Shown one piece after another: positions 1 through 64,000 of a stretch of 64,000 nt of DNA. This DNA comes from Rhodococcus sp. RD6.2. GTDB taxonomy: Bacteria > Actinomycetota > Actinomycetes > Mycobacteriales > Mycobacteriaceae. A program made the translations under genes and the position numbers. The stretch lies in the NCBI RefSeq assembly GCF_001040705.1, contig NZ_CVQP01000005.1:48675-112674 (forward strand), in the 5' to 3' direction. Under the pieces are notes generated by a model that was not told where the DNA came from, did not search any database, and worked only from the letters and a program-made list of their open reading frames with translations. Numbering within the stretch: position 1 is the first letter of the stretch; every line of letters starts with the position of its first letter.

Positions 1-264
1 GGTGTCGGCTGGGTGCTCGTCGAGCACGGCACGCCCGGGTTGCCGGCGAACCAGGACCTGCTCGACACCCTCGACCGGGTTCACGACGACGAGCATCTCA
101 CCCTGTACCGGGTTCCGGGTGATGTTGCGCCACAGCACTACTCGACGTTCCATCGAGGCGCCCTCGTGGCGGCGCACCTACTGTGGGCGATGCTGCTAAC
201 CGGCGGCGCGCTCGGCTGCGTAGTCGGCGCGGTCCGTCGTCGGGTCCGCCCCGATCAGTCCTGA
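1..264 (+). CDS. C-terminal end of an integral membrane protein (Rv0226c-like by position)
   Basis: Only the last 87 codons are inside the window; the frame is open from base 1 and ends at TGA 262-264. The visible part has a short soluble stretch followed by one clear membrane segment (ALVAAHLLWAMLLTGGALG) and a basic tail. I cannot name a function from this alone. In M. tuberculosis the membrane protein Rv0226c sits beside a glycosyltransferase (Rv0225) and a methyltransferase (Rv0224c), and the next two genes here match those two, so this is probably the Rv0226c counterpart. Its 3' end overlaps the convergent glycosyltransferase gene by 69 bases. Confidence 0.6.
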   Translation, partial: GVGWVLVEHGTPGLPANQDLLDTLDRVHDDEHLTLYRVPGDVAPQHYSTFHRGALVAAHLLWAMLLTGGALGCVVGAVRRRVRPDQS

Positions 265-1437
265 CACGTGCCGTCCCGCCGCCGATTCGGCGAGGACGGT
301 GTGCACCCCGGCCGCGGTCTGCGCCCAGGAGAACTCGGCGGCCCGCACCCGCGCCTTCTCCCCCAGTTCGGTGCGACGCTCGGCGTCGAGCAGCAGTTCC
401 TCGACGGCTCCGGTCAACGCGGCGACGTCCTCGCCGCCGCGGTCCGGGTCCGCGATCTCGGCGCCGACCACGACACCGGTGACGCCGTCCACGATCGAAT
501 CGGTCAGTCCGCGCGATGAGCGGTAGCCGACCGTCGGGACGCCGTGCTGTGCCGCTTCGATGACGGCGAGTCCCCAGCCTTCCTTGCGGGACGGCATCAC
601 GTGCACCCACGCCTGGGCGAGGAGTTCGTGCTTGCGCTGCTCGGGCACGTGCCCGTGGAACGTCACCGCGTCGGCGATGCCGAGTTCGGCGGCGCAGTCG
701 CGCAGGTTCTGCTCCCACCAGCCGCCGCCGACGACGTCGAGGTGCAGCCCCGGGATTCGTGACCGCAGCGTCGCGACGGCGTTCAGCGCGTCCTCGATCT
801 GCTTGTGGGGCACGAGACGTGACAGCACGCAGATGCTGGGGTGCGCGGTGCGGGTGGCGTCGTCACCGACGGGCGCGGTCGGCGGGACCGCGTCGACGCC
901 GTTGCGGACCACGGCGACCCTGCCTCGGTCGACGCCGAGTGCGTCGAGTTCCTCCGCGGACGGCAGTGACACCGTCAGGTACTGGTTGCCGCGGTGCACG
1001 CGCGGCGACAGTTGGGATTCGACCCACCAGCCGATCCGGCCGACGAGCTTGCCCGCGACGGGCCACTGCTCGCGGTGGCAGTGGTGCACGAGGACGGTAC
1101 TGGGTGCGCCTGCGACGAGCCGGGCGAAGAACGGGATGCCGTTCTGGGTGTCGACCACGGCGTCGGGCCTGATGCCCTTGAGCGGACCTAAACCGAGCCG
1201 ACCTGCGGCGATCGCGGCGAGCGCCCGCGGATAGACCGTGAACCGTCCACCACCCCGGCTGATCCGGATGCCGTCGACGACCTCGTCGCGGGGCGCCCCC
1301 GGGTACGAGGCGGTGCGGAGAGTGACGGTGATTCCGCGTGCGGCGAGCCCGGCGCCGACCTGTTCCAGGTAGCGTTCGCTGCCGCCGCCCTGGGGATGCC
1401 CGGTGTCCCGCCAGCACAGCAACAGAACCTCGCGCAC
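196..1437 (-). CDS. GT4-family glycosyltransferase (Rv0225-like)
   Basis: A 413-residue GT-B glycosyltransferase. The N-terminal domain begins VREVLLLCWRD followed by a glycine-rich acceptor/sugar region (HPQGGGSERYLEQV). The C-terminal Rossmann domain has the GT4 signatures: SRLVPHKQIEDAL near the domain start, FHGHVPEQRKHELLAQA, and the retaining E-x7-E motif in SRKEGWGLAVIEAAQHGVP. GT4 enzymes use a nucleotide- or lipid-linked sugar and act on the cytoplasmic side of envelope glycoconjugate synthesis. The GTG at 1437 is chosen because GGAG lies about 7 bases upstream; longer in-frame versions only add arginine-rich antisense sequence. It is divergent from a methyltransferase, as Rv0225 is from Rv0224c. 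The acceptor is unknown. Confidence 0.85.
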   Translation of the reverse strand: MREVLLLCWRDTGHPQGGGSERYLEQVGAGLAARGITVTLRTASYPGAPRDEVVDGIRISRGGGRFTVYPRALAAIAAGRLGLGPLKGIRPDAVVDTQNGIPFFARLVAGAPSTVLVHHCHREQWPVAGKLVGRIGWWVESQLSPRVHRGNQYLTVSLPSAEELDALGVDRGRVAVVRNGVDAVPPTAPVGDDATRTAHPSICVLSRLVPHKQIEDALNAVATLRSRIPGLHLDVVGGGWWEQNLRDCAAELGIADAVTFHGHVPEQRKHELLAQAWVHVMPSRKEGWGLAVIEAAQHGVPTVGYRSSRGLTDSIVDGVTGVVVGAEIADPDRGGEDVAALTGAVEELLLDAERRTELGEKARVRAAEFSWAQTAAGVHTVLAESAAGRHVSGLIGADPTTDRADYAAERAAG

Positions 1438-1574
1438 GGCACTACTCCTGGAACCCTCGGGTGTGTCGACCGCGGCGGCGGCCGTTGCACACCTTATCGG
1501 CTTTGTCCTGCCGCGTGGTGCGGGTCGGTGCCGACGTGACCGCGTCGTTGTACGTGTCGATAGGCTGGCTCGCC

Positions 1575-2345
1575 GTGACCGCGCTCCCCGTGACCCGCCT
1601 CTTCGCCCGTCGGGCCACCCTCCGCCGCTCGGTGCGGCTGCTGTCTGACTTCCGGTTCGAGCAGACCGATCCGGACCGCTTCTACGGTGCGCTGGCGACG
1701 GATTCTCTCGAACTGATCGGCGACCTGCACGCCGGTGCGACGGGCCGGACGTTGGAAGACCTGACGGTTCTCGATGTCGGCGGCGGTCCCGGCTACTTCG
1801 CGGACGCGTTCCGCGGCGCCGGTGCGACCTACGTTCCGGTGGAGCCGGACCCGACGGAGATGCACGCCGCAGGTCTGCCCGCACACGGCGGCATCCGCGG
1901 GTCGGGGATGGCGTTGCCGGTGCGGGACGCGTCCGTCGACATCTGCTTCTCGTCGAACGTCGCCGAGCACGTGCCGCAGCCGTGGACGATGGCCGACGAG
2001 ATGCTGCGGGTGACCAAGCCGGGCGGGCTGATGGTGCTGTCGTACACGCTGTGGTGGGGCCCCTTCGGCGGGCACGAGACGGGTCCGTGGCACGCATTCG
2101 GCGGCGAGTACGCGGCGCGGCGCTACGCCCGCAAGCACGGCAGGGAGCCGAAGAACCGGTTCGGGGTGTCCCTGTTCGACGTCGGGGCCGCGGACGGTTT
2201 GACCTGGGCGCGTTCGACGACCGACGGCGACCTGCTCGCCGCGTTCCCCCGGTATCACCCACGCTGGGCGTGGTGGCTGGTCAGAGTCCCGCTGGTGCGC
2301 GAATTCCTGGTCTCGAACCTGGTTCTGGTGGTGCGTCGACGCTGA
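1575..2345 (+). CDS. SAM-dependent class I methyltransferase (Rv0224c-like)
   Basis: A 256-residue class I methyltransferase. Motif I is VLDVGGGPGYF, the acidic end of strand beta2 is PVEPD, and the post-I region reads LPVRDASVDICFSSNVAEHVPQP, typical of Methyltransf_11. The C-terminus carries a hydrophobic/basic segment (WWLVRVPLVREFLVSNLVLVVRRR) that could sit on the membrane. The GTG at 1575 gives the length expected for the Rv0224c family (about 254 residues) and a start context VTALPVTRLFARRATLRRS; no strong ribosome site is visible, so translation may be leaderless. With the divergent glycosyltransferase it probably modifies an envelope lipid or glycolipid; the substrate cannot be read from the sequence. 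Confidence 0.82.
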   Translation: MTALPVTRLFARRATLRRSVRLLSDFRFEQTDPDRFYGALATDSLELIGDLHAGATGRTLEDLTVLDVGGGPGYFADAFRGAGATYVPVEPDPTEMHAAGLPAHGGIRGSGMALPVRDASVDICFSSNVAEHVPQPWTMADEMLRVTKPGGLMVLSYTLWWGPFGGHETGPWHAFGGEYAARRYARKHGREPKNRFGVSLFDVGAADGLTWARSTTDGDLLAAFPRYHPRWAWWLVRVPLVREFLVSNLVLVVRRR

Positions 2346-2410
2346 CGCGCTCGTTCGCCTTTCCGGTGGCCGGAACGACGACACGGGCGCACGGGCGATA
2401 GCCTGCGGCG

Positions 2411-3298
2411 ATGACCGCACTCGCCCTCGACATCGGCGGCACCAAGTTCGCGGCCGCGCGGGTCGAATCGGACGGGACGCCGGCCGGTGAACAGCAGGTC
2501 CCTACACCGGACGTAGGCGTGTGGGCGGCCGCCGAATCCCTGCTGGCCGCCGTGGCAGGCGGGCGCCGGGTCGATCGGGTCGGGATCGCGTCCGCCGGAC
2601 CCGTCGACGCTCTGGCAGGCACTGTCGGCCCCCTCAACATCGCGGAGTGGCGTCACGGTTTCCCGCTCGTCGACGCGGTGCGCAGCCTGTTTCCGGGCGC
2701 GGACGTCACCCTCGCGATCGACGGCGCGTGCTGCACCCTCGCCGAGTACCGGTTCGGCGCGGGGCGCGGCATCGACAACCAGATCGGGATGATCGTGTCG
2801 ACCGGCGTGGGCGGGGGGATCGTCCTGGAGGGTCGGATCCTCGGTGGGCGAACCGGCAACGCAGGCCACATCGGGCACGTCGTGGTCCCGGGAGCGGAGG
2901 ACGTGCCCTGCGCGTGCGGCGGTTTCGGGTGTCTGGAGGCGGTCGCGTCGGGTCCGTCCGCGGTCCGGTGGGCGAACGCCAGGGGTTGGGTGGGGTCGAC
3001 CGGAATGGAGCTGGCGCGGGCGGCGAAGTCCGGGGACGACGTCGCCGCGGCGGCGCTGAGCCGATCCGGGACGGCGATCGGCGCCGCGATCGCGTCGACG
3101 GCCGCCGTACTCGACCTCGATCTGGCCGTCGTCGGCGGCGGCTTCGGTCAGGCCGGGGCTCGGTTGTGGGATCCGATGAGGGAGGCGGCGCGGCGACACG
3201 CCGGGCTGTCGTTCAGCCGAGGCCTGCGGGTCGTCCCGGCGATGCTCGGCGCGCGGGCAACCCTGATTGGCGCCGGCCTTCTGACCTGCGGCGATTAA
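2411..3298 (+). CDS. ROK-family sugar kinase (glucokinase-like)
   Basis: A 295-residue ROK protein. The N-terminal phosphate loop DIGGTKFAAARV has Asp7 as its first residue. The ROK zinc motif is present as CACGGFGCLE with Cys167, Cys169 and Cys174. STGVGGGIVLEGRILGGRTGNAGHIGH is the family signature, including the catalytic-region His. There is no N-terminal helix-turn-helix, so this is a kinase rather than a NagC-type repressor. It should phosphorylate a hexose such as glucose or an N-acetyl hexosamine with ATP in the cytosol; the exact sugar is not determined. It starts 65 bases after the methyltransferase gene, on the same strand. Confidence 0.85.
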   Translation: MTALALDIGGTKFAAARVESDGTPAGEQQVPTPDVGVWAAAESLLAAVAGGRRVDRVGIASAGPVDALAGTVGPLNIAEWRHGFPLVDAVRSLFPGADVTLAIDGACCTLAEYRFGAGRGIDNQIGMIVSTGVGGGIVLEGRILGGRTGNAGHIGHVVVPGAEDVPCACGGFGCLEAVASGPSAVRWANARGWVGSTGMELARAAKSGDDVAAAALSRSGTAIGAAIASTAAVLDLDLAVVGGGFGQAGARLWDPMREAARRHAGLSFSRGLRVVPAMLGARATLIGAGLLTCGD

Positions 3299-3348
3299 TT
3301 TCGTTACAGGCCCAACCGAAATGGGTGATGATTTCACCCCCACGACTC

Positions 3349-3362
3349 TGTAACGTGTTCTA
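3349..3362. promoter_or_regulatory. KstR-type operator
   Basis: TGTAACGTGTTCTA fits the KstR palindrome TNNAACNNGTTNNA at every fixed position. KstR is the TetR-family repressor of cholesterol/steroid catabolism in mycobacteria and rhodococci. The site lies 77 bases before the phosphotransferase gene, which is followed by an aldehyde dehydrogenase; as I recall, the M. tuberculosis counterpart of that dehydrogenase (Rv0223c) belongs to the KstR regulon, which supports the assignment. Confidence 0.7.
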
Positions 3363-3438
3363 GTGTGCTTCTCACCACACTCAGCCTCGGAGGCCGGGAT
3401 CGCCCCGCGGCTGCCGAGGACGACGGAACGAGGGCACT

Positions 3439-4605
3439 GTGAGCGCAACCGAGATCGCCGAGGGTGACAACCACGCCGAATTCTCGCGACCCAGCGAGTC
3501 CCGGCGCGACCCGGAACAGCTCCGCGATGCACTGCAGGCCTGGCTGGCCGGCCGCCTCCCTGCCGACGCGGCCCCGCAGATCCTCGAGGTTCGCCTCCCC
3601 GACGCGAACGGCATGTCCAGCGAGACCGTGCTCCTCGACGCCGAATGGACCGAGGACGGCACCCGCCGCGTACACGAGCTGGTCGCCCGGATCGAACCCG
3701 GTGCGTCGTCGATGCCGATCTTCCCGAGCTACGACATGGGCACCCAGTTCGATGTCATGAAGGCTGTCGGCGATCTGTCCGACGTCCCGGTCCCGACGGC
3801 GTACTGGTCCGAACCGGACCCGGCACCGCTCGGCGCGCCGTTCTTCGTCATGGAGCGCATCGAGGGCGTCGTCCCGCCGGACGTCATGCCCTACAACTTC
3901 GGGTCGTGGCTGTCGGAGGCGACGCCCGAGCAGCGCCGAACCCTGCAGGACGCGTCCGTCGGTGTCCTCGCTGCACTGCACGCGATCCCCGACGCTGCCG
4001 AGAACTTCGGTTTCCTGCACCTGCACGACGCGGGCCCGACCGCCGAGGACGCGTTCCGGGCGCACCTCGCCCGGCAGCGCGGCTACTACGGGTGGGCCAC
4101 GTCCGACGGGCCGCGGTCGCCGCTGATCGAGCGCGCCCTCGACTGGCTCGAGGCGAACGTCCCCTCCGACCCGTCACCCGCGGTCCTGTGCTGGGGAGAC
4201 TCCCGTATCGGCAACATCATGTTCCGCGACTTCACACCCGTCGCGGTCCTGGACTGGGAGATGGCTGCACTCGGCCCCCGCGAGATGGATGTCGCGTGGA
4301 TGATCTTCCTGCACAGGTTCTTCGAGGACCTGGCCGCCGTCGCAGGGCTACCCGGACTTCCCGACTTCATGCGCCGCGACGACGTCGCCGCCACCTACGC
4401 GGACCTCACGGGGTACACCGCCGAGAATCTCGACTACTACAGCGTCTACGCCGCGCTTCGGCACGCAACGATCATGTTCCGCGTGCAGAGCCGGGCGATC
4501 GCGTTCGGGCACGCGACGCTGCCCGACGATCCCGACGACATGATCATGCACCGCAAGACACTCGAGGACATGATCGACGGCACCTACTGGGCCAGGGTTC
4601 CGTGA
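3439..4605 (+). CDS. Aminoglycoside/choline-kinase-like phosphotransferase
   Basis: A 388-residue APH-family protein. The catalytic loop reads LCWGDSRIGNIMF, with Asp254 as the likely catalytic base and Asn at +5; the usual His two residues before the Asp is replaced by Trp. The metal-binding motif is VLDWEMAALGPREMD with Asp272. Relatives in actinobacteria often lie beside acyl-CoA dehydrogenases, and resistance is not implied. The GTG at 3439 starts MSATEIAEGD; the next in-frame starts would remove part of the N-lobe. A KstR operator upstream and the aldehyde dehydrogenase downstream suggest a role in steroid or lipid side-chain metabolism, perhaps phosphorylating a hydroxylated intermediate. 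That role is inference. Confidence 0.78.
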   Translation: MSATEIAEGDNHAEFSRPSESRRDPEQLRDALQAWLAGRLPADAAPQILEVRLPDANGMSSETVLLDAEWTEDGTRRVHELVARIEPGASSMPIFPSYDMGTQFDVMKAVGDLSDVPVPTAYWSEPDPAPLGAPFFVMERIEGVVPPDVMPYNFGSWLSEATPEQRRTLQDASVGVLAALHAIPDAAENFGFLHLHDAGPTAEDAFRAHLARQRGYYGWATSDGPRSPLIERALDWLEANVPSDPSPAVLCWGDSRIGNIMFRDFTPVAVLDWEMAALGPREMDVAWMIFLHRFFEDLAAVAGLPGLPDFMRRDDVAATYADLTGYTAENLDYYSVYAALRHATIMFRVQSRAIAFGHATLPDDPDDMIMHRKTLEDMIDGTYWARVP

Positions 4606-4722
4606 CGCCCGCAACAGCGACTTCAACGACGCACGCACCGGGGGAGGCCAGCACCTGATCCCTCGTTCCACCGCATTCGACGACCCGCACGAGCCGAAAT
4701 CCGCACCAGCAAGGAAGAACTC

Positions 4723-6171
4723 ATGACCGACTACGACAAGCTCTACATCGGCGGACAGTGGACGCAGCCGTCCACGTCCGAACGCCTCGAGGTGTTCTCG
4801 CCCGCGACCGAGGAGCGGGTCGGCAGCGTGCCGGTCGCCGCCCCCGCGGACATCGACGCTGCGATCGGCGCCGCCCGCGCCGCCCTCGAGTCCGGCCCCT
4901 GGCCGCAGACCACCCCGACGCAGCGCGCCGAGATCCTCGTCAAGGCCGCGAAGCTGATCGAGGAGCGCGCCGACGAGCTGTGCACGCTGATCTCGGCCGA
5001 GATGGGCGCACCGCGCGCGGGTGTCGAGCTGATGCAGAAGACGCCGACGCTAGCGGTGCTGAACAGCTACGCGGCGCTGGCCGAGACGTTCACCTGGGAG
5101 GAAGAGCGCACCGGACCGTTCGGCGTCTGCAAGGTCCTGCGCGAGCCGGTCGGCGTCGTCGCCGCCGTCATCGCGTGGAACGTCCCGCTGTTCCTGCTGG
5201 TGAACAAGCTTGCGCCGGCGATCATCTCCGGCTGCACCCTGGTGCTCAAGCCCGCGCCCGAAACCCCGATGAACGCCAACCTCGTCGCCGAGATCTTCGC
5301 CGAGGCCGGCCTGCCCGAGGGCGTGTTGTCCATCGTCCCCGGTGGCGCGGAAACCGGCGAGTACCTGGTCTCGCACCCCGGTGTCGACAAGATCACCTTC
5401 ACCGGCAGCAGCGCCGTCGGCCGCAAGATCGGCGCCATCGCCGCGCAGAACCTCAAGCGTTGTTCGCTCGAGCTCGGCGGCAAGTCCGCAGCAATCCTCC
5501 TCGAGGACATGGACGTCCCGGCGACGATGCCGATGCTGGTGCTCTCCGGCCTGATGAACTCCGGCCAGGCCTGCGTGGGCCAGACCCGCATCCTGGCCCC
5601 GCGGTCGCGCTACGACGAGATCGTCGAGGCGATGGCCACCTTCGCCGGCTTCATGCCGATGGGCATGCCCGACGACCCGGCCGCGCAGCTCGGCCCGATC
5701 ATCACCGCCAAGCAGCGCGACAAGGTCCTCGGATACATCGAGAAGGGCAAGGAGGAAGGCGCCCGCCTCGTCGTCGGCGGCGGCGTGCCCGCCGGCCTCG
5801 AAAAGGGCTACTTCGTCGAACCGACCATCTTCGCGGACGTCGACAACTCGATGACCATCGCGCGCGAGGAGATCTTCGGACCCGTGCTGTCGGTGATCGC
5901 CTACGACACCGTCGACGAGGCCATCAAGATCGCCAACGATTCCGACTACGGCCTCGCCGGCTCGGTGTACACCACCGACATCGAGAAGGGCCTCGAGATC
6001 GCCAAGCAGATCCGCACCGGCACGTTCGGCATCAACTGGTACGCCTTTGATCCGGGTTCCCCGTTCGGCGGCTACAAGAACTCCGGCATCGGCCGCGAGA
6101 ACGGCCCCGAGGGTCTGGACGAGTACTGCGAGCTCAAGTCGATCCTGATGCCCCCCGGCTACGGCGCCTGA
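4723..6171 (+). CDS. NAD(P)-dependent aldehyde dehydrogenase (Rv0223c-like)
   Basis: A full-length 482-residue ALDH-superfamily enzyme. The general base Glu250 lies in LELGGKSAAI and the nucleophile Cys284 in NSGQACVGQTR; FTGSSAVGRKIG is the cofactor-binding stretch and EEIFGPVLSVI the usual C-terminal signature. It oxidises an aldehyde to the acid in the cytosol. The substrate cannot be told, but the KstR operator upstream of the preceding gene and synteny with Rv0223c point to a steroid or fatty aldehyde. It follows the phosphotransferase by 117 bases with no terminator-like structure between, so the two are probably cotranscribed. A perfect 20-bp stem-loop follows the stop. Confidence 0.9.
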   Translation: MTDYDKLYIGGQWTQPSTSERLEVFSPATEERVGSVPVAAPADIDAAIGAARAALESGPWPQTTPTQRAEILVKAAKLIEERADELCTLISAEMGAPRAGVELMQKTPTLAVLNSYAALAETFTWEEERTGPFGVCKVLREPVGVVAAVIAWNVPLFLLVNKLAPAIISGCTLVLKPAPETPMNANLVAEIFAEAGLPEGVLSIVPGGAETGEYLVSHPGVDKITFTGSSAVGRKIGAIAAQNLKRCSLELGGKSAAILLEDMDVPATMPMLVLSGLMNSGQACVGQTRILAPRSRYDEIVEAMATFAGFMPMGMPDDPAAQLGPIITAKQRDKVLGYIEKGKEEGARLVVGGGVPAGLEKGYFVEPTIFADVDNSMTIAREEIFGPVLSVIAYDTVDEAIKIANDSDYGLAGSVYTTDIEKGLEIAKQIRTGTFGINWYAFDPGSPFGGYKNSGIGRENGPEGLDEYCELKSILMPPGYGA

Positions 6172-6181
6172 TCTCCCACTG

Positions 6182-6225
6182 ACGCGAACGCGCGCCGCAC
6201 CGAAAGGTGCGGCGCGCGTTCGCGT
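6182..6225. terminator. Bidirectional terminator between convergent aldehyde dehydrogenase and mgtA genes
   Basis: Perfect 20-bp inverted repeat with a GAAA tetraloop (arms 6182-6201 and 6206-6225). There is no T-run on either side, as is common for actinobacterial terminators. The inner arm CGCGCCGCACC recurs in the hairpin at 9551-9584. Confidence 0.85.
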
Positions 6226-6250
6226 TCGTCGGTCGAGGGGTGTGGACCCC

Positions 6251-8935
6251 TCACATCCAGCCGCGGCGGATGAATAGCATCTTCGCGATCTGGGTCGTCG
6301 CGCAGTACGCCGCGAGGATTCCGATCAGCCACGGGAAGTAGCTCCACGGCAACGGAATCAGCCCGAGGGAACCGCCGAGGCCGGTGAACGGAAGCACGAG
6401 ACCGAACACGCACGCGAGGGCCGTCGTCACGAGGAGTGGCACCGACGCCCGGGACTGCAGGAAGGGAATTCGCCGGGTGCGAATCACGTGGACGATCAGA
6501 GTCTGGGTGAGAAGTGATTCGACGAACCACCCGGACTGGAACAGGGCGGCGTGTTCCGGCGCGTTGGCGGCGAAAACGAACCACATCACGGCGAACGTCG
6601 CGATGTCGAAGATCGAGCTGATCGGGCCGAAAGACACGATGTACCGGGCCAGGCTGCGGGTCTCCCACTTGCGCGGCCTGGTCAGGTACTCACGATCGAC
6701 GCGGTCCCAGGGAAGCGCAAGCATCGCGAGGTCGTACACCAGATTCTGCACCAGCAGGACCAGCGGGATCATCGGCAGAAACGGCAGCATGGCACTCGCA
6801 ACCAGCACGGTGAACACGTTGCCGAAGTTCGAACTGGCGGTCATCTTGACGTACTTGAGCATGTTGCCGAACGTGCGGCGGCCCTCGAGAACACCGTGCT
6901 CGAGTACACCGAGGTCCTTCTCCAACAGGACGATGTCCGCGGACTCACGAGCGATGTCGGCAGCGCTGTGCACCGAGATGCCGACGTCTGCGGCGTGCAG
7001 TGCCGGTGCATCGTTCACCCCGTCGCCGAGAAACCCGACGGTGTTCCCGCATTGCTTGAGCGACCGTACGATTCGCGCCTTCTGCGTCGGATCGATCTTC
7101 ACGAACACGGCCGTCTCCCCCACGAGCGCGGCGAGTTCCTGGTCGCTCGACCGGTCCACCCGGTCACCGTCGACGACGTTGCCGACCTCGATTCCCGCCT
7201 TGCGGCACACGGCCTCGGTGACCAGCTCGTTGTCCCCGGTGATCACCTTGACCGCGGTGCCGTGCGCCTGCAGCGCCGCGACGGCCGACGAGGCCGACGC
7301 CTTCGGCGGGTCGAGGAAGGTCAGGAACCCGACGAGGGTGAGGCCCGATTCATCCGCTCTGGTGTATTCACGGCGATCACCTACCTCCACTCGAATATGC
7401 CTGCGGGCCACAGCAAGTACTCGCTTGCCTTCGCCGTTGAGGCGTGCGACGAGCTCCTCGATCTCCGATCGGGACGTCGCGTTCAGGTCGCACGTCCGGT
7501 CGTTCGCCAGGACCGAATCACACAACATCAGAACCTCTTCCGCTGCCCCCTTGGTGACCATGAGGTCAAGGCCGCCGTCCTCGACCACGACCGACATGCG
7601 GCGACGGGTGAAGTCGAACGGGATCTCGTCGACGAGGCGGTGATGTCGCCCGATCCACTCGGACAACGGCTTTCCTGCCGCGGCCAGGACGGCCTCGTCG
7701 ATCGAGTTACGCAGCCCCGTCTGGAAATGGGCGTTCACCGTCGCCAGACGCAGGGTCGACCTGCTGCGCTGCCCTGCCGGATCCAGGTGCTCGGCCAGCG
7801 CGATCCGGTCCTCCGTCAGGGTTCCCGTCTTGTCGGTGCAGAGCACATCCATCGCGCCGAAATTCTGAATCGCTCCCAGCCGCCTGACGATCACCTTGTG
7901 GCGCGACATGTGCATCGCACCCTTCGCGAGCGTCGCGGTGACGATCAGCGGCAGCATCTCCGGTGTCAGTCCGACCGCGGTGGCGACGCCGAACAGCAGA
8001 GCCTGGCTCCAGTCCTTGGTGAGGCCGTTGATCACGAAGACCGCCGGAACCATGACGACCATCAACCGGATCAGCAGATAGCTGACCTTTCGTACTCCGA
8101 CGTCGAAGTCGGTGTCGGGCCGGGAGTTGTCGAGGCACTTCGCCATTGCGCCGAAGTAGGTGCGGCGTCCGGTGTTCACCACGACTGCCGTGGCCGAGCC
8201 CGAGACAACCGAGGTCCCCATGAAGGCGAGGTTGTCCGCGTCCAGGATTCGACGCGCGTCGGCCCCGTGGACGGCTGCTGCCGTCTTCTCGACCGGCGCC
8301 GACTCCCCGCTGAGCATCGACTGGTTCACCTGCAGGTGCGTCGCCCGCACCACCCGGACGTCGGCGGGGATCATGTCGCCCGCCGCCAGGGACACCACGT
8401 CGCCGGGTAGCAACTCGTCGATCGGGATCTCTCCGCTCACCACCTTGCCGTCGTGCCGCCGGGTGGTCGTGGAGGTGACGGTGACCATCTCCTCGAGTGC
8501 CGCCACGGCCCGACCCGACCGGTGCTCCTGCCAGAACCGCAACAGAACGCTGATCAGGACCATCGATCCCACCAGCACGATGCCGTCATAGGACGGCCCG
8601 TCGTCGGCCCACAGGACGTCCGTTGCGAACATGACGGCACAGAGGAAGACCAGGATGAGAACGAAGGGGTTCGTGAACGTCTTCAGCAGCTGGATGAACG
8701 CAGGTGGAGGTCCGTCCCGACGAATCCGGTTCGGACCGAACTCCTTGCGCAGCCGGTCCAGCTGGTCGGAGCGCAACCCCTGGAAGGTGGTGCCGAGATC
8801 GGCGTGAACGTCACGTGGCGCCCGCCCGGCGAGAGCGGTCAACCGACGGGCGTCGTCCGGTGCCAGCGAGGTGGTGTGCGAGCGTTCCGCCGCCTTCTCT
8901 CGCCGAGGCAACGTGAGCACAGTGGTGAATGACAT
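6251..8935 (-). CDS. mgtA: Magnesium-transporting P-type ATPase, MgtA/MgtB type
   Basis: An 894-residue P3B-type ATPase. An N-terminal cation-ATPase domain (DLGTTFQGLRSDQLDRLRKE) is followed by the actuator domain with MLSGESAPVEK, the phosphorylation motif DKTGTLT with Asp368, the nucleotide-binding region (VTKGAAEEVL) and the hinge GDGVNDAPALHAADVGIS. About ten membrane helices are seen, including LPMIPLVLLVQNLVYDLAMLALPWD, which holds the Asn/Asp positions of Mg2+ carriers. It imports Mg2+ with ATP hydrolysis. ATG 8935 has a GGAGAAGGA ribosome site. Upstream lie a leader frame and an M-box riboswitch, so expression should rise when Mg2+ is low; this also supports the substrate call. Confidence 0.93.
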   Translation of the reverse strand: MSFTTVLTLPRREKAAERSHTTSLAPDDARRLTALAGRAPRDVHADLGTTFQGLRSDQLDRLRKEFGPNRIRRDGPPPAFIQLLKTFTNPFVLILVFLCAVMFATDVLWADDGPSYDGIVLVGSMVLISVLLRFWQEHRSGRAVAALEEMVTVTSTTTRRHDGKVVSGEIPIDELLPGDVVSLAAGDMIPADVRVVRATHLQVNQSMLSGESAPVEKTAAAVHGADARRILDADNLAFMGTSVVSGSATAVVVNTGRRTYFGAMAKCLDNSRPDTDFDVGVRKVSYLLIRLMVVMVPAVFVINGLTKDWSQALLFGVATAVGLTPEMLPLIVTATLAKGAMHMSRHKVIVRRLGAIQNFGAMDVLCTDKTGTLTEDRIALAEHLDPAGQRSRSTLRLATVNAHFQTGLRNSIDEAVLAAAGKPLSEWIGRHHRLVDEIPFDFTRRRMSVVVEDGGLDLMVTKGAAEEVLMLCDSVLANDRTCDLNATSRSEIEELVARLNGEGKRVLAVARRHIRVEVGDRREYTRADESGLTLVGFLTFLDPPKASASSAVAALQAHGTAVKVITGDNELVTEAVCRKAGIEVGNVVDGDRVDRSSDQELAALVGETAVFVKIDPTQKARIVRSLKQCGNTVGFLGDGVNDAPALHAADVGISVHSAADIARESADIVLLEKDLGVLEHGVLEGRRTFGNMLKYVKMTASSNFGNVFTVLVASAMLPFLPMIPLVLLVQNLVYDLAMLALPWDRVDREYLTRPRKWETRSLARYIVSFGPISSIFDIATFAVMWFVFAANAPEHAALFQSGWFVESLLTQTLIVHVIRTRRIPFLQSRASVPLLVTTALACVFGLVLPFTGLGGSLGLIPLPWSYFPWLIGILAAYCATTQIAKMLFIRRGWM

Positions 8936-8993
8936 GGCTGTGTCCTTCTCCGCGCCGGCTCCGAAACGTCAGGAGCGCAGCGCAAAACTTCTC

Positions 8994-9037
8994 CGCGACA
9001 AGACAAGTCGCGCGAGTGGGCACGGCGGTTGGCCGTG
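8994..9037 (-). promoter_or_regulatory. Two short hairpins between leader stop and mgtA
   Basis: On the mgtA strand the first hairpin has arms CACGGC/GCCGTG (9037-9032 and 9026-9021) and the second CGCGAC/GTCGCG (9012-9007 and 8999-8994). They lie in the 128-base gap between the leader stop and the mgtA start, with no T-run after them. They could be part of a translation-dependent switch or a Rho-accessible region; the function is inferred only from position. Confidence 0.35.
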
Positions 9038-9063
9038 GAGGAAAGGACCGAGGCGGGAGACGG

Positions 9064-9132
9064 CTAGAGCGCGCGGCGACCGCCGTCGGTCATCGTGATG
9101 CGAGTCGACAGTCGACTGGGGGGTTCGTCCAC
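9064..9132 (-). CDS. Candidate mgtA leader peptide with acidic/proline N-terminus
   Basis: A 22-codon frame starting at GTG 9132 and ending TAG 9064-9066. It has an excellent ribosome site, GGAGGTGA at 9145-9138, five bases before the start. The product begins V/M-DEPPSRLSTR and ends GGRRAL. Enterobacterial mgtL leaders also put acidic residues and prolines right after the start, where low Mg2+ or proline stalling changes ribosome progress and so mgtA transcription. The same frame stays open upstream to ATG 9234 (56 codons), where a second GGAGGTGA sits 13 bases before the ATG, so a longer product is possible. No homology was tested. Confidence 0.5.
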   Translation of the reverse strand: MDEPPSRLSTRITMTDGGRRAL

Positions 9133-9261
9133 GGCGGTCACCTCCTCGAGACACGGGCGCCGGTCGGTGGACCATCCGGCGCCGAAAAGTTCCGGCGAGC
9201 ACACGAGGTCGTGAGTCTTTCTTGCGGAACGCATTTCGTGAAACACGTCACCTCCACGTAA

Positions 9262-9410
9262 GAGCTTCGGCACTGCACGACGTGTCCCGACTCGGGGAAG
9301 CCACCTTGGATCACCCCTTAATCCGGGGAGACCTGTCCTAACCTTGGGCGTCTCTCGACGTCGTCAGATCAGTGGCCTGTGTTCGTGCAGGAGCCTCGCC
9401 TAACGAGGTG
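9262..9410 (-). ncRNA. M-box (ykoK leader) Mg2+ riboswitch
   Basis: Read on the minus strand, the element opens with GTTAGGCGAGGCTCCTGC (9404-9387), almost identical to the invariant 5' M-box core. It continues with ACAGGCCACTGATCTGACG, then GTCGAGAGACGCCCAAGG and CTCCCCGGATTAAGG, all recognisable M-box consensus blocks in the right order. M-box RNAs fold on binding Mg2+ and shut off downstream Mg2+ transporter genes. The gene downstream is an MgtA-type ATPase on the same strand. A TTGACA-like -35 lies at 9451-9446, but the -10 is unclear. The 3' boundary is approximate. Confidence 0.88.
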
Positions 9411-9550
9411 CTGCGCCATCCAACCAACCACCACGGTCGGACGACTGTCAAATCGAGCCTCGAAGCGATCGGCACGGCGGCACCATCACGGGACGGCCCT
9501 GCCGAGGTCGGGGGCGGGGTCGCCGTGGCCGCAGACCCCACCGAACGTGA

Positions 9551-9584
9551 AACGCGCGCCGCACCGAAAGGTGCGACGCGCGTT
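9551..9584 (-). terminator. Terminator after the small secreted protein gene
   Basis: Stem-loop with 15-base arms around a GAAA tetraloop and one mismatch. It lies 15 bases past the stop of the upstream minus-strand gene. It separates that gene from the mgtA promoter region. The core nearly repeats the hairpin at 6182-6225. Confidence 0.75.
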
Positions 9585-9598
9585 CATGTTTCCCGGGA

Positions 9599-10183
9599 TC
9601 AGCTGCCGGCGCTCCCGCTGTCGCCACTGCTCGCGCTCGACACACCGAGCAGCGTGAGGAAGACCGGGATCGCCTCCGGGTTCTCGAGGACGGTGCTGCC
9701 GAAGTCGGCGACACCGGCGACACTGCCGAGACCGGCCGGGACGATCACCGGCGCCATCGCAGTCGCCGCGTCCTTGCCGATGCCCGCGCAGGCACCGACC
9801 ACGGCGTAAACGCCGTTGGGCAGGTCCTGAACCGTCACACTCGCGGAACGATCCAGAATGGTGGTGATCGCGGGTGCGCCCTTGATGACACCGCTGTTGA
9901 GGATGCCGAGGAAGTTGGCCGGATCGGTGATGTTCGCCAGCAGTGCACTGATCTCCACCGCGCGGCCGGCGTCGACGAGACCGGCTGCGCACCCGTCGAG
10001 GATGCCGGTGTTGGGATCGTCGAGCGTGAACGTGACGTCCCCGCCGCTGACCGACGCCTTCAATACGGGTGCGGTCGCGGTCGCGGCGGACGCCGTCGCC
10101 GGCATCGCGAATGCCAGTGCGGCGGCGGTCGCGGCGGTGATCGCGGCGCCGCCGGCGATCCTCGTCAGGGTGGTACTCGGCAT
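9599..10183 (-). CDS. Small secreted Ala-rich protein of unknown function
   Basis: A 194-residue protein with a Sec signal peptide: a short basic start (MPSTTLTRIAGG), a hydrophobic Ala-rich core and a cleavage-like ATASA-A site near residue 35. The mature part has low complexity in Ala, Val, Gly and Thr, two cysteines (DGCAAGL, VGACAGIG) that could form a disulfide, and a Ser/Gly tail. No catalytic motif is visible. ATG 10183 has a GGAAGG ribosome site; longer starts only add a basic, non-signal N-terminus. Its upstream region shares a 23-base motif with that of the other secreted protein gene in this window (see 10293-10315). Confidence 0.72.
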   Translation of the reverse strand: MPSTTLTRIAGGAAITAATAAALAFAMPATASAATATAPVLKASVSGGDVTFTLDDPNTGILDGCAAGLVDAGRAVEISALLANITDPANFLGILNSGVIKGAPAITTILDRSASVTVQDLPNGVYAVVGACAGIGKDAATAMAPVIVPAGLGSVAGVADFGSTVLENPEAIPVFLTLLGVSSASSGDSGSAGS

Positions 10184-10292
10184 GGTGAACCTTCCTGTGG
10201 ATGTGACCGCAGCCCGCCCATGCGGTCCGACTTGGGGAGAGCGCACGCACCCTATTGGACAACCGTCCGAATCGCCGCGAAACACGCCGATT

Positions 10293-10315
10293 GCCGGAGG
10301 ATTCCTGCCAAACCG
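10293..10315 (-). promoter_or_regulatory. Upstream motif shared by two secreted-protein genes, copy 1
   Basis: Matches the stretch at 16187-16209 in 20 of 23 positions; the conserved parts are AGGATTCC and CAAACCG. It lies 110-132 bases before the start of a signal-peptide protein gene. A regulator is not identified. Confidence 0.4.
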
Positions 10316-10392
10316 TTACTCCGCCAACACGGACCGCCCGACGCGGCCCCAGCCGAGGCCGATCGCCCATTTCCCGTCGTAGGGTTCCACGA

Positions 10393-11370
10393 ATGACGGA
10401 TCCGGACGTGACGGCGGGCTCGGAGCGGTCGGATTCCGGCCAGGAGAGCACGCTCACGGTGGTGCTGGCGTTCGGCGCGAACCTCGCGATCGCCCTCGCC
10501 AAAACGGTGGCCGCGGTGCTCACCGGGTCGGCCTCGATGGTCGCGGAGGCGACCCACTCCTGGGCGGACACGGGAAACGAGGTGCTGCTGCTCATCGCGA
10601 ACGGACGATCGCGGCGGGCCCCGGACCGCGCCCACCCCCTCGGATACGGACGCGAGGCCTACATCTGGTCGATGTTCGCGGCACTCGGACTCTTCGCGCT
10701 CGGCGCGGGGGTGTCGATCACGCACGGCATCCAGGAACTGGTCCACCCTGAGCCCGCCGCCGACTACGGCATCGCCTACGCGGTCCTTGGCATCTCCCTC
10801 GTTCTCGAGGCGATTTCGTTCCGGCAGGCGTATCGACAGGTCCGGACCGAAGCGGTGTCCGCGGACCGCGACCTGCTCGAGCACGCACTCCACACGTCCG
10901 ACCCGACGGTGCGGGCCGTGTTCGCGGAGGACGCGGCGGCCCTGATCGGCCTGCTGATCGCGTTCGCCGGAATTCTCCTGCACCAGATCACCGGGTCGCC
11001 GGTGCCCGACGCGATCGGGTCGATCCTGGTCGGCATCCTGCTCGGGGTGATCGCGGTGATCCTGATCGACCGCAACCGGCGGTTCCTCGTCGGCGAGGAG
11101 GCCTCACCACAGTTGCGGAACGCGGGCCTTCGGTCCCTGCTGGATCTTCCGGAAGTGGAGCGGGTGACGATGCTTCGGATGGAGTACCTGGGTCCGCGTC
11201 AGGTGTTCGTCGTCGGGGCCGTCGACCTGGTCGGCGACGGCGCCGAGCACACCGTCGCGGAACAACTGGACCGATGCGAGAAGGCCCTCGAACAGCATCC
11301 GTACATCCGCAAGGTGGTGCTGTCGCTGTCGACGCCCGGCGACCCCGCGCTCACCCCCGACAACAGGTGA
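10393..11370 (+). CDS. Cation diffusion facilitator family transporter
   Basis: A 325-residue CDF protein with about six membrane helices (LTVVLAFGANLAIALAKTVAAVL, WSMFAALGLFALGAGVSI, YAVLGISLVLEAISF, LIGLLIAFAGILL, GSILVGILLGVIAVIL) and a C-terminal cytoplasmic domain. TM2 has the normal HxxxD pair in EATHSWADTGNE. The TM5 site reads FAEDAAALIG and lacks the His or Asp expected four residues before the conserved Asp; this ED pattern recalls the ZNT9-like CDF branch rather than zinc exporters such as CzcD. The metal is therefore uncertain. ATG 10393 avoids an Arg-rich N-terminal extension. It is convergent with cysE across a long terminator. Confidence 0.82.
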   Translation: MTDPDVTAGSERSDSGQESTLTVVLAFGANLAIALAKTVAAVLTGSASMVAEATHSWADTGNEVLLLIANGRSRRAPDRAHPLGYGREAYIWSMFAALGLFALGAGVSITHGIQELVHPEPAADYGIAYAVLGISLVLEAISFRQAYRQVRTEAVSADRDLLEHALHTSDPTVRAVFAEDAAALIGLLIAFAGILLHQITGSPVPDAIGSILVGILLGVIAVILIDRNRRFLVGEEASPQLRNAGLRSLLDLPEVERVTMLRMEYLGPRQVFVVGAVDLVGDGAEHTVAEQLDRCEKALEQHPYIRKVVLSLSTPGDPALTPDNR

Positions 11371-11412
11371 GGGGAGTCCGTGCCCGGTCGACCGGGCATG
11401 GACTCCCCTCAC
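11367..11412. terminator. Bidirectional terminator between CDF and cysE genes
   Basis: A 46-base near-perfect palindrome, 23-bp arms with one mismatch, that starts inside the last codons of the CDF gene. The outer arms GTGAGGGGA/TCCCCTCAC recur in the terminator at 13048-13094. Confidence 0.8.
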
Positions 11413-11424
11413 CCTGGTGTCAGC

Positions 11425-12009
11425 TCAGATGTACATCGCAGGGTCGATGTAGCTGTTGGGGTCGACCAACTGCTCGTGCTGGCGACCGCTGCGGTGTCGC
11501 ACGGTCGCCGGAATTCCTGTCGCGATCGAATCGGGCGGCACGTCACGGGTGACGACCGCATTGGCACCGACGGCGCTGTCGTCCCCGACGACGACCGGGC
11601 CCAGGATCTTCGCTCCCGCGCCGACCGTGACGCGGTTCCCGATCGTCGGATGACGCTTCGTCTTCGCCAGCGACCGACCGCCGAGTGTGACCCCGTGATA
11701 GAGCATCACGTCGTCGCCGATCTCGGTGGTCTCGCCGATGACGACACCCATCCCGTGGTCGATGAAGAACCGCCGTCCGATCGTCGCACCGGGATGGATC
11801 TCGATACCCGTCAGGAACCGGGTGAACTGGGAGAGCATGCGGGCCGGACCACGCAGCGCGGGCTTCGCCCACATGCGGTGCGCGACCCGGTGCGACCAGA
11901 TGGCGTGCAACCCCGAGTAGACGATCGCGTTCTCGACGTTGCTACGCGCGGCCGGGTCCTGGCCGCGCGCGGCCTGCAGGTCCTCCCGAACCGTGCGCAG
12001 CACTCCCAT
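11425..12009 (-). CDS. cysE: Serine O-acetyltransferase
   Basis: A 194-residue serine acetyltransferase making O-acetylserine from serine and acetyl-CoA, the first committed step of cysteine synthesis. An N-terminal helical region precedes the left-handed beta-helix, which is built of hexapeptide repeats ([36 protein letters not shown]). His85 in DHGMG is the expected catalytic base. The length fits the short actinobacterial CysE form. ATG 12009 lies three bases after the cysK stop, so the two genes form an operon and are probably translationally coupled. The C-terminus ends in Ile (DPAMYI), as needed for docking into CysK in the cysteine synthase complex. Confidence 0.94.
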
Positions 12010-12012
12010 GCC

Positions 12013-12948
12013 TCAGTCCCGGATGTGCTCGAACAGCGGCGTCGAGATGTACCGCTCACCGAAGTCCGGCACCACCACGACGATCAGCTTGCCCGCGTTC
12101 TCGGGGCGCTTCGCGATCTCCAGCGCGCCCCACACGTTCGCGCCCGCGGAGATGCCGCCGAGGATGCCCTCGTCGGTGCCGAGGCTGCGTGCGGTCGTGA
12201 TGGCGTCGTCGAGCTTGACGTCGATGATCTCGTCGTAGATATCACGATCGAGGATGTCGGGCACGAAGTTGGCGCCGAGACCCTGGATCTTGTGCGGGCC
12301 GGGCTGTCCGCCGGTCAGGATCGGCGAATCGGCGGGCTCGACGCCCACGATCTTGACCTCGGGGTTGCGCTCGCGCAGTGCGCGGCCGACACCGGTGATG
12401 GTGCCGCCGGTGCCGATGCCCGCGACGAAGATGTCGACCTTGCCGTCGGTGTCGGCCCAAACCTCTTCACCGGTGGTGGCCTGGTGGATGGCCGGGTTGG
12501 CCGGGTTCGCGAACTGGCGTGCGAGGACCGCGTTCTCGGTCTGCCCGACAATCTCCTCGGCCTTCTTGACGGCACCGGCCATGCCCTCGGAACCCGGGGT
12601 CAGCACGATCTCGGCGCCGTAGGCGCGCAGCATGACGCGACGCTCGGTGGACATCGTCTCCGGCATGGTGAGGATGACCTTGTAGCCGCGTGCGGCCGCA
12701 ACCATGGCGAGCGCGATGCCGGTGTTACCGGACGTGCCCTCGACGATGGTGCCGCCGGGCTTGAGCTCACCGGACTGCTCGGCGGCGTCGATGATCGCGA
12801 CACCGATGCGGTCCTTGACGCTGTTGGCGGGGTTGTAGAACTCGAGCTTGGCCACCACCTGCGCCTGCGCACCGTCCGTGAGGCGGTTCAGGCGGACGAG
12901 CGGGGTCCGCCCGACCAGTTCGGTGACGTTGTTGTAGATCTGGCTCAT
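12013..12948 (-). CDS. cysK: Cysteine synthase A (O-acetylserine sulfhydrylase)
   Basis: A 311-residue PLP enzyme converting O-acetylserine and sulfide to cysteine. Lys45 in [11 protein letters not shown] is the Schiff-base lysine, [11 protein letters not shown] (residues 70-80) is the substrate-binding Asn loop, and GTGGTITG is the phosphate-binding loop. ATG 12948 ([18 protein letters not shown]) has an AGAGGA ribosome site; the in-frame extension upstream is not CysK-like. It is the first gene of the cysK-cysE operon, and its promoter must lie in the gap between it and the pckA terminator. Confidence 0.95.
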
Positions 12949-13047
12949 CGCTGATCCTCTCCCCGTGCGTATACGCCGGGCGTCGCTGTTCGTTGGATGT
13001 ATTCCACCACTGCCACCTGGGTTCGGCGACACCACCCCCGGAAACGA

Positions 13048-13094
13048 GTGAGGGGAACCTTCAACCGGATGGACCGGTCGAGGGTTCCCCTCAC
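13048..13094 (-). terminator. Terminator downstream of pckA
   Basis: Inverted repeat with perfect 12-base arms (GTGAGGGGAACC and its complement) and further pairing of ACCGG/CCGGT near the loop. It ends 17 bases past the pckA stop. Confidence 0.8.
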
Positions 13095-13111
13095 CACGAA
13101 GCTGGACTACG

Positions 13112-14938
<1,827 letters not shown>

Positions 14939-15045
14939 CAAACTCTCCCTGGGGTGTTCCGGAATCGAGTCACGGCGCCCTGCCGGACGACAGTGCGCGG
15001 CGGATCGCGATTACCCCTCTCGGTGGGGCACCACCCGCTGTTCCA

Positions 15046-15077
15046 TCGACCGTGTGCGAGTGGTTTCACACGGTTGA
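15046..15077. promoter_or_regulatory. Inverted repeat upstream of pckA, possible operator
   Basis: Arms TCGACCGTGTG and CACACGGTTGA match at 10 of 11 positions around a 10-base spacer, 108-139 bases before the pckA start. The inner TGTG-N10-CACA is two bases wider than a CRP/GlxR site, so a different regulator is more likely. None is identified. Confidence 0.4.
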
Positions 15078-15202
15078 CGACGACACGGGCGCCGGGTGTC
15101 CTGAATAGAGGTTAGCTCTGCGCGTCCGCGATGTGGGAATCGGGTCACGTCCGATCGGTCACAGGACCGATTCAGTGATCCGAGCAGATCCACCGAGACA
15201 AC

Positions 15203-15236
15203 TCTGGCGGTGACGACCGAGGTCGTCACCGCCAGA
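15203..15236 (-). terminator. Terminator after the second secreted-protein gene
   Basis: Perfect 16-bp arms with a two-base centre, 21 bases past the stop of the minus-strand secreted-protein gene and 300 bases before pckA begins. Confidence 0.8.
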
Positions 15237-15256
15237 ATTCGACGTCGTGCGTCAGA

Positions 15257-15979
15257 TCAGCTCAGCGAGCCTTCGAGCACCTTGAGGATGGTGTCACCGA
15301 GGACGTCGCTGATCGAACCGGTCGAGGACAGCTGGCCCTCGGCCGAGCCGAGGCCGGTCTCGTCGGCAACGCTCAGCACCGTCTCGCCCGGGTTGGGGAT
15401 GCGGACCTTGAAGCAGGCGTTCAGGTTCGGCAGCTCGTTGGAGACACCCACGGTGCCTGCAACGCCGATGCCACCGCTCGTGATCGCCGAGCCGGGGGTC
15501 GAGTTCTTCGGAACCACGTAGGTGGTCTCGAGGGTGACCGGGTTGCCCGAGTTCACGAACCAGCCGGTGCTGGTGAACTTGTAGCCGGCGCCGTTCGGGG
15601 TCGCGGTCACCTCTTCGGGCTGCTGACCGCCGATGAGGTTGTAGGCCGTGACGACCGACTTGACGGGCGCACCGAATCCGGCAGGCGGGAACTCGGTGAT
15701 GGTGTTGACGTACGGGTTGCCGATGCTCGTGGTGCCGATGACGGTCTTGTAGGTGACCTGGGTGCCGCCAGCGGCCTCGGTCACGTTGACCGAGCGGTCG
15801 TAGGTGTGAGTGATCCAGACGGTGCTGGCGTTGTTCTTCTCGGCGTGGGTGGACTGTGCGCAGGTATCCGCGGCTGCCGCGACACCGGTTCCGAGACCAA
15901 GGCTCAGCGTTGCACCGCCGACGACCAGCGCGCTCGCAGCGGCCGCGGCGGTGACGCGGCGCAGGGAGGATCGAGACAT
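15257..15979 (-). CDS. Secreted protein of unknown function
   Basis: A 240-residue exported protein. The signal peptide has the basic start MSRSSLRR, an Ala-rich core and GTGVAAAA-D as probable cleavage site near residue 33. The mature protein is rich in Thr, Val, Gly and Asn, with beta-type alternation (VNVTEAAGGTQVTYKTVIGTT) and two cysteines (DTCAQST and NACFKV) that could pair. The C-terminus is Ser/Gly-rich with short hydrophobic segments (DVLGDTILKVLEGSLS). No enzymatic motif is visible; an Ig-like or envelope-associated fold is possible. ATG 15979 gives a proper signal peptide. It sits between pckA and the GTPase-like pair, where I recall no counterpart in M. tuberculosis. Confidence 0.75.
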   Translation of the reverse strand: MSRSSLRRVTAAAAASALVVGGATLSLGLGTGVAAAADTCAQSTHAEKNNASTVWITHTYDRSVNVTEAAGGTQVTYKTVIGTTSIGNPYVNTITEFPPAGFGAPVKSVVTAYNLIGGQQPEEVTATPNGAGYKFTSTGWFVNSGNPVTLETTYVVPKNSTPGSAITSGGIGVAGTVGVSNELPNLNACFKVRIPNPGETVLSVADETGLGSAEGQLSSTGSISDVLGDTILKVLEGSLS

Positions 15980-16086
15980 GGAAACTCCGTTCACGATTCG
16001 TTCGGGACCCAACGCGACTACCCCAGCGACGAGTCCTGAAGGTCAGTTACATGTGCGCAATCCGAGCACGCACCGAACCTTTATAC

Positions 16087-16098
16087 GGACGATCGTCC
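16087..16098. promoter_or_regulatory. Perfect palindrome upstream of the secreted-protein gene
   Basis: GGACGATCGTCC, 108 bases before the start of the signal-peptide protein gene. The other secreted-protein gene has a related interrupted repeat, GGAC-AACC-GTCC, at 10257-10268. These may be binding sites for one regulator, which is unidentified. Confidence 0.35.
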
Positions 16099-16186
16099 AA
16101 CTACCTGACCGTTTTCACGGAATTGGCCGCAAACTGACCCCGGAATCGGCGCGCCGGATCCGACTCGGACCACACAGCGGCCGGAC

Positions 16187-16209
16187 GCCGAAGGATTCCC
16201 GGCAAACCG
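16187..16209 (-). promoter_or_regulatory. Upstream motif shared by two secreted-protein genes, copy 2
   Basis: Second copy of the motif at 10293-10315, with 20 of 23 bases identical. It lies 208-230 bases before the start of a signal-peptide protein gene. Confidence 0.4.
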
Positions 16210-16265
16210 ACTCGTCGGCCCGTCTAGACGCAGGGACCGGCGCGAACGGCTGATCGCGCCGACGT

Positions 16266-16580
16266 CTACCGCTCGAACGACAGTCGTCCTTCGTCGACGG
16301 GGTCCCAGCGAACCGTCCCGTCCGGGTCCCGCTGCGGCTCCCACGCGGCGTACGCGCCGTCCGCCTCGATGCGGGTGACATGGTCCGCCCAGCCGTCCTC
16401 GTCGAGGTCGGACGCGATCGTCATTCCACCGCCATCCGAGTAGACGCGGGTGTCGAGAATGCCGTCCCCGTCGAGGTCGACGGTCGGTTCGGACATCATG
16501 AGATCTCCGGAACCCGGACCGGACTCGACCGTCACTTGGTACTGGTCGTCGATTCCCGCCACCAGCGTCTCGTCCTGCAT
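16266..16580 (-). CDS. Small acidic protein with Asp-rich calcium-type loops
   Basis: A 104-residue acidic protein. Two repeats, DLDGDGILDTRV and DLDEDGWADHV, have the DxDxDGxxD spacing of Ca2+-binding loops in dockerin and FG-GAP proteins. The C-terminus is Trp-rich (YAAWEPQRDPDGTVRWDPVDEG). There is no signal peptide. ATG 16580 has a GAGAGG ribosome site; the longer in-frame version is Arg/Ser-rich antisense of the next gene. It starts 43 bases after the GTPase-like gene stop and may be cotranscribed with it. I believe such proteins belong to a small actinobacterial DUF family (DUF6802-like), but the function is unknown. Confidence 0.65.
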   Translation of the reverse strand: MQDETLVAGIDDQYQVTVESGPGSGDLMMSEPTVDLDGDGILDTRVYSDGGGMTIASDLDEDGWADHVTRIEADGAYAAWEPQRDPDGTVRWDPVDEGRLSFER

Positions 16581-16623
16581 CTCGGCATCCTCTCGATCAC
16601 CCGCGTTCCGTTCGCGGGACCGG

Positions 16624-18018
16624 TCACTGTGGACTTGGACGCAGCGCACGGTCCGCCGGTTCCTCGAACGGACGCTCGTGTTCCGCGAGGGCCCGATCGA
16701 GGACCGCGAGGTCGCGCTCGACGGCCGCGAGACGCCCAGAGGTCCGCGCGACACCGTCCCGCAACTCCCGGTCGAGTTCGGCCAGCGAGCGTTCGGTCGT
16801 CCGGGCGCGCTCCCGATGCGCCCGCTGCACGGCGTCCACGATCTCGGCTTCCGACTCGACGAGCCGCGTCAGCGCCCGTTGCTCCAGACCCGACCTGACC
16901 TGCGTCATCGCTTCCGTCAGCCACTGTCGGAGATGGGCCCGGTCCGCGGCCAGTCCGCGCATCCGTGTCAGCGCCCACGCCGCGACACCACCGATCAGCA
17001 GCGTCACGGGCAATGCGAAGAGGTCGAACGCCGCGATGTTCGACATCGGTGACACCACGAGCCGGCCGAGTCCGGCGCCGGCCGAGGCACCGACCACGAT
17101 CATCATCCGATCCTCGACGCCCCGGTGCCGCGGCTCCGGGTCGTCCACGACGGGAGGGCGACGGTTCGGGCCTGCAACCGGATGCGGCGCACCCACCACC
17201 GCGGCCGCGAGGTCGCCCAGCACCGCGTCGGTCGTCGCATCCACGGCGGTGGTCAGCACGTCGACCTCCTCGCGCACTCGACAAGGAAACTCCCCCGACA
17301 TCGACCGTCCCGACCGGTCCACCTCCGCGCGCAGGACTGCGGTTGCGGCACGGACCCGGTCGCCGACGAGATGGGTGAGGTCGACGCGGGCGAGTGCGGA
17401 CAGCCGCCGCAGCGCCGCCGCGGACTCGGTACGGGGTCCGTCCCGGTCTGCGATCAGCGCCGCGCGACATTCGCGCAGTGCCGCGGTGGCGTCGTCGCGG
17501 CGCAGGTCGTCAGCGGTGGCCCGGACCATCGCCCGGACCCGGTCGAGTTCGACGTGACGCGGCGCTGCGCCGCTGTCGTCCAGGGCGCGCTCGACCGCTG
17601 CCCGCAACTCCGGCAGGCCGAGGCCCGTCGATACGGACACGGGAAGGATCGGCCCGGCAACGACGCGGTGTGCGTGCCCGGCGAGCACCGCCTCGTCCCG
17701 GTCGAGGACCGACTTCCAGTCGTGGTGGGCGTCGATCCGGGTCACGACGGCGATCGCCACCGATCCCGTCGCGACCGCAGCGGCGAGCAACCCCAGTTCC
17801 TCCCGGCCGATCGGCGCGGACGCATCGAACGCCACGACAACGACGGACGCCGCCGGATCCGAGCCGTCACGAACCCGGAACGCGGGCAGCAGCGACGCCA
17901 GCGCATCGGCCAGCGCGCTGCGACCGCTACCCGGCGGCCCGACCACGGCGACCGACGGTGAGCCCGAGCCGGGAATCTGCCAACGTCGCAACACCTGCTC
18001 GATGTCGAGGTCAGGCAT
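16624..18018 (-). CDS. Membrane-associated GTPase-like protein (Rv0210-like by position)
   Basis: A 464-residue protein with an N-terminal P-loop domain: VAVVGPPGSGRSALADAL (residues 23-40) is a Walker A with Arg instead of Lys, and VVTRIDAHHD (Thr93, Asp96) resembles the G4 motif with Arg in place of Asn/Lys. A helical region follows, then two membrane-type segments (MMIVVGASAGAGLGRLVV and FALPVTLLIGGVAAWAL), then a long charged coiled-coil tail (LVESEAEIVDAVQRAHRERA, ERSLAELDRELRDG). This layout recalls dynamin-like GTPases. ATG 18018 overlaps the upstream gene stop by eight bases. Gene order matches Rv0210 between trmB and pckA. Nucleotide hydrolysis is uncertain because of the altered motifs. 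Confidence 0.7.
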   Translation of the reverse strand: MPDLDIEQVLRRWQIPGSGSPSVAVVGPPGSGRSALADALASLLPAFRVRDGSDPAASVVVVAFDASAPIGREELGLLAAAVATGSVAIAVVTRIDAHHDWKSVLDRDEAVLAGHAHRVVAGPILPVSVSTGLGLPELRAAVERALDDSGAAPRHVELDRVRAMVRATADDLRRDDATAALRECRAALIADRDGPRTESAAALRRLSALARVDLTHLVGDRVRAATAVLRAEVDRSGRSMSGEFPCRVREEVDVLTTAVDATTDAVLGDLAAAVVGAPHPVAGPNRRPPVVDDPEPRHRGVEDRMMIVVGASAGAGLGRLVVSPMSNIAAFDLFALPVTLLIGGVAAWALTRMRGLAADRAHLRQWLTEAMTQVRSGLEQRALTRLVESEAEIVDAVQRAHRERARTTERSLAELDRELRDGVARTSGRLAAVERDLAVLDRALAEHERPFEEPADRALRPSPQ

Positions 18019-18763
18019 TGCGCGCCCACTCACGGACGGCGTCGCGGTGCAGTGCCACTGCGGCGCGCACGGCGTCGGGATCCTGTTCGGTGTTCATCCG
18101 CGTTCGCCAGTACCGGGCCCGGGTCTGCGCGTCACCGTCCGGGCTCGCCAGGCCCGTTGCCCGGGCAGCGAGGCGCACGCCGTCGTCGCAGGCGAGGAAC
18201 TCGTCGACGGCCGCTCGGGCACTGTTCCGATCGGCGATCGTCCGCAGGTGGGTGAGCAGCGCCACGGCCCGCGCAGCCCGGATCGCGCGAACTCTGTCGT
18301 CGAGGGCCGTACGCAGTCGCGGCAGGCCGGTGTCCGGGCCGACGGTCGTGACGGGCAGGCACGGAGCCGCGAGGGCCGACGCCGCCCGGGCGAGCGCGCG
18401 GTCGGGATCGGTCAGTGTGTCGGTCTTGGCCAGCACCGGCAGCAGGCGTCCGGCGGCCTCCGCGGCGGCCGCTCGATCCACGTCGCGCGGCGGGTCGAGA
18501 ACCACGAGCACGACCACGTCGCCGGTGAGGATCGGATCGACGGATCCGGGGCGGTCACGGGCGGCCGACTCCACGACCTCCGCGCCGTCCACAGGTCCGA
18601 GCGCCGCGACGAGCGAGGACCTGCCGACGCCCGCGCGGCCGGTGAACTCGACGAGGACCGCGGCGTCCACGGCAACCGACAGCTGTTCGAGGTCGCTCGC
18701 GTCCTTCCGCCCGGTCGCGCCGAGGGCGAGCAGAACCCCGCCCAGAGAAGAATCAGTCGACAC
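18011..18763 (-). CDS. P-loop GTPase-like protein (Rv0209-like by position)
   Basis: About 250 residues. VEFTGRAGVGRSSLVAALG (residues 38-56) is a Walker A with Arg in place of Lys, the same change as in the next gene; LAKTDTLTD (residues 111-119) fits a G4-type TKxD motif. The remainder is helical and charged, with no membrane segment. The exact start is unsure: GTG 18763 is used because GGGGGTGA lies 7 bases upstream, but GTG 18769 is also in frame. It overlaps the following gene by eight bases, so the two products probably work together, one soluble and one membrane-bound. The position corresponds to Rv0209 beside trmB. Confidence 0.65.
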   Translation of the reverse strand: MSTDSSLGGVLLALGATGRKDASDLEQLSVAVDAAVLVEFTGRAGVGRSSLVAALGPVDGAEVVESAARDRPGSVDPILTGDVVVLVVLDPPRDVDRAAAAEAAGRLLPVLAKTDTLTDPDRALARAASALAAPCLPVTTVGPDTGLPRLRTALDDRVRAIRAARAVALLTHLRTIADRNSARAAVDEFLACDDGVRLAARATGLASPDGDAQTRARYWRTRMNTEQDPDAVRAAVALHRDAVREWARNA

Positions 18764-18998
18764 CTTCACGTCACCCCCAACGTGTTCCGAGTCCCTTGCG
18801 CGGCTCCCCCGACACGCGTGGTGATGATGACAGCCGGTGAGTGCGAACGGGAGACGTGTCACTCCGGACGGAACGCCTTCATCAGGAAAAGGCCTGCTCC
18901 CGCGGGATGACCGCCCCGAACCGGGGTGCCGTCGGAGGCCCACTGAAGCGTCAAACCCTCAACTCACACTTGAGACCCAGCTGCCGGAATCGGTGGTC

Positions 18999-19760
18999 AT
19001 GCGTGACAATGGTCGGGTGAATGACGCCGAACCCCGGGTGGAGGGTGCCGCCGACCGCGGATCCCGCCTGTATCCCCGGGTGACCAGTTTCCGCTCCCGA
19101 CGTGGCTCCCTCACCGATCCCCAGCAGCAGGCATGGGACCGGATGTGGCCCGCCATCGGCGCCGATGTGTCCGACACCCCCCTCGATCTCGACGGGTGGT
19201 TCGGCAGGCAAGCGCCGACGATCATCGAGATCGGATGCGGTACCGGAACGGCGACCACCGCGATGGCCCAGGCCGAGCCGCACATGAATCTGCTTGCCGT
19301 CGAGGTGTACCGCCCCGGCCTGGCGCAGCTGCTGCAGTCTGTCGAACGCGAGGGCATCTCCAACATCCGAATTCTGCGCGGCGACGCGATGGACGTGCTG
19401 GAGAACATGCTCACCCCCGGATCGCTGGTCGGTGCTCGGGTCTTCTTTCCCGACCCGTGGCCCAAGGCGCGCCACCACAAGCGGCGGCTGCTGCAGCCCG
19501 CGACGTTCGCGCTGATCGCGGACCGACTCGCGGACAACGGTGTGCTGCACGTGGCGACGGACCACGCCGAGTACGCAGAATGGATCGCCGAGGCCGGTGA
19601 CGCCGAACCGCGGCTGACCCGCCTCGACTGGGAGCAACTGGCAGGCGGCGCGATCGACTCGCCGATGACCCACGAGCGTCCGGTGACGAAGTTCGAGGAC
19701 AAGGCGCACCGCGTCGGGCGTCCGATCACGGAAATGATCTGGGGAAAGGCCACCGGATGA
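18999..19760 (+). CDS. trmB: tRNA (guanine-N7-)-methyltransferase
   Basis: A 253-residue TrmB that methylates G46 of tRNA with SAM. Motif I is IIEIGCGTGTATTAMA, followed by the family-specific VYRPGLAQLLQSV, the invariant VFFPDPWPKARHHKRRLL (substrate-binding and catalytic Asp/Pro/Lys/His residues) and LHVATDHAEYAEW. A disordered N-terminus of about 30 residues precedes the core, so the start is uncertain: ATG 18999 or GTG 19017, neither with a strong ribosome site. Its stop overlaps the next gene by four bases (ATGA). The order trmB-NYN-mmpL3 is the same as Rv0208c-Rv0207c-Rv0206c. Confidence 0.93.
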   Translation: MRDNGRVNDAEPRVEGAADRGSRLYPRVTSFRSRRGSLTDPQQQAWDRMWPAIGADVSDTPLDLDGWFGRQAPTIIEIGCGTGTATTAMAQAEPHMNLLAVEVYRPGLAQLLQSVEREGISNIRILRGDAMDVLENMLTPGSLVGARVFFPDPWPKARHHKRRLLQPATFALIADRLADNGVLHVATDHAEYAEWIAEAGDAEPRLTRLDWEQLAGGAIDSPMTHERPVTKFEDKAHRVGRPITEMIWGKATG

Positions 19761-20458
19761 GCGTCAGCGAACGATTACCCGATTCTCTCGGGGCCGCGGG
19801 CGACGACGCCACGGAGCAGCCTCGACAACCACGCCGGGTACTCCTGGTCTGGGACGCGCCGAACCTCGACATGGGGCTCGGCGCAATTCTGGGTGGCCGT
19901 CCCACCGCGGCCTACCGACCTCGCTTCGACGCGCTCGGACGCTGGCTGCTCGGTCGCACCGCGGAACTGTCCGGGACGAGCCCGGTGCGGCTCGAGCCGG
20001 AGGCGACGGTGTTCACGAACATCGCTCCTGGCAGCGCCGACGTCGTCCGACCCTGGGTCGAGGCGCTGCGCAACGTCGGTTTCGCGGTGTTCGCGAAGCC
20101 GAAGATCGACGAGGACAGCGATGTCGACGCCGACATGCTCGCGCACATCGAGCAGCGCGCCGCAGGCGGCGGGCTGGCCGGTGTCATGGTCGCGTCGGCC
20201 GACGGCCAGGCCTTCCGGGAGCCCCTCGAGGATCTCGCTGCCGCGGGCGTCCCGGTGCAGGTGCTCGGGTTCCGGGAGCACGCCAGCTGGGCGGTCTCGT
20301 CGGAGATCCTCGAGTTCGTCGACCTGGAAGACATTCCGGGCGTGTTCCGTGAGCCGCTGCCACGGGTGAGCCTGGACTCGCTGCCCGACGAGGGCGCGTG
20401 GCTGCAGCCGTTCCGTCCACTGTCGGCCCTGCTCATCGGGCGTCAAGGAGGGCAATAG
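19757..20458 (+). CDS. NYN (PIN-like) domain protein, putative ribonuclease (Rv0207c-like)
   Basis: A 233-residue protein with an NYN domain. The first acidic site is VLLVWDAPNLDMG (Asp33, Asn36); further acidic residues are in DEDSDVDADMLAHI and the core strand is VMVASADGQAF, matching the three-Asp pattern of PIN/NYN RNases. It presumably cleaves or binds RNA in the cytosol. It is coupled at both ends: its ATG overlaps the trmB stop (ATGA), and the last base of its TAG is the first base of the mmpL3 GTG. That co-translation is a striking constant of the mycolate-producing group, but how an RNase relates to mycolate export is not known. Confidence 0.85.
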   Translation: MSVSERLPDSLGAAGDDATEQPRQPRRVLLVWDAPNLDMGLGAILGGRPTAAYRPRFDALGRWLLGRTAELSGTSPVRLEPEATVFTNIAPGSADVVRPWVEALRNVGFAVFAKPKIDEDSDVDADMLAHIEQRAAGGGLAGVMVASADGQAFREPLEDLAAAGVPVQVLGFREHASWAVSSEILEFVDLEDIPGVFREPLPRVSLDSLPDEGAWLQPFRPLSALLIGRQGGQ

Positions 20459-23439
20459 TGTTCGCGACCTGGGGCCAGCTCGTCTATCGCCTCCGATTCA
20501 CGGTGATCGGGGTGATGGTCGCGTTGATGCTCGGCCTCGGCGCGTATGGCCTCGGGCTCGAGAAGAACCTGAGCCAGAGCGGCTGGGACGACCCAGGTTC
20601 CGAGTCCGTCGCGGCCGCGAAACTGGCGGACGGCACCTTCGGCCGCGACACCACCGCTGACGTGGTGCTCCTCTACACCGCACCCGACGGCAAAACCGTC
20701 GACGACCCGACGTTCGCCTCGAAGATCACGAAGAACCTCGAAGAGGCGGTCACGAACAATCCGGACCAGATCCTCAAGGTCAACGGCAGCTACTGGACGA
20801 CGAAACTGCCTCAGTTGGCCGATGCGACCAAGCAGCACGCGATCGCGAGCGTCGCGATCGCCGGCGCCAACGACACCGAGGTCGCAGCCAATTTCCGCGA
20901 GGTGCGCGATGTGTTCTACATCGACGGCATCGACGTGCAGTTGGCCGGGCTGCAACCCGTCACCGGAACGCTCAACGACACGATGGCGAACGACGTCCAT
21001 CGCATGGAGCTTCTCGCCATCCCGGCCGTCGGTGTGCTGCTGTTCTTCGTCTTCGGCGGCGTCGTCGCCGCGGCGCTCCCGCTGATCGTCGGTGGCCTGA
21101 CGATCATCGCCGCGAACGGCATCGTCAAGTTGTTCACCCTGTTCACGGACGTCAACGCCTTCGTGGTTCCGGTGGTGTCGCTGATCGGCCTCGGCCTGGC
21201 GATCGACTACGGCCTGTTCATGGTCAGCCGGTTCCGTGAGGAGATAGCCGAGGGCTACGAGACCGGCGACGCGGTCCGCCGCACCGTGATGACCGCCGGC
21301 CGAACCGTGGTCTTCTCGGCGACGATGGTGACGGCGAGCCTCGGCGGGCTGCTGATCTTCCCGCAGGGCTTCCTCAAGTCCGTCGCCTACGGCGCGATCG
21401 CAGCGGTGATGCTGGCAGCGTTGATCTCGGTGACGGTGTTGCCTGCGATCCTCGCGATCCTCGGTCGCCGAGTGGACGCCCTCGGGCTCAAGTTCATGCG
21501 GAAGACGAAGACCGCCGAGGAGATCGAGAACAGCTACTGGGGCCGGTTGACGCAGTGGGTGATGAAGAACCCACTGAAGGTGGCGATCCCGATCGTGATC
21601 GGGCTCCTGCTGCTGACGATCCCGATCTCCGGCATCAAGTTCGGCGGCATCAACGAGACCTACCTCCCGCCCGACAACGAAACCCGGTTGGCGCAGGAGC
21701 AGTTCGACGAGCTGTTCCCGAACAACCGCACCGAGCCGATCAAGTTGGTCGTCGAGGGCGCCCAGGGCGCGGAGCTCACGCAGATCGTCAGGCAGGCCAG
21801 CGAGGCACCCGGCCTTGTCGAGAAGTTCAGCATCAACAATCCGACCAAGGACGGCGTGACCGTCTTCAAGGCCGGGTTGGTCGACCGCAACGACTCCGAG
21901 GCGACGATCGAGTACTTGCGGGCGATGGACGTCCCCGACGGAGCCACGGTGCTCGTCGGTGGCACCCCCGCCATCGAGCAGGACTCGATCGCAGCGCTAC
22001 TCGACAGCCTGCCGCTGATGGTGGCGCTGGTGGTCCTGCTGACGACGCTGCTGATGTTCCTCGCGTTCGGATCGCTGGTACTGCCGATCAAGGCCGTGTT
22101 GATGACCGCGCTCGGTCTCGGCGCGACGCTCGGCATCCTGACGTGGATCTTCATCGACGGTCACGGAGCGACCTTGATGAACTTCACGCCCGGCCCGATC
22201 ATGTCGCCGGTGCTGGTGCTGATCATGGCGATCATCTACGGCCTGTCCACCGACTACGAGGTGTTCCTGCTCTCCCGCATGGTCGAGGCCAGGGCGCAGG
22301 GCGCGAGCACAACGGAGTCCGTCCGGGTCGGCACGGCGCACACGGGTCGCATCATCACGGCAGCGGCGTTGATCCTGATCGTGGTCACGGGTGCGTTCGC
22401 GTTCTCCGAACTGGTGATGATGAAGTACATCGCCTACGGCATGATCGCCGCGCTCGTCCTCGACGCCACCGTGATCCGCATGTTCCTGGTGCCTGCGGTG
22501 ATGAAGCTGCTCGGCGACGACTGCTGGTGGGCGCCTGCCTGGATGAAGCGTATTCAGGAGCGAATGGGCCTCGGTGAGCCGATCCTCGACGACGAACGCA
22601 TCCCTGCCGACGTCCCCGAGATCGCACCTGTCGGTGTGCCCGCACCACGTCCGCAGGGCGCTCAGCGGCAGCGATCTACGCCGTTGACGAGGGAAGCCGT
22701 CGAGCGCGTGTTGCCGCCGCGAACGGCAGCGGCGTCGCGGATCGCGGCGACTGTGGAACCGCTGACCGGCGAACCGATGACCGAGCCGATCCCGCAGGTC
22801 GCACCGCGCCCGGCGCCCGAACGTCAGGCACCGGAGCGGCCCGCGCCCGAGCAGCGCCAGGAACCCGAGCAGAAGCAGGCATCGCGACTCCCGCAGGATG
22901 CGGTACGTCCGCCTGCACAGGCGCCCCAGCCGCCGCGGCCCCCGCAGGCTCCGGTGTCACCGAGGCGCGGTACCGAGCCTCCCGCGACGGCGAATCGCCC
23001 GATTGAGAGCTGGCTGTCGAGCCTCCGGGTTCCGACAGGGTCGCAGGCGAACGGGAACGCGGTGTCGGAAGCGCACGCAGGCGCACCCGGGCACCAACCG
23101 CAGGCACGCCCGGCACAGCCACAGGGCCGAGCGCCGCAGGCAGGACCGGCCCAATCGCAAGGCCAGCCGCTGCCGCCCCGACCGGCCCAGCCACAGGGCC
23201 AGCAGCCGCAAGCACGCCCGGGCCAGCCACCACAGGGTCGACCGGCTCAGCCGGAGCGGACCGCTCAGGAGCGCCCGACGCAGGCGGCGACGGCAGCGTG
23301 GCCCGCCCCCACCCCGCCTGCCCCTGCGACCGAGTCACAGCCGGCCGACGATCCGTCGAATTCGGGTCGGCACCGTCACACGGACGGGGCGCCGACGGTC
23401 AGCGTCAGCGAACTGCTCGCTCGCCAGCGGCGCGACTGA
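20458..23439 (+). CDS. mmpL3: Trehalose monomycolate transporter MmpL3
   Basis: A 993-residue RND/MMPL transporter. Twelve membrane helices are arranged as two 1+5 blocks with periplasmic porter domains after TM1 and TM7. The proton-relay Asp-Tyr pairs are present: LGLAIDYGLFMVSR (Asp250-Tyr251) and GLSTDYEVFLLSR (Asp599-Tyr600), equivalent to Asp256/Asp645 in M. tuberculosis. It flips trehalose monomycolate to the periplasm for mycomembrane assembly and is normally essential. The C-terminal 270 residues are a disordered Pro/Gln-rich tail with repeated PAQPQG-like units. GTG 20458 has a perfect AAGGAGG and shares one base with the NYN gene stop; an upstream frame extension is therefore rejected. 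Confidence 0.95.
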   Translation: MFATWGQLVYRLRFTVIGVMVALMLGLGAYGLGLEKNLSQSGWDDPGSESVAAAKLADGTFGRDTTADVVLLYTAPDGKTVDDPTFASKITKNLEEAVTNNPDQILKVNGSYWTTKLPQLADATKQHAIASVAIAGANDTEVAANFREVRDVFYIDGIDVQLAGLQPVTGTLNDTMANDVHRMELLAIPAVGVLLFFVFGGVVAAALPLIVGGLTIIAANGIVKLFTLFTDVNAFVVPVVSLIGLGLAIDYGLFMVSRFREEIAEGYETGDAVRRTVMTAGRTVVFSATMVTASLGGLLIFPQGFLKSVAYGAIAAVMLAALISVTVLPAILAILGRRVDALGLKFMRKTKTAEEIENSYWGRLTQWVMKNPLKVAIPIVIGLLLLTIPISGIKFGGINETYLPPDNETRLAQEQFDELFPNNRTEPIKLVVEGAQGAELTQIVRQASEAPGLVEKFSINNPTKDGVTVFKAGLVDRNDSEATIEYLRAMDVPDGATVLVGGTPAIEQDSIAALLDSLPLMVALVVLLTTLLMFLAFGSLVLPIKAVLMTALGLGATLGILTWIFIDGHGATLMNFTPGPIMSPVLVLIMAIIYGLSTDYEVFLLSRMVEARAQGASTTESVRVGTAHTGRIITAAALILIVVTGAFAFSELVMMKYIAYGMIAALVLDATVIRMFLVPAVMKLLGDDCWWAPAWMKRIQERMGLGEPILDDERIPADVPEIAPVGVPAPRPQGAQRQRSTPLTREAVERVLPPRTAAASRIAATVEPLTGEPMTEPIPQVAPRPAPERQAPERPAPEQRQEPEQKQASRLPQDAVRPPAQAPQPPRPPQAPVSPRRGTEPPATANRPIESWLSSLRVPTGSQANGNAVSEAHAGAPGHQPQARPAQPQGRAPQAGPAQSQGQPLPPRPAQPQGQQPQARPGQPPQGRPAQPERTAQERPTQAATAAWPAPTPPAPATESQPADDPSNSGRHRHTDGAPTVSVSELLARQRRD

Positions 23440-23455
23440 CGGACAGGTCGGGTCG

Positions 23456-24103
23456 TCACCCGAGCATACGTCGCAGGCCCGTCCCGAACGGATGCTTCGC
23501 GGTGACGGACCCGAACCGCATCTGACCGCGCACCACGAGGTGCAGCGGCCCGATGTTCGGCCCCGTGCGCACCTTGTTGGTGGTGCTGCCGCCGACGGTT
23601 TCGATGCTGTTGAGGTCGACGGTGGCGTCCCCGGGGACGATGACGGTGACGGAACCGCAGTAGCCGTCGATCGTCACCTCGACGACCTGGGTCTGCATCA
23701 CCGCGGACGTGAAGTCGAGGGTGACGTTCGACAGCCAGTTCTCGACGTGGAGGGTCGCCGGCACCTGCCAGGCCCCCTTCCTGGTCACGCTCGACAGCTT
23801 CGCGCGGATGACCGTCGGCGCATCGGCCTGGTACGCCGCCGCGACCGGGGTCGGCGGCCGGGGGCTCGGCGGCCGGGGGCTCGGCGTGTGGGCCTGCGCT
23901 GCGTGGTCGGTACCGACGACCCGGATGCCCGGCAGGTCGAACAGCACACTGTTGAGCTCACCGCGCGTGCGGGCAGCCAGAGCCGTGTCCATGCGTTCGG
24001 TGAATTCGCCGAGCGAGAGCATCCCCTGACCGACCGCGCGCTGCAGCAACTGGCCCACGTATTCACGTTCGGCGTCCGACACCCGAAGATCCCTGTCCTC
24101 CAT
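23456..24103 (-). CDS. DUF1707 / LiaF-like C-terminal domain protein
   Basis: A 215-residue protein. The N-terminal DUF1707 module (DLRVSDAEREYVGQLLQRAV...FTERMDTALAARTRGEL, residues 5-50) is a short helical domain common in actinobacterial envelope-stress proteins. A Pro-rich linker (PSPRPPSPRPPTP) leads to a beta-rich C-terminal domain (VTIDGYCGSVTVIVPGDATVDL) like the cell-wall-active antibiotic response domain of LiaF. There is no membrane segment. It may sense envelope state or bind a regulator; this is a family-level guess. It is convergent with mmpL3, 16 bases apart, with no terminator visible between them. Confidence 0.75.
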   Translation of the reverse strand: MEDRDLRVSDAEREYVGQLLQRAVGQGMLSLGEFTERMDTALAARTRGELNSVLFDLPGIRVVGTDHAAQAHTPSPRPPSPRPPTPVAAAYQADAPTVIRAKLSSVTRKGAWQVPATLHVENWLSNVTLDFTSAVMQTQVVEVTIDGYCGSVTVIVPGDATVDLNSIETVGGSTTNKVRTGPNIGPLHLVVRGQMRFGSVTAKHPFGTGLRRMLG

Positions 24104-24157
24104 ACGGCACAGGATATGCGCGCCGTGAATCGGGCCGTCGGCGCCGTGCGATCGCGC

Positions 24158-26032
24158 TCAGGCCGCCGCGCTCCCGCCCTGACCACCGGACGCGAACGCA
24201 CGCGCATACCTCGTGCCTGCCGCGAGCAGCAGCAGTCCCGCTCCGAGGAAGGCAAGTACCCGGTAGACCCCGTCGAGAGTGGCGAGGTCGAAGAGGAACA
24301 GCTTTGCCAGCGCTACCCCGGTGAGCGTCAGCCCGGAGACGAGCGCGAGCCGTGCCTGCTCCGGATGGGTCAGGCCCCAGCGCAGCATCGCGGTGGCGAG
24401 CACCATCCATGCCAGCGTCGCTGCGGTGTGCCCGGCGATGAATCCCGTTGTGGCGCCGAGAGCGGCGACACCCGCGGTCACCACGGTCGCGGTGCCCGCG
24501 TACCCGGCCACCGACCCGGCGACGATCGCGGCGACGGCGGTCCGATCCGCACCGAGCAGGCCGAGTGACCGCGCGGTCGCGGCGAGCGCCACCACGGTGG
24601 CCGCGAGCAGAACCCCGGCGACGACGACCACGAGCGACGAACTCGCATCGTTCTGGTCCGTCAGCGCTTCCGGCGGCGCGATGCCGAGGAACAGCAGTCC
24701 ACCGAGAACGCCGAATCCGGTTGCGGCGGTGAACGCGATGCGGGATCCGGTCCGGCCCGACACCGCGACCAGTCCCAGCGCGAGGGTCAGCAGTGCCACC
24801 GGCAGCACGTCCCCGGAGGTGGCGGCGATGCATGTCTGCAGTGCCGCCAGGGCCGCGATCGCCGACGCGGCGATCCGGGTGTGACGGGGCAGGTCGGGAA
24901 CGGCCAGGATCAGCCCGACGAGGCTCGCGGCCGTGACCACCAGCACCGCGACCTCGGTCCACCGGGTGAGCACCCCTCCGGTGAACAGCAGCGGCAGGGT
25001 GGTGACCGCGAGCATCACGCTCGACGTGACGTCGGCGGCGTTGCGGCGCAACACGATCACGGCCGTGCTCGCTCCGACGACCGCGACGGTCGCGGCCATG
25101 GCGAGTAGGAGCGCGACGGTCGGCCGATGTCCGTCCGGCCACAGCCCGATCCCCGACCAGGTGGCGTCCGCGAACACCACGAGCACCACGAGCACCGCCG
25201 GAAGGGTCCGTGCGACGTGCAGGTACGGCCAGTCCTTGCCGAGCTGAGGGAAGGCGCCCGCGATCTGCACCACCACCAGGAACGCAAGCAACGACATGGT
25301 GATGCCGTCGGTGAGCACGGGCGCCAGGACCGCGATCGCGGTCGTGACGAGCGCTGCCATCGGCTGGGACTCCCACCGGGTCGCGATCAGCATTCCGGCA
25401 GCGGCGATCGCGGCGGCCAGGGCGAGGCCGACCAGCGGTGGGAACCAACCGTGGTAGACGGTCGCTGCGGTGACAGCGAGAAAGCCGCCCGCGAGCCCGG
25501 TCACGGCCAACGCGATCGCGCCGACCCGTCCACCGCTGCGGTCGTACACCCGCAGGCCCGCACCGACCAGAGCCGCCGAGAACACCGCACCCGCGACGAC
25601 TCTCGCGACGGGACCGAAGAAGCCGGCTTGCGCGGCGAGCACCAGCAGCATCACCACACCGATCAGGGTGACGGCCGCGCCCGCGGCCGCGAGAACGCGA
25701 CTGACCATGCCATCGCGCTGCCACCACGGCTCACGCGGCACCGGCGGGGCGGGGGCCGGGCGCGGGGGCGCCTGCCGAGGCGGAGGGCCGGGCTGCGCGT
25801 ACATGGGTTGCGCATACATCGGTTGCGGGGCGTAGACGGGTTGGGCCGGAAAGTGCTGGACCGGCTGCGCCGGATACACCGGCGGTGCCTGCACGGCCGG
25901 GATCTCGAGCTGCGCGCGAAGTCGCGTCAGGTCCTCGGAGACGCCGCGCAGGTGCTGCCCGAGCGCAGCGAACTCGCCGGACAGCCTGGCGACCAACTGT
26001 GGATCGATCTGGGTACCACCGGGATTGACCAT
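24158..26032 (-). CDS. DUF2339 multi-pass membrane protein
   Basis: A 624-residue protein. The N-terminus is a coiled coil (ARLSGEFAALGQHLRGVSEDLTRLRAQLE), followed by a Pro/Gln/Tyr-rich linker with repeated MYAQP units, then at least 16 hydrophobic helices rich in Ala, Val and Leu with WFPPLVGLAL and other DUF2339 features. This family of predicted membrane proteins has no assigned biochemical function. ATG 26032 (MVNPGGTQIDPQ) is chosen as the first start before the coiled coil; the ribosome site is weak. It lies between the DUF1707 protein and a two-component system on the same strand, 110 bases after the response-regulator gene. Confidence 0.75.
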   Translation of the reverse strand: MVNPGGTQIDPQLVARLSGEFAALGQHLRGVSEDLTRLRAQLEIPAVQAPPVYPAQPVQHFPAQPVYAPQPMYAQPMYAQPGPPPRQAPPRPAPAPPVPREPWWQRDGMVSRVLAAAGAAVTLIGVVMLLVLAAQAGFFGPVARVVAGAVFSAALVGAGLRVYDRSGGRVGAIALAVTGLAGGFLAVTAATVYHGWFPPLVGLALAAAIAAAGMLIATRWESQPMAALVTTAIAVLAPVLTDGITMSLLAFLVVVQIAGAFPQLGKDWPYLHVARTLPAVLVVLVVFADATWSGIGLWPDGHRPTVALLLAMAATVAVVGASTAVIVLRRNAADVTSSVMLAVTTLPLLFTGGVLTRWTEVAVLVVTAASLVGLILAVPDLPRHTRIAASAIAALAALQTCIAATSGDVLPVALLTLALGLVAVSGRTGSRIAFTAATGFGVLGGLLFLGIAPPEALTDQNDASSSLVVVVAGVLLAATVVALAATARSLGLLGADRTAVAAIVAGSVAGYAGTATVVTAGVAALGATTGFIAGHTAATLAWMVLATAMLRWGLTHPEQARLALVSGLTLTGVALAKLFLFDLATLDGVYRVLAFLGAGLLLLAAGTRYARAFASGGQGGSAAA

Positions 26033-26142
26033 GGTTCCAGCATCGAGTTCTCCGTTTCCTCGGACATGAGTAGTCCTACTCGAACTGACCGGGGACTTTC
26101 CGTGGACGCGGCGACCCGGGGTGTCGGTTGGGAGACGTGCCC

Positions 26143-26793
26143 CTAGTCGAGTCCGTTTTCGATCGCGTACCGGGCCAGGGCGACACGGTTCGCCAACTGG
26201 AGTTTCCGCAGGGTCGCCTGGACGTGGTTCTCCACGGTCCGGTGACTCAGACCGAGCCGGGTCGCGATCTGCTTGGCGCTCAACCCCTTCGCGACGAGCC
26301 GCAACACCTCGGTCTCGCGGTCCGTCAGACGCGGCACCGGGGCGGACGGCTCCTGGTCTGCGCCCGCGATCCGCCGGAACTCCCCCAGGACGAGCCCGGC
26401 CAGGCCCGGCGTGAACACGGCCTGACCGGAGGCGGTGGCGTGGACGGCCGCAACGAGTTCGGACGCGGAGGCGCTCTTGACGAGGTACCCGGTGGCGCCG
26501 GACTTGATCGCGTCGAGCACGTCCTCGCGTTCGGCCGACGCGGACAGCACCAGCACCCGGGACTTCGGGGACACCGCGAGAACCGCGGCCGTCGCCTGGG
26601 CGCCGTTGCCGTCCGGCAGCTGCATGTCCATCAGGACTACCGCGGGGAGCACGGCGGCCGCTCGGCGCGCGGCGGCGGCGACACCGTCGGCAGTGGCGAC
26701 GACGTCGAAGCCTGCCGACCCGAGATCGCGTGCCACGCCGTCCCGCCAGATCGGGTGGTCGTCGACCACCATCACCGTCACCTGCTCGGCCAC
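26143..26793 (-). CDS. NarL/FixJ-family response regulator
   Basis: A 216-residue regulator. The receiver domain has the acidic pair Asp11-Asp12, phospho-acceptor Asp56 in LMDMQLPDGNG, and Lys in YLVKSAS. The C-terminal LuxR-type helix-turn-helix is LTDRETEVLRLVAKGLSAKQIATRLGLSHRTVENHVQATLRKL. GTG 26793 has AAAGGGG upstream and starts two bases after the sensor kinase stop, so the pair is one operon. Targets are unknown. The sensor/regulator pair resembles the MacSR-type systems of actinobacteria, but this is only tentative. Confidence 0.9.
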   Translation of the reverse strand: MAEQVTVMVVDDHPIWRDGVARDLGSAGFDVVATADGVAAAARRAAAVLPAVVLMDMQLPDGNGAQATAAVLAVSPKSRVLVLSASAEREDVLDAIKSGATGYLVKSASASELVAAVHATASGQAVFTPGLAGLVLGEFRRIAGADQEPSAPVPRLTDRETEVLRLVAKGLSAKQIATRLGLSHRTVENHVQATLRKLQLANRVALARYAIENGLD

Positions 26794-26795
26794 GC

Positions 26796-27950
26796 TTACC
26801 CCTTTCCCGGCGCGCGTTTGCCCACCCGGATCTCCCATTCGACGCCCTCACCGACAGCGGTGTCCAGCGTGGCGTCGCCGCCCAGTGCGGCCACCCTGCC
26901 CAGGATGGACCTCGACACTCCCATGCGCCCTTCCGCCTCGGCTGCGGCGAGTCGGTCCGCCGCCATCCCAACGCCGTCGTCACGCACGGACACGATCACA
27001 TCGACGCCGAGATCCTCCAGCAGGACATACGCTTTCGCGTTCGCGCCCGCGTGCAGCGCGACGTTGGACAGCGCGGTCCGCACCACGGCCGCCAGTTCCT
27101 CCGCCCGGTCGCGGGGCATCGTGACGGCACCGCCGGGCGTCGACACCGACACCGCGGTCCCGGCCTGCGAACGCAGCAGCGTCCGCAGGTCCACGTCGAC
27201 GTCGCCGCCGGCGACCGGCAGCGCCTGCTCGGAGATCAGCTCCCGAAGCGCGACCTCCTGCTCACCGGCCAGCGTCGACAGCTCGAGGGTCGGACCGCCG
27301 ATCTCCGCGCCGCGGCGCCGTACGTACGCAAGCACCTGGAGCACCCCGTCGTGTACCTCGCGCCCCAGGCGTTCCCGTTCCTCGGTCGCCGCCGCCAGCC
27401 GGGCGGCCCGCTCGAGTTGGCCCTGCGCGCGTCGCGCGGTGTTCGCCGCGAGCCCGACCGCGAGTCCGACGGACATCAGCACGGGTGCCGTGGCATCACC
27501 AGCGAGGTCGACGTCGACCGTCCCGCGCACGGCGACGGCGACGATCGCGATCCCGAGTCCGGCGAGGACGCCGACGAGTGGCCCGCTCAGGATGGCAGCC
27601 GAGATCACCGCGTTGGTGGCCCACAGGGTGGTGGGCAGGCTCTGATGTGCGGAGTACCAGTCCTGGTCGGCGACCAGGCGCGTCGCCGCCATCGCGCCGA
27701 CAACCACCGCCACGTCGGCGACGACCCACCAGCGCCGCGCTGCGCCGTCCCGGGACAGGACGATGGCGGCCACCCCGGACCACACCGCCATGAGTGCGAC
27801 GATCACCCAACTCAGGGTCGGCCGAATGTACTCCGACACCGCGTGCGCCTGATAGCCGACCGCGTACACCAGCGTGGCCAGCCGGAACACCTGTCCGGCC
27901 CGCCACAGTGGTTCGGTCGGTCGACTCCGCTGCGGGTCGTTCACGGTCAC
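26796..27950 (-). CDS. Membrane histidine kinase, HisKA_3 type
   Basis: A 384-residue sensor kinase. About six N-terminal membrane helices carry short loops and no large sensory domain, so it may sense something in the membrane. The dimerisation domain has the phospho-acceptor His200 in REVHDGVLQVLAYVRRRG. The HATPase domain has an N box (VRTALSNVALHAGANAKAYV) and a G1 box (VRDDGVGM). It autophosphorylates and passes phosphate to the adjacent NarL-type regulator. The start is GTG 27950. It is divergent from the adenylate cyclase gene with 132 bases between. Confidence 0.88.
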   Translation of the reverse strand: MTVNDPQRSRPTEPLWRAGQVFRLATLVYAVGYQAHAVSEYIRPTLSWVIVALMAVWSGVAAIVLSRDGAARRWWVVADVAVVVGAMAATRLVADQDWYSAHQSLPTTLWATNAVISAAILSGPLVGVLAGLGIAIVAVAVRGTVDVDLAGDATAPVLMSVGLAVGLAANTARRAQGQLERAARLAAATEERERLGREVHDGVLQVLAYVRRRGAEIGGPTLELSTLAGEQEVALRELISEQALPVAGGDVDVDLRTLLRSQAGTAVSVSTPGGAVTMPRDRAEELAAVVRTALSNVALHAGANAKAYVLLEDLGVDVIVSVRDDGVGMAADRLAAAEAEGRMGVSRSILGRVAALGGDATLDTAVGEGVEWEIRVGKRAPGKG

Positions 27951-28082
27951 TCGGGCGACCCTACGTCCCCTGGCGTCGCCCCCTTGTCAGTTGCGGCGCT
28001 CGGCGCGGGCGAATGTGCCCCCGGTCATGGTTGGGCCCTCCGACTCTGCTCCCACCGGGTATGCCCAGCTAAATTGGTCGCT

Positions 28083-29597
28083 GTGCTGGCATCCTCCTAT
28101 CGAGCGGTCGCGCTGACCATGCGCAGTCGTTGGCCGCTCTACATGGGGTCGATGATTCTCGCGAACTTCATCGGTGCGGTGCTGGTGCTGGCGTTCATCC
28201 GATACGGACTTCCGATCGACGAGTCGGCGGCGATCATCGACGACAGGGTTCGGAACGTCGTCATCTTCGGCGTCTACCTGATCCTCGCAGGCATCGTGAG
28301 CCTGGGCGCGGCCGCGATGATGCTGCGTTCGGTGATCCGATGGCAGTTGCGCGGTGGCCCGCCGACCCGAAACGAGCAGATGGCAGCGCTGCACGCGCCG
28401 CTGCGCCAGGCGATCGTGCATTTGATCCTGTGGGTGGTCGGCGGCATCCTGTTCGTGGTCCTCACGGTGACGGAGATGCCGGAACTGGCCGTCGCGGTGA
28501 TCGTGACCGTGTGTATGGCCGCGACGACGACGTTCGGTTTCACCTACATGCTGGGCGAACGGATTCTGCGGCCCGTCGCCGCGCAGGCCTTGTCGGAGGG
28601 CCGGTTCGACCGGACGCTTGCGCCCGGTGTCGGCACCCGAATGGCGATGACGTGGGGCCTGGGCACGTTGATGCCGGTGATCGGCATCATCCTGCTGTGT
28701 GCGACGCAGCTGAGCACCGATCTGCAGTTCTCCACCAACTCGTTGGCAATCGCGATCCTGCTGCTGTCGGGGATGACGATCACGACGGCATTCGTGCTGT
28801 CGATGCTGACCGCGAGCCAGGTGTCGGATCCGATTCGGCAGCTGCGGCGGGCGATCGAACGGGTCCAGCGCGGCGCGACGGACGTGCAGGTGGAGGTGTT
28901 CGACGGCAGCGAAATCGGACGCCTGCAGGTGGGGTTCAACCGGATGATGCAGGACTCGGCCGAACGCCGGGTACTGCGGGAACTGTTCGGCCAGCACGTC
29001 GGCGAGGACGTCGCGCGTCGGGCATTGCAGTTCGGAACCGAGCTCGGCGGCGAGACCCGCTTCGTGGCTGTCCTGTTCGTCGACATGGTGGGGTCGACGG
29101 GTGCGGCGGCGGAACGGCCACCCGGCGAGGTCGTCAGCCTGCTCAACGAGTTCTTCCGGGTGGTGGTCGACGTCGTCGACCGCCATCACGGGTTCGTCAA
29201 CAAGTTCATGGGTGACGCCGCGCTCGCGATCTTCGGTGCGCCGCTGGACAGGCCGGACGCGCCGACGGCGGCACTCGCGGCCGCCCGAGAACTTCGATTC
29301 GCGCTCAACGGCATCACCGCGCTCGACATCGGTATCGGTGTCTCGGCAGGTCTGGCCGTCGCGGGCAACATCGGCGCGGCCGAACGGTTCGAGTACACGG
29401 TCATCGGGGATCCGGTCAACGAGGCATCGCGGCTGACGGAGCTGGCGAAGATCCACCCCAGCCGCGTCCTGGCATCGACCAGCGCGCTGTACTTCGCCGA
29501 CGAGGAGGAACAGTCGGAATGGGAGCTCGGCGACCAGGTCCAGCTTCGGGGCCGCAACCGGGTCACCCACCTGGCGTCGCCGGTGCAGTATCCGTGA
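28083..29597 (+). CDS. Membrane class III adenylate cyclase with HAMP domain (Rv3645-like)
   Basis: A 504-residue cyclase. Six membrane helices occupy roughly the first 240 residues, followed by a HAMP linker (ASQVSDPIRQLRRAIERVQRGATDVQVEV) and a cyclase homology domain. Metal-binding aspartates are Asp334 (LFVDMVGSTG) and Asp378 (VNKFMGDAALAIFG), with the substrate-specifying Lys just before Asp378 and the EYTVIGDPVNEASRL stretch near the end. It makes cAMP from ATP. GTG 28083 begins LASSYRAVALTMRSRW, as in Rv3645/Rv1318c-type proteins; upstream in-frame sequence is antisense to the kinase gene. The activating signal is unknown, though Rv3645-type enzymes have been tied to lipid and fatty-acid responses. 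Confidence 0.9.
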   Translation: MLASSYRAVALTMRSRWPLYMGSMILANFIGAVLVLAFIRYGLPIDESAAIIDDRVRNVVIFGVYLILAGIVSLGAAAMMLRSVIRWQLRGGPPTRNEQMAALHAPLRQAIVHLILWVVGGILFVVLTVTEMPELAVAVIVTVCMAATTTFGFTYMLGERILRPVAAQALSEGRFDRTLAPGVGTRMAMTWGLGTLMPVIGIILLCATQLSTDLQFSTNSLAIAILLLSGMTITTAFVLSMLTASQVSDPIRQLRRAIERVQRGATDVQVEVFDGSEIGRLQVGFNRMMQDSAERRVLRELFGQHVGEDVARRALQFGTELGGETRFVAVLFVDMVGSTGAAAERPPGEVVSLLNEFFRVVVDVVDRHHGFVNKFMGDAALAIFGAPLDRPDAPTAALAAARELRFALNGITALDIGIGVSAGLAVAGNIGAAERFEYTVIGDPVNEASRLTELAKIHPSRVLASTSALYFADEEEQSEWELGDQVQLRGRNRVTHLASPVQYP

Positions 29598-29650
29598 CCC
29601 GGGGTTCGCGCTTCTGAGGTGAACCAACCCCGATTGGCTACGCTGGCCTG

Positions 29651-30829
29651 GTGGTGACGCCGGAGCCGGACCGGAGTGGGGACTCCCCCACCGATCAGGC
29701 GGTGCCGGACACAACCGGCCGCCGCGGTCGCTACTGGTGGCTGAAGTGGCTCGCCGGCGCTGCGCTGGTGGCGCTGCTGGTCGGCGAGGGCATCTACCTG
29801 TGGCCGCGGCTGCACGATTCGTGGCGGGCGCTGACCGAGATCCACTGGGGTTGGCTGGCGGCGTGTGTGCTGGCGCAGGCCGTCTCGCTGAGCGGGTACG
29901 GGCGGGTACAGAAGCAGTTGCTGCACGCCGGCGGCGTCGACGTCGGCCAGCCCAAGTCGGTCGCCGTCGTCTACGCCTCGACGGCGATGGCCGTCACGCT
30001 GCCTGCCGGGCAGGTGTTCTCCACCGCGTTCACGTACCGGGAGACGCGCCGTTGGGGAGCGAATCCCGTGGTGGCGTCGTGGCAGCTGGCGATCTCCGGG
30101 GTGATCGCGGGCATCGGGCTCGCACTGATCGGGCTGGGCGGCGCACTGCTCGTGGGCGGCTCCGTCAGCCCGGTGATGCTGGTGCTGTCCGTCGTCGGCC
30201 TGATCGCGCTGGTCGTCGCGATCCGCTACGTCTCCGCGCACCCGAGCGCGATCGAGGCGGCCGCCCGGTGGGTCCTGGTCCGCGTCAACCGGTTGCGGTC
30301 GAAGCCCGCGAACACCGGGATGCACGCGGTCCGCGAAACCCTCTCCCAACTCGAGTCGGTGCAACTGGGAAAGCGGGACGGGGCGATCACGGCCGGGTGG
30401 TCGGTCGTGCACCGGGCCGCGGACGTCGCGTGCCTCGGTCTGGCGTGTTGGGCGGTCGGCGCAGAGCCGACATTGGCCGGAGTGCTCATCGCGTTCGCCG
30501 CCGGCAAGGCCGTCGCGACGATCCCGCTGGCGCCCGGCGGCCTGGTGTTCGTCGACGCCACCCTGATCGCGACGCTCACGACAGCGGCGCGGATCAGCGC
30601 TTCGGAGGCGGTCGCGGCGGCCTTCGTCTACCGCGGGGTGAGTTTCATCCTGGTGGCGATCGTCGGCTGGATCGTCTTCGCCTTCTTGTTCCGGGGCCAC
30701 CAGCACGAGGACCTCGAGTTCGATGTCGAGCTGGAACGCCGCGAGCAGCGGGAGCAGTTCGAGTTCGACCAGCGCGAGCAGCGTCTGACAGCCCGGGACG
30801 ACACGCCCAACGACCCCCGCTCGGGCTGA
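29651..30829 (+). CDS. YbhN/UPF0104 (lysylphosphatidylglycerol synthase TM-like) membrane protein
   Basis: A 392-residue protein with about eight membrane helices and the family pattern [20 protein letters not shown] near residue 115 and [18 protein letters not shown] near residue 300. The latter corresponds to the PGGxGxxE-type motif of the LPG-synthase flippase domain. The soluble lysyl-transferase domain of MprF/LysX is absent. The C-terminal tail is highly charged ([17 protein letters not shown]). It probably moves or handles a lipid in the membrane; the substrate is unknown. The start is GTG 29651 or 29654. It begins 53 bases after the cyclase gene and may be cotranscribed. Confidence 0.8.
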
Positions 30830-30836
30830 CGGAACC

Positions 30837-31526
30837 TCACCCCGGCTTCTGAACGGCGGCGAGCATCGAGTCGAGATGCGCGCGACTGATCGCGACCGCG
30901 GCGGCCGCATCCCCGGTGGCGACGGCCTCCACCAGTGCTCGGTGGTCGTCCGCGTCGGGTTCGGGGTCGTGGGAGCGCGTCCCGAGAAGTTCGATCATGT
31001 CGATCATCGCCTCGGTCAGCCGCGGCACGAAGGTCTCGAACAGTTCGGACAGCACGCCGTTGTGGGCGGCCCCGACGACGGCGCGGTGGACCTCGATGTC
31101 GGCCTCGACGAAGGCGCGGTTCCCGAGCGGAAAGGCCTCCTCGCGTCGCGTCAGCGCCCGACGCATGGCGGCGACGTCGGCGGCGGTGGCGCGTGCCGCC
31201 GCGAGCCGTGCGGCCTCGACCTCGATGGCGTTGCGGACCTCGACGACCTCGGCGATCGCCTGACCGCGCAGCACCCCTTCCCATGCGACAGCGGGCGTGG
31301 TGCGCTCGACGTAGACCCCGGCGCCCTGCCTGGCCCGGAGCAGGCCTTGGCCTGCGAGCATGCGCAGGGCTTCGCGGATCGTGGAGCGTCCGACACCGAG
31401 TTCGGTGGCGAGGGTGGTCTCGCCGGGCAGCTTTGCGCCGACCTCCCATTCCCCGTTCGCGAGTCGGCCGAGCAGTTGATCGGCGGCCTGGTCGGCGAGC
31501 AGGTTGCGGCGCAGCGGGGCGGTCAC
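30837..31526 (-). CDS. FadR-subfamily (FCD) GntR transcriptional regulator
   Basis: A 229-residue regulator. The winged helix is [52 protein letters not shown] (residues 21-72). The all-helical FCD ligand domain has metal-type residues Asp and His in [16 protein letters not shown] and a further His in [11 protein letters not shown] 31526 has GGAG 8 bases upstream. It is divergent from leuA, and a perfect FadR-type palindrome lies in the short gap, so it likely represses itself and possibly leuA. The ligand is unknown; FCD proteins usually bind organic acids, so a branched-chain keto acid or isopropylmalate is plausible but unproven. Confidence 0.88.
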
Positions 31527-31543
31527 CGTGTGAACTCCTCGGG

Positions 31544-31554
31544 TTGTCAGACAA
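31544..31554. promoter_or_regulatory. FCD/GntR operator overlapping the leuA -35
   Basis: TTGTCAGACAA is a perfect palindrome that fits the FadR-subfamily consensus TNGTNNNACNA. It lies 18 bases before the start of the GntR gene and overlaps the -35 proposed for leuA, so one bound dimer could block both promoters. Confidence 0.65.
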
Positions 31555-31572
31555 GTTGTTTCGGTCTAGCGT
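31544..31572 (+). promoter_or_regulatory. Predicted leuA promoter
   Basis: The -35 is TTGTCA (31544-31549) and the -10 TAGCGT (31567-31572), with a 17-base spacer. The expected transcription start, 7-8 bases later, falls on the GTG at 31580, so the first message codon would open the leader peptide without a 5' untranslated region. Confidence 0.5.
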
Positions 31573-31579
31573 ACCTTCC

Positions 31580-31624
31580 GTGGCTTTTCGTGGACTGCTC
31601 CTCGACCGCCGCGGCGGGGTCTGA
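31580..31624 (+). CDS. Candidate leucine leader peptide of leuA
   Basis: A 14-codon frame, GTG to TGA, reading [15 protein letters not shown]. It has three consecutive Leu codons (CTG CTC CTC). Its 3' end runs into a strong inverted repeat (31609-31646) and leuA starts 67 bases after the stop. That is the layout of ribosome-mediated attenuation. No ribosome site is present, consistent with leaderless translation from the predicted start site. Confidence 0.55.
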
Positions 31625-31646
31625 CCGGACCGGCACCCCGCCGCGG
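31609..31646 (+). promoter_or_regulatory. Attenuator-type hairpin overlapping the leader peptide
   Basis: Perfect 12-bp arms (CCGCGGCGGGGT and complement) with a 14-base loop containing CCGGACCGG. The left arm covers the last codons and stop of the leader frame, so a ribosome stalled at the Leu codons or terminating at the stop would affect pairing differently. There is no T-run after it. Confidence 0.5.
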
Positions 31647-31691
31647 GGTTCGATCGTGCCGGTCGCCCGATCCGTACCTGGAGCACCTGCC

Positions 31692-33401
31692 ATGAACGTC
31701 AACCGCCAGACCCCGTCGCCGATGCCGTCCCACCGTTACCGCTCACACACCGAGCGGGTGGCCGTTCCCCTGATCGAACGACACTGGCCCACACATCAAC
31801 TCACCGAGGCACCCCTGTGGGTTCCGGTCGATCTGAGGGACGGGAACCAGGCTCTCGCCGAGCCGATGGACCCGGACCGCAAGCGCCGATTCTTCGAGCT
31901 GCTGGTCACGGTGGGATACAAGGAGATCGAGGTCGGCTACCCGTCGGCCAGCCAGACGGACTTCGACTTCGTCCGCGCTCTCTCCGAGCAGAACCTGGTA
32001 TCCGACGACGTCACGGTCGTCGTGTTCACCGCCGCGCGTACCGACCTGATCGAACGCACCTACGAGTCGGTGCGCGGACTTCCGAACGTGGTGGTGCACA
32101 TGTACACGGCGACGGCTCCCACGTGGCGCGACGTCGTCCTCGGACACGATCGGGAGTCGTTGCACCGCTTGATCGTCGACGCCGCCGGGGAGGTTGCTCG
32201 TGGCGGCGAGGCACACCCAGGCGTCCGGTTCGAGTTCTCACCGGAGGTGTTCAACCTGACCGAACCGGACTACGTGCTCGAGGTGTGCAACAGCCTCACC
32301 GAACTGTGGGATGCCTGCCCGGACCGGCCGGTCATCCACAATCTGCCTGCGACCGTCGAGGTTTCGACGCCGAACGTGTACGCCGACCAGATCGAGTACA
32401 TGCATCGACATCTCGCGCGCCGCGAATCGGTGATCCTGTCGGTGCACCCCCACAACGACCGCGGCACCGGCGTCGCGTGCGCCGAGTTGGCGGTGCTGGC
32501 CGGAGCACAGCGAGTGGAGGGCTGTTTGTTCGGGAACGGCGAACGCACCGGGAACGTGGATCTGGTGACCCTCGCCCTGAACCTGCACGCGCAGGGCGTC
32601 GATCCGATGATCGACTTCTCCGACATCGACACGGTTCGACGAACAGTGGAGTACTGCAACAGGATCGACGTGCATCCCCGGCACCCGTACGGCGGCGACC
32701 TGGTGTACACCGCGTTCTCCGGCACCCATCAGGATGCGATCAAGAAGGGTTTCGCCCACCACGCCGCGGCGGCCGAGGCCGCGGGCGTCGACCCGGGGCA
32801 GGCGCCGTGGAACGTGCCGTACCTGCCGATCGATCCGCGCGATGTCGGCCGCGACTACGAGGCCGTGATCCGGGTGAACAGCCAGTCCGGCAAGGGCGGG
32901 ATCGCGTACCTGCTGCAGACCGGATACGGGATCGACCTGCCGCGACCGCTGCAGATCGACTTCGCGAAGCGCGTCCAGCGCGCCACTGACGACAGCGGCT
33001 CCGAGGTGACCGCCGAGCAACTGTGGGAGCTGCTGTTCGCGGAGTACGGCTTCGACGGCAGGCTGGGCCAGTGGTCGGTTGAGCACCGCGCGGACGGCGA
33101 CCACCTGCGGGTACGGGCGGAGTTCGACGGCGCGGCGATCGACGGCGCGGCCTCGGGCAGCGGGCCGGTCGAGGCGCTCACCCGGATCCTGGCCGCACAC
33201 GGCCGCACCGTGGAGGTGCTCTCGCTCGGGCAGCAGTCGGTGGGTTCGGGCAGTGACAGCCGAGCCGTCACCTACGCCCGGTGCGGCAACGGCGACGGGA
33301 CCGCGCACTGGGGTGTCGGCTTCGACCAGTCGGTGACGGCATCCACGCTGCGTGCCGTGTTGGCGGCAGCCGCCGGCATCAGCAGTCCGCGACCGAGATG
33401 A
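31692..33401 (+). CDS. leuA: 2-isopropylmalate synthase
   Basis: A 569-residue type 2 LeuA that condenses 2-ketoisovalerate with acetyl-CoA, the first step of leucine synthesis. The catalytic TIM barrel starts at [12 protein letters not shown] (Asp47, Arg49, Asp50), with [15 protein letters not shown] as the metal-binding His pair and [15 protein letters not shown] as the family signature. The C-terminal LeuA dimer/regulatory domain (about residues 440-569) should bind leucine for feedback inhibition. ATG 31692 has GGAG 9 bases upstream. It is shorter than the M. tuberculosis enzyme, which has a repeat insertion. It is not beside ask-asd in this window. Upstream signals point to both operator and leader control. 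Confidence 0.95.
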
Positions 33402-33584
33402 CCGCCGGACGCCAGCCGAAACAGCTTTCTTCCAAGCAGTTTTCGGTCGGTGCCTCGGGGTGACCGGTCAGCTGATGGCCGCGGACAGCATGCTGCTGCC
33501 GACACCGCTCTTCAGCAGGTCGGCGATGACGCCGATGCCGCCGTCCATCTTGATGGTGGTACTGCCGAGGTCCAGGGCCTGACC

Positions 33585-33665
33585 CAGGCTGCCGAAGCCA
33601 CCACCACCATCAACCGCATGGACTTCGGCATCAACCTCGAGATCGAGGCCGGCCTCCAGGCCTGA
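33585..33665 (+). pseudogene. yceI remnant with internal deletion
   Basis: The frame reads AAEATTTINRMDFGIN directly joined to LEIEAGLQA and a TGA. The intact YceI at 51125-51679 has FEASTVLNRKDFGIS, then about 20 residues, then ITLEIEAGLQA. The remnant therefore keeps the last two conserved strands but lacks the segment between them and everything upstream. DNA identity is high in the last 30 bases (GAGATCGAGGCCGGCCT). It is a leftover of a duplicated yceI. Confidence 0.65.
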
Positions 33666-33683
33666 TCCGGTCTCGTACCGACA

Positions 33684-33728
33684 AACGCACCCGCTGCGGC
33701 TACCTCCCCCGATCGCAGCGGGTGCGTT
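33684..33728. terminator. Terminator after the yceI remnant
   Basis: Perfect 15-bp arms (AACGCACCCGCTGCG and complement) with a 15-base loop. Its GCACCC...GGGTGC core is also in the terminator of the intact yceI, suggesting gene and terminator were duplicated together. It now also serves the minus-strand paaI end. Confidence 0.8.
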
Positions 33729-33750
33729 GCCGTCGTGCAATCCCCGGCGT

Positions 33751-34155
33751 TCACCGAGCGCGCGTGAGGGACCTACTGTCGCCGCGAAACTCGGCCACGG
33801 ACTTGCCCCGAACACGCACGGTCACGTCGTAGATACCGTTGCGGCCGTATCGCTCCCGCTCGACCGCCTCCGCGATGAGCTCGTCACCCAGCCGAGTGGG
33901 GGCGAGGAACCGAATGTCCGCCCGCGCGGCGACCGTAGTCTCACCGTATCCGTTGCAGGCAAGCGCAAATGCCGTGTCCGCCAGGGTGAAGACGAATCCG
34001 CCGTGCGTGATTCCGTGCCCGTTCACCATCGTCTCGCCCACCGTCATCGATGCGACAGCGCGGCCCGGGACCAGTTCGTGCACCTCGATCCCGAGTGCCT
34101 GCGATGCCACGTCAGCATCGAACATCTCTCGCGCCGAGCGGTATTCGGGGGTCAT
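33751..34155 (-). CDS. paaI: Hydroxyphenylacetyl-CoA thioesterase PaaI
   Basis: A 134-residue hotdog-fold thioesterase. NGHGITHGGFVFTLADTAFALACN carries His51 and the catalytic Asp60, as in E. coli PaaI (Asp61). It hydrolyses phenylacetyl-CoA-type thioesters that stall the pathway, releasing CoA. It is the last gene of the minus-strand paaZ-ethD-paaI set; its ATG overlaps the stop of the preceding gene (ATGA), so translation is coupled. Confidence 0.9.
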   Translation of the reverse strand: MTPEYRSAREMFDADVASQALGIEVHELVPGRAVASMTVGETMVNGHGITHGGFVFTLADTAFALACNGYGETTVAARADIRFLAPTRLGDELIAEAVERERYGRNGIYDVTVRVRGKSVAEFRGDSRSLTRAR

Positions 34156-34481
34156 ACTTCTCTCACCGACCCGAGGACCGACTCATCCTCCTGGGTGAAC
34201 ATCGTGACCCCTCCGGTGGCGAAGTTACGGACGTCCCTGCCGGCATCCCGCATCTCCGCCGACGCCAGTCCGACGTGCATCGCCTCGACGTCGGGGAAGT
34301 ACAGCGATGCACTCGCATAGTAGGCCGGCGTGCCGTCGCCGAGCGCACTGCACTTTCCCCAGGTGTAGCCCGACAGGCCGGGGATCCTGCGCGCCAACGG
34401 GACGTGGGTGGCGCGATAGTGGGCGTCGAAGGCGTCGGGATCCTGGGGGTGGCCGTAACAGACCACCACCTTGCACCCCAT
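34152..34481 (-). CDS. EthD-family small protein within the paa cluster
   Basis: A 109-residue EthD/dimeric alpha-beta barrel protein: VVVCYGHPQDPDAFDAHYRATHVPLARRIPGL is the family signature with the conserved His, followed by GDGTPAYYASASLYFPDVEAMHVGLAS and a second strand pair. Family members are linked to oxidative degradation of ethers and aromatics, mostly without a proven reaction. ATG 34481 starts one base after the paaZ stop, and its stop overlaps paaI, so all three are one translational unit. It may deal with a reactive by-product of the paa pathway; that is inference. Cysteines are at residues 3 and 8 (GCKVVVC). Confidence 0.8.
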   Translation of the reverse strand: MGCKVVVCYGHPQDPDAFDAHYRATHVPLARRIPGLSGYTWGKCSALGDGTPAYYASASLYFPDVEAMHVGLASAEMRDAGRDVRNFATGGVTMFTQEDESVLGSVREV

Positions 34482-34482
34482 G

Positions 34483-36534
34483 TCAGATCCCTCCATCGTC
34501 GGACGCCCCCTTGGCGACGAGGGTGAGGACGTCATAGGTCGCCACCGCATCGCCGTTCTGATTCGCGACCACGGCGTCCCACCGCACCTCGCCGTAGTCG
34601 GCGCTGCTGCGCGGTGTGATCAGCTTGGCCGTCAACGTCACGGTCAGACTGTCGTCCGCCTTCACCGGGGTCAGGAAGCGGAGGCTGTCGACGCCGAAGT
34701 TCGCGAGGACAGGTCCCGGGTTCGGCTCGACGAACAGCCCCGCCGCCAGCGAGACGACGAGGTAGCCGTGTGCGACGATGCCGCCGAAGAGAGGGTTCGC
34801 CGCCGCGGCCTCGGGATCGGTGTGCGCATAGAAGGTGTCGCCGGTGAACTCCGCAAAATGGTCGATGTCCGCCAGGGTGACCCGCCGCGGCCCTCCGACG
34901 ACGGTGTCACCGATCCGCAACTCCGCCAGGTTCTTCCGGAACGGATGGATACCGTCGTCAGTTCGCCGCGATCCGGGAACCCAACGATTGCCGACGGCGG
35001 TCAGGATGTCGGGCGTCGCCTGGACTGCGGTGCGCTGCATGTGGTGCAGGACGCCACGGATGCCACCGAGTTCCTCACCGCCACCGGCACGGCCAGGGCC
35101 ACCGTGAACGAGCACGGGGAGCGGCGACCCGTGTCCGGTCGATTCCCGCGCATCGTCCCGGTTGAGGACCAGGACGCGTCCGTGGAACGGAGCCAGCCCC
35201 AGCACGATGTCGCGAGCGAGCACGGAGTCGCGGGTGACGAGGGAGGCGACGAGGCTGCCCTTGCCTCGGGCCACGAGTTGGAGCAGCTCGTCGGTGCCGT
35301 CGTATCCGATCACCGTGCTGACCGGCCCGAACGCCTCGATGTCGTGCGGCTCGTCGGCGGTCGTATCGTCACAGCGCAGCAGGATCGGGGGCAGGAACGC
35401 GCCGGTCGACCGGTCCGCACCCACGACGTCGAAGTCGTCCGGGTCCCCCACCACGATCTGCGCCGACTTCGTCAATCCGCGAAGCGATTTCAGGACCTCG
35501 TCGCGCTGCTCGATGCTCGCCAGGGCGCCCATGGTGACTCCCTCGGCATCGGGGGCGCCGACCACGACCCGCGCCAGACGGCCCCGCGCGGCCTCGACCA
35601 CGTCGTCGACCAGGCCCGAGGGAACGAAGGCACGGCGGATCGCGGTGCACTTCTGGCCGGCCTTCACGGTCATCTCCGTGACGAGTTGTTTGACGTAGAG
35701 ATCGAACTCCTCGCTGCCGGGTGCGACGTCCGCACCGAGGATGGAGGCGTTGAGCGAATCCGCCTCGGCGTTGAAGTGCACGCCCTCGGCGACAACCCGC
35801 GGATGGGCCCGCAGCATCGCCGCGGTGTCCGCGGATCCGGTGAATGCGACCGAGTCCTGCCCACCGAGGTGGTCGAGCAGATCGCGCGCGCTGCCCGAGA
35901 GCAGCTGGACCGACCCCTCCGGTAGCAGTCCGGACTCGATGATGCGGCGGAACACCAGCTCGGTGAGATAGGCCGTCTGACTTGCCGGCTTGACGATCGA
36001 CGGCACTCCGGCGATGAATGCCGGTGCCAGCTTCTCGAGGAAGCCCCACACGGGGAAGTTGAATGCGTTGATCTGGACGGCGACACCGCGACGCGAGGTG
36101 TAGACGTGCTGACCGAGGAACGTCCCCGCCTTGCCGAGTTGCTCGTGGGTCCCGTCGAGGTGGACGGTGTCGTTCGGCAGTTCGCGCCGCGCCTTGCTCG
36201 CGTAGCTCAGCAGGGTTCCGAAGCCACCGTCGATGTCCACGCCGGAGTCACGCCGCGTCGCGCCGGTGGCCGCGGACAGTTCGTAGAACTCGCCCTTGCC
36301 GGCCATGAGTGTCAGGGCCAACGCCTTCAGCGCTGCAGCGCGCTCGTGGAAGGTGAGTTCGGCCAGGGCGGGCCCACCGACCTCACGGGCATACGAGACC
36401 ATCCCGGCGACATCGAGCCCGGTGGACGAGATGCGTGCGACCTCGAAACCGTCGACTGCGCTCAGCAGCGGCGTTCCGGCATCGGGCGCCGTGTACCAAC
36501 TCCCGGCGACGTAACTTTGCACCAACTTGCTCAC
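34483..36534 (-). CDS. paaZ: Bifunctional oxepin-CoA hydrolase / semialdehyde dehydrogenase PaaZ
   Basis: A 683-residue fusion, full length for PaaZ. The N-terminal aldehyde dehydrogenase domain (residues 1-515) has nucleophile Cys296 in VKAGQKCTAIRRAF, at the same place as E. coli Cys295. The C-terminal MaoC-type (R)-hydratase domain (about 540-683) has DHFAEFTGDTFYAHTD and FGGIVAHGYLV, the catalytic Asp/His pair. It opens the oxepin-CoA ring and oxidises the resulting aldehyde to 3-oxo-5,6-dehydrosuberyl-CoA. GTG 36534 has AGAGG upstream, and a paaR-type palindrome lies 15 bases before it. It is divergent from the paaFHG genes. Confidence 0.95.
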   Translation of the reverse strand: MSKLVQSYVAGSWYTAPDAGTPLLSAVDGFEVARISSTGLDVAGMVSYAREVGGPALAELTFHERAAALKALALTLMAGKGEFYELSAATGATRRDSGVDIDGGFGTLLSYASKARRELPNDTVHLDGTHEQLGKAGTFLGQHVYTSRRGVAVQINAFNFPVWGFLEKLAPAFIAGVPSIVKPASQTAYLTELVFRRIIESGLLPEGSVQLLSGSARDLLDHLGGQDSVAFTGSADTAAMLRAHPRVVAEGVHFNAEADSLNASILGADVAPGSEEFDLYVKQLVTEMTVKAGQKCTAIRRAFVPSGLVDDVVEAARGRLARVVVGAPDAEGVTMGALASIEQRDEVLKSLRGLTKSAQIVVGDPDDFDVVGADRSTGAFLPPILLRCDDTTADEPHDIEAFGPVSTVIGYDGTDELLQLVARGKGSLVASLVTRDSVLARDIVLGLAPFHGRVLVLNRDDARESTGHGSPLPVLVHGGPGRAGGGEELGGIRGVLHHMQRTAVQATPDILTAVGNRWVPGSRRTDDGIHPFRKNLAELRIGDTVVGGPRRVTLADIDHFAEFTGDTFYAHTDPEAAAANPLFGGIVAHGYLVVSLAAGLFVEPNPGPVLANFGVDSLRFLTPVKADDSLTVTLTAKLITPRSSADYGEVRWDAVVANQNGDAVATYDVLTLVAKGASDDGGI

Positions 36535-36548
36535 GACAACCTCTTTTC

Positions 36549-36562
36549 ACCGTACGTTCGGT
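36549..36562. promoter_or_regulatory. PaaR operator, site A (paaZ side)
   Basis: ACCGTACGTTCGGT, of the form ACCG-N6-CGGT, just upstream of paaZ. Related sites are at 36666, 39274 and 45247. Confidence 0.7.
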
Positions 36563-36665
36563 CGGTAATCAGGATCGCCAGATACCGTGTCTATTGTCAA
36601 GGCAAAAGCCAGATTCCGGCCGCCGACTCGGATGCAATCCGAACTTGCGGAACCCTTGCGCGCCG

Positions 36666-36679
36666 ACCGAAGGTTCGGT
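36666..36679. promoter_or_regulatory. PaaR operator, site B (paaF side)
   Basis: ACCGAAGGTTCGGT, identical over 14 bases to the site before the TetR-family regulator gene at 45247-45260. It is followed by an AT-rich stretch (TATTAATGG) that could contain the promoter of the paaF-paaH-paaG transcript. Confidence 0.75.
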
Positions 36680-36716
36680 TATTAATGGAAACCGACACGC
36701 TGCGAAGGAGACGAAA

Positions 36717-36812
36717 GTGGTGCAACCAATCCTGATGCGCGGAGGCCGCATCCCACACGAACGCTCAGGCCGGACACACGTCCGGTTCCCACTGCCGAGC
36801 GAGACGCCGTGA
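36717..36812 (+). CDS. Candidate 31-residue upstream peptide coupled to paaF
   Basis: A 31-codon frame from GTG 36717 to TGA 36810-36812. It has a strong ribosome site (AAGGAG, 6-base spacing), while paaF itself has only a weak one. Its stop overlaps the paaF GTG (GTGA), so terminating ribosomes could restart on paaF. The product begins VVQPILMRGG and ends FPLPSETP; it is basic, and I recognise no family. It may be a translational-coupling leader or a small protein. Confidence 0.5.
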   Translation: MVQPILMRGGRIPHERSGRTHVRFPLPSETP

Positions 36813-37537
36813 ACACCCTGACGATCGACGATCGGGCGGACCGGATGGTGGTCACTCTCGATCGTCCGCAGCAGCGAAACGCGATCAACGCCGAGATGAT
36901 CTCGGAGCTGCACCGGGTGTGCGCGCTCCTCGAGGACTCACCGAAGCCGTTGGTGATCAGCGGATCCGGTGATCACTTCGCCGGTGGGGCCGACATCGGG
37001 GAGCTGCGGGCGCGGGGACGCGACGAGGCGCTCGCGGGCATCAATCGCACTCTCTTCGACCGGGTCGCGGGGCTGCCGATGCCCACCGTTGCGGCCGTGA
37101 GCGGCTTCGCGCTCGGCGGCGGCGCGGAACTGGCGTACGCCTGCGACATCCGGGTCGCGGCGGACACGGCGGTGTTCGGCAATCCCGAGCCGGGCCTCGG
37201 CATCATGGCCGCCGCCGGTGCCAGCTATCGCCTGCAGGAACTGGTCGGACGGTCGATCGCCAAGCAGGTGATCCTGGCCGGCCGAAACCTCGGCGCGGCG
37301 GCGGCGCTGCGGTGCGGGCTCGTGATGAGCGTCGTGGCCCCCGGCGAACACGTTGCGGCAGCACACGACATCGTCGATCGCATCAACCGCTCCGCCCCAC
37401 TCGCGCTCAGGCTCAGCAAGCTGATCGCCGATGCGCCCGGATCCCATCCCTTCGCCGACGACATCGCGCAGGCGGTGCTGTTCGAGAGTCGGGACAAACA
37501 CGACCGCATGACGGCCTTCCTGGAGAAGAAGAAATGA
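36809..37537 (+). CDS. paaF: Enoyl-CoA hydratase PaaF (2,3-dehydroadipyl-CoA hydratase)
   Basis: A 242-residue crotonase-fold enzyme. The oxyanion-hole/active-site segments are SGDHFAGGADIGEL and GFALGGGAELAYACD with a catalytic Glu, and the second Glu is in FGNPEPGLGIM. It hydrates 2,3-dehydroadipyl-CoA to 3-hydroxyadipyl-CoA in phenylacetate breakdown. The choice of PaaF over PaaG rests on its two-glutamate hydratase pattern, while the other crotonase here has the isomerase-type Asp. Its stop overlaps paaH by four bases (ATGA). Confidence 0.85.
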   Translation: MNTLTIDDRADRMVVTLDRPQQRNAINAEMISELHRVCALLEDSPKPLVISGSGDHFAGGADIGELRARGRDEALAGINRTLFDRVAGLPMPTVAAVSGFALGGGAELAYACDIRVAADTAVFGNPEPGLGIMAAAGASYRLQELVGRSIAKQVILAGRNLGAAAALRCGLVMSVVAPGEHVAAAHDIVDRINRSAPLALRLSKLIADAPGSHPFADDIAQAVLFESRDKHDRMTAFLEKKK

Positions 37538-38388
37538 CGAGCACAATCCCCGGCCATGTCGGTGTCGTCGGCGGCGGACGGATGGGCGCCGGCATCGCGC
37601 AGGTGTTCGCGACGCTCGGTTCCACCGTCACCGTCGCCGAGAGCGGCGACCGACAGGCGGCCTTCACCCGAGTGTCGGACGGACTGCACCGCGCTCGCGA
37701 ACGCGGAAAGCTCGGCGATTCCGATCCGGCGACGGTACTGGGACGCGTGTCGCTCGTCGCCGCACCGGACGAGTTGCCCGCCGGCCTCGATCTCGTGGTC
37801 GAGGCCGTCCCGGAATCCGTGCAGCTCAAGCTCGACGTGCTCGCCCTCGTGGAGAAGACCGTCGATCCGACGACGGTGATCGCGACCAACACCAGTTCCA
37901 TCTCCATCGCCGATCTCGGTGCGGTGCTGGGCGATCCCCGCCGATTGATCGGCATGCACTTCTTCAATCCGGTACCGGCGTCGACGCTCGTCGAGATCAT
38001 CCGAACGCCCTCGACCGACGCCGGCGTCGTGGCACAGGTATGCGAGTGGGTCTCCCAGCTCGGCAAGTCCCAGGTGCTCGTCAACGATTCGCCGGGCTTC
38101 GCCACGAGCAGGCTCGGCGTCTGCCTCGGACTCGAGGCGATCCGGATGCTCGAGGAAGGTGTCGCCGATGCCGAGTCCATCGATCGCGCGATGGAACTGG
38201 GATATCGACACCCGATGGGTCCGCTCCGTTCGACCGACCTCGTGGGCCTCGACGTTCGTCTCGCGATCGCCGAGCACCTGACGGAGACGCTCGGCGAACG
38301 CTTCCGGCCGCCCGCCCTGCTCCGCGAGAAGGTGGCGCGGGGCGAACTCGGTCGCAAGTCGGGTCGAGGCTTCTTCACCTGGTCCTGA
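37534..38388 (+). CDS. paaH: 3-hydroxyadipyl-CoA dehydrogenase PaaH
   Basis: A 284-residue 3-hydroxyacyl-CoA dehydrogenase. The NAD loop is VGVVGGGRMGAGIAQVFA (residues 9-26), IATNTSSISIADL contains the catalytic-region Ser, GMHFFNPVPASTLVEII the catalytic His, and the Glu/Asn pair follows (VNDSPGFATSRL). It oxidises 3-hydroxyadipyl-CoA to 3-oxoadipyl-CoA. The start ATG overlaps the paaF stop, showing coupled expression. Confidence 0.92.
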   Translation: MTSTIPGHVGVVGGGRMGAGIAQVFATLGSTVTVAESGDRQAAFTRVSDGLHRARERGKLGDSDPATVLGRVSLVAAPDELPAGLDLVVEAVPESVQLKLDVLALVEKTVDPTTVIATNTSSISIADLGAVLGDPRRLIGMHFFNPVPASTLVEIIRTPSTDAGVVAQVCEWVSQLGKSQVLVNDSPGFATSRLGVCLGLEAIRMLEEGVADAESIDRAMELGYRHPMGPLRSTDLVGLDVRLAIAEHLTETLGERFRPPALLREKVARGELGRKSGRGFFTWS

Positions 38389-38431
38389 GACGACACTCGG
38401 GCCCGTATCCCACTGACAGGAGGCGTATTCC

Positions 38432-39223
38432 ATGAGCGGTATCGAGACGGTCGGGCTGGCCACGACCGCGGGCCTAGCGACGATCACGCTGCGCCGCGCT
38501 GGCGCATCCAACGCGCTCGATCGCGCAGTGAAGGAACAGTTGTCGGCTGCGGTCGAGGCGGTCACCGCGGACCGAACGGTGCGCGCGGTTCTCCTCGAGG
38601 CCGAAGGTCGGAACTTCTGCGTCGGTCAGGATCTCACCGAACACGCGGCAGGGCTGACGGAGGATCCCGCCCGCGCGATGGACACCGTCGGCGCCCACTA
38701 CAACCCGTTGCTCACGGCGCTCGCCGCGGTGCGCGTACCGGTGGTCGTCGCGATCAACGGCGCGTGTGTGGGGGCAGGCCTGGGAATCGCGCTGGCCGGA
38801 GACATCCGAATCGCCGGGGAGAGTGCCACGTTCGCCACTGCCTTCACCGGGATCGGACTGGCGAGCGATTCCGGATTGAGTCACACGATGGTCGAGATGC
38901 TCGGTCCGAGCCGTGCAACGGGGCTACTGATGCTCGGCGACCGATTCTCGGCGGCCCAGGCCCTCGAGTGGGGACTGGTCCACCGGGTCGTGCCCGACGG
39001 CGAACTCGCCGGGGAGGCCCGGACGCTGGCACGTGGGCTCGCGACCGGACCGACCGCGGCCCACGTGCACGTCAAGCGCCTCGTGTCCGCGTCGTCCGCC
39101 GGCCTCACGGAGGCACTCGAGCGTGAACGCGAGGCGCAGGAGGAACTGGGCCGCTCGGCGGATCATCGCGGCGCGGTCGACGCCTTCCTCGCCAAACGCG
39201 CACCGGTCTTCGAAGGCCGCTGA
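38432..39223 (+). CDS. paaG: 1,2-epoxyphenylacetyl-CoA isomerase PaaG
   Basis: A 263-residue crotonase-fold isomerase. [14 protein letters not shown] is the typical PaaG region, [20 protein letters not shown] forms the oxyanion hole, and [16 protein letters not shown] carries the Asp used by isomerases in place of the second hydratase Glu. It turns ring-1,2-epoxyphenylacetyl-CoA into the seven-membered oxepin-CoA that PaaZ opens. ATG 38432 has a perfect AGGAGG 8 bases upstream. It follows paaH by 43 bases in the same transcript. Confidence 0.9.
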
Positions 39224-39273
39224 CCGCGCCCGCGCGCTTGTGCCGCGGGTCACTTCCATGCATACTCACACCA

Positions 39274-39287
39274 ACCGATCATTCGGT
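39274..39287. promoter_or_regulatory. PaaR operator, site C (paaA promoter)
   Basis: ACCGATCATTCGGT, of the form ACCG-N6-CGGT, 17-30 bases before the paaA start. It marks a separate regulated promoter for the paaABCDEK transcript. Confidence 0.72.
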
Positions 39288-39303
39288 ATTAGAAGCAGGA
39301 CAT

Positions 39304-40257
39304 ATGACCTCGTCTATCGCAGAAAATGAGCTCCACAGTCACTTCGAGGAGACGATCTCGGCCGACCTGCGAGTCGAACCGCGGGACTGGATGCCCGAGG
39401 GCTACCGCAAGACCCTGATCCGGCAGATCGCCCAGCACGCGCACTCCGAGATCATCGGCATGCAACCCGAGGGCGCCTGGCTCACTCGGGCGCCGTCGCT
39501 GCGCCGCAAGGCGATCCTGACGGCGAAGGTCCAGGACGAGGCCGGGCATGGCCTGTACCTGTACTCCGCGGCAGAGACACTCGGAGCCGACCGCGGCGAC
39601 CTGACCGACAAACTGCTCGACGGCCGGCAGAAGTACTCGTCGATCTTCAACTATCCGACCCTGACCTTCGCCGATGTCGGCGTGATCGGTTGGCTCGTCG
39701 ACGGTGCCGCGATCTGCAATCAGGTTCCGTTGTGTCGCAGTTCCTTCGGGCCGTACGCACGGGCAATGATCCGTGTGTGCAAGGAGGAATCCTTCCACCA
39801 GCGGCAGGGCTACGAACTGCTCATGACGATGATGGGCGGCACCGATGCTCAGCGCGAGATGGTGCAGGAGTCAGTGAACCGATGGTGGTGGCCGGCGCTG
39901 ATGATGTTCGGCCCGCCCGACGACCGGTCGCCTAACTCCGCGCAGTCGATGAAGTGGCGCATCAAGCGACACACGAACGACGAACTCCGTCAACGGTTCG
40001 TCGACATGTCGGTACCGCAGGCCGACGCGCTGGGCGTGACGTTCCCGGACCCCGACCTGCGATGGAACGCCGAGCGCGGGTCGTACGACTTCGGCGAACC
40101 CGACTGGACCGAGTTCATGCAGGTGATCGCCGGGAACGGAGCTTCGAGCGTCGAACGCATCGCCAATCGCCGGGCCGCACACGAGAACGGTGCCTGGGTA
40201 CGCGAGGCCGCCACCGCATTCGCCCGACGGGCGAGCACGAAGGAGAACGCACGATGA
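39304..40257 (+). CDS. paaA: Phenylacetyl-CoA 1,2-epoxidase catalytic subunit PaaA
   Basis: A 317-residue ferritin-like diiron subunit. Ligand motifs are [27 protein letters not shown] (Glu and His) and [12 protein letters not shown] (Glu and His), matching the carboxylate-bridged diiron site of PaaA. With PaaC it forms the core oxygenase that adds one oxygen atom of O2 across the ring of phenylacetyl-CoA. ATG 39304 has AGGA close upstream. It opens the paaABCDEK operon; its stop overlaps paaB (ATGA). Confidence 0.96.
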
Positions 40258-40559
40258 ATGCACCCGACCGACCCACCAGCGCCGACTGGCCGTTGTACGA
40301 GGTGTTCCTCCGCGGCAAGCGCGGACTCAACCACGTCCACGTCGGCTCGCTGCACGCCGCCGACGACGAGATGGCGCTCAGGCACGCGCGCGACGTGTAC
40401 ACCAGGCGCAACGAAGGCGTGAGCATCTGGGTGGTGCAGGCGAACTCGATCGCGGCATCCAGCCCGTCCGAGAAGGATCCGTACTTCGCGCCCAGTGGCG
40501 ACAAGGTCTACCGACACCCCACCTTCTACGAGATCCCCGACAACGTTCCCCACATGTGA
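40254..40559 (+). CDS. paaB: Phenylacetyl-CoA epoxidase subunit PaaB
   Basis: A 101-residue PaaB. The conserved [21 protein letters not shown] at the N-terminus and [22 protein letters not shown] are diagnostic. PaaB has no cofactor; it bridges or stabilises the PaaAC catalytic core and the reductase. Translation is coupled to paaA by a four-base overlap. Confidence 0.95.
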
Positions 40560-40607
40560 TCCGGTCGGCTCGCTCGCGCGGCCGTCCACAATCTTCGAGG
40601 ATGCACG

Positions 40608-41525
40608 ATGACCGACCACGACCATGCCTTCGACGGCCTTGTCGACGCGGACAGCCACGGCCAGTGGGCCTTCGGCACCAGCTTCGACGACCCACTGGCC
40701 GGCGTAGACACCACGGTCCCCGACGACGTCGATACCTCGGCGCTCGCCACCTATTGTCTGATGCTCGGCGACGACGCGCTGATCATTTCGCAGCGCCTGA
40801 CCGAGTGGGTCACGCGCGCACCGGAACTCGAGGAGGAGGTCGCTCTCGCCAACGTCGCGCTCGACCTGCTCGGCCAGGCGCGCCTTCTCCTGGCGCGGGC
40901 GGCCGCAGCCGATGCGGCCGTCGTGCCCCACGTCTCCGACACGGCACAGCTTCCGGGCGAGGATGCGCTCGCCTTCTTCCGCGACGAGAACCAGTTTCGC
41001 AATGTCCGACTCGCCGAGATCGACAACGGCGACTTTGCGCATACCGTGATTCGCCTGCTGGTGTTCTCGACGTGGAGACTCGCGCTCCTCGACCGGCTAC
41101 GGGAGTCACGCGATCCGGTCCTGGCCGCCGTGGCCGTCAAAGGCGTCAAGGAACTCACCTACCACCGCGACTACGCCGCCCGCTGGGCCGTCACACTCGG
41201 TTGCGGCACAGCCGAATCGAAGGCTCGCATGGAATCGGCCCTCGACCGCGTCTGGCCGTTCGTCGACGAGCTCTTCGTTCCCACCAGCGAGGAACACGCG
41301 CTCGCCGCGGTGGGTGTGGCGGCCGATCCCGGCGAACTACGCGAGGAGTTCGACTCGGTTCTCGATCAGGTGTTGCACGCCGCCGAGCTGTCCGCGCCGA
41401 CCGGCCGAGTCGCCGGCACGGTGGGGGGACGGGCGGGCCGTCAGGGCCTGCACAGCGAAGCGCTCGGACTACTCCTGGCCGAAATGCAGGTGGTCGCCCG
41501 GGCACATCCTGAAGGCGCGTGGTGA
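40608..41525 (+). CDS. paaC: Phenylacetyl-CoA epoxidase structural subunit PaaC
   Basis: A 305-residue PaaC, the ferritin-like partner of PaaA that has lost most iron ligands. Typical regions are LMLGDDALIISQRLTEWVTRAPELEEEVALANVALDLLGQARLL and VKGVKELTYHRDYAARW. It forms the heterodimeric core with PaaA. The gene lies 48 bases after paaB and ends one base before paaD. Confidence 0.94.
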   Translation: MTDHDHAFDGLVDADSHGQWAFGTSFDDPLAGVDTTVPDDVDTSALATYCLMLGDDALIISQRLTEWVTRAPELEEEVALANVALDLLGQARLLLARAAAADAAVVPHVSDTAQLPGEDALAFFRDENQFRNVRLAEIDNGDFAHTVIRLLVFSTWRLALLDRLRESRDPVLAAVAVKGVKELTYHRDYAARWAVTLGCGTAESKARMESALDRVWPFVDELFVPTSEEHALAAVGVAADPGELREEFDSVLDQVLHAAELSAPTGRVAGTVGGRAGRQGLHSEALGLLLAEMQVVARAHPEGAW

Positions 41526-41526
41526 C

Positions 41527-42051
41527 ATGGCCGCTTCCACACACGCCGAGCTGCACGTCCACGATGCGCAGCGCATCGCGGAGTCGGTTCTCGACCCCGA
41601 GATGCCGATGCTGACCCTCGCGGATCTCGGTGTCCTGCGCAATGTCGAGGTGGGAGTAGACGGTGCCGTGGTCGTGACCATCACCCCCACCTATTCGGGT
41701 TGCCCCGCCATGGCGACGATGCGCGACGACATCCAGCACCGTCTACAGCTCGCGGGCTTCCCGTCGGTCGAGGTGAGGACCACGCTCTCGCCTCCGTGGA
41801 GCACCGACTGGATCAGCGACGAGGGACGTCGGAAACTGCACGAGAACGGCTACTCCACGCCGGGCCCGGCTCCACGCCGCGGTTCGGGCCCGGTGCCGTT
41901 GACGCTCACCGCCACGCCCCGGGTGATCGAATGCCCTCGGTGCGGTGGCGCTGACACCCGCCTTGACTCCGAATTCGGGGCGACACTGTGCAAGGCCCTC
42001 TACCGATGCCTCGATTGCCTGGAGCCCTTCGATCATGTGAAAGAGATCTGA
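41527..42051 (+). CDS. paaD: Phenylacetate epoxidase maturation protein PaaD (DUF59/SufT-like)
   Basis: A 174-residue protein. The DUF59 (MIP18-like) domain has DPEMPMLTLADLGVLRNVEV and YSGCPAMATM with the conserved Cys. The C-terminus has a four-cysteine zinc- or cluster-binding module, IECPRCGGADT and YRCLDCLEPF. PaaD proteins help assemble the iron or iron-sulfur centres of the epoxidase. It starts one base after paaC and stops just before paaE. Confidence 0.92.
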   Translation: MAASTHAELHVHDAQRIAESVLDPEMPMLTLADLGVLRNVEVGVDGAVVVTITPTYSGCPAMATMRDDIQHRLQLAGFPSVEVRTTLSPPWSTDWISDEGRRKLHENGYSTPGPAPRRGSGPVPLTLTATPRVIECPRCGGADTRLDSEFGATLCKALYRCLDCLEPFDHVKEI

Positions 42052-42053
42052 AC

Positions 42054-43151
42054 ATGGACACTGTGGACACCACGAAACCCGCTGTCTCGATGCGCAACAG
42101 GGCCTTCCACACCCTCACGGTTGCAGACGTGGCGGCGCTGTGCGACGACGCCGCCGCCGTTACCTTCGAGATTCCCGCCGATCTTTCCGAAGAGTTCGCG
42201 TTCGGCGCCGGCCAATCCCTCACCCTGCGCCGCACTGTGGACGGCGTCGAGCACCGCCGGTCGTACTCCATCTGCGCCCCGGTCGGGTCCAACCCGCGTG
42301 TCGGGGTCCGCGAAGTCGCCGACGGTCTCTTCTCGAACTGGTTGGTGCACGAGGTTCGCCCCGGCGACCGGATCGATGTCCAGCCCCCCTCCGGATCGTT
42401 CGTGGCCGATCCCGCCGTCGGTGGCCGGCACGTGCTGATCGCGGCGGGATCCGGGATCACCCCGATGCTCTCGATCGCCGCGACGATGCTCCCCAATCCC
42501 GAAACCGAAGTGGTTCTCCTCTACGGGAATCGGCGCACGCGTTCGGTGATGTTCGCCGAGGAGATCGCCGACCTCAAGGATCGATACGGTCCACGCTTCC
42601 ACGTCGTCCATGTCCTGTCCCGCGAGCCCCGCGACGTCGAACTCTTCACTGGCCGCCTGGACGCCGACAGGCTCCGCGCGATCTTCGACGCCGTCGTGCC
42701 GATCTCCGGTGTCGATCACTTCTGGCTGTGCGGGCCGTACGGCATGGTCACCGACGCCGAGGCCGTGCTCGGCGATCTGGGCGTCGACCCGAAGCGTGTC
42801 CACCACGAATTGTTCTATGTCGACGACGTGCCCCCTCCCCCGGCACGCCACCGCGACGACGAGGTCACCGGCCCCGGCAGCGAGGTCACCGTTGTCCTCG
42901 ACGGTCGCTCGACCACCGCGACGTTGCCCCGGGACGCGACGATCCTCGACGCGGCCGAGAAGTACCGCTCGGATCTGCCGTTCGCCTGCAAGGGCGGAGT
43001 ATGCGGAACCTGCCGCGCGAAGGTCACCCACGGAGACGTCGACATGCGCCGCAACTACGCGCTCGAGGACTACGAGGTCGATGCCGGCTTCGTCCTCACC
43101 TGCCAGAGCTATCCGGACAGCGACGACGTGACCGTCGACTTCGACGCCTGA
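42054..43151 (+). CDS. paaE: Phenylacetyl-CoA epoxidase reductase subunit PaaE
   Basis: A 365-residue class IA-like ferredoxin reductase. The FAD domain has RRSYSICAP (RxYS motif), the NAD(P) domain has IAAGSGITPMLSIA and WLCGPYGMV, and the C-terminal 2Fe-2S ferredoxin has CKGGVCGTC and the fourth Cys in LTCQSYP. It feeds NADPH electrons to the PaaA diiron site. ATG 42054 follows paaD by two bases. Residues 275-285 contain a short Pro run (PPPPARH) as interdomain linker. Confidence 0.95.
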   Translation: MDTVDTTKPAVSMRNRAFHTLTVADVAALCDDAAAVTFEIPADLSEEFAFGAGQSLTLRRTVDGVEHRRSYSICAPVGSNPRVGVREVADGLFSNWLVHEVRPGDRIDVQPPSGSFVADPAVGGRHVLIAAGSGITPMLSIAATMLPNPETEVVLLYGNRRTRSVMFAEEIADLKDRYGPRFHVVHVLSREPRDVELFTGRLDADRLRAIFDAVVPISGVDHFWLCGPYGMVTDAEAVLGDLGVDPKRVHHELFYVDDVPPPPARHRDDEVTGPGSEVTVVLDGRSTTATLPRDATILDAAEKYRSDLPFACKGGVCGTCRAKVTHGDVDMRRNYALEDYEVDAGFVLTCQSYPDSDDVTVDFDA

Positions 43152-43203
43152 CCGCCCTTCCCCACATCGACCGCCGTCGCACCCCCGGCACCCGGAGACC
43201 ACT

Positions 43204-44499
43204 ATGACCAGCACCGTCACCCCGTCACAGGACATCGAATTCGCAACGCGCGACCGGATCTCGTCCCTGCAGCTCGAACGCCTCCAGTGGTCGCTGCGCC
43301 ATGCCTACGAGAACGTCCCGCACTACCGGGAAGCGTTCGACGACGCCGGGGTCCATCCCAGCGAGCTGAAGGACCTCGGCGACCTCGCGAAGTTCCCGTT
43401 CACCACGAAGGCAGATCTACGGGACAACTATCCGTTCGGAATGTTCGCAGTGCCACAGGATCACGTGTCGCGAATTCACGCGTCGTCGGGAACGACGGGA
43501 CGTCCCACCGTGGTCGGGTACACCGCAACCGACCTGGACAACTGGGCCGACCTGATCGCGCGGAGCCTTCGTGCCGGCGGCGTGAAGCCGTCCGACAAGG
43601 TCCACGTCGCGTACGGATATGGACTGTTCACCGGGGGACTCGGCGCCCACTACGGGGCGGAAAGGCTCGGCTGCACGGTCATTCCGATGTCGGGGGGGAT
43701 GACCGAACGCCAGATCCAGCTGATCGAGGACTTTCGCCCGGACGCGATCATGGTCACCCCGTCGTACATGCTCACGATCGTCGATGCGATGCTCGCCAAG
43801 GGAATCGATCCGGCCCGGACATCACTGCGCACGGGCGTCTTCGGAGCGGAGCCGTGGACCGAGGAGATGCGCGGAGAGCTCGAGCAGCAGCTGGAGATGG
43901 ACGCCGTCGACATCTACGGGCTGTCCGAGGTCATGGGCCCCGGCGTCGCGATGGAGTGTGTGGAAACCAAGGACGGCCTTCACATCTGGGAGGACCACTT
44001 CTACCCCGAGGTGATCGACCCGATCACCGGCGAGGTGCTGCCGGACGGCGAGGAGGGCGAACTCGTCTTCACCTCGCTCACCAAGGAGGCGATGCCGATC
44101 GTGCGCTACCGCACCCGCGACCTCACGCGACTGCTACCGGGCACGGCGCGGACCATGCGCCGCATGCAGAAGGTGACCGGGCGTACCGACGACATGATCA
44201 TCCTGCGCGGAGTCAACCTCTTTCCGACCCAGATCGAGGAGCTGATTCTCGCGGTGACCGGTCTGGCGCCTCAGTTCCAATGCGTTCTCGACCGACCCGG
44301 CCGAATGGACGAGCTGACCGTCCGCGTCGAGTCCCGGCCGAACACCTCGACACAGGAGGCCGAACACCAATCCGCCAGGCTGCGGCAGTTGGTGAAGGAT
44401 CGCATCGGTGTCACTGTCGCGGTGGAGGTCCTGTCGCCGGGGAGCCTGGACCGATCGATCGGCAAGGCCCGGCGTCTGATCGACAATCGACCTTCCTGA
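43204..44499 (+). CDS. paaK: Phenylacetate-CoA ligase PaaK
   Basis: A 431-residue acyl-adenylate-forming ligase that activates phenylacetate with ATP and CoA, the first pathway step. The phosphate loop is HASSGTTGRPT (residues 92-102), adenine binding is in GVFGAEPWTEEMRGELE and DIYGLSEVMGPGVA, the core motif YRTRDLTRLLPG follows, and the C-terminal Lys is in SIGKARRLIDNR. ATG 43204 has GGAG 8 bases upstream. It is the last gene of the operon and is followed by a terminator facing the regulator gene. Confidence 0.95.
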   Translation: MTSTVTPSQDIEFATRDRISSLQLERLQWSLRHAYENVPHYREAFDDAGVHPSELKDLGDLAKFPFTTKADLRDNYPFGMFAVPQDHVSRIHASSGTTGRPTVVGYTATDLDNWADLIARSLRAGGVKPSDKVHVAYGYGLFTGGLGAHYGAERLGCTVIPMSGGMTERQIQLIEDFRPDAIMVTPSYMLTIVDAMLAKGIDPARTSLRTGVFGAEPWTEEMRGELEQQLEMDAVDIYGLSEVMGPGVAMECVETKDGLHIWEDHFYPEVIDPITGEVLPDGEEGELVFTSLTKEAMPIVRYRTRDLTRLLPGTARTMRRMQKVTGRTDDMIILRGVNLFPTQIEELILAVTGLAPQFQCVLDRPGRMDELTVRVESRPNTSTQEAEHQSARLRQLVKDRIGVTVAVEVLSPGSLDRSIGKARRLIDNRPS

Positions 44500-44506
44500 A
44501 AGTGCC

Positions 44507-44539
44507 TGGGGCGCCGCGGATACGATCCGGGGCGCCCCA
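44507..44539. terminator. Bidirectional terminator between paaK and the TetR gene
   Basis: Inverted repeat with TGGGGCGCC/GGCGCCCCA outer arms and GGAT/ATCC inner pairing, 8 bases after the paaK stop. Confidence 0.75.
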
Positions 44540-44576
44540 CTCGTTCTCGGTACGTCCGTGACCGGGAACCCGAGAG

Positions 44577-45185
44577 TCACGCCCTCATCCCGTCGAAGGT
44601 GAGCGCGACCACCGCGTCGGCGAGCTCGGAGACCGATTCACCCCCGCGCGGTCGGTACCACTCGATCAACGAGTTCACCATTCCGAATACGAGCCGGCTG
44701 GTGAGAGCCGGATCGATCCCCGGCCTGAGGTCGCCCTCCTCGGCGGCGGCCACCACCAGATCGCTGACGAAGGCATCGAACTCGCGTCGGCGCGCGAGTG
44801 CGCGCCGCTCCACTGCCGTGTTGCCTCGCACCCGGAGAAGCAATGTCACGTAGGGAAGTTCGGCGACAAGCTCCTCGACGCTTCGCCGAACGAGATACTC
44901 GAGTCGATCGATGGACCGGCCACTGGTCGCCCGTTCCTCCGTCGTGACCGCGAAGAGCGCGTTGAGCGCCCGGGCCAGCGCGAGTTCCAGAAGCTCCGCC
45001 TTGCCGGAGACGTGGTGATAGATCGACGACTTCGTGATGCCGAGCCGCTGAGCAAGCGCCTCCATGCTGGTGCCGTCGTACCCCTTGTCGTTGAACACCT
45101 TCACCGCGACGGCGAGCAACGAGTCGAGATCGTATCCCGGCCGCCCGGGCGACCCCGTTCTTCGGACTGGACCTGCCGCCGCCAT
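44577..45185 (-). CDS. paaR: TetR-family repressor of the phenylacetate cluster
   Basis: A 202-residue TetR protein. The helix-turn-helix is AVKVFNDKGYDGTSMEALAQRLGITKSSIYHHVSGKAELLELAL; the C-terminal ligand domain is the TetR_C type. ATG 45185 has GGAAGGA upstream. Its own promoter region carries the palindrome that also lies before paaZ, paaF and paaA, so it most likely represses itself and the whole cluster, with phenylacetyl-CoA as the probable inducer by analogy with other PaaR proteins. The symbol is used by function and position rather than proven orthology. Confidence 0.85.
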   Translation of the reverse strand: MAAAGPVRRTGSPGRPGYDLDSLLAVAVKVFNDKGYDGTSMEALAQRLGITKSSIYHHVSGKAELLELALARALNALFAVTTEERATSGRSIDRLEYLVRRSVEELVAELPYVTLLLRVRGNTAVERRALARRREFDAFVSDLVVAAAEEGDLRPGIDPALTSRLVFGMVNSLIEWYRPRGGESVSELADAVVALTFDGMRA

Positions 45186-45246
45186 CTTGCGCGTTCCTTC
45201 CAGGACATGGACACACCGCCTCGGACTGTGCGGCTTCACGTAGCCT

Positions 45247-45260
45247 ACCGAAGGTTCGGT
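45247..45260. promoter_or_regulatory. PaaR operator, site D (autoregulatory)
   Basis: ACCGAAGGTTCGGT, extendable to a perfect 14-base-outer symmetry with flanking T and A, 62 bases before the TetR gene start. It is identical to site B. Confidence 0.75.
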
Positions 45261-45308
45261 AATCCCCATGCTCCGGCCGCGAGATCGCGACGCCCCCCAG
45301 GCACGACG

Positions 45309-45351
45309 ACGACCGCTCCCTCCGCGCGATCTATGCGGAGGGAGCGGTCGT
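45309..45351 (-). terminator. Terminator after the SDR gene
   Basis: Perfect 17-bp arms (ACGACCGCTCCCTCCGC and complement) with a 9-base loop, 15 bases past the SDR gene stop. Confidence 0.85.
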
Positions 45352-45365
45352 GCCGGGCCTCGGAT

Positions 45366-46148
45366 CTACGGGAGCACCGCGCCGCCGTCTACGTGCAGAG
45401 ACTGTCCGGTGACGTTGCCCGCGTCGGCCGAGAGCAGGTACGCGACGGCTCCGGCGACGTCCTCGACGGTCTGCGGGCGCTTCATCGGGATGAGCTGGTC
45501 GACCATCGCGCCGAAGATCTGCTCGGACGCCACCCCCGCCAGAGCGGGATCGTGCTCGGCGAGCCAGCCGGCGGACTGTCTCCACATGTCCGTCCAGATC
45601 AATCCGGGCAGAACCGCATTGACGCGAACGGACGGGGCGAGCGCACGGGCCGACGACTGGGTCAACGCCAGCACCGCCGCCTTCGAGGAACCGTACGCGG
45701 TCAACAACTCGTGCCCGTTCCGGGCCGCGATCGAGGAGAAGTTGACTACGGACCCTTCGCGACCACGCGCGGCCAGCTCCGCGGCGAAGGCCTGAATACC
45801 GAAGAAGACGCCGCGGACATTGACCGCGTATGTCTTGTCCCAGGTGTCCACGTCGAGCGCGTCGAACTGCCGGAATCCGCCGAGCCCGGCCACGTTGACG
45901 AGACCGTCGAGGTCGTCGTGCGCGGCGAAGGCTGCCGCGACGGCAGCCTGCAGCGCACCCACGTCGCAGATGTCCACCACGTGGGTGGTCACCGGCACTC
46001 CGCGGGACCCCACTGCGACAGCGGTTTCCGCCAACCGCTCCTCGTCGATGTCGAGCAGCGCCACACCCCGACCGTCTGCGGACATCCGTTCGGCGACACC
46101 GCGTCCGAGGCCACCTCCGGCACCCGTGACGAGAACCGCGCCCGCCAT
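45366..46148 (-). CDS. Short-chain dehydrogenase/reductase
   Basis: A 260-residue classical SDR. The NAD(P) loop is TGAGGGLG (residues 8-15), NVAG lies at 85-88, and the catalytic triad is Ser139, Tyr152 and Lys156 (TAYGSSK). Asp33 after strand beta2 suggests NAD. It oxidises or reduces a hydroxyl/carbonyl group; the substrate is unknown. It directly follows the cupin gene with no gap, and the divergent LysR gene suggests one inducible catabolic unit. Confidence 0.88.
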   Translation of the reverse strand: MAGAVLVTGAGGGLGRGVAERMSADGRGVALLDIDEERLAETAVAVGSRGVPVTTHVVDICDVGALQAAVAAAFAAHDDLDGLVNVAGLGGFRQFDALDVDTWDKTYAVNVRGVFFGIQAFAAELAARGREGSVVNFSSIAARNGHELLTAYGSSKAAVLALTQSSARALAPSVRVNAVLPGLIWTDMWRQSAGWLAEHDPALAGVASEQIFGAMVDQLIPMKRPQTVEDVAGAVAYLLSADAGNVTGQSLHVDGGAVLP

Positions 46149-46733
46149 CTAGCGGCCCGTCCGTGCGGGCAGGTGCGCGACCGCATCGTTCGCCGCGGCG
46201 AGGTCGTAGAGCAGGTCGTGCGTGATGACACCGGCGACCGTTCCGTCCTCGTTGTACCCCACGATCGGACCATGGAAGATGCCGAACATCAGGGACTCGA
46301 CCTCCTGCTTGGGCAGGTGCACGATGCCGGCCGGCTCGTAGATGTAGTGGTTGGGTCCGATGGATTCGGCCTCACCCTCGTACGCCCAGCGGCCGAAGAT
46401 GTTGAACGCCTCCGCGGCGCCGCAATGCATGTGCAGCGGGGCCTGCGCATTCTCCGCTACGTACAGCAGAATCGAGGCCGCGCCGGTGGTCTCGTTGATG
46501 TTCAGGAGCTTGAAGGACGTACCAGGCATCGGGAACGGGGTCCACGGGATGTCGTCACAGTTGTTGACCCGCGACGCGAGACTGAGGGTCGGCCCGCTCA
46601 CCGGGGAACCGGCCCGAGCGAAGACCTCCGCGACCGCGGGGTTGGACTGCGGATCGATCTCGGGGCCGGTCAGCTGCGGGCGGATCGGGTCGACCACATG
46701 AGCGTCCGCTCCGTGAGTGGTGTTGACAGACAT
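46149..46733 (-). CDS. Cupin, 2,4'-dihydroxyacetophenone dioxygenase-like, cassette 1
   Basis: A 194-residue cupin. The signature DDIPWTPFPMPGTSFKLLNI leads into the barrel; LHMHCGAAEAFNIFG supplies the HxH metal ligands and YIYEPAGIVHLPKQE the later His. The same DIPWT...MPGT.FKLL signature occurs in the second cupin at 49066. This group includes DAD-type iron dioxygenases that cleave aromatic side-chain ketones; activity here is unproven. ATG 46733 has a perfect AGGAGG 8 bases upstream. It is the first gene of a cupin-SDR operon divergent from a LysR gene. Confidence 0.78.
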   Translation of the reverse strand: MSVNTTHGADAHVVDPIRPQLTGPEIDPQSNPAVAEVFARAGSPVSGPTLSLASRVNNCDDIPWTPFPMPGTSFKLLNINETTGAASILLYVAENAQAPLHMHCGAAEAFNIFGRWAYEGEAESIGPNHYIYEPAGIVHLPKQEVESLMFGIFHGPIVGYNEDGTVAGVITHDLLYDLAAANDAVAHLPARTGR

Positions 46734-46814
46734 CGGATTTCCTCCTGTATTCGGTGACTCACCCATGCTCCGATGTGGCGGCCGTCACGTCCATGACGTA
46801 TTCTCGCCCGATCG

Positions 46815-46830
46815 TTAGACGAATACCTAA
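46815..46830. promoter_or_regulatory. Possible LysR binding site, cassette 1
   Basis: TTAG-N8-CTAA, an interrupted palindrome in the 108-base divergent gap 12 bases before the LysR start. It is near where an autoregulatory LysR site would be expected; the T-N11-A spacing is only approximate. Confidence 0.35.
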
Positions 46831-46841
46831 GGTCGTGCACG

Positions 46842-47744
46842 ATGGATCTGAATCTACGGCTCGTGCGCTACTTCGTGGCTGTCGCCGATGCCGGGACGTT
46901 CACGAAAGCAGCTGAGCAACTGCACATTGCGACGCCGTCGCTGAGTCAACAGGTACGCAAGCTCGAGGAGACGCTGGGCGTCTCGCTACTCGAACGCGAC
47001 CACCGCGGAGCTCGTCCCACGGCGGCCGGGCAGGACTTCCTCGAGGAGAGTCGGGCGCTGCTGGCGGCCGCCGAATCCGCGGTCGGCGCGGCCCGCCGCC
47101 ACCAGCGCAGCTCGTCCGGCAAGGTACGCCTCGGATTCCTGGCCGGCGGCGCCGGGGAGCTGACCCGTCCGATCATCGACGAGTTCCACCGACGAGAACC
47201 CCAAGTGGAACTGGAACTGACACAACTGGCGTGGGGGGACGAGCTGTCGGCCTTGACCTCCGGCCGGGTCGACATGGTCGTCGCCCGTCCGCCTCTCGAG
47301 TCGCACCCCCGGCTACGCCGGGTCGTCCTGTTCGAGGAGCCTCGTGTCCTGTTGATGGCACACGACCACCCGCTGGCCCGCCGACGGAAGCTACGGATCG
47401 CCGACCTCGCCGACGTCGTGCAGGTGGACACCCGCGAAGGGACCCGAGACTGGCGCAACTGGTGGTCGATCGATCCGCGACCGGACGGCACACGTCCCAC
47501 CTACGGCCCCATGGTGAACAGCATCGAAGAGATGGTCCAGGTCGTCGCAACCACCGATGCGGTCGCGATCACGGGAGCAGGCGTGGCCGGCCTGTTCCGG
47601 CGGGCGGACACCACCTCACGACTCATCGCGGACGCCGCGCCGTCGACCGTCGAACTTGTCTTCCTGGCCTCGGACATGCCCAGCGCCGTCGAACGTTTCG
47701 TAGCGGTCGCACTCGGACTGAGCGCAGTCCTCGGTACCCGCTGA
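46842..47744 (+). CDS. LysR-family regulator, cassette 1
   Basis: A 300-residue LTTR. The N-terminal helix-turn-helix is LRLVRYFVAVADAGTFTKAAEQLHIATPSLSQQVRKLEETLGVSLLERD; the C-terminal effector domain follows. It is divergent from the cupin-SDR operon, the usual arrangement for the activator of such an operon. Its effector domain has the stretch WRNWWSIDPRPDGTRP; the other LysR at 48100 has WTDFWMVNPRPDGNRA at the same place, so the two are paralogues that may see related ligands. Confidence 0.9.
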   Translation: MDLNLRLVRYFVAVADAGTFTKAAEQLHIATPSLSQQVRKLEETLGVSLLERDHRGARPTAAGQDFLEESRALLAAAESAVGAARRHQRSSSGKVRLGFLAGGAGELTRPIIDEFHRREPQVELELTQLAWGDELSALTSGRVDMVVARPPLESHPRLRRVVLFEEPRVLLMAHDHPLARRRKLRIADLADVVQVDTREGTRDWRNWWSIDPRPDGTRPTYGPMVNSIEEMVQVVATTDAVAITGAGVAGLFRRADTTSRLIADAAPSTVELVFLASDMPSAVERFVAVALGLSAVLGTR

Positions 47745-48099
47745 CCAGAGGGTTCCCATGCGCCGTCAAGCGCCACGGTGCTGGAACTGACCGGCCACCT
47801 CCCGGCATGCCCTACGCACCTCGTCCAGACGACGGCGAACGAACGGACGACCGTCGTGGCGACGCCGATACTCCGGCGAACCGGGCAGCCGGCTCCTGCG
47901 AAGCCCTCAAAGGGAGATGGCAACATCACGTCGATCGGCCTCTACACAGCCTCGGCGGAGGATGGCGGCTGGCAGAGCCTCGGCTGACAGCCATTGAGGT
48001 TGTCGCCTCAAGAGCCCCCGCCCGACAGGCGGGGGCTCTTGCGCTGCCGGGATTCCGGCCGACACCAGGTGGTCGCGCTCCTGTGACGAGCCCCAATCT
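47745..48099. other. Intergenic region after LysR 1, no confident gene
   Basis: 355 bases between two convergent LysR genes. A plus-strand frame (47778-47987) ends ITSIGLYTASAEDGGWQSLG and could be a remnant, but it has no credible start or ribosome site. The only strong signal is the terminator at 48009-48041. Confidence 0.55.
48009..48041. terminator. Terminator between convergent LysR genes
   Basis: Perfect 14-bp arms (CAAGAGCCCCCGCC and complement) with a 5-base loop. Confidence 0.88.
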
Positions 48100-49008
48100 T
48101 CACTCTGCCGGTGGCTCCATCGCTACCTGGCGACAGGCCTGACCGATCGCATCCTGGAGCGTTGCCAGCTCCGGCCTTCGATTGCCCTCCAGAGTGCACA
48201 GGGTGAGCACGCTCGGGCTGATGTCGTCGATGGGCACGAAGCAGACCAGCGGATGGCGATAGTAGGTGGGCAGCGACTCAGGCGTGGTCGTGACCCCTGC
48301 GCCGGCGGCGACCGCCTCGAGGAGTTCTTCCACGGTCGACACCGCCAGACTCGGTTCGGCTCGATTGCCGTCCGGCCGCGGGTTCACCATCCAGAAGTCG
48401 GTCCATTCCGGCGGCCCGCCGCTGCTGCTGATGAACGGCTCAGCGGCAATCTCGGCGAACCGGATCGACTCCCGGGCGGCCAACGGGTGGTCGTGCGCAA
48501 GCACGGCCACCCGTCGCTCGGACAGAATTCGCCGACGCCGAACTCCCTCGGCAGGAAACGGTTCCCGGACGAAGACCGCGTCGATGTCGCCGGCCAGCAG
48601 TGGCGCCAGTTGTTGGCTCCACTCGAGATGATGCAACCTCACCTGCAGCTCCGGATCGACGGAGCGGAGCCGATCCAACACGGCCGTGGTGAGCTGACCG
48701 GCACCGGTTGCCATGAACCCGATGTCGATGCTGCGACGGCCCAGACGCTCCGATTCACGCCACCGCAGAAGGCTCTCGTTGGCGGCCACGACTGCGCGGG
48801 CTTGCGGGATCAGTGCGCGTCCGGCTTCGGTCAGCTCGACGTGTCGCGAATTGCGTTCGAAGAGAAGGAAACGCAGGTCCTTCTCCAACCGGGACACCTG
48901 CTGACTCAGCGCCGGCCCGGTCATGTGGAGCAGTGCGGCGGCGCGGCCGAAGTGCAGCTCGTCCGCCACGGCCAGAAAACACCGAAGCGCCTGCGGCGAG
49001 ACATACAT
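48100..49008 (-). CDS. LysR-family regulator, cassette 2
   Basis: A 302-residue LTTR. The helix-turn-helix is FLAVADELHFGRAAALLHMTGPALSQQVSRLEKDL; the effector domain contains FWMVNPRPDGNRAEPSLAVSTVEELLEAVAAGAGV, very like its paralogue in cassette 1. ATG 49008 has GAGGTG upstream. It is the third gene of a minus-strand dehydrogenase-cupin-LysR set, so it would be co-expressed with its targets, unlike the divergent arrangement of cassette 1. Confidence 0.88.
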   Translation of the reverse strand: MYVSPQALRCFLAVADELHFGRAAALLHMTGPALSQQVSRLEKDLRFLLFERNSRHVELTEAGRALIPQARAVVAANESLLRWRESERLGRRSIDIGFMATGAGQLTTAVLDRLRSVDPELQVRLHHLEWSQQLAPLLAGDIDAVFVREPFPAEGVRRRRILSERRVAVLAHDHPLAARESIRFAEIAAEPFISSSGGPPEWTDFWMVNPRPDGNRAEPSLAVSTVEELLEAVAAGAGVTTTPESLPTYYRHPLVCFVPIDDISPSVLTLCTLEGNRRPELATLQDAIGQACRQVAMEPPAE

Positions 49009-49065
49009 GCTGCACCTCACACGCCATCGGTTGGAGAATCGGTGTCAGGCTAACCGATTCGGCGG

Positions 49066-49599
49066 CTACCCGATCGCCTTCGCGTGCATGTCCTGCGACG
49101 GATCGGTGGCGTAGTCGACCAGCTGGAGTTTCTCGACGGCGTCGTTGTCACGCGCCATGTAGTAGTGCAGCCGGGCGTCGGCGACGACCGCGAGGCCTCC
49201 GTCCGGCAGGTAGCCGGCGATCGGGCCCTCGACCATGGCGATCATGACGCAGCCGTCCGGGGCAATCGGCGTGTGTACGGCCCCGGCGACCTCGCAGGTG
49301 TACATGCCGGCCATGCCGGGATCGTCCTCCTCGTAATAGAACCCGCCTTCCAGGAGGTACGCCTGCACATTTCCCATGTGCCAGTGCGGAGTGGCAACGG
49401 TGCCGGGATCCACTTTCAGGATGAGGGTGAACGAACCGGTCACGAGATTGCAATACAGCAGCTTGAATTGCGTTCCGGGCATCAGCCAGTCGGTCCACGG
49501 AATGTCGTCGGGGTCGACGAATTCCTTTCTCGCACCCTTCGGTGTGACACCGGGGTCGGTCATCCAGAATGTCGGTCCGAGGTTCGAGGCAGCGGTCAT
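49066..49599 (-). CDS. Cupin, 2,4'-dihydroxyacetophenone dioxygenase-like, cassette 2
   Basis: A 177-residue cupin paralogous to the one at 46149: DDIPWTDWLMPGTQFKLLYCNLVTGSFTLILKVDPG is the shared signature, PHWHMGNVQAYLLEGGFYYEE carries the HxH ligands and VHTPIAPDGC the later His. Both keep EGP/HGP-I-GY (MVEGPIAGYLPDG) near the C-terminus. An iron-dependent cleavage of a hydroxyketone or beta-diketone is plausible. It begins 39 bases after the alcohol dehydrogenase gene. Confidence 0.78.
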   Translation of the reverse strand: MTAASNLGPTFWMTDPGVTPKGARKEFVDPDDIPWTDWLMPGTQFKLLYCNLVTGSFTLILKVDPGTVATPHWHMGNVQAYLLEGGFYYEEDDPGMAGMYTCEVAGAVHTPIAPDGCVMIAMVEGPIAGYLPDGGLAVVADARLHYYMARDNDAVEKLQLVDYATDPSQDMHAKAIG

Positions 49600-49638
49600 G
49601 GTTTTCTCCTTCTTTTCCGTGGGAGGGATTCGGGTCGG

Positions 49639-50697
49639 TCAGCCGACCGCGGTCATGTCGACCAGGATCTTGATGGCGGTCTGGTCCCGGAGCGGGCCGA
49701 ACCCGTCGGTGATGAGGTCCTCGAATGCGATCGTCTGCACCCAGCTGTCCAGCGGATACGCCCCACGAGCCATGAACTCGATGGTCTCCGGGTAGTCGCG
49801 GCAGTACGCGATGGAGCCGACGATCTCGCACTCGCTGAAGAGGATCTCGGTGGGGTTGAACTCGACCGGCTTCTGATGCACCGCGACGACCACAACTCGG
49901 CCGTGTCGAGCCGTCGAGCGGACTGCATTCAGGAAAGTGGCCTGCACGCCGGCCGTCTCGAACGACCTCGCGACACCGGCTCCATCCGTGTGCGCGCGCA
50001 GTTCCGCGACGACATCCGTCTCGTTGGGATCGATCACATTCGTAGCTCCCACAGCTTCGATCGCCGCGCGCCGGGCCGCCGACGGCTCGATCACGGTGAT
50101 GTCCTCGACGCCTATGGCCCTCAACGCCAGAAACACCCCGATCCCGATGGGACCGGCCCCGTGGACGGCGACGCTGCTGCCCGGAGCGACATCGCCTCGG
50201 CGCACAGCGTGCAGGGCCACGGCCAGGGGTTCGATCAACGCTCCCTCGCGGGTGCTCATCCCGTCGGGCAGCCGATAGACGTGATCGGCATCGACGACTG
50301 CATATTGACCGAGACCACCCCCGCCCGCCCAGCTGTAGCCGACTGCGGCAATGCTGCTGCAGAGGTTGTACGAGCCGTCCAGACAAGCCGGGCATCGTCG
50401 ACAGTTGACGGTGGGCTCCACCGCCACGGCGTCACCGACCGACAACCCGTCGACCTCTGAACCGATCTCCACGATCTCACCGGAGAACTCGTGACCGAGG
50501 ATGACCGGGACACTCACTCCGGTGAGAGGATGCGGCGTTATCGGCGCCATCATCGGCGCATGGAAATACTCGTGCAGATCGCTGCCGCACAATCCATTGA
50601 AATGAACCCGAACTTTCACCTGACCAGGACCTGCAATAGGCTCAGGAATATCTTCGAAACGGATATCCCCGACTCCGTGATAGCGGGCTGCTTTCAT
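49639..50697 (-). CDS. Zinc-dependent medium-chain dehydrogenase (butanediol/sorbitol dehydrogenase-like)
   Basis: A 352-residue MDR. Catalytic zinc ligands are Cys37 (GLCGSDLHEY) and His69-Glu70 (GHEFSG); structural zinc cysteines are Cys99, Cys102, Cys105 and Cys113 (CRRCPACLDGSYNLC). The NAD loop is VHGAGPIGIGVFLALRAIG. The HEYFHAPMMAPITPHPLTG insertion is typical of (R,R)-butanediol dehydrogenases. It would interconvert a vicinal diol or hydroxyketone, which fits the adjacent cupin. ATG 50697 has AGGAG 9 bases upstream; longer frames are arginine-rich and rejected. Confidence 0.88.
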   Translation of the reverse strand: MKAARYHGVGDIRFEDIPEPIAGPGQVKVRVHFNGLCGSDLHEYFHAPMMAPITPHPLTGVSVPVILGHEFSGEIVEIGSEVDGLSVGDAVAVEPTVNCRRCPACLDGSYNLCSSIAAVGYSWAGGGGLGQYAVVDADHVYRLPDGMSTREGALIEPLAVALHAVRRGDVAPGSSVAVHGAGPIGIGVFLALRAIGVEDITVIEPSAARRAAIEAVGATNVIDPNETDVVAELRAHTDGAGVARSFETAGVQATFLNAVRSTARHGRVVVVAVHQKPVEFNPTEILFSECEIVGSIAYCRDYPETIEFMARGAYPLDSWVQTIAFEDLITDGFGPLRDQTAIKILVDMTAVG

Positions 50698-50802
50698 TCT
50701 TGGAACTCCTGCGCTCGAGAATTGGAATCTCTTCCGACGTGACGCAGACAACAGTCGCACCGGGCGCGCAGAGAAGTCCAGGTACTTTCTTTCGCGAATC
50801 GA

Positions 50803-50815
50803 TAAGCCGCGCTTA
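50803..50815. promoter_or_regulatory. Possible LysR binding site, cassette 2
   Basis: TAAGC-CGC-GCTTA is a perfect interrupted palindrome. It lies 106 bases before the dehydrogenase start, which is where an LTTR recognition site is usually found. Confidence 0.45.
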
Positions 50816-51026
50816 CCGATCGGGGCGAGTGCTTCTTCGGCCCGTCGATCGATCGGCCCGCGCTCGATGAATCGCCTGACGAGGCGAGGACGTCCCACGC
50901 CCCACATGCGAAGCGGTCCCCCTCGAGGCGCAGGGGTCCCAGCACCCACAGCCCTCCCCCACGATTTGCGCACTTGACGCTTCCCGCGCCCGCCTCCGGG
51001 CGCCGAGAAGTGCGCGAACCGCATGG

Positions 51027-51042
51027 TGTGATCGAGGTCACC
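51027..51042. promoter_or_regulatory. CRP/GlxR-like site before yceI
   Basis: TGTGATCGAGGTCACC matches the cAMP-receptor consensus TGTGA-N6-TCACA except for the final base. It lies 83 bases before yceI. Confidence 0.4.
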
Positions 51043-51124
51043 TCCAATTGCGGAATGACTGCGGCGGTGCCACCGTTGCAACCACAGTATTCAAAGTTTC
51101 AACTACTTTCCCCTGGGAGTACAC

Positions 51125-51679
51125 ATGACCACCGCCACCGCCACCCTCCCCACGCTCACCGCCGGCACCTGGGCCATCGACACCACCCACTCGACCGTCG
51201 GCTTCTCGGTCCGGCACCTGATGGTCAGCAAGGTCCGCGGCACGTTCAACGACTTCTCGGGCGCGATCACCGTCGCCGAGGACGGCACCCCGTCCGTGAG
51301 CGCCGAGATCCAGGTCGCATCCATCGACACCAAGAACGAGCAGCGCGACGGCCACATCAAGTCGGCCGATTTCTTCGACGCCGAGCAGTTCCCGACCGCG
51401 ACCTTCGTCTCGACCGACGTCCGCTCCAAGGGCGACGACTACGTCCTCACCGGCGACTTCACCCTCCACGGCGTGACCAAGCAGGTCGAGCTCACCCTCG
51501 AGTACAACGGCGTCAACCCCGGCATGGGCAACGGTCCGGTCGCCGGCTTCGAGGCGTCCACCGTCCTCAACCGCAAGGACTTCGGCATCTCCATCGAGAT
51601 GCCCCTCGAGGGTGGCGGCGCCGTCGTCGGCGACAAGATCACCATCACGCTCGAGATCGAGGCCGGCCTGCAGGCCTGA
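51125..51679 (+). CDS. YceI-family lipid-binding protein
   Basis: A 184-residue YceI protein without a signal peptide, so cytoplasmic as in most actinobacteria. The lipocalin-like barrel is marked by WAIDTTHSTVGFSVRHLMVSKVRGTF, IDTKNEQRDGHIKSADFFDAEQFPTATF and LTLHGVTKQVELTLEY-type strands. Family members bind isoprenoid or amphiphilic ligands in the barrel. ATG 51125 has GGGAG 7 bases upstream. A truncated, internally deleted copy lies at 33585-33665, and both are followed by similar hairpins. Confidence 0.92.
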   Translation: MTTATATLPTLTAGTWAIDTTHSTVGFSVRHLMVSKVRGTFNDFSGAITVAEDGTPSVSAEIQVASIDTKNEQRDGHIKSADFFDAEQFPTATFVSTDVRSKGDDYVLTGDFTLHGVTKQVELTLEYNGVNPGMGNGPVAGFEASTVLNRKDFGISIEMPLEGGGAVVGDKITITLEIEAGLQA

Positions 51680-51696
51680 TCGCCCCCCTACAGACG

Positions 51697-51740
51697 GCGC
51701 ACCCGCCGAGCCCTTCCCCCTCGGGCCTCGGCGGGTGCGC
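51697..51740 (+). terminator. yceI terminator
   Basis: Perfect 14-bp arms (GCGCACCCGCCGAG and complement) followed by TTTTG. This is one of the few hairpins here with a T-run. Confidence 0.88.
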
Positions 51741-51765
51741 TTTTGCGTCGACCCCCCGGTCGTTC

Positions 51766-53310
51766 CTATCGGCCGGCGACGATGTCCTTGACCGCGAGAT
51801 GAGCGAACAGCATGCTCGCGCCGATCGGGTTGCCGCCACCGGGGTAGACGGTGCCGCTCGCCGCGGCCATCGTGTTACCCGCGGCGTAGAGGCCGGGGAT
51901 CGCGGTGCCCGCGGTGTCGAGCACCCGCGCGGCGGTGTCGGTGCGCAGCCCGCCCTTGGTGCCGAGGTCGGAGATGCCGAACGCGGCCGCATGGAACGGG
52001 CCCTGCCCGATCGTCACGAGCGGCGGCTCGCCACCCGAGAACGCCCGGTCGTAGGCCTCGTCGCCACGACCGAAGTCGGGGTCGACGCCGGTGCCGACGA
52101 ACGAGTTGAAACGCTCGACGGTCGCGACCAGGTTCTCGGCGGGGACACCGATCTTCTCGGCCAGCTCCTCGAGGGTGTCGGCGGTGTGCCACAGACCGGC
52201 CTCGACGTACTTCTCGGTCTCGACCATGGAGACGTTGGTGGCGTTCACTGGCGGACGCTCGCCGCCCTTGTCGTCGTAGATCATCCAGTACGGCAGGGTG
52301 ATCTTGCCCTCGTCCATCTGGGCGATGATGTCGCGGCCGATGCGGTCGTAGGCCGAGGACTCGTTGACGAACCGCTCGCCGTCCTGGTTGACGAAGATGC
52401 CGGCGGTGAACCACAGTGCGAACGCGGACCGGCCGTCCGGATGGGTCATGCCGGGCGACCACCACGCCTCGCCCATCAGACCGGTGTCGGCGCCGACCGC
52501 GATACCGGCCAGGTGCGCCTTGCCGAGGTTGGCCGGCGGACCCATGGTGTCGCGGGCCTCGCCGGGAACCCCGTACTTGCGGCGGAGTTCGTCGTTGCCC
52601 TCGAAGCCGCCCGCCGCGAGCACCACGCCCTTGCGGGCCCGGATGGTGACCTGCTCGCCGTCACGCTCGACGATGGCGCCGACCACCGCACCGTCCTCGA
52701 CGACGAGCTCGACCAGCGAGGTGTTCAGGTGCAGCGTGGCGTTGGGGTACTTGCCGATCGCCTTGAGGAAGCGGGCGATCAGCGCCCGGCCGCCGATGAA
52801 GAAGTCGTCGGGCTGCGGCGTGCCGAGCCGGTCGTTGTCGAGCGGTCCACGCACCACCTCGCGAAGCTCGGGGGCGTCCGACACCTTCAACGGGGACGGC
52901 ATGGTGTGCCGCTGACCGTCCAGCCGCGCCTTGGGCGCCTTGCCGAAGTAGTCGGGCCACGGCAGCATCTGGAACTTCAGGTCCTCGTCCTGCTCGAGGT
53001 ATTCGATCAGGGGGCCGCCGCCGAGGACGTAGGTGTCCTGCAACTCGCGGGGCGCGCCGTCGCCGACCACCGCGTGGAAGTACTCGAGCGCGTCCTCGAT
53101 GGTGTCGTCGGTGCCCGCCCGAACCAGCACCGGGTTGCACGGGAACCACACGCCGCCGCCGCCGGAGTAGGCGGTGGTGCCACCGAACTTGTCCGTCGCC
53201 TCGACGAGGATCACGTCGAGGCCTTCCCGTGCCGCCGTGTAGGCGCCGGCGACGCCGCCGCCACCCGATCCGACCACCAGGACGTCACACTCGCCGTTCC
53301 ACTGGGCCAT
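51766..53310 (-). CDS. FAD-dependent dehydrogenase of the 3-ketosteroid dehydrogenase family
   Basis: A 514-residue FAD_binding_2 flavoprotein. The dinucleotide motif DVLVVGSGGGGVAGAYTAAREGLDVILVE (residues 9-37) is followed by FGGTTAYSGGGGVWFPCN, a KstD-like active-site start, and the C-terminal GLYAAGNTMAAASGTVYPGGGNPIGASMLFA has the conserved Tyr and Gly of Delta1-dehydrogenases. It may dehydrogenate a 3-ketosteroid, but the KstD catalytic set is not proven and no KstR site is seen upstream. ATG 53310 has a GGGAGG ribosome site 8 bases away. It is convergent with yceI. Confidence 0.82.
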   Translation of the reverse strand: MAQWNGECDVLVVGSGGGGVAGAYTAAREGLDVILVEATDKFGGTTAYSGGGGVWFPCNPVLVRAGTDDTIEDALEYFHAVVGDGAPRELQDTYVLGGGPLIEYLEQDEDLKFQMLPWPDYFGKAPKARLDGQRHTMPSPLKVSDAPELREVVRGPLDNDRLGTPQPDDFFIGGRALIARFLKAIGKYPNATLHLNTSLVELVVEDGAVVGAIVERDGEQVTIRARKGVVLAAGGFEGNDELRRKYGVPGEARDTMGPPANLGKAHLAGIAVGADTGLMGEAWWSPGMTHPDGRSAFALWFTAGIFVNQDGERFVNESSAYDRIGRDIIAQMDEGKITLPYWMIYDDKGGERPPVNATNVSMVETEKYVEAGLWHTADTLEELAEKIGVPAENLVATVERFNSFVGTGVDPDFGRGDEAYDRAFSGGEPPLVTIGQGPFHAAAFGISDLGTKGGLRTDTAARVLDTAGTAIPGLYAAGNTMAAASGTVYPGGGNPIGASMLFAHLAVKDIVAGR

Positions 53311-53431
53311 CTTGATTGCCTCCCGAATGTCTGCTCGATCACAGTGTCCCGACCACGCTAGGAGCACGACGCCGATCCGTCCGCCCGTATCCCGTCCAGA
53401 GGGAGACGAAGGGCCGCCTACTCTGGACGTC

Positions 53432-53809
53432 GTGAAGAAGGTGCTGCCGATTCTGCTCGTCGACGTCGTCCTGGTCATCGTGTTCTGCGCGATCGGGCGC
53501 CGCAGCCACGACGAGGCGAACGCCCTGACCGGGCTGCTGACGACGGCATGGCCGTTCCTCGGTGGACTCGCGCTCGGTTGGATCGCCAACGAGGCGCTCT
53601 ACCGGAACAAGTCGCTGCCCGCGTCCGTCGTCCCCGCCGGAATCGTCATCTGGCTCTGCACGCTGGTCGGCGGAATGCTGCTCCGCGTCGTGTCCGGCCA
53701 GGGCACCGCATTCAGCTTCATCCTGGTCGCCGCGACAGTGCTCGGCGTGTTCCTCCTCGGCTGGCGCGCCATCTACGCGGCCGTCGAGCGCCGCCGTGCG
53801 GTGACCTAG
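53432..53809 (+). CDS. DUF3054 membrane protein
   Basis: A 125-residue protein with four membrane segments (VLPILLVDVVLVIVFCAIG, LLTTAWPFLGGLALGWI, VPAGIVIWLCTLVGGMLL, FSFILVAATVLGVFLLGW). GRRSHDEAN after TM1 and WIANEALYR after TM2 are DUF3054 features. Function unknown. GTG 53432 starts just before TM1. Confidence 0.82.
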   Translation: MKKVLPILLVDVVLVIVFCAIGRRSHDEANALTGLLTTAWPFLGGLALGWIANEALYRNKSLPASVVPAGIVIWLCTLVGGMLLRVVSGQGTAFSFILVAATVLGVFLLGWRAIYAAVERRRAVT

Positions 53810-53873
53810 GCCGGCCTGCAACGAATTGGCGTCGTAGCCGCCGCACCCGCGACGTGCGTGGCACAGTTCTTGA

Positions 53874-55343
53874 ATGAGCGAACTCGCGTCGCCTCCTCAG
53901 GACCCCAAGTCCGACCACGGGTTCTTCGGTCAGCCGTTCGCGCTGGCGAACCTGTTCTCGGTCGAGCTCTGGGAGCGGTTCTCGTTCTACGGGATGCAGG
54001 GCATCCTGATCTACTACCTCTACTACTCGGTCGCCGACGGCGGACTCGGGCTGTCGGAGGCGTCTGCGGTCTCGATCGTCGGCGCGTACGGCGGCACCGT
54101 GTACCTCTCGACGGTGCTCGGGGCATGGATCGCGGACCGGGTGCTCGGTTCGGAGCGGACGCTGTTCTACAGCGCTGTCCTGGTGATGCTCGGACACATC
54201 GCGTTGGCGGTCATTCCCGGACTCTCGGGGGTCGGGGTCGGCCTGATCCTTGTCGCGGTCGGCAGCGGCGGACTGAAGGCGAACGCCACGTCCCTTGTCG
54301 GCGACCTGTACTCCGAGGGTGACGAGCGCCGCGACGCCGGGTTCTCGATCTACTACATGGGTATCAATATCGGCGCCTTCATCGGGCCGCTGCTCACCGG
54401 ATGGGCCGAGAAGAACTGGGGCTTCCACGTCGGCTTCGCGCTGGCCGCGGTCGGCATGGCGATCGGTCTGATCCAGTACACGCTCGGCCGCAAGCACCTC
54501 GGAAACATAGGAGCCGTGCCGTCGAACCCCCTGCCACATTCGTTGCTGTGGAAGTACGGGGTGGCCGCTGCGGTGTCCGTGGCAGCGCTGGTCGTGCTGT
54601 GCCTGGTCGGTCTGATCACCACCGACAACCTCTCGGACGTCGTGGTCGGTCTGACGATCGCCGCGGCCGTCGGCTACTTCGCACTGATCCTGTCGAGCAG
54701 GCACATCACCAGCACCGAACGCAGCAGGGTGGTCGCGTTCATCCCGATGTTCCTGGCGAGCGCCGCGTTCTGGTCACTGTTCCAGCAGCAGTTCACGGTG
54801 GTCCCGATCTACGCCGACCAGTTCCTCGACCGCAACCTGTTCGGCTGGGACTTCCCGCCGTCGTGGGTGCAGTCGATCAATCCGGTCTTCATCATCATCT
54901 TCTCCGGCGTGTTCGCGGCGATGTGGACGAAACTCGGCCCCCGCCAGCCGTCGTCACCGCTGAAGTTCGCGATCGGCACGGGACTCATGGGGGTGGCGTT
55001 CCTGGTGTTCCTGCCGTTCGCGGACGGGCAGCCGAACGGAACTCCACTGCTCGCCCTGGTGTTCATCCTGCTGCTGTTCACCTTCGCGGAACTGTTCCTC
55101 TCCCCGGTCGGGCTGTCACTGTCGACGAAGCTGGCGCCCAAGGCTTTCCACACCCAGATGGTCGCCCTGTTCTTCCTGTCCGTGGCGCTGGGCAGTTCGA
55201 TGGCAGGCACGCTCGCCAAGTACTACGACACCGACAACCAGGCCCCGTACTTCATGTGGATCGGGCTGGCGTCGATCGGGGTCGGCGTGCTGATGGTGGT
55301 CCTGTCGCCGTGGATCAGTCGGATGATGCGCGGGGTGCACTGA
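53874..55343 (+). CDS. POT/PTR2-family proton-coupled oligopeptide transporter
   Basis: A 489-residue MFS transporter with about 14 helices. The POT proton/peptide motif is ELWERFSFYGMQ (Glu31 to Phe36), followed by GAYGGTVYLSTVLGAWIADRVLG and FSIYYMGINIGAFIGPLLTGW, which is the PTR2 signature region. It imports di- and tripeptides with protons. It ends two bases before the start of a ClC protein gene, so the two are cotranscribed. Confidence 0.92.
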   Translation: MSELASPPQDPKSDHGFFGQPFALANLFSVELWERFSFYGMQGILIYYLYYSVADGGLGLSEASAVSIVGAYGGTVYLSTVLGAWIADRVLGSERTLFYSAVLVMLGHIALAVIPGLSGVGVGLILVAVGSGGLKANATSLVGDLYSEGDERRDAGFSIYYMGINIGAFIGPLLTGWAEKNWGFHVGFALAAVGMAIGLIQYTLGRKHLGNIGAVPSNPLPHSLLWKYGVAAAVSVAALVVLCLVGLITTDNLSDVVVGLTIAAAVGYFALILSSRHITSTERSRVVAFIPMFLASAAFWSLFQQQFTVVPIYADQFLDRNLFGWDFPPSWVQSINPVFIIIFSGVFAAMWTKLGPRQPSSPLKFAIGTGLMGVAFLVFLPFADGQPNGTPLLALVFILLLFTFAELFLSPVGLSLSTKLAPKAFHTQMVALFFLSVALGSSMAGTLAKYYDTDNQAPYFMWIGLASIGVGVLMVVLSPWISRMMRGVH

Positions 55344-55345
55344 CG

Positions 55346-56719
55346 GTGATCACCCGCGCGGGGGCACGAATCGGGCGGTGGCTCACCGGGTACACCCGAA
55401 CCTGGCTGGTCCTCGGGGTCGCGATCGGAGTGATCGCGGGACTCGGCGCGGCGGCATTCCTCGTGCTCCTGCAGTGGGCGGGACAGCTCCTGCTCGAGGG
55501 CATCGGCGGGTACGTCCCGCCGCAGGCGAGCGGTGACGGCGGGAGCTCGGGTTCGGACGGCTTCCGGCGCTGGTGGGCGATCCCACTCGTGGTGTGCGGG
55601 GGCGCGCTGCTGTCGGCGATGCTGGTCGCGCGATTCGCGCCGGAGGCGGAGGGACACGGCACCGATGCGGCCATCGAGGCGTATCACAGTGATCCGGGCT
55701 CGATCCGGGCTCGTGCCGTCCTCGTGAAGATGATCTCCAGCGCCCTGACCATCGGTTCCGGCGGATCCGCCGGCCGAGAAGGTCCGACGGCGCAAATCTC
55801 CGCGGGTTTCGGGTCGCTGCTGACTCGCTGGCTGCACCTGCCTGCCGACGTGGGGCGCATCGCGGTCGCGATCGGCATCGGCTCGGGCATCGGTGCCATC
55901 TTCGGCGCACCGCTGGGCGGCGCCGTCCTGTCGGCGTCCGTGCCCTACCGGGAGGACTTCGAATTCCGAGCCCTGATTCCCGGCCTGATCGCGTCGATCA
56001 CCGCCTACGGTGTCTTCGGGTCCTTCCTGGGCTACGAGCCGCTCTTCGGGTTCGCACTGCCCGACTACCGATTCGACGATGCGTCACATCTGTTCTGGTT
56101 CCTCCTGATCGGTGTGCTGTCGGGGTTCGTGGCCCTGCTGTACACCGGGGTGTTCTACGGCGTGGCAGGGGTGAGTGCCCGCCTGCCGGGTGGGCGGATC
56201 GCGAAGCCCGCGGTCGGCGGACTCCTCGTCGGCCTGCTCGCGTTGGCGGTGCCGCAGGTGCTCGGGAGCGGGTATGGCTGGGTGCAGGAGGCGCTCGACC
56301 GCGAGTCGCTGCTGGCGTTGCCGTTGTGGATCGTGGTGGCGCTACCGCTGATGAAGATCATTGCGACCTCCCTGTCGATCGGCACGGGCGGCTCCGGCGG
56401 AATCTTCGGTCCCGGCATGGTGATCGGCGGGTTCGTAGGAGCCGCGGTGTGGCGGCTGACCGAGCCGTGGGTGCCGTCGGTGCCGGACAGCCCGGCACCG
56501 TTCGTGATCGTCGGCATGATGGCATGTTTCGGCAGTGCCGCGCGGGTTCCTCTGGCGGTGATGGTGATGGTCGCGGAGATGACGGGTGGATGGGCAGTGC
56601 TTCCGGGTGGAATGGTGGCGGTCGCGGCCGCGTACCTGATCGTGCGTCACCGAGACAGCTCGATCTATCGGCGGCAGCGACTGAACCGTGCGGACGCCGA
56701 GCACAAGAACTCGGCGTGA
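55346..56719 (+). CDS. ClC-family chloride channel/transporter
   Basis: A 457-residue ClC protein without CBS domains. GSGGSAGREGP contains the gating Glu145; GTGGSGGIFGPGMVIGG is the second chloride-binding segment. Helices L-R and a central Tyr-type residue follow near the C-terminus (VAAAYLIVRHRDSS). Proton exchange versus passive channel activity cannot be decided by eye. GTG 55346 starts two bases after the peptide transporter stop. It is convergent with the TauE/SafE gene, one base between the stops. Confidence 0.9.
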   Translation: MITRAGARIGRWLTGYTRTWLVLGVAIGVIAGLGAAAFLVLLQWAGQLLLEGIGGYVPPQASGDGGSSGSDGFRRWWAIPLVVCGGALLSAMLVARFAPEAEGHGTDAAIEAYHSDPGSIRARAVLVKMISSALTIGSGGSAGREGPTAQISAGFGSLLTRWLHLPADVGRIAVAIGIGSGIGAIFGAPLGGAVLSASVPYREDFEFRALIPGLIASITAYGVFGSFLGYEPLFGFALPDYRFDDASHLFWFLLIGVLSGFVALLYTGVFYGVAGVSARLPGGRIAKPAVGGLLVGLLALAVPQVLGSGYGWVQEALDRESLLALPLWIVVALPLMKIIATSLSIGTGGSGGIFGPGMVIGGFVGAAVWRLTEPWVPSVPDSPAPFVIVGMMACFGSAARVPLAVMVMVAEMTGGWAVLPGGMVAVAAAYLIVRHRDSSIYRRQRLNRADAEHKNSA

Positions 56720-56720
56720 G

Positions 56721-57458
56721 TCAGCGCAACGCCAGCCACCCGGCGAGTCCGAATCCCGCCACTGCCACCGCCACCCTCAGGACGGACGGCGGGATCACTT
56801 TGACGACCGGTGGGCCGCACCAGCCTCCGAGCAGGCACCCGAGGGCCATGGCCGCCGCGGCACCCCAGTGCACCTCACCCGACCCGGCGAAGATCAGGGC
56901 GGCGACGAGGTTCGCGATGCCGAGCAGGAAGCTCTTGAGGATCGTCGCCTGCCACACGGACATCGCGGTGCAGATCAGCGTCAACGCCAGGAAGATCACC
57001 CCGGCGCCCGCACCGAAGTAACCGCCGTAGACGGCGACGACGGCGAGTGCAATCGGGAACAGGACCGGGAACTCCCTGCTGCCGGCCAGCTTCCGGATCC
57101 ACGGCTGCGCCAGCAACGCGATCGACGCGATCACCACCAGGTAGGGCACCACGGCCTCGAACGAACCCTCGGGCGCCCACAGCAACAACACCGCGCCCGC
57201 CAGCCCGCCGAGCGCGCAGACGGCCGCCCACCGCCACAGCTTCGGCCCCATCTCGGTCAACTCCCGCAGCGAGTTCGCGGTGGAGCCGACCCCGACCGCG
57301 ACGAGTGCGACGGTATTGGTGACGTTCGCCGCGATGGGCGTCAGCCCGACGGCGAGGAGCGCCGGATACGACACGATCGACGCGAGTCCGGTCACGAATC
57401 CGACTAGCCCGGCCCCGAATCCGGCGACGACGAGGAGCAGGTAGTCGAGCGCACTCAC
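56721..57458 (-). CDS. TauE/SafE-family membrane exporter
   Basis: A 245-residue protein with eight membrane helices in two repeats: GFGAGLVGFVTGLASIVSYPALLAVGLTPIAANVTNTVALV and FGAGAGVIFLALTL are the family repeats. Members transport organosulfur compounds or other anions. GTG 57458 overlaps the stop of the penicillin-binding protein gene by four bases (GTGA), so it is translated with it; the functional link is not obvious. Confidence 0.88.
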   Translation of the reverse strand: MSALDYLLLVVAGFGAGLVGFVTGLASIVSYPALLAVGLTPIAANVTNTVALVAVGVGSTANSLRELTEMGPKLWRWAAVCALGGLAGAVLLLWAPEGSFEAVVPYLVVIASIALLAQPWIRKLAGSREFPVLFPIALAVVAVYGGYFGAGAGVIFLALTLICTAMSVWQATILKSFLLGIANLVAALIFAGSGEVHWGAAAAMALGCLLGGWCGPPVVKVIPPSVLRVAVAVAGFGLAGWLALR

Positions 57459-59323
57459 TGGGGCAGTCGGGTCTGAATCGGACGCAGGAACCGGCCGGCG
57501 GCGTCCACGGCGGGCGCGGAACTGTCGGCGCCCGCGACGAACACCGCGAACGCGACGTCCTGATCGATGCCGACGAACCAGCCGTGGGAGGGCTGCCCGG
57601 CGACCTCGGCGGTACCGGTCTTCCCGCGCACGTCCGCGATATCGGCGAGTTGTGTTGCGGTGCCCGAGGTCACGGTCTCGCGCATCATCGTCTTCAGGTC
57701 GTCGGTGACGGCTGCGGGCGCCGGGGCAGGCGCCGCGTCCCCGACACCGGGCTGTCCCTTCACGAGCATCGGGGCCGGCGTCGACCCGCGGGCGATGGAC
57801 GCGGCAACGAGTGCCATGCCGAACGGCGACGCCGTCACCCTGCCCTGGCCGATCGCGGATTCGACCCGCTCGGCGGGCGTGTCGGCCGGAGGGACACTGC
57901 CGGTGACGGTCGTCAGTCCGGGCGTCACGTAGTCGATGCCGAGGCCGAACTGCTGGGCGGCGTCGTGCAGAGCGTTCGGCGTCATCGACACCGCGAGCTG
58001 CCCCATGGTGGTGTTGCAGGAGCGGGCGAAGGCGGTGTGCAGAGGTACCGATCCGAGGTCGAAGTTGTCGTCGTTGGGAATGGTACGTCCCTCGATGTTC
58101 GCGACACCCGGGCACGGCAGAACGGTGTCGGGCGTGACCGAACCTTCTTGCAGGGCAGCCGAAGTCGTGACGGTCTTGAAGGTGGAGCCGGGCGGGTAGA
58201 GACCCGTCAGCGCGATCGGCCCCTGGCCGCTGGCGGCCGAGTTCTGCGCGACGGCGAGGACGCCACCGGTCGACGGCCGGATCGCGACGATCGCCGCCTG
58301 TTGCGGCAGTGTGTCGATGGCGGCCTGCGCGGACGCCTGGACCGCGGGGTCGAGTGTCGTCGCGATGTCGGGAGCAGCGGCGCCGTCCTGACCGGCGAGC
58401 CGTTCGGCCGTACCGTCAGGCCGGACTAGTTGCACCGCCCATCCGGCGGTGTCGGCCTGCGCCTGCTCCCACAGGGTGCGCAGCCCCTCGAATGCCGGTG
58501 ACTGCGTTGCCTTGTCGACGGTCAGCAACCGCGTCTGCTTGACCAGGGTGACGCCGGGCGTCGCGGCGAGTTGCGTCTCGATCGGCGCGAGGTCCGCGTC
58601 GCGCAGGGTGATGACCGTCAGCGGACGACCCTGTGCTGCAGCGAGATCAGAGGTGATCGACGCCGCGGTCACCGTGGGGGCGACGGGCTGGAGCAGCGGC
58701 GCGAGGGCAGCAGCCGACGCGGTGGGGTCGGGCACCGCTGCGGGGTCGAGGGTGACGAGGGTGACGGTCTGCTCGGTCATCAACGGAGCTCCGTTGTCCG
58801 CGAGCACGTCGGGAGACCCTCCGGCGAGGGTGGTGTACCGCAGGGAGGTGTCGGCCGTGAGGCCGGGCGCGAGCAGCGCGGGGTCCCACGGGATGGCGCC
58901 GCCGTCGGCGACGGCCTGCCCACCGCCGGTGGTCGTGTACGTCCATTCCCGATCCGCCGGTGCCGAGGGCGCTGAGGATGCAGTGGTCGGGGTTGCCGTG
59001 TCGTCGACGTCTTCCGCTGTGCCACCGTCGAAGGTCCAGTCGGCATCGAGCGTGAAGGTGCCCGCATCACTGTCGGTGCTCGCGACCGTGAACTGCGCGT
59101 CGGTCGGGTTCAGGCCCTCGAACATCTGCCCGATCGCGGTTGCGGCGGCGGTGGGATCGGAGGTCAGGGCGGCCGCTGCCTGCGCGTCGCGTCGCGTCAG
59201 GGCGTCCGCGAAGCCCTGCGCTGCAGTCTCCGTCTCGGACGGGCCGGTGCTGCAGGCGACCCCTCCGAGGACCAGGGCGGACACCGACATGGCCGCGACG
59301 CCGACGCTGACTCGGGGGTTCAT
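57455..59323 (-). CDS. Penicillin-binding lipoprotein, class B PBP-like (Rv2864c-like)
   Basis: A 622-residue lipoprotein. The signal peptide ends in the lipobox LGGVACS. An N-terminal NTF2-like MecA_N domain follows (residues about 30-150), then a dimerisation region and the transpeptidase domain with SxxK as Ser380-Thr-Phe-Lys383 (PPGSTFK), SxN as Ser435-Cys-Asn437 and KTG at Lys568 (RGKTGTAE). It cross-links peptidoglycan outside the membrane. ATG 59323 is used because GGGGG is 6 bases upstream; ATG 59329 is the alternative. The linker DDTATPTTASSAPSAPAD is low complexity. Confidence 0.92.
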   Translation of the reverse strand: MNPRVSVGVAAMSVSALVLGGVACSTGPSETETAAQGFADALTRRDAQAAAALTSDPTAAATAIGQMFEGLNPTDAQFTVASTDSDAGTFTLDADWTFDGGTAEDVDDTATPTTASSAPSAPADREWTYTTTGGGQAVADGGAIPWDPALLAPGLTADTSLRYTTLAGGSPDVLADNGAPLMTEQTVTLVTLDPAAVPDPTASAAALAPLLQPVAPTVTAASITSDLAAAQGRPLTVITLRDADLAPIETQLAATPGVTLVKQTRLLTVDKATQSPAFEGLRTLWEQAQADTAGWAVQLVRPDGTAERLAGQDGAAAPDIATTLDPAVQASAQAAIDTLPQQAAIVAIRPSTGGVLAVAQNSAASGQGPIALTGLYPPGSTFKTVTTSAALQEGSVTPDTVLPCPGVANIEGRTIPNDDNFDLGSVPLHTAFARSCNTTMGQLAVSMTPNALHDAAQQFGLGIDYVTPGLTTVTGSVPPADTPAERVESAIGQGRVTASPFGMALVAASIARGSTPAPMLVKGQPGVGDAAPAPAPAAVTDDLKTMMRETVTSGTATQLADIADVRGKTGTAEVAGQPSHGWFVGIDQDVAFAVFVAGADSSAPAVDAAGRFLRPIQTRLPQ

Positions 59324-59420
59324 GCGCATCCCCCGACCCTAGGCGGCTCCGCCGACTGTGCGCGCTTCCTGTGGCCGGAGCCACCGGACGCACGCACATG
59401 CGCGACGCGATCGGCGTATG

Positions 59421-59445
59421 GTTGTAATCAAGTAATCATTGCAAC
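59421..59445. promoter_or_regulatory. 25-base inverted repeat before the small DNA-binding-like protein
   Basis: Left arm GTTGTAATCAAG and right arm AATCATTGCAAC match at 9 of the 12 paired positions. The repeat is AT-rich within very GC-rich DNA and ends 16 bases before the gene start, so it probably covers the promoter. It is a good candidate for autoregulation. Confidence 0.6.
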
Positions 59446-59461
59446 TTTCGAGGTGAGAGCA

Positions 59462-60013
59462 ATGGGATACTCGTCGTATAGCCGCAGGTTCGGCCGCAGC
59501 GGCGGCTGGCAACAGGCCGAGGCGCCCGACACGCGCGATGTCAGCGACTGGTTCGCCGGACGCCTGCCCGACGACTGGTTCACCGGTCCCCCGACCATCG
59601 AAGTCGATCGGGAGGAGATCGTCGTCACCGGCGAACTCGCGCCTCCCGACGACGCCACCCCCGCCGCGGTCGAGGGACGGGTGTCCCGATTCCGCGAGTC
59701 GACGCGGTCGCAGCGCATGCAGATCGCCGACGAGGCGGAGGCCCGCTACGGCCGCAAGGTCGCCTGGGGCGTCACGCTCGGTGACCATCACGTCCTCTTC
59801 ACGCATCTGGCGGTGCCGGTGATGACGCGACTGCGCCAACCCGAACGCAAGGTCCTCGACACCCTCGTCGACGCAGGCGTCGCCCGGTCCCGCGCGGACG
59901 CCCTCGCGTGGACGGTCCGTCTCGCGGGCCAGCACGCCGAGGAGTGGCTCGCGGAACTGCGGGACGCGATGCGCAAGGTCGACGACCTGCGCACCGAGGG
60001 CCCTCAGCTGTAG
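59462..60013 (+). CDS. Small protein with a ribbon-helix-helix-like C-terminus
   Basis: A 183-residue protein. The N-terminus is Ser/Arg/Gly-rich (MGYSSYSRRFGRSGGW), followed by RLPDDWFTGPPTIEVDREEIVVTGELAPP, a strand-rich part, and then a helical C-terminus with RKVLDTLVDAGVARSRADALAWTVRLAGQHAEEW, which resembles a ribbon-helix-helix or similar small DNA-binding fold. GAGGTGA precedes ATG 59462. An AT-rich inverted repeat just upstream suggests it binds its own promoter. It is followed by an ABC-F gene. No precise family is recognised. Confidence 0.65.
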   Translation: MGYSSYSRRFGRSGGWQQAEAPDTRDVSDWFAGRLPDDWFTGPPTIEVDREEIVVTGELAPPDDATPAAVEGRVSRFRESTRSQRMQIADEAEARYGRKVAWGVTLGDHHVLFTHLAVPVMTRLRQPERKVLDTLVDAGVARSRADALAWTVRLAGQHAEEWLAELRDAMRKVDDLRTEGPQL

Positions 60014-60040
60014 GAGATCGACGAACTGACGAAAACTCGG

Positions 60041-60069
60041 TTGCGGGGTCACCACGCCTCCCCTACGGT
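60041..60069 (+). promoter_or_regulatory. Possible promoter of the ABC-F gene
   Basis: TTGCGG and TACGGT with a 17-base spacer, and an AAAA stretch 5 bases before the -35. AT-rich sequence before the -35 is seen at WhiB7-activated resistance promoters, but the spacing here is not ideal. This leaves a leader of about 100 bases before the gene. Confidence 0.25.
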
Positions 60070-60177
60070 GGATGGCGCCCTGTTGTCGACGATCGGACGG
60101 ACCATTGCTCATTCGGAGGTAGTTCTCGCGCGCCGCGCTCTTCGCGTGCGCTCCGCAACCCCCCCGAAGGAGCATTC

Positions 60178-61758
60178 ATGCCCTCACTCGTCCTGTCCGA
60201 CCTCTCATTCTCCTGGCCCGACGGCGATACCGTGCTCGACGGCGTCGACGCAGTGTTCCCTGCCGGCCGAACGGGCCTCGTCGGCCGCAACGGTGCAGGC
60301 AAGTCGACGCTGCTGCGCCTGATCGCGGGCCGACTGACCCCGGCGCGCGGTTCCGTCACCGTTGGCGGCGACCTCGCCTATCTGCGTCAGGATCTCGCCC
60401 TCGACCCCGGGCGCACCGTCGATGCCGTCCTCGGAATCGCGGAGCAGCGTACGGCGTTGCACCGCATCGAATCCGGCGAGGGGACCGACGACGACTACGC
60501 GACCGTCGGCTCGCACTGGGACGTCGAGGAACGCGCTGTCGCGACGCTGGACCGCCTCGGCCTCGCGCGCATCGCGCCGACCCCGGAGGCGTTGGGCCGC
60601 ACCGTCGGAACCCTGTCGGGCGGCGAGACGATGCTGCTCGGCCTGTCGGCCGCGCTGCTCACCGAACCGGACGTCCTCCTGCTCGACGAGCCGACGAACA
60701 ACCTCGATCTACAGGCGAAAGCCCGCCTCTACGCGGCGGTCGAGCAGTTCACGGGAATCGTCGTGGTCGTCAGCCACGACCGCGAACTACTGAACCGGAT
60801 GAACACGACAGCCGAATTCCGCGATGGCGAATTGCGTTTCTTCGGAGGCAATTTCGACCACTATCGGCAGGTGGTAGAGGCCGAGCAGGAGTCCGCACGG
60901 GCCGCCGTTCGAGATGCCCGCGCCGATGTGCGTCGGCAGGGTCGAGAGCTGGTCGAGGCACAGATCAAGATCGATCGCAGGCAGCGGTACGGGAAGAAGA
61001 TGGAGTCGAGCCTGCCTCCGATCCTGGCCGGTCTGCGCAAGCGGCAGGCGCAGGAGTCGGCGGGCAAGCTTCGGGGCAACCACCAGGGGAAGCTGGACGA
61101 CGCCCGTCGCACCCTCACCGAGGCGGAGGACGCGCTTCGGGAGGACAAGGAGATCCGGATCGACCTGCCCGACAGCGTGGTTCACGCCGGGCAGCGGGTA
61201 CTGGACCTCGATTCCTCCCTGCCGACGGGGCAGCACGTCGAGCTGGGCATCACGGGTCCGGAGCGGATCGCCGTCGTGGGCCGCAACGGAATCGGCAAGA
61301 CCACGTTGCTCCGCGCGATCGCCGACGCCGGCCCCGTGGTGCCGTGGCGGGTGTTGCCTCAGCGGCTCGACGTCTTCGACGAGTCCCGCACACTCGCAGA
61401 GAACGTCGCGGATGCGGCGCCGCATGCGTCGGGCGAGGAGATCCGGGGCAGACTGGCGCGCTTCCTGTTCCGTGGCCGGGATGCGGATGTGCCCGTGTCG
61501 GCGCTGTCGGGTGGCGAACGGTTGCGGGCCGCGTTGGCGACGATCCTGCTGTCCGAGCCGGCGCCACGTCTGCTGATGCTCGACGAGCCGACCAACAACC
61601 TCGACCTCCCGAGCCTGGCGCACCTGACGGAGGCGTTGACGCAGTTCCGCGGCGCACTGGTCGTGGTGAGCCACGACGTGCCGTTCCTGCGCGACATCGG
61701 CATCACGCGATGGCTCGAGTTGAGCGACGACGGCCTCGCGGAGACGGATCCGCTCTAG
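60178..61758 (+). CDS. ABC-F family ATPase (ribosome-associated, possible antibiotic-protection type)
   Basis: A 526-residue protein with two ATP-binding domains and no membrane part. Walker A motifs are GLVGRNGAGKSTLL and AVVGRNGIGKTTLL, signature motifs are TLSGGETML and ALSGGERLRA, and Walker B motifs are LLLDEPTNNLDL and LMLDEPTNNLDL. The linker between domains (about residues 220-330) is charged and helical (RADVRRQGRELVEAQIKIDRRQRYGKK), as in ABC-F proteins that reach the ribosomal P/E site. It may protect ribosomes from antibiotics or act as a translation factor. ATG 60178 has GAAGGAG 6 bases upstream. Confidence 0.9.
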   Translation: MPSLVLSDLSFSWPDGDTVLDGVDAVFPAGRTGLVGRNGAGKSTLLRLIAGRLTPARGSVTVGGDLAYLRQDLALDPGRTVDAVLGIAEQRTALHRIESGEGTDDDYATVGSHWDVEERAVATLDRLGLARIAPTPEALGRTVGTLSGGETMLLGLSAALLTEPDVLLLDEPTNNLDLQAKARLYAAVEQFTGIVVVVSHDRELLNRMNTTAEFRDGELRFFGGNFDHYRQVVEAEQESARAAVRDARADVRRQGRELVEAQIKIDRRQRYGKKMESSLPPILAGLRKRQAQESAGKLRGNHQGKLDDARRTLTEAEDALREDKEIRIDLPDSVVHAGQRVLDLDSSLPTGQHVELGITGPERIAVVGRNGIGKTTLLRAIADAGPVVPWRVLPQRLDVFDESRTLAENVADAAPHASGEEIRGRLARFLFRGRDADVPVSALSGGERLRAALATILLSEPAPRLLMLDEPTNNLDLPSLAHLTEALTQFRGALVVVSHDVPFLRDIGITRWLELSDDGLAETDPL

Positions 61759-61767
61759 AGTCTGGCC

Positions 61768-63162
61768 ATGACTGCAGTGCATGCGTTCGGCGACGACGCC
61801 CTCGGCGACCTCGATGCGACAGGGGTCGCGGCGCGGATCGCGTCCGGTGAGATCACGTCCCGCGAGGCGGTGGACGCGGCGATCGCCCGCGCCGCCGCCG
61901 TGACCGACCTGGCCGCGATCGAGGTCCCCGACTTCGATCGGGCACGGGGCGCCGCGTACCGGCCGGGTCCGTTCGCGGGGGTACCGACATTCGTGAAGGA
62001 CAACGTCGACGTCGCGGGGCTGCCGACCGGTGAGGGCAGCGCCGCGTTCACGCCGCGTCCGGCGGCGACGGATGCGCCGTCGGCGACCCAGCTGCTCTCG
62101 ACCGGGTTGGTGGCGTTGGGCAAGAGCAGGTTGCCGGAGTTCGGGTTCAGCCCGACCACGGAGTTCGCGAACGCCGAGCCGGTACACAATCCGTGGAATC
62201 CCGACTTCTCGTCGGGCGCGTCGTCGGGCGGTGCGGCGGCGCTGGTGGCGTCGGGAGTGGTGCCGATCGCGCACGGCAACGACGGCGGCGGGTCGATCCG
62301 CATTCCGGCGGCGGCGTGCGGGCTGGTCGGGTTGAAGCCGACACGGGGCCGGATGCGGGCGGACAAGAACGACCTGTCGATGCCGGTACGCATCGTCACG
62401 CAGGGCGTCGTGACCCGCACCGTCCGCGACTCGGCGAACTACTACGCGGCCGCCGAGCAGCACTACCGCAATCCGGCCCTACCGCCGATCCGGCTCGTCG
62501 AGGGTCCGAGCAGCACCCGACTGCGCGTCGGCGTGGTGATGGACTCCGTGCACGGCACCCCCACCGACGACGACACCCGCACCGCGGTGCGCGCGACCGC
62601 GGATCTGCTGTCCGGCCTCGGCCATCACGTCTCCGAGGCGCCGCTTCCGGTCGGTCCCGAGTTCGTCGACGACTTCAGCATCTATTGGGGTTTCCTGTCC
62701 TTCGCGCTCTGCACGGGCGGGAAGCGGATGCTCGGCCCGGACTTCGACAAGGACCGCACCGACAATCTCACCCGGGGCCTGGACGCGCTGTACCGCCGCA
62801 ACATCGCGAAGACGCCGCAGGTGCTGTACCGGTTGCAGCGGACCGCGCGCCGGGCGAGGCAGTTGTTCGCGACCTACGACGTGGTCCTGTCCCCGGTCGT
62901 GTCCCACACGACACCGGAGCTCGGGTTCCTCTCCCCCGCACAGCCTTTCGACGAGCTGTTCGAGCGGATCGTCACCTACACGGCGTTCACACCACTGAAC
63001 AACGCCGCGGGCACGCCTGCGATCTCGCTGCCCCTGCACACCACGTCGGCGGGACTGCCGCTCGGGATGCACTTCTCGGCCGCGCACGGCGACGAGCGGA
63101 CGCTGCTCGAGTTGGCATTCGAACTCGAGCAGGCCCGCCCGTTCGCGCGGATCACCGGCTAG
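61768..63162 (+). CDS. Amidase signature family hydrolase
   Basis: A 464-residue amidase. The Ser-cisSer-Lys triad is visible: Lys77 in FVKDN, cis-Ser152/153 in SSGASSGGAAA and nucleophile Ser176 in DGGGSIRIPAA. It hydrolyses an amide or ester in the cytosol; the substrate is not known. It starts 9 bases after the ABC-F gene and may be cotranscribed. Its TAG and the stop of the convergent MMPL gene overlap within the palindrome CTAG. Confidence 0.9.
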   Translation: MTAVHAFGDDALGDLDATGVAARIASGEITSREAVDAAIARAAAVTDLAAIEVPDFDRARGAAYRPGPFAGVPTFVKDNVDVAGLPTGEGSAAFTPRPAATDAPSATQLLSTGLVALGKSRLPEFGFSPTTEFANAEPVHNPWNPDFSSGASSGGAAALVASGVVPIAHGNDGGGSIRIPAAACGLVGLKPTRGRMRADKNDLSMPVRIVTQGVVTRTVRDSANYYAAAEQHYRNPALPPIRLVEGPSSTRLRVGVVMDSVHGTPTDDDTRTAVRATADLLSGLGHHVSEAPLPVGPEFVDDFSIYWGFLSFALCTGGKRMLGPDFDKDRTDNLTRGLDALYRRNIAKTPQVLYRLQRTARRARQLFATYDVVLSPVVSHTTPELGFLSPAQPFDELFERIVTYTAFTPLNNAAGTPAISLPLHTTSAGLPLGMHFSAAHGDERTLLELAFELEQARPFARITG

Positions 63163-64000
63163 GGAACCAGCTCGCCGTCCGGCTCGGCCTTGCGGGACAG
63201 CGCGCTCGGCCACCACACCCGCGGACCGATGTCGTAGACGAGGGCGGGCACCAGCAGTGAGCGCACGAGCAGTGCGTCGAGGAGCACACCGAACGCGACG
63301 ATGAAGGCGATCTGCGCCAGGAAGATCAGCGGGATCACGGCGAGAGCCGAGAACGTCGCGGCGAGAACGACTCCGGCGGAGGTGATGACACCGCCGGTGA
63401 CGGTGAGTCCGCGGAGCACGCCGCGCCGCGTCCCGATCCGGTGCGCTTCCTCGCGGACCCTGGTCATCAGGAAGATGTTGTAGTCGATGCCTAGTGCGAC
63501 GAGGAAGACGAACGCGAACAGTGGGACGACGGGGTCGGCGCCGGGGAAGCCGAGGATGTGATTGAACACGATCGACGAAATACCCAGTGTCGCCGCGAAG
63601 GACAGGATCACGGTGCCCATGAGCAGCAGCGGCGCGAGCAGGGAGCGCAGCAGCAGGCACAGGATCGCGAGGACCACGAGGCTCACCACCGGGATGATCA
63701 GGTTGCGGTCGTGGGTTGCCGTGGTCTTGGTGTCGAGGTCGGTTGCGGTGGGTCCGCCGACGAGTGCGTCGGCGCCGTCGACCGCGTGAACCGAGTCCCG
63801 CAGTCGCTTCACGGTGTCCTCGGCGGCGAGCGAGTCGGCGGCGTCGGTCAGGGTCGCCTCGATGGCGACGCGTCCGTCCACGATCAGGGGTGCTCCACCG
63901 GAACTCACGATCGTGACGTCCTCGACGCCGGGCACCTCGGCGGCCGTGCGCACCTCGGCGAGGGAGTCGGCGTTTGCAATGATCACGGCGGGTGATCCGC
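63159..64000 (-). CDS. MMPL-family transporter, C-terminal part (cut by window edge)
   Basis: The last 280 or so residues of an RND-type MMPL protein; the frame is open to the window end, so the N-terminal half is outside. Visible are the end of a porter domain (GGAPLIVDGRVAIEATLTDAADSL), then helices TM7-TM12 with LVALGIDYNIFLMTRVREE, which carries the proton-relay Asp-Tyr pair. Unlike mmpL3 at 20458 it has only a short C-terminal tail (SRKAEPDGELVP). The substrate is unknown; this MMPL type is common in actinobacteria. Confidence 0.88.
   Translation of the reverse strand, partial: GSPAVIIANADSLAEVRTAAEVPGVEDVTIVSSGGAPLIVDGRVAIEATLTDAADSLAAEDTVKRLRDSVHAVDGADALVGGPTATDLDTKTTATHDRNLIIPVVSLVVLAILCLLLRSLLAPLLLMGTVILSFAATLGISSIVFNHILGFPGADPVVPLFAFVFLVALGIDYNIFLMTRVREEAHRIGTRRGVLRGLTVTGGVITSAGVVLAATFSALAVIPLIFLAQIAFIVAFGVLLDALLVRSLLVPALVYDIGPRVWWPSALSRKAEPDGELVP

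Follow-up and report, generated by a model that had tools for sequence, protein, structure and literature searches.

A short frame behind a magnesium riboswitch, uORF2 (Rv1805A), was described in M. tuberculosis (Mtb) by D'Halluin et al. (RNA 2026), who called it mycobacteria-specific (PMC12810186). In the parts of that paper available, control of uORF2 by the Mtb pe20 M-box is shown by reporters, SD1/anti-SD/SD2 pairing is proposed together with Rho, gating of uORF2 by its M-box involves Rho termination, and the operon is ON when uORF2 is translated (PMC12810186). Rare codons are reported there for uORF1, and a conserved uORF2 codon pattern is not among them (PMC12810186, same parts). Leader frames also act at other Mg2+ transporter genes: completed translation of MgtL leaves mgtA OFF and ribosome drop-off at EPDP turns it on (PMC11282234), and Asp2 and Glu5 of the 8-residue mgtQ frame promote mgtB expression (PMC8092293).

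The mgtA leader of the window

The window (the whole stretch of DNA analysed, 64,000 nt) carries, in minus-strand order, an M-box, SD1, SD2, the short frame uORF2 and mgtA. Its features are listed below; the lettered classes are those assigned to relatives in the next section.

9245..9414, minus strand: M-box (Mg2+) riboswitch aptamer RF00380, complete (cmscan 149.6 bits, E 4.6e-34, model positions 1-169 of 169)
9405..9410, minus strand: CACCTC, which forms the 5' side of stem P1 and is complementary to SD1 (base pairs of the Rfam consensus, aptamer alignment)
9248..9255, minus strand: SD1, GGAGGTGA; GAGGTG at 9254-9249 is the 3' strand of P1
9064..9246, minus strand: uORF1, GTG 9246, 60 codons, running across SD2 and uORF2 in the same frame to a common stop (ORF reading)
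9196..9208, minus strand: candidate anti-SD, CCTCGTGTGCTCG, between SD1 and SD2; retained in L001, L002 and L009, absent in L005
9138..9145, minus strand: SD2, GGAGGTGA; gap of 8 nt from GGAGG to GTG
9064..9132, minus strand: uORF2, GTG 9132, 22 codons, VDEPPSRLSTRITMTDGGRRAL, stop 9066-9064; the actinobacterial M-box leader frame as it occurs in Rhodococcus
9112..9117, minus strand: AGT CGA, uORF2 codons 6-7; A/T-ending in 10/10 class B loci (codon 7 CGA in 9, GGA in 1)
9002..9079, minus strand: C-rich, G-poor stretch, candidate Rho-loading site by composition alone (C/G 2.1, best 78-nt window of the leader)
6251..8935, minus strand: mgtA, ATG 8935, 894 aa, magnesium-translocating P-type ATPase (TIGR01524, 1143 bits, cut-off 610.75)

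The M-box is the sole match in the genome and scores above the RF00380 gathering score of 44 bits. Because the GAGGTG of SD1 is the 3' strand of P1, SD1 would be masked whenever P1 forms. The 22-codon frame with a strong SD, a GTG and a DEPP-type start that the earlier note had placed between M-box and mgtA agrees with the coordinates and ORFs, and the frame is open upstream behind the other GGAGGTGA, as the note had also claimed, to GTG 9246 (60 codons). The latter GTG lies 4 nt after the GGAGG of SD1, and ATG 9234, at which the note's interval ends, is in frame and lies 16 nt beyond that GGAGG; SD2 follows SD1 at a distance of 110 bases. Among the 27 GGAGG-led ATG/GTG frames of at least 8 codons in the window, uORF2 alone has two acidic residues and two Pro in positions 2-6, which argues for more than chance. 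A leader frame with its own ribosome site between M-box and mgtA supports the view that a translation-based element follows the M-box. The C-rich stretch, which starts within the end of uORF2, could load Rho. A convincing intrinsic terminator was not found (one terminator-like site in 8850-9700 against a shuffle mean of 0.4), and an Rfam scan of 8900-9260 with E up to 1 returned no family.

By position and by resemblance to the published description, rather than to an Mtb sequence compared by name, the window frame appears to be a uORF2 of the Rv1805A type (PMC12810186). Both systems have SD1 at the aptamer end, SD2, a short uORF2 with a conserved N-terminus, Mg2+-related genes downstream and a poorly conserved uORF1. 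The near-universal Pro7 of the paper (PMC12810186) also occurs in 60/68 class A frames; in the window frame, Pro occupies positions 4 and 5. Unlike Mtb uORF2, the window frame precedes mgtA and has D-D/E-P-P in place of D-S-P, and folding in silico did not recover the anti-SD switch for its class.

Enterobacterial MgtL is likewise a short leader with an acidic and proline-containing start upstream of mgtA, and acts via a Rho-dependent terminator, whereas the role of Rho in the window is a candidate by composition. To our knowledge the MgtL leader has no M-box. The two also differ in sign: finished MgtL translation switches mgtA off (PMC11282234), and the M-box model is ON when translated (PMC12810186). 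By analogy, mgtQ appears to be a closer precedent than MgtL: the Salmonella MgtQ frame is very short, has acidic codons close to the start, adjoins an Mg2+ transporter gene and promotes that gene (PMC8092293). Unlike the window frame, MgtQ lies between mgtC and mgtB and acts on the mgtB ribosome site, and a riboswitch is not mentioned for it in the available parts of the paper (PMC8092293). The M-box of Bacillus subtilis ykoK belongs to the same aptamer family as that of the window. We know of no leader peptide there. It differs from the window in using an intrinsic terminator (PMC12810186).

Leader frames behind M-boxes in relatives

M-boxes were recovered in 5/6 genomes of the genus, 55/201 of the family, 33/397 of the order and 26/394 of the class, in searches that overlap between sets and had stricter filters where they were larger. 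The family search and three named mycolicibacteria gave 86 M-box loci, 75 of which have a strong-SD-led frame of 5-50 codons after the aptamer (including L036 and L037, not classed as uORF2, and the doubtful L007 and L076). Manual reading found such a frame in 46/49 further loci, the others being L196, L214 and L215. In L026, L055, L060 and L062 (four of the 11 frame-less loci), and also in L061, an mgtC start occupies the place of uORF2, so the peptide is dispensable there. L047, L214 and L215 retain an AGT motif where the start place reads ATT, not ATG; L196 and L042 appear more decayed.

Peptides were classed by resemblance, which selects for the Ser and not for its codon: class A has MSPGDSPYPS and similar, class B (Rhodococcus, including the window) V-D-[D/E]-P-P-S-R, and class C MPDDSHS. 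In class B, DEPP replaces the DSP core of class A (codon 8 of the window is CTG); DDPPSRYST can be superposed by eye on the GDSPSRYLT of L017, and the MAFFT alignment has class B without gaps. The frame, its GTG and SD2 recur in 11 class B loci, with mgtA downstream in 9 and mgtC in 2 (L002, L009); among named records they precede mgtA in R. maanshanensis (L084), R. oryzae (L085) and R. qingshengii (L090). In one exception, L025 (G174), a run of seven C cuts the frame to VDEPPQ; a real change, a frameshift site and a sequencing error are alike possible.

The comparison with relatives that the earlier note had proposed thus bears it out for the start codon, D-D/E-P-P and SD2 in Rhodococcus class B loci. 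Its suggestion of two initiation sites fares worse: a start codon near SD1 occurs in 3/11 class B loci only (L001, L002, L005), where it is in frame with uORF2. The arrangement it had named as contrary, M-box and mgtA with no such frame, was not seen in class B, a class grouped by having the frame, and was seen in two Firmicutes (L089, L094). In a further locus, L093 (Clostridium ihumii, 3449 + 223), a GGAGGTG-led 31-codon frame, MEVGGSSLDSEDSH..., stands between M-box and mgtA, by chance or as a parallel.

Similar peptides, recognised by resemblance, occur in families f4, f5, f31, f32 and f34. Frames of the uORF2 type lie behind M-boxes in other Mycobacteriaceae genera and, on this resemblance, in five further Actinomycetia families. 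With similar peptides in Rhodococcus and five further families, the label mycobacteria-specific (PMC12810186, in the parts available) looks too narrow, and the peptide described for mycobacteria looks like a broad actinobacterial regulatory module. The downstream gene varies among single loci scanned: MgtC (L002), MgtE (L007, a doubtful frame), PE (L050), PPE (L203) and a P-type ATPase (L030).

A small protein with LTPQERANL or the like, often ending near ASLGG, recurs behind many M-boxes and uORF2s (L010, L016, L039, L046, L048, L086); the L046 copy, which was scanned, has no Pfam match. Divergent M-box pairs with ~230-240 bases between them were seen at G001:C50:34910-35483 and G002:C12:304631-305222, one M-box leading to mgtA with a DEPP uORF2 and the other to a small protein with a class A uORF2.

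Constraint on the peptide and on its codons

Starts of uORF2 (n=118) were hand-assigned from SD-led candidates and gave 114 distinct rows; in L016 the anchor lies four codons inside the SD-led frame, and in L192-L194 six. The codon table comprises 100 of the 114 rows (68 of class A, with L025-type rows excluded, 10 of B, 11 of C and 11 others) and omits L025, L007, L052, L056, L057, L059, L064, L065, L071, L076, L081, L192, L193 and L194. Among the omitted rows, L052, L056, L057 and L064 have no AGT at the corresponding place, and in L025 the AGT is out of frame. Expected values are based on the amino-acid-specific codon usage of long ORFs in the fetched loci. AGT is 5.7% of Ser codons in the fetched loci and 5.2% in the window, and TAT is 13.9% and 8.9% of Tyr codons, respectively.

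At the peptide level, codons 2-5 of the 10 class B loci (L025 excluded) change at third positions only, yielding D, D/E, P, P. Since this variation is synonymous or D/E, comparison among the loci indicates that in class B selection acts on the peptide encoded at the start of uORF2, and that the frame is no accidental ORF. In class B the true frame has the highest synonymous share of differences (0.39 vs 0.23 and 0.05 in the other frames). Its lead is marginal in class A (0.25 vs 0.24 and 0.07), and it trails in class C (0.08 vs 0.27 and 0.28), where a strong stem is predicted across the uORF2 stop. In class A, start-to-AGT offsets differ in whole codons (L039, L204, L170, L171, L205), which suggests that the frame is kept. 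Past residue ~10, residues and length diverge. An acidic residue lies within residues 2-9 in 65/68 class A, 10/10 class B, 10/10 class C and 13/22 other frames, a count that omits L007, L025, L064 and L076. By family, acidic residues near the start occur in 93/98 Mycobacteriaceae frames and 5/12 elsewhere.

Some codons appear as constrained as the residues. In class A, A/T third bases are far above expectation at codons 2 (59/67, expected 9.6), 6 (68/68, 10.1), 8 (58/68, 11.1) and 10 (67/68, 11.5), without excess at codons 3 (10/68, 9.6), 7 (6/68, 10.4) and 11 (5/68, 9.9), and intermediate at codons 4 (24/68, 14.2), 5 (43/68, 16.0), 9 (19/68, 11.6), 12 (20/62, 9.7) and 13 (30/68, 9.6). The pattern is thus not confined to codons 2, 6, 8 and 10, as codons 5, 12 and 13 also exceed expectation. 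At codon 5, GAT (40) and GAC (22) both occur, GAT exceeding its background. Codon 8 is not A/T-ending in 10/68 frames, and codon 9 is CGA in 9 of those. Codon 10 is represented by 11 different codons for nine amino acids, yet 66/68 are rare (under 8 per thousand; background 8.4%). The ten class B loci have A/T third bases at codons 6 (10/10), 7 (10/10), 8 (8/10) and 13 (9/10), and the 11 class C loci at codons 5 and 7 (11/11 each) and 6 (9/11). Codon 6 is A/T-ending in all 11 other loci, nine of which are from other families. Where the core is not AGT, it is GGT, TGT, AAA or GAT in class A and TCT or AGA among the eleven others. As a control, 92 ordinary downstream frames of the same leaders, picked automatically and possibly including false ones, have A/T at codon 6 in 15/89 and at codon 10 in 22/92; they are raised at codons 2-5 (30/90, 43/91, 41/90, 27/89) and at codon 9. 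Kinship among the sequences inflates all these counts, which are not independent events, though other third positions vary.

Pattern searches gave a similar picture. A pattern with AGT fixed at codons 2 and 6 had 100 matches (rows counted by hand) in 52 of the 148 genomes of genus g29, which is Mycobacterium-like by its PE genes; allowing any third base but T at codon 6, and leaving codon 2 free, gave one match, with AGA, in the same 148 genomes. AGC and AGG were thus absent from the core among these 101 matches. In all 30 AGT matches fetched as loci, an M-box-like motif, searched with up to four mismatches, precedes SD2 by 230-253 nt. In 201 genomes of the family, a similar pattern had 10 matches, 10/10 directly behind M-boxes, and a reversed control had none. 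So codon identity or RNA sequence appears to be selected beyond the peptide alone. Selection would have fixed certain uORF2 codons alongside residues, and what is new is that these codons are nearly always A/T-ending and mostly rare in GC-rich genomes. By titles and abstract openings, we found no other paper among those listed that describes a conserved codon pattern in M-box uORFs. As certain rare codons are conserved no less strictly than the peptide, the data hint that ribosome reading speed on uORF2 may be part of the control.

Proposed control and competing readings

We think it slightly more probable than otherwise that the window frame represents, in Rhodococcus, a family of uORF2 leader frames gated by actinobacterial M-boxes. 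With Mg2+ bound, P1 would cover SD1, the leader would hardly be translated and Rho would halt transcription in the C-rich leader ahead of mgtA. At low Mg2+, P1 would open, ribosomes would enter at SD1 and/or SD2 and read through uORF2, and leader translation would keep RNA polymerase running into mgtA. For class B the simplest gate would be P1 over SD1 and, in 3/11 loci, the in-frame uORF1 through uORF2. We propose with less confidence that the ribosome is slowed at codons 5-10 by the conserved, largely rare codons with A/T as third base (AGU, followed by CGA, UAU etc.) and that a timed ribosome stay is part of the control, e.g., by keeping SD2 or the Rho site covered; the Asp-Asp/Glu-Pro-Pro start in Rhodococcus may increase the slow-down. 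The main termination site given by D'Halluin et al., upstream of rv1805A (PMC12810186, in the parts available), counts against this explanation. Such a leader would be relevant to the joining of Rho, translation and Mg2+ sensing where intrinsic terminators are scarce.

A broader version is more tentative, with perhaps a minority chance of being right: M-box leaders across Actinomycetia would encode codon rarity, slow A/U-ending codons being required whatever the amino acid (in class A codons 6 and 10 plus 8 or 9, in class B codons 6-8, in class C codons 5 and 7). Decoding speed would then be a further input, coupled in series to the aptamer's direct detection of Mg2+. This raises the question of whether a riboswitch leader reads decoding speed.

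The codon pattern could instead serve the RNA. It is rather unlikely, in our judgement, that the uORF2 RNA, with its repeated UC/UCCG and A/U-rich spacers, is a Rho-loading or protein-binding site masked by translation, even though such a site would explain why TC spans class A codon boundaries 2/3 (58/68), 6/7 (65/68), 8/9 (55/68) and 10/11 (58/68) more often than expected (about 24, 8, 13 and 24), why the motif persists behind ATT in L047, L214 and L215, and why uORF2 has a median C/G ratio of 1.32-1.45, depending on the class. For Rho, a C would be expected to serve as well as a U, yet AGC was not found at the core in the searches above. TC is also rarer than expected at boundaries 3/4, 5/6 and 9/10 (1, 0 and 1 of 68 vs 23, 44 and 18), the variety of codons at class A codon 10 leaves no fixed sequence, and the observed offsets from start to motif are whole codons. 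That A/T-ending codons merely lower mRNA structure at the translation start is improbable. Synonymous recoding of the 10 class B leaders did place the native starts among the less stable (percentiles 0.64-1.00), and ordinary downstream frames share the raised A/T at codons 2-5; accessibility percentiles of the class B start region are nevertheless scattered (0.06-0.94), class A codons 3, 7 and 11 have no excess, and the signal at codons 6 and 10 is absent from ordinary frames. Structure avoidance at the start was rejected, as the recoding test accounts for overall stability only.

Other readings place the function in the peptide. The earlier note had seen in it an MgtL-like second Mg2+ sensor in series with the M-box, and an acidic and proline-rich start that destabilises the ribosome at low Mg2+, as in MgtL or mgtQ, would fit D-[D/E]-P-P at the amino-acid level in 10/10 class B loci, at least one acidic residue in most frames of the three classes and the promotion of mgtB by Asp2 and Glu5 of mgtQ (PMC8092293). 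The conserved acidic/Pro leader frame after the M-box stands, but a general need for acidic residues does not, as 12/110 frames lack one in residues 2-9 (3/68 of class A, 9/22 others) and 50/68 class A frames have a single one; moreover, if uORF2 translation keeps mgtA ON, abortion at low Mg2+ would oppose the M-box. We regard this reading as unlikely in general, an acidic second sensor in Rhodococcus being possible. A small protein acting in trans, e.g., on transporters, is very unlikely. D'Halluin et al. describe a homologue that is independent of an M-box, Rv0115A, and propose a role of this kind (PMC12810186), and the N-terminus is conserved. Against this, residues after ~10 and length diverge, all fetched pattern matches (10/10 and 30/30) lie behind M-boxes or M-box-like motifs, the downstream genes are varied, and A/T-ending codons at set places would be left unexplained.

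Gating by the published switch was assessed by folding. SD2 was more accessible with SD1 present in 58/67 class A, 3/10 class B, 12/12 class C and 11/17 other leaders, and relative to shuffled SD1 in 51/67, 4/10, 6/12 and 9/17, respectively; in the window leader the gain was just 0.01. The SD1/anti-SD/SD2 switch thus fits most class A leaders in silico and is not supported for the window's class B. A conserved hairpin from AGTC (AGTCGA-CTG-TCGACT in the window) was rejected, as it fails in class A, where GAC (22/68; GAT 40) breaks the stem, and by eye we found no pairing of AGTC with an upstream GACT in relatives among the output inspected. In class C (e.g., L068, L073, L079, L080), a strong stem of the GCTCGGCG...CGCTGAGC type, not seen in the inspected class A and B folds, is predicted across the uORF2 end and stop, where it may be an attenuator.
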